The position numbers were made by a program, and so were the translations under genes. 5,619 nucleotides of DNA from an uncultured Anaerolineae bacterium. GTDB taxonomy: Bacteria > Chloroflexota > Anaerolineae > Anaerolineales > Villigracilaceae. Every line of letters begins with the position of its first letter. The stretch's first letter is position 1. The notes beneath the pieces are model-generated. The model did not search any database and was not told the DNA's origin. It worked only from the letters and a program-made list of their open reading frames with translations. The stretch spans positions 1-5,619 of the forward strand of contig CAINXK010000179.1 in NCBI GenBank assembly GCA_903854805.1, in the 5' to 3' direction. Positions 1-5,619 of this stretch are shown piece after piece.

Positions 1-190
<190 letters not shown>

Positions 191-215
191 TTACGCCTGC
201 CTGTCATAGAATGGT

Positions 216-1082
216 TTAGGCATTATTTTTGGCTACATTCACCACATACGAGACAATTTCATCCGCAATGTCGATGCCGCTGATGGGCTGGGCGGTATGA
301 AATTCCATGGTGTGATTGATCTCATTGACCATCATGCCTTTATCGGGGTGTTCCACCAGGTCAACTGCCAAAACACCACCACCAACCGCAGCCGCGGCAT
401 TCAGGCACAGGCCTTCAATTTCCGGTGTGATCGGGCAGAGTACACCTTCGCCACCGCGGGCAGTATTGGTGATCCAATGTTCGGATTTTCGATAAATCGC
501 TGTCAGAACACGGTCGCCGACCACGATGGCGCGGATATCACGTCCAGGCTTTTTGATGAATTCCTGTATGTAAAACACCGAGTGCTGTACAGACCCGAGT
601 GTGGCCTTATGTTCAAGGACAGCTTCGGCGGCATCGCGATCGTTGATTTTCGCGAGCAGCCGGCCCCAGGAGCCCACGACAGGTTTCAGTACCACCGGGT
701 ACCCGAAGGCTTCGATGGCTTCCAGGGCAGATTCGGGTGAGAAGGCTACCATATTGCGTGGCTGGGCTACATTGGCCTTGGCCAGCATGGCGCTGGTGGT
801 AAGCTTGTCACCGCAGATCTCGGCCACAATCGCGGTATTTACAGTCGGGACACCGAAGGCGTTCAGGATTCGCAGGGCGTATAAGCCACTGTTGTAGCTG
901 ATGCTGCGCTCCAACACTGCGTCAAAGGAGCGCCAGGGAGCCGGGTTCTCCAGGTCAAAGGAAATTGCCCGATCATCGAGCCGTTCATAATCAATACCGC
1001 GCTTTTCCAGCGCGGAGAAAATCCACTTTTCTTCCACGCGCACGCGCGAATATAGAACACCTATCTTGAGTCGTTTCTGCAT
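216..1082 (-). CDS. argX: LysX-family ATP-grasp ligase, probably glutamate--LysW ligase (ArgX)
   Basis: A 288-residue ATP-grasp ligase of the RimK/LysX family. It joins the amino group of an amino-acid substrate to the gamma-carboxyl of the C-terminal Glu of LysW. Visible family marks are ERSISY (58-63), CGDK (90-93), [15 protein letters not shown] (131-145, ATP-binding and glycine-rich loop), FYIQEF (170-175), PGRDIRA (179-185), WITNTARGG (203-211) and the metal-binding NEINHTMEF (253-261). After this last motif it reads HTAQPISGI, where Thermus-type LysX and the paralogue at 4458-5306 have an Asn-Ser...Thr-Thr-Gly-Val segment. That segment lies in the substrate-recognition region, so a different substrate (glutamate) is likely. 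Its place in an argG-argH-lysW operon supports ArgX and arginine synthesis. The start is preceded only by a weak GAG about 8 nt upstream, 24 nt after lysW. Family membership is near certain; glutamate specificity is inference and dual activity is possible. Confidence 0.85.
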
Positions 1083-1106
1083 GATTTTCTCGTATCAGGG
1101 TTAGTT

Positions 1107-1277
1107 TTATTCGCCCCAATCTTCCTGTTCCATCGGTGCCAAATCAACCTTGGCGGGGTTGAGCGAAACGATTTCCAGATCTACACCGCAATCAGGGCAA
1201 ACAATAATTTCACCAACCTCGGCATTTGCTTCCAGGGTAATCTCGGCTTCACATTCGGGGCAATTAACTGTAGACAT
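1107..1277 (-). CDS. lysW: Amino-group carrier protein LysW
   Basis: This 56-residue acidic protein starts MSTVNCPECEAEI and ends in the family's diagnostic EDWGE. Two CPxC pairs (Cys6/Cys9 and Cys27/Cys30) form the small zinc-binding domain of LysW/ArgW carriers. The C-terminal Glu56 is the residue whose gamma-carboxyl is joined to the amino group of alpha-aminoadipate or glutamate. The acidic globular part docks onto the basic surfaces of the LysX, LysZ, LysY, LysJ and LysK enzymes, as known from Thermus and Sulfolobus. The ATG lies 3 nt after the argH stop, and its strong AAAGGAG site is inside the last argH codons, so translation is probably coupled. It is the only carrier gene seen here and would serve both ligases in the window. 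The EDWGE terminus and zinc Cys pairs make the identification very secure despite the small size. Confidence 0.96.
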   Translation of the reverse strand: MSTVNCPECEAEITLEANAEVGEIIVCPDCGVDLEIVSLNPAKVDLAPMEQEDWGE

Positions 1278-1280
1278 ATT

Positions 1281-2654
1281 TTATTCTCCTTTGAGTGTAT
1301 TTTTAGCTTGTTGAATTTGGATCCGCACAGCTTCGGGGGCGGTACCGCCCAGGGCGTTCCTGCGCTTCACCGATTCGAGCGGGTCCAGAGCCTGATAAAC
1401 ATCTGCTTCAAAAGCCGGATGCAGGTTTTTGTATTGCTCCAGGGAAAGACCGTCCAGACCTAAATGGTTGTCGAGCGCCAGGCGCACGGCTTTTCCAGCC
1501 AGGGCATGGGTCTCCCGGAAAGGGATGCCTTTGTTCACCAGGTAATCTGCCAGGTCCGTCGCCATCATAAAAGAATCGATGGCTGCGCGCATGCGTTCGG
1601 GTCGGGCGCTGATGGTCTTTAGTGCACCAGTCAGAACTGGCAACATCATTACAAGCGTATCGGCTGCCGCGAATACCGGAGCCTTATCCTCTTGCAAGTC
1701 CTTATCATATGTGGATGGCAGCCCTTTGAGGACCGACATAAGGCCGGTGAGCAAGCCCAGTAAGGTGCCGGCTTTTGCGCGGGTTAATTCGAAAACATCT
1801 GCGTTCTTCTTTTGTGGCATGAGGCTTGAGCCGGTTGAGAACGCATCCGAAAGTTCAAAAAATCCGAATTCTGCGCTTGTGAAAAGCACGATTTGTTCGG
1901 CAAGTTTACTTAGATGTACGCCGGTCATTGATGCACAAAACAGAAATTCTGCAGCAAAATCTCGATCTGAAACACCATCCATGCTGTTTGGTGCGGGTTT
2001 ATTGAAACCAAGCGCCGTGGCCAGGGCAGTCCGATCGACAAAAATGGGCGTGCCTGCCAGCGCGCCGCAGCCTAAGGGTAGGGTGGAAACGCGCTCGATC
2101 AGATCAGAAAAGCGCTGGCAATCGCGTTGAAGTGGCCAAAAATGGCTCAGCCACCAATGCGCAAGCAAGACCGGCTGGGCGCGTTGTAGATGCGTATAGC
2201 CGGGCATAAGTGTTTCTTCGGCGTTCTCGGCTTGTTCCAGTAGGGTGGCTTGCAGCGTTGTGATCACTTCCAGAACAGTTGGAATCGTTGCAAGCATCCA
2301 TAAGCGGAAATCTGTGGCTACCTGATCGTTGCGACTGCGCCCGGTATGTAATTTCCAGGCCGGGGCGCCGATTAGTTCTGTCAGGCGGCGCTCCACGGCT
2401 GTATGAATGTCCTCATCGCTCGGGGCGAAACTAAACTCACCCTTGGTAAATTCTTGCTTGATCTCCGAAAGGCCTTGAATGATCTGCAGGTGCTCATCTT
2501 GATTGAGAATGCCAGAGCCTTTGAGCGCAGAAGCCCAGGCCAGGCTACCTTCCACGTCCTGGATGGCCATGCGCTGGTCAACCGGCAGGGATGTGTTGAG
2601 TGCCCAGGCAGTTTCATCGAGTTTGCCGCTGAAGCGGCCGCCCCAGAGTGTCAT
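1281..2654 (-). CDS. argH: Argininosuccinate lyase
   Basis: A 457-residue cytoplasmic enzyme of the fumarase/aspartase superfamily, the usual length for bacterial ArgH. It splits argininosuccinate into arginine and fumarate, the last step of arginine synthesis. It begins MTLWGGRFSGKLDE, typical of ArgH. Signature regions are HTGRSRNDQ (103-111), GYTHLQRAQP (152-161, with the conserved His of the TH pair) and the superfamily signature GSSLMPQKKN (275-284), whose flexible loop holds the catalytic Ser. All expected motifs are intact. The ATG follows the argG stop by 2 nt, with only a weak purine-rich AAGAGAG site upstream, which suggests coupling to argG translation. Its last codons (Lys-Gly-Glu-stop) double as the ribosome binding site of lysW. 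I see nothing pointing to a fused N-acetylglutamate synthase domain, as the protein ends at normal length. Confidence 0.97.
   Translation of the reverse strand: MTLWGGRFSGKLDETAWALNTSLPVDQRMAIQDVEGSLAWASALKGSGILNQDEHLQIIQGLSEIKQEFTKGEFSFAPSDEDIHTAVERRLTELIGAPAWKLHTGRSRNDQVATDFRLWMLATIPTVLEVITTLQATLLEQAENAEETLMPGYTHLQRAQPVLLAHWWLSHFWPLQRDCQRFSDLIERVSTLPLGCGALAGTPIFVDRTALATALGFNKPAPNSMDGVSDRDFAAEFLFCASMTGVHLSKLAEQIVLFTSAEFGFFELSDAFSTGSSLMPQKKNADVFELTRAKAGTLLGLLTGLMSVLKGLPSTYDKDLQEDKAPVFAAADTLVMMLPVLTGALKTISARPERMRAAIDSFMMATDLADYLVNKGIPFRETHALAGKAVRLALDNHLGLDGLSLEQYKNLHPAFEADVYQALDPLESVKRRNALGGTAPEAVRIQIQQAKNTLKGE
1286..1292 (-). promoter_or_regulatory. lysW ribosome binding site inside argH
   Basis: AAAGGAG on the minus strand is a near-perfect Shine-Dalgarno match ending 8 nt before the lysW ATG. 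It is built from the Lys and Gly codons and the first base of the Glu codon that end argH. A ribosome finishing argH lies over this site, so lysW translation should be coupled to argH, or reinitiate efficiently for a high-copy carrier. Confidence 0.85.
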
Positions 2655-2656
2655 TT

Positions 2657-3928
2657 TTAGTCTCTCTTGAAGCGGCTGTAATCAGGTTTGGGCATATCAA
2701 GCCCGGAAATTGGCAGCCCGTTAAGTGCGCGAACTTTCATGCTCAGCCCGAACAAGCGGATAAAGCCCTCTGCGTGACTCTGGTCATAAACGTCTTCCTC
2801 ACCAAATGTGGCAAAGTCTTCGCGGTATAGGCTGAACGGCGACTTGCGTCCGGCAGAAATAATGTTGCCTTTATAGAGTTTGAGACGAACCTTGCCGGTA
2901 ACCGGGCCCTGGGTGGCGAGTACAAAGGCGTCGATGGCTTCACGCAGCGGGGTGAACCACAAACCGTTATAAACCAGTTCGGTGTACTTGACGGCAACCA
3001 TTTCTTTGAAATGGCAGGTTTCACGATCGAGCACAAGTGACTCTAGCTCGCGATGGGCAAACAGCAGAATGGTGCCGCCAGGGGTCTCATAGACGCCGTG
3101 AGATTTCATGCCCACCAGTCGATTTTCGACCAGGTCGACGCGTCCGATACCGTGTACGCCACCGATGGCGTTCAGCCGCTCAACGATTTTCGCAGGAGAC
3201 ATTTTTTCGCCATTAACGGATACCGGGTTGCCAGTTTCGAAATCAATTTCGATGTATTCTGGTTCGTCCGGGGCGTTTTCTGGCGAAGTGCTCATCTGGA
3301 ACATGGATTCTTCCGGTTCATTCCAAGGATCTTCCAGCAATCCACCTTCGTGCGAAAGGTGCCACAGATTTGAGTCGCGGCTGTAGATGGATTTGATAGT
3401 TGCCGTGACGGGGACGTTGTGTTTGGCTGCATAGGCGATTGCGTCTTCGCGTGAGCGGATGTCCCATTCGCGCCAGGGAGCAATGATTTTCAAGCGCGGG
3501 TCGAGGGCCATCACGGTTAGCTCGAAGCGTACCTGGTCGTTACCCTTGCCCGTGGCGCCGTGCGCAATGGCATCTGCGCCAACCTGGTGGGCAACGTCGA
3601 CGAGGTGTTTGGCAATCTGTGGGCGGGCGACGGACGTGCCCAGCAGGTATTTATGTTCATAGACTGCGCCGGCTTTCAGCATCGGAAATAAGTAATCGGA
3701 TGCGAATTCTTCGCGCATGTCGTGGACGATTAGCTGGCTCGCGCCACTGTTGATGGCCTTATTTTCCAGCAGGGTTAGATCTTCATCGCCCTGGCCCACG
3801 TTGGCGCAAAAACAGACCACCTCGCAGCCATAATTTTCAATAAGCCACGGCACAATCACGGAAGTATCGAGACCGCCGGAATACGCCAGCACAACTTTTT
3901 TAACTTGCGGTTTTGTAACGGATTTCAT
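2657..3928 (-). CDS. argG: Argininosuccinate synthase
   Basis: A 423-residue enzyme that condenses citrulline and aspartate with ATP to argininosuccinate in the cytoplasm. The N-type ATP pyrophosphatase P-loop is AYSGGLDTS (15-23). The citrulline/aspartate-binding regions [10 protein letters not shown] (94-103), [14 protein letters not shown] (123-136) and [15 protein letters not shown] (182-196) are intact. Length is slightly above the roughly 400 residues of the common short form because of a short N-terminal lead ([11 protein letters not shown]) and a short tail. The ATG has a GGAG site at 3934-3937, 5 nt or more upstream. It is the first gene of the operon and directly follows the structured leader and intrinsic terminator at 3954-3990. 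Read-through of that terminator would therefore set expression of argG and everything downstream, including lysW. Confidence 0.97.
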
Positions 3929-3953
3929 AATATCTCCAGGCTAGAATTTTGTG

Positions 3954-3990
3954 AAAAAGAAAAGCGGCCGTCCTGAGAAGGAGGGCCGCT
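3954..3990 (-). terminator. Intrinsic terminator in the argG leader
   Basis: On the minus strand a 12-bp stem (3979-3990 with 3963-3974, one C-C mismatch) with a UCUC loop is followed at once by a U-rich run, TTTTCTTTTT with one C interruption. This is a strong factor-independent terminator, yet it stands only about 25 nt before the argG start and downstream of the operon's own promoter. That position marks it as a conditional (attenuator) terminator, not the end of an upstream operon. Confidence 0.88.
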
Positions 3991-4028
3991 ATGGTGACCT
4001 GCGTGAGCGCTTTAGTGCGCTTCGTTCG

Positions 4029-4118
4029 TCATCCGTGGCACGCACAGCGTACCCGACCTTCTTCCAGTGAAGCGGGTTGCGGACGACGTGTACGTGGGAA
4101 CGACTTTGTTAAAAACAT
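4029..4118 (-). CDS. Candidate arginine-rich leader peptide of argG (29 aa)
   Basis: A 29-codon reading frame begins MFLTKSFPRTRR and ends at TGA, wholly inside the argG leader. Five of 29 residues are Arg (positions 9, 11, 12, 22, 24), with three in a four-codon cluster CGT-ACA-CGT-CGT. There is no Shine-Dalgarno site, but the ATG is only about 3 nt from the predicted transcription start, so it would be read as a leaderless message. Its Arg cluster overlaps the 5' strand of a 9-bp helix and lies just ahead of a second helix. An intrinsic terminator stands about 40 nt after its stop. This is the layout of amino-acid attenuation control: ribosomes pausing at Arg codons would change folding and allow read-through into argG. 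No homologue is recognised. GC-rich structured RNA can yield Arg codons by chance, so this is a hypothesis. Confidence 0.45.
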   Translation of the reverse strand: MFLTKSFPRTRRPQPASLEEGRVRCACHG

Positions 4119-4128
4119 GATAAGCGGT

Positions 4129-4156
4129 ATTCTACCACTCGAATGACATGTGTCAA
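4129..4156 (-). promoter_or_regulatory. Extended -10 sigma-70-type promoter of the argG operon
   Basis: A perfect -35 hexamer TTGACA (4151-4156) is followed by a 16-bp spacer and the -10 hexamer TAGAAT (4129-4134). A TGG immediately before the -10 gives the extended -10 motif. Transcription would start near 4121-4122, giving a leader of about 190 nt before argG. It is the clearest promoter in the window and the only one seen in the intergenic region. Confidence 0.8.
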
Positions 4157-4457
4157 TACCAAATCGAACCAGAGTGTAAACCTAATCCGTCTTCCCGTTC
4201 GTCAGACAATTATAAATGATTCATGATTAGTCACAGGCCGTTGGAAATATCCTGTTTGATCCGCACACGCAAATAAAAATCCATCCGTTGCTGTGCACAT
4301 GGCACCGTGTTTAAATGGTGATTTGACGGGACAAATACCTTTCCGTCGAATCACCGCTTACACATCTTTTCGGGCGTCAGCATGGGCATTTTCTCAGAGC
4401 GGAATAGCACCCCGTGAACAAATATAAAGATGCATTAATTGCTGGCTTTCATGGGTG
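4157..4457. other. Intergenic stretch upstream of the argG promoter
   Basis: These 301 bp between the lysX stop and the argG -35 box hold no protein gene of convincing length on either strand. Visible items are the inverted repeat at 4317-4355 and an AT-rich patch at 4208-4230 containing the perfect palindrome ATGATTCAT (4216-4224). This palindrome resembles part of an ArgR operator. There are also frames of 5 to 13 codons on the minus strand, without good ribosome binding sites. The remainder shows nothing I can name. Confidence 0.6.
4317..4355. repeat. 13-bp inverted repeat between lysX and the argG promoter
   Basis: The arms 4317-4329 and 4343-4355 (GGTGATTTGACGG and CCGTCGAATCACC) are complementary except for one position, which is a U-G wobble on the plus strand. 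The loop is 13 nt. It begins about 100 nt after the lysX stop and may end or stabilise the lysX message. No proper U-tract follows on the minus strand (ATTTAAAC comes next), so a terminator role is uncertain. The long stem could also be a protein-binding site. Confidence 0.6.
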
Positions 4458-5306
4458 TCATGCGCGAATTTTGGCTTGCGCAAGTACGTATTCAATCATG
4501 ATCGCCGGTATATTAACACCGGTCGTGGTGATACTGTTGCGGAATTCCATGGTGTGATTTACTTCGTTAACCGTCAGCCCGGTTTCGGTTTCGAAAACAT
4601 CGATGGCGAGCAGTCCACCACCCATGGCTCGCGCTGTGCGGCGGCAGAGATCGTTTAGTTCGGGTGTCAAAGGGCAGTTCGATGCTATTCCACCGCGGGC
4701 GGTGTTTGTGATCCAATTATCCGAGGTCCTGTAAATCGCTGCGATCGGTTCTTCTCCCACCACAAAAGCACGAATATCGCGCCCTGGTTTGTTGATGTAT
4801 TCCTGGATGTAAAAAACCTGATGGTTCACGCCAAGCGTAGCCTTGTGCTCAATGAAGGCTTCTGCCGAGTGGCGGTCATCCACCTTGGCTAGCAGGCGCC
4901 CCCACGAACCAACCACAGGTTTAAGTACGCAAGGATATCCCAACGCATCGACGGCTTTAAGCGCGGCCTCTTCGTCAAAAGCCATCAGAACGCGCGGGGT
5001 CGGAATATTTTCGCGAACCAGTATCTGGCTGGTAACGTATTTATCTCCGCAGCGCTCGGCAACCAGGGCGGTATTGACGACAGGTATGCCATTGGCTTCA
5101 TAGATGCGGGAAATATACAGACCGCGCGAATACGAAATCGAGCGTTCAAAAAGAACGTCGACCGGTTCGCTGATGTGGGAAATGTCAAAATATTGGTCGC
5201 CGTCATTAATCCGAATCAGACGGATGTCACTGTGTTTTTCCAACTCTTCGATCAGGTATTTCTCTTCAACTCGCAACCGGGTGAATAAAAAGCCAACATT
5301 GATCAT
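4458..5306 (-). CDS. lysX: Alpha-aminoadipate--LysW ligase LysX
   Basis: A 282-residue ATP-grasp ligase that attaches alpha-aminoadipate to the C-terminal Glu of LysW, committing it to lysine synthesis. Motifs: ERSISY (54-59), CGDK (86-89), [15 protein letters not shown] (127-141), FYIQEY (165-170), PGRDIRA (174-180), [10 protein letters not shown] (197-206) and NEVNHTMEF (247-255). The next residues, [12 protein letters not shown], closely resemble the end of Thermus LysX (from memory, [12 protein letters not shown]...TTGVDIP) and mark it as the aminoadipate-type enzyme. The paralogue at 216-1082 has a different sequence there. The start is set by AAAGGAG at 5314-5320. It lies 12 nt after the stop of a probable homoisocitrate dehydrogenase, so the two are cotranscribed and in the same pathway. 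It is the last gene before the 529-bp intergenic region. Family assignment is certain; aminoadipate specificity is very likely from motif and context. Confidence 0.92.
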
Positions 5307-5313
5307 GATGTAT

Positions 5314-5320
5314 CTCCTTT
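5314..5320 (-). promoter_or_regulatory. lysX ribosome binding site overlapping upstream stop
   Basis: AAAGGAG overlaps the TAA stop of the upstream dehydrogenase by two bases and ends 7 nt before the lysX ATG. It selects this ATG as the start and ties the two genes together translationally. Confidence 0.8.
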
Positions 5321-5619
5321 ATATATCTTTATCGGGAGCAAGGCTGCCCGGATCTAAGGATATTAAGTGCCGGATCACTTTCTCTGTCATTTGTGCGGTA
5401 GTAAGCGTGCCGCCCAGGTCTGGAGTGACCATTCGAGATGCAATACATTTTTCCACGGCGCTGCGCAATCGCGTCGCCTGAGCTTGTTCACCCAGATATT
5501 CCAGGAGCATGGCTGCGGCCAGGAAGGTGGCGGTCGGGTTGGCGCTATTTTTTCCAACCAGAGTGGGAGCGCTGCCGTGTACAGGTTCGAATACCGCGGC
5601 TTCCAATCCGATATTGCCA
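5319..5619 (-). CDS. Beta-decarboxylating dehydrogenase, probably homoisocitrate dehydrogenase, C-terminal part
   Basis: The last 100 codons of a member of the isocitrate/isopropylmalate dehydrogenase family enter from the right edge. The readable part begins GNIGLEAAVFEPVHGSAP, the family's conserved cofactor-binding stretch (GNI plus EPVHGSAP). It continues through NSANPTATFLAAAMLLEYLG and TPDLGG before the stop. The true start is outside the window; an internal TTG near 5606 is not a start. Homoisocitrate dehydrogenase, isopropylmalate dehydrogenase and isocitrate dehydrogenase share these motifs. The substrate-specificity residues are in the missing N-terminal half. The gene lies 12 nt before lysX, and its stop overlaps the lysX ribosome binding site. 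This makes homoisocitrate dehydrogenase (homoisocitrate to 2-oxoadipate, feeding aminoadipate to LysX) the best guess. A broad-specificity enzyme that also serves leucine synthesis cannot be excluded, so no symbol is given. Confidence 0.85.
   Translation of the reverse strand, partial: GNIGLEAAVFEPVHGSAPTLVGKNSANPTATFLAAAMLLEYLGEQAQATRLRSAVEKCIASRMVTPDLGGTLTTAQMTEKVIRHLISLDPGSLAPDKDI

Follow-up and report, generated by a model that had tools for sequence, protein, structure and literature searches.

A candidate ribosome-mediated arginine attenuator, with an Arg-codon leader peptide, upstream of argG in Anaerolineae

The window analysed in this work, a stretch of 5,619 nucleotides from an uncultured Anaerolineae bacterium, very probably carries a ribosome-mediated transcription attenuator with charged tRNA-Arg as its signal and the genes argG-argH-lysW-lysX as its targets. 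As judged from sequence comparison, this element would be an attenuator of the trp/his type with a new specificity, arginine, a reading that we hold with high confidence and for which we infer both the arginine response and the kinetic switch. The first gene under the proposed control is argG, encoding argininosuccinate synthase (2657-3928, minus strand, as all the genes that follow; TIGR00032, E 2.7e-148), and it is followed by argH for argininosuccinate lyase (1281-2654; TIGR00838, E 5.6e-173), by a gene for the carrier protein LysW/ArgW (1107-1277; TIGR01206, E 1.7e-20) and by one for a LysX/ArgX-like ATP-grasp ligase (216-1082; TIGR02144, E 2.2e-100). The operon joins the late steps of arginine synthesis to LysW-carrier genes and makes the amino acid that would be sensed; argC is present on the contig and strand of the leader, a few kb behind it, for example in genomes G001 and G237. 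The window contains two LysX/ArgX-like ligase genes (4458-5306 and 216-1082), which flank argGH on either side and are perhaps separate lysine and arginine versions. Upstream of the first of them, positions 5319-5619 hold the end of an isocitrate/isopropylmalate/homoisocitrate dehydrogenase gene.

The elements of the leader lie ahead of argG, likewise on the minus strand. The promoter consists of a -35 hexamer TTGACA (4151-4156), a spacer of 16 nt and a -10 hexamer TAGAAT (4129-4134) preceded by TG, with 11 of 12 positions matching the consensus. The leader ATG is placed 10 nt past the -10 box, so that the 5' UTR is probably a few nt long and the peptide leaderless; no Shine-Dalgarno sequence accompanies it. 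The frame opened by this ATG has 29 codons and a stop (4118-4029), and its product of 29 amino acids is MFLTKSFPRTRRPQPASLEEGRVRCACHG. Codons 9-12 (CGT ACA CGT CGT, 4083-4094) encode the Arg-Thr-Arg-Arg cluster, which would act as the arginine sensor. In the predicted fold, the Arg codons are overlapped by the 5' strand of helix P1, CGTCGTCC (4081-4088), which is able to pair with GGATGACG (4027-4034), a strand that includes the UGA stop. Enclosed within P1 is helix P2, in which ACCCGCTTC (4077-4069, region 1) pairs with GAAGGTCGGGT (4061-4051); a ribosome halted at the Arg codons would hide most of its 5' arm. Region 2, AGAAGGTCGGGT (4051-4062), can be either the 3' arm of P2 or the antiterminator strand, the partner of the latter being region 3, GCCCTCCTTCT (3976-3986), inside the 5' arm and loop of an intrinsic terminator. 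The terminator hairpin spans 3963-3990 and its T-run TTTTCTTTTT spans 3954-3963, ending 25 nt before argG, for which a GGAG at 3934-3937, read directly, is the likely Shine-Dalgarno sequence. The sequence-only reading of this DNA had already described the extended -10 promoter, the 29-codon frame with its Arg cluster, the terminator about 25 nt before argG and an antiterminator whose region 2 strand is alternatively held in P2, and all of them were recovered at the coordinates given above.

The 193-nt leader folds better than 200 of 200 dinucleotide shuffles (z -3.55). No Rfam family reached its gathering score across the whole window, and the T-box covariance model gave no match, either with the Rfam gathering score over the whole window or at a relaxed threshold over 3900-4457. 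The sRNA families BSnc120 and Xoo2 were matched in 3900-4457 at relaxed E only, far below their cut-offs, and were taken as resemblances that a leader rich in hairpins may show by chance. Among viral contigs no relative was found; among plasmids, 17 records matched partially, with 60-80% identity, and none covered 80% of the query.

The mechanism that we propose is the following. Transcription would begin a few nt before the ATG, as the position of the promoter indicates, and a ribosome would initiate on the leaderless message and read into the Arg-x-Arg-Arg codons. Under arginine shortage it would stall there, with most of the P2 5' arm beneath it and region 2 left free. Region 2 would then pair with the terminator 5' arm and loop before the 3' arm is made, allowing RNA polymerase to read into argG; the pairing of region 2 is supported by comparison, and its timing and outcome are what the model predicts. 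When arginine is plentiful, or when the ribosome is absent, P1 and P2 would hold region 2 and the terminator would form.

To survey other argG loci, genome contigs were scanned for ArgG, and from 583 confirmed stretches the 80 best were taken, 78 of which were labelled Anaerolineae, other Chloroflexi or genera within that phylum; the remaining two, L069 and L080, bore other names and both are without the leader. The upstream regions were scanned for TTGACN, 15-18 nt, TANNNT and an ATG 3-20 nt further on, and were then inspected. The scan matched in 62 of the 80 loci, including three wrong, very short frames that were reset by eye, and for L045, L047, L049, L055 and L056 the leader ATG was picked by eye with the Arg pattern known. 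A leader with a terminator was present in 64 of these best 80 loci and undetected in 16, among them L028, which has only 6 nt upstream. Among the 62 leaders scored, the ATG follows the -10 box at 10 nt in 42 and at 6-9 nt in 17; this count excludes L055, L056 and L049, whose contig begins too near for a promoter. None of 64 leaders had AGGA, GGAG or GAGG within the 12 nt before the ATG. Transcription usually begins about 7 nt after the -10 box, and since the ATG mostly lies 10 nt after it, the leader message is probably leaderless. One of the loci with the leader, L025, comes from Longilinea arvoryzae, which is in culture. Three more genomes, beyond the 80 loci, showed Arg-bearing argG leaders by eye (L126, L135 and L137, in G050, G294 and G101). 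The 13 most divergent leaders were left out of a core of 52, which was used for alignment A1 and for R1, a covariance model of Arg leaders only. A strong second argG-type leader was also observed (L139, G381:C150:2802-2973, E 6e-29), with no argG in the 2.8 kb behind it.

Several observations support translation of the leader frame, through selection acting at the codon level. Of the core leaders, 51 contain CGNCGN within their first 60 nt, and in every one of them the last such motif shares the frame of the ATG, although it sits at six different distances (24, 27, 30, 33, 39 and 48 nt), whereas the distance from CGNCGN to the AAGG of region 2 is spread over the three frames (21, 16 and 12 of the 49 leaders scored). 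Thus the frame is preserved as far as the Arg codons and may shift beyond them, where the RNA pairing continues. The leader without CGNCGN, L002, has only two clustered Arg codons (R-T-R-H). At least three Arg codons within a six-codon window were found in 63 of 65 leaders, the exceptions being L002 and L062, as against 3 of 64 in each of the frames +1 and +2 and 13 of 64 at most in 300 rounds of shuffling; when the five ATGs picked by eye are set aside, the count is 58 of 60.

Codons were compared among similar pairs from the 50 core leaders in which no indel precedes the Arg cluster; the pairwise counts given here are not independent of each other. Single-change differences at codons 6-8 were synonymous in 550 cases and non-synonymous in 58, with about 25% synonymous expected for codons 2-8, and at codons 9-12 they were synonymous in 162 of 216 (33% expected). 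The corresponding values were 234 of 461 for codons 2-5 and 504 of 756 for codons 13-17 (28% expected in the latter); the synonymous excess reaches codons 13-17 and therefore has no sharp end at the Arg codons. The Arg codons of the leaders in relatives are mostly CGT (160 of 221), while four genes of the window use CGC in 54 and CGT in 7 of their 81 Arg codons.

The frame could instead encode an arrest peptide, whose nascent chain, of the FALPRTRRP type, would respond within the ribosome tunnel to arginine or to a different small molecule, with these hairpins acting afterwards. The nascent chain of the fungal arginine attenuator peptide, which senses within the tunnel, is a precedent, and in the core the protein sequence A-L-P, immediately ahead of the Arg codons, is conserved. 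We nevertheless regard this as unlikely, given that the divergent leaders MNRNQLRRGRRN, MIAKWFTFTRRERRRRT and MNFYARINRRNRRRD have little in common beyond the Arg cluster and A-L-P was not seen in them. Sensing of charged tRNA-Arg by the ribosome at its Arg codons is the reading that we prefer.

With respect to the RNA, in alignment A1 the terminator is paired in 94.9% and shows 18 double-change cells distributed over 6 of its 9 pairs, a result reached by none of 500 shuffles that ignore kinship. The antiterminator is paired in 96.6% with 3 double-change cells, and its covariation score was reached by 1 of 500 shuffles of the same kind. Helices P2 (88.2% paired) and P1 (85.3% paired) showed little covariation beyond such shuffles, and for this reason their covariation was dropped as evidence. 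In these comparisons covariation is strong for the terminator and modest for the antiterminator. In addition, the terminator loop tracks region 2: when AAGG and CCTT served as anchors, pairing at the next four positions gave P values of.0095,.0025,.019 and.63 in 50 of the 52 leaders (L042 and L044 lack the anchor), in shuffles that ignore kinship and with the rows L029, L045 and L051, anchored on an earlier AAAG, retained. Joint variation of region 2 and loop is seen in CGTG/CACG (L043), CGGG/CCCG (L027) and TTGG/CCAA (L037). In the divergent leaders L060, L062 and L070, a conserved antiterminator with compensatory changes was not found.

The alignment of argG leaders suggested by the sequence-only reading therefore displayed Arg codons in frame, a terminator and an antiterminator that are kept, and some compensatory changes. 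Leaders that keep the hairpins and lose the frame, which that reading had named as evidence against itself, do not occur in the core; outside the core L146 may be an exception. This last stretch (G050:C274:4042-4201) matches R1 and retains the terminator with a frame containing a single Arg, and its contig stops before any gene.

The maintenance of P1, P2 and the terminator across the 52-leader core is what would be seen if the leader were a riboswitch or were bound by a protein, the RNA structure alone acting as the sensor and the frame being incidental. This explanation appears very improbable to us: the frame survives indels of three, its changes are mostly synonymous and Arg is enriched in one frame only, and in Rfam the leader has no family at the gathering score and just the two sub-threshold sRNA matches obtained at relaxed E. 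An attenuator read by a translating ribosome is in better agreement with these data.

The spacing of the elements is another aspect to consider. Counted from the first base of the second codon in the Arg-Arg pair, region 2 begins at 21-24 nt in 45 of 50 leaders, and in the window the P2 5' arm occupies the stretch 8-16 nt ahead of that codon. The usual forward cover of a ribosome ends before 21-24 nt, and most of the P2 5' arm falls within it. The stalled state was modelled by folding the RNA from 13 nt past the first base of the second Arg codon to the terminator loop. At least five antiterminator pairs were formed in 52 of 52 core leaders in this stalled fold, compared with 9 of 52 for the free RNA and 20 of 52 with the ribosome at the start. 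When the terminator 3' arm was added to the stalled fold, at least five antiterminator pairs were retained in 10 of 52, and the switch would thus need kinetic folding, in which the antiterminator forms first as the RNA emerges. The count of 52 is not taken as proof because, with region 2 shuffled, the stalled fold still gave at least five antiterminator pairs in 405 of 520 cases, owing to the fact that region 2 is rich in G and the terminator arm in C. The mean energy of the antiterminator duplex is -17.8 kcal/mol for the real sequences versus -11.2 kcal/mol for the shuffled ones, and 27 of the 52 core duplexes beat at least 98 of 100 shuffles. Of the divergent leaders, 9 of 12 form the antiterminator in the stalled fold and L060, L062 and L070 do not; in L047, L063, L064 and L072 it forms also without a ribosome, and the duplexes of L060, L062, L070 and L076 are no better than shuffles. 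A constitutive leader, whose terminator would merely trim transcription or end a short RNA with no response to arginine, is the least credible explanation. In its favour, the terminator prevails in the full-length fold of most core leaders, also when a ribosome is stalled on them; it would leave unexplained the in-frame Arg codons, the distance of 21-24 nt to region 2 and the way the terminator loop follows region 2.

The off state of the proposed attenuator is the point at which our analysis departs from the sequence-only reading, according to which onward translation would block the antiterminator. The stop codon lies a median of 32 nt after AAGG and precedes it in 1 of 50 leaders. In the window, about 20 nt separate the antiterminator strand from the UGA that follows it (4031-4029), so that a terminating ribosome need not cover that strand. 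As the stop is usually past region 2, the off state would most likely be P2 closing behind the ribosome, and re-formation of P2 explains it better than a blocked strand. In the trp attenuator, the off state is a ribosome parked on region 2.

Regarding distribution, R1 matched at least 64 of the 396 genomes in the class of G001 (the genome of locus L004; probably Anaerolineae) at E <= 0.01, and 16 of the matched genomes reached E <= 2e-15. This count is a lower bound because the filters were strict and few candidates per genome were considered; among its weaker matches are other leaders and hits probably due to chance. The C-terminal domain of ArgR, the usual repressor of arginine genes, was found in none of the 396 class genomes, their completeness not being stated, with 8 of 14 control genomes positive. 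Across the phylum it was found in 66 of 301 genomes; R1 matched 18 genomes of the phylum at E <= 0.001, and none of these is among the 66. An arginine attenuator makes sense in a class in which the ArgR domain was not found.

Similar leaders were detected before other genes. For carA, 3 of 13 loci have a promoter, an Arg-bearing frame and a terminator, namely L161 (the same as L141), L165 (L140) and L170 (L142), with R1 matches of E 2e-14, 6e-15 and 3.5e-10, respectively; the Arg-Arg pair is lost in the last one. No leader was detected at 29 argF loci or at 28 argC loci. Terminator-like hairpins were noted upstream of L204, L216, L227, L244 and L246, and weak promoter and frame matches without a terminator at L160, L168, L228, L231 and L235. 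In the same class, 19 of 20 ilvB upstream regions have a frame with at least nine Leu, Ile or Val in the first 22 residues, a cut-off chosen after examples had been seen. The peptides of these ilvB leaders (L286-L301 and L303-L305) resemble MNSIFSLSLIVVLLAVLIIKD..., with terminator-like hairpins behind them by eye. Since R1 also matches ilv leaders, a shared Arg/Ile-Val scaffold one base out of frame (CGT CGT versus GTC GTC) was considered and is not claimed; by eye, the antiterminator strand of the ilv leaders (GGTTAGG) overlaps the codon-pairing strand, a layout unlike that of the Arg leaders.

Other leaders were observed individually. At L097 (reverse strand, approximately 1501-1660), the leader MFKIQVAKRHHHKTSLS... 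has His-His-His and a terminator, and is a candidate histidine attenuator; the gene behind it looks, by eye, like one for an amino-acid transporter binding protein. A three-Arg leader with a terminator (L131/L151, G277:C1:9015-9151) is followed by a gene that by eye resembles one for a related transporter binding protein. In Longilinea arvoryzae, a Leu-rich leader with a terminator (L101, G002:C1:28060-28219; weak R1 match, E 0.04) precedes a gene that by eye resembles one for a branched-chain aminotransferase. We give roughly even chances to the broader proposal that Anaerolineae, lacking ArgR, use class-wide leaderless ribosome-sensing attenuators for Arg (argGH-lysW-lysX(-argC) and some carA), for Leu-Ile-Val (ilvD/ilvB) and for His (a transporter gene).

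The argG leader shares a common plan with the trp, his, leu, thr, ilv and phe attenuators. Classical attenuators have a frame rich in codons for the end product, mutually exclusive antiterminator and terminator, and a terminator just before the biosynthetic gene. The argG leader differs from them in its apparently leaderless start, in its Chloroflexota host, in a stop that is usually well past region 2 and in Arg codons placed inside helix P1. The trpL of Sinorhizobium meliloti, an alphaproteobacterium, likewise encodes an attenuator peptide and is leaderless, and its specificity is for tryptophan. The fungal arginine attenuator peptide is also a short arginine-sensing upstream frame connected with arginine synthesis, but it exerts eukaryotic translational control by nascent-chain arrest.

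In the accessible part of PMC3766115, Rfam is said to contain attenuators specific for His, Leu, Thr and Trp, and those for Ile/Val and Phe are placed elsewhere; arginine is not named there. According to the part of PMC6386406 at hand, two consecutive Arg codons in a short frame (orf34) of the Salmonella speF leader sense arginine, and this leader acts through Rho, speF translation and RNase G. Its target, as given there, is ornithine decarboxylase; the leader described here does not belong with speF/orf34, the gene being argG and an intrinsic terminator standing before the biosynthetic genes. The available portion of PMC7298713, on an attenuator peptide, contains the word "leaderless". Arginine T-boxes, mentioned in the sections consulted of PMC1262725, likewise represent RNA control of arginine genes, but the argG leader has no T-box match; the same sections report no conserved RNA structure upstream of the arginine operons of Actinobacteria. 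The extract of PMC4833913 holds nothing on arginine. The literature searched, with subscription papers and preprints mostly outside it, contained no report of such an attenuator for arginine biosynthesis, nor of one in Chloroflexota.

If our interpretation is correct, arginine would be added to the few amino acids with biosynthesis under ribosome-mediated attenuation, and leader-peptide attenuation would extend to Chloroflexota. Furthermore, it would suggest a route of arginine regulation for a class in which ArgR was not found. Since translation of the leader seems to be independent of a Shine-Dalgarno sequence, this leader would also be a compact natural system in which to test leaderless initiation and its coupling to transcription.
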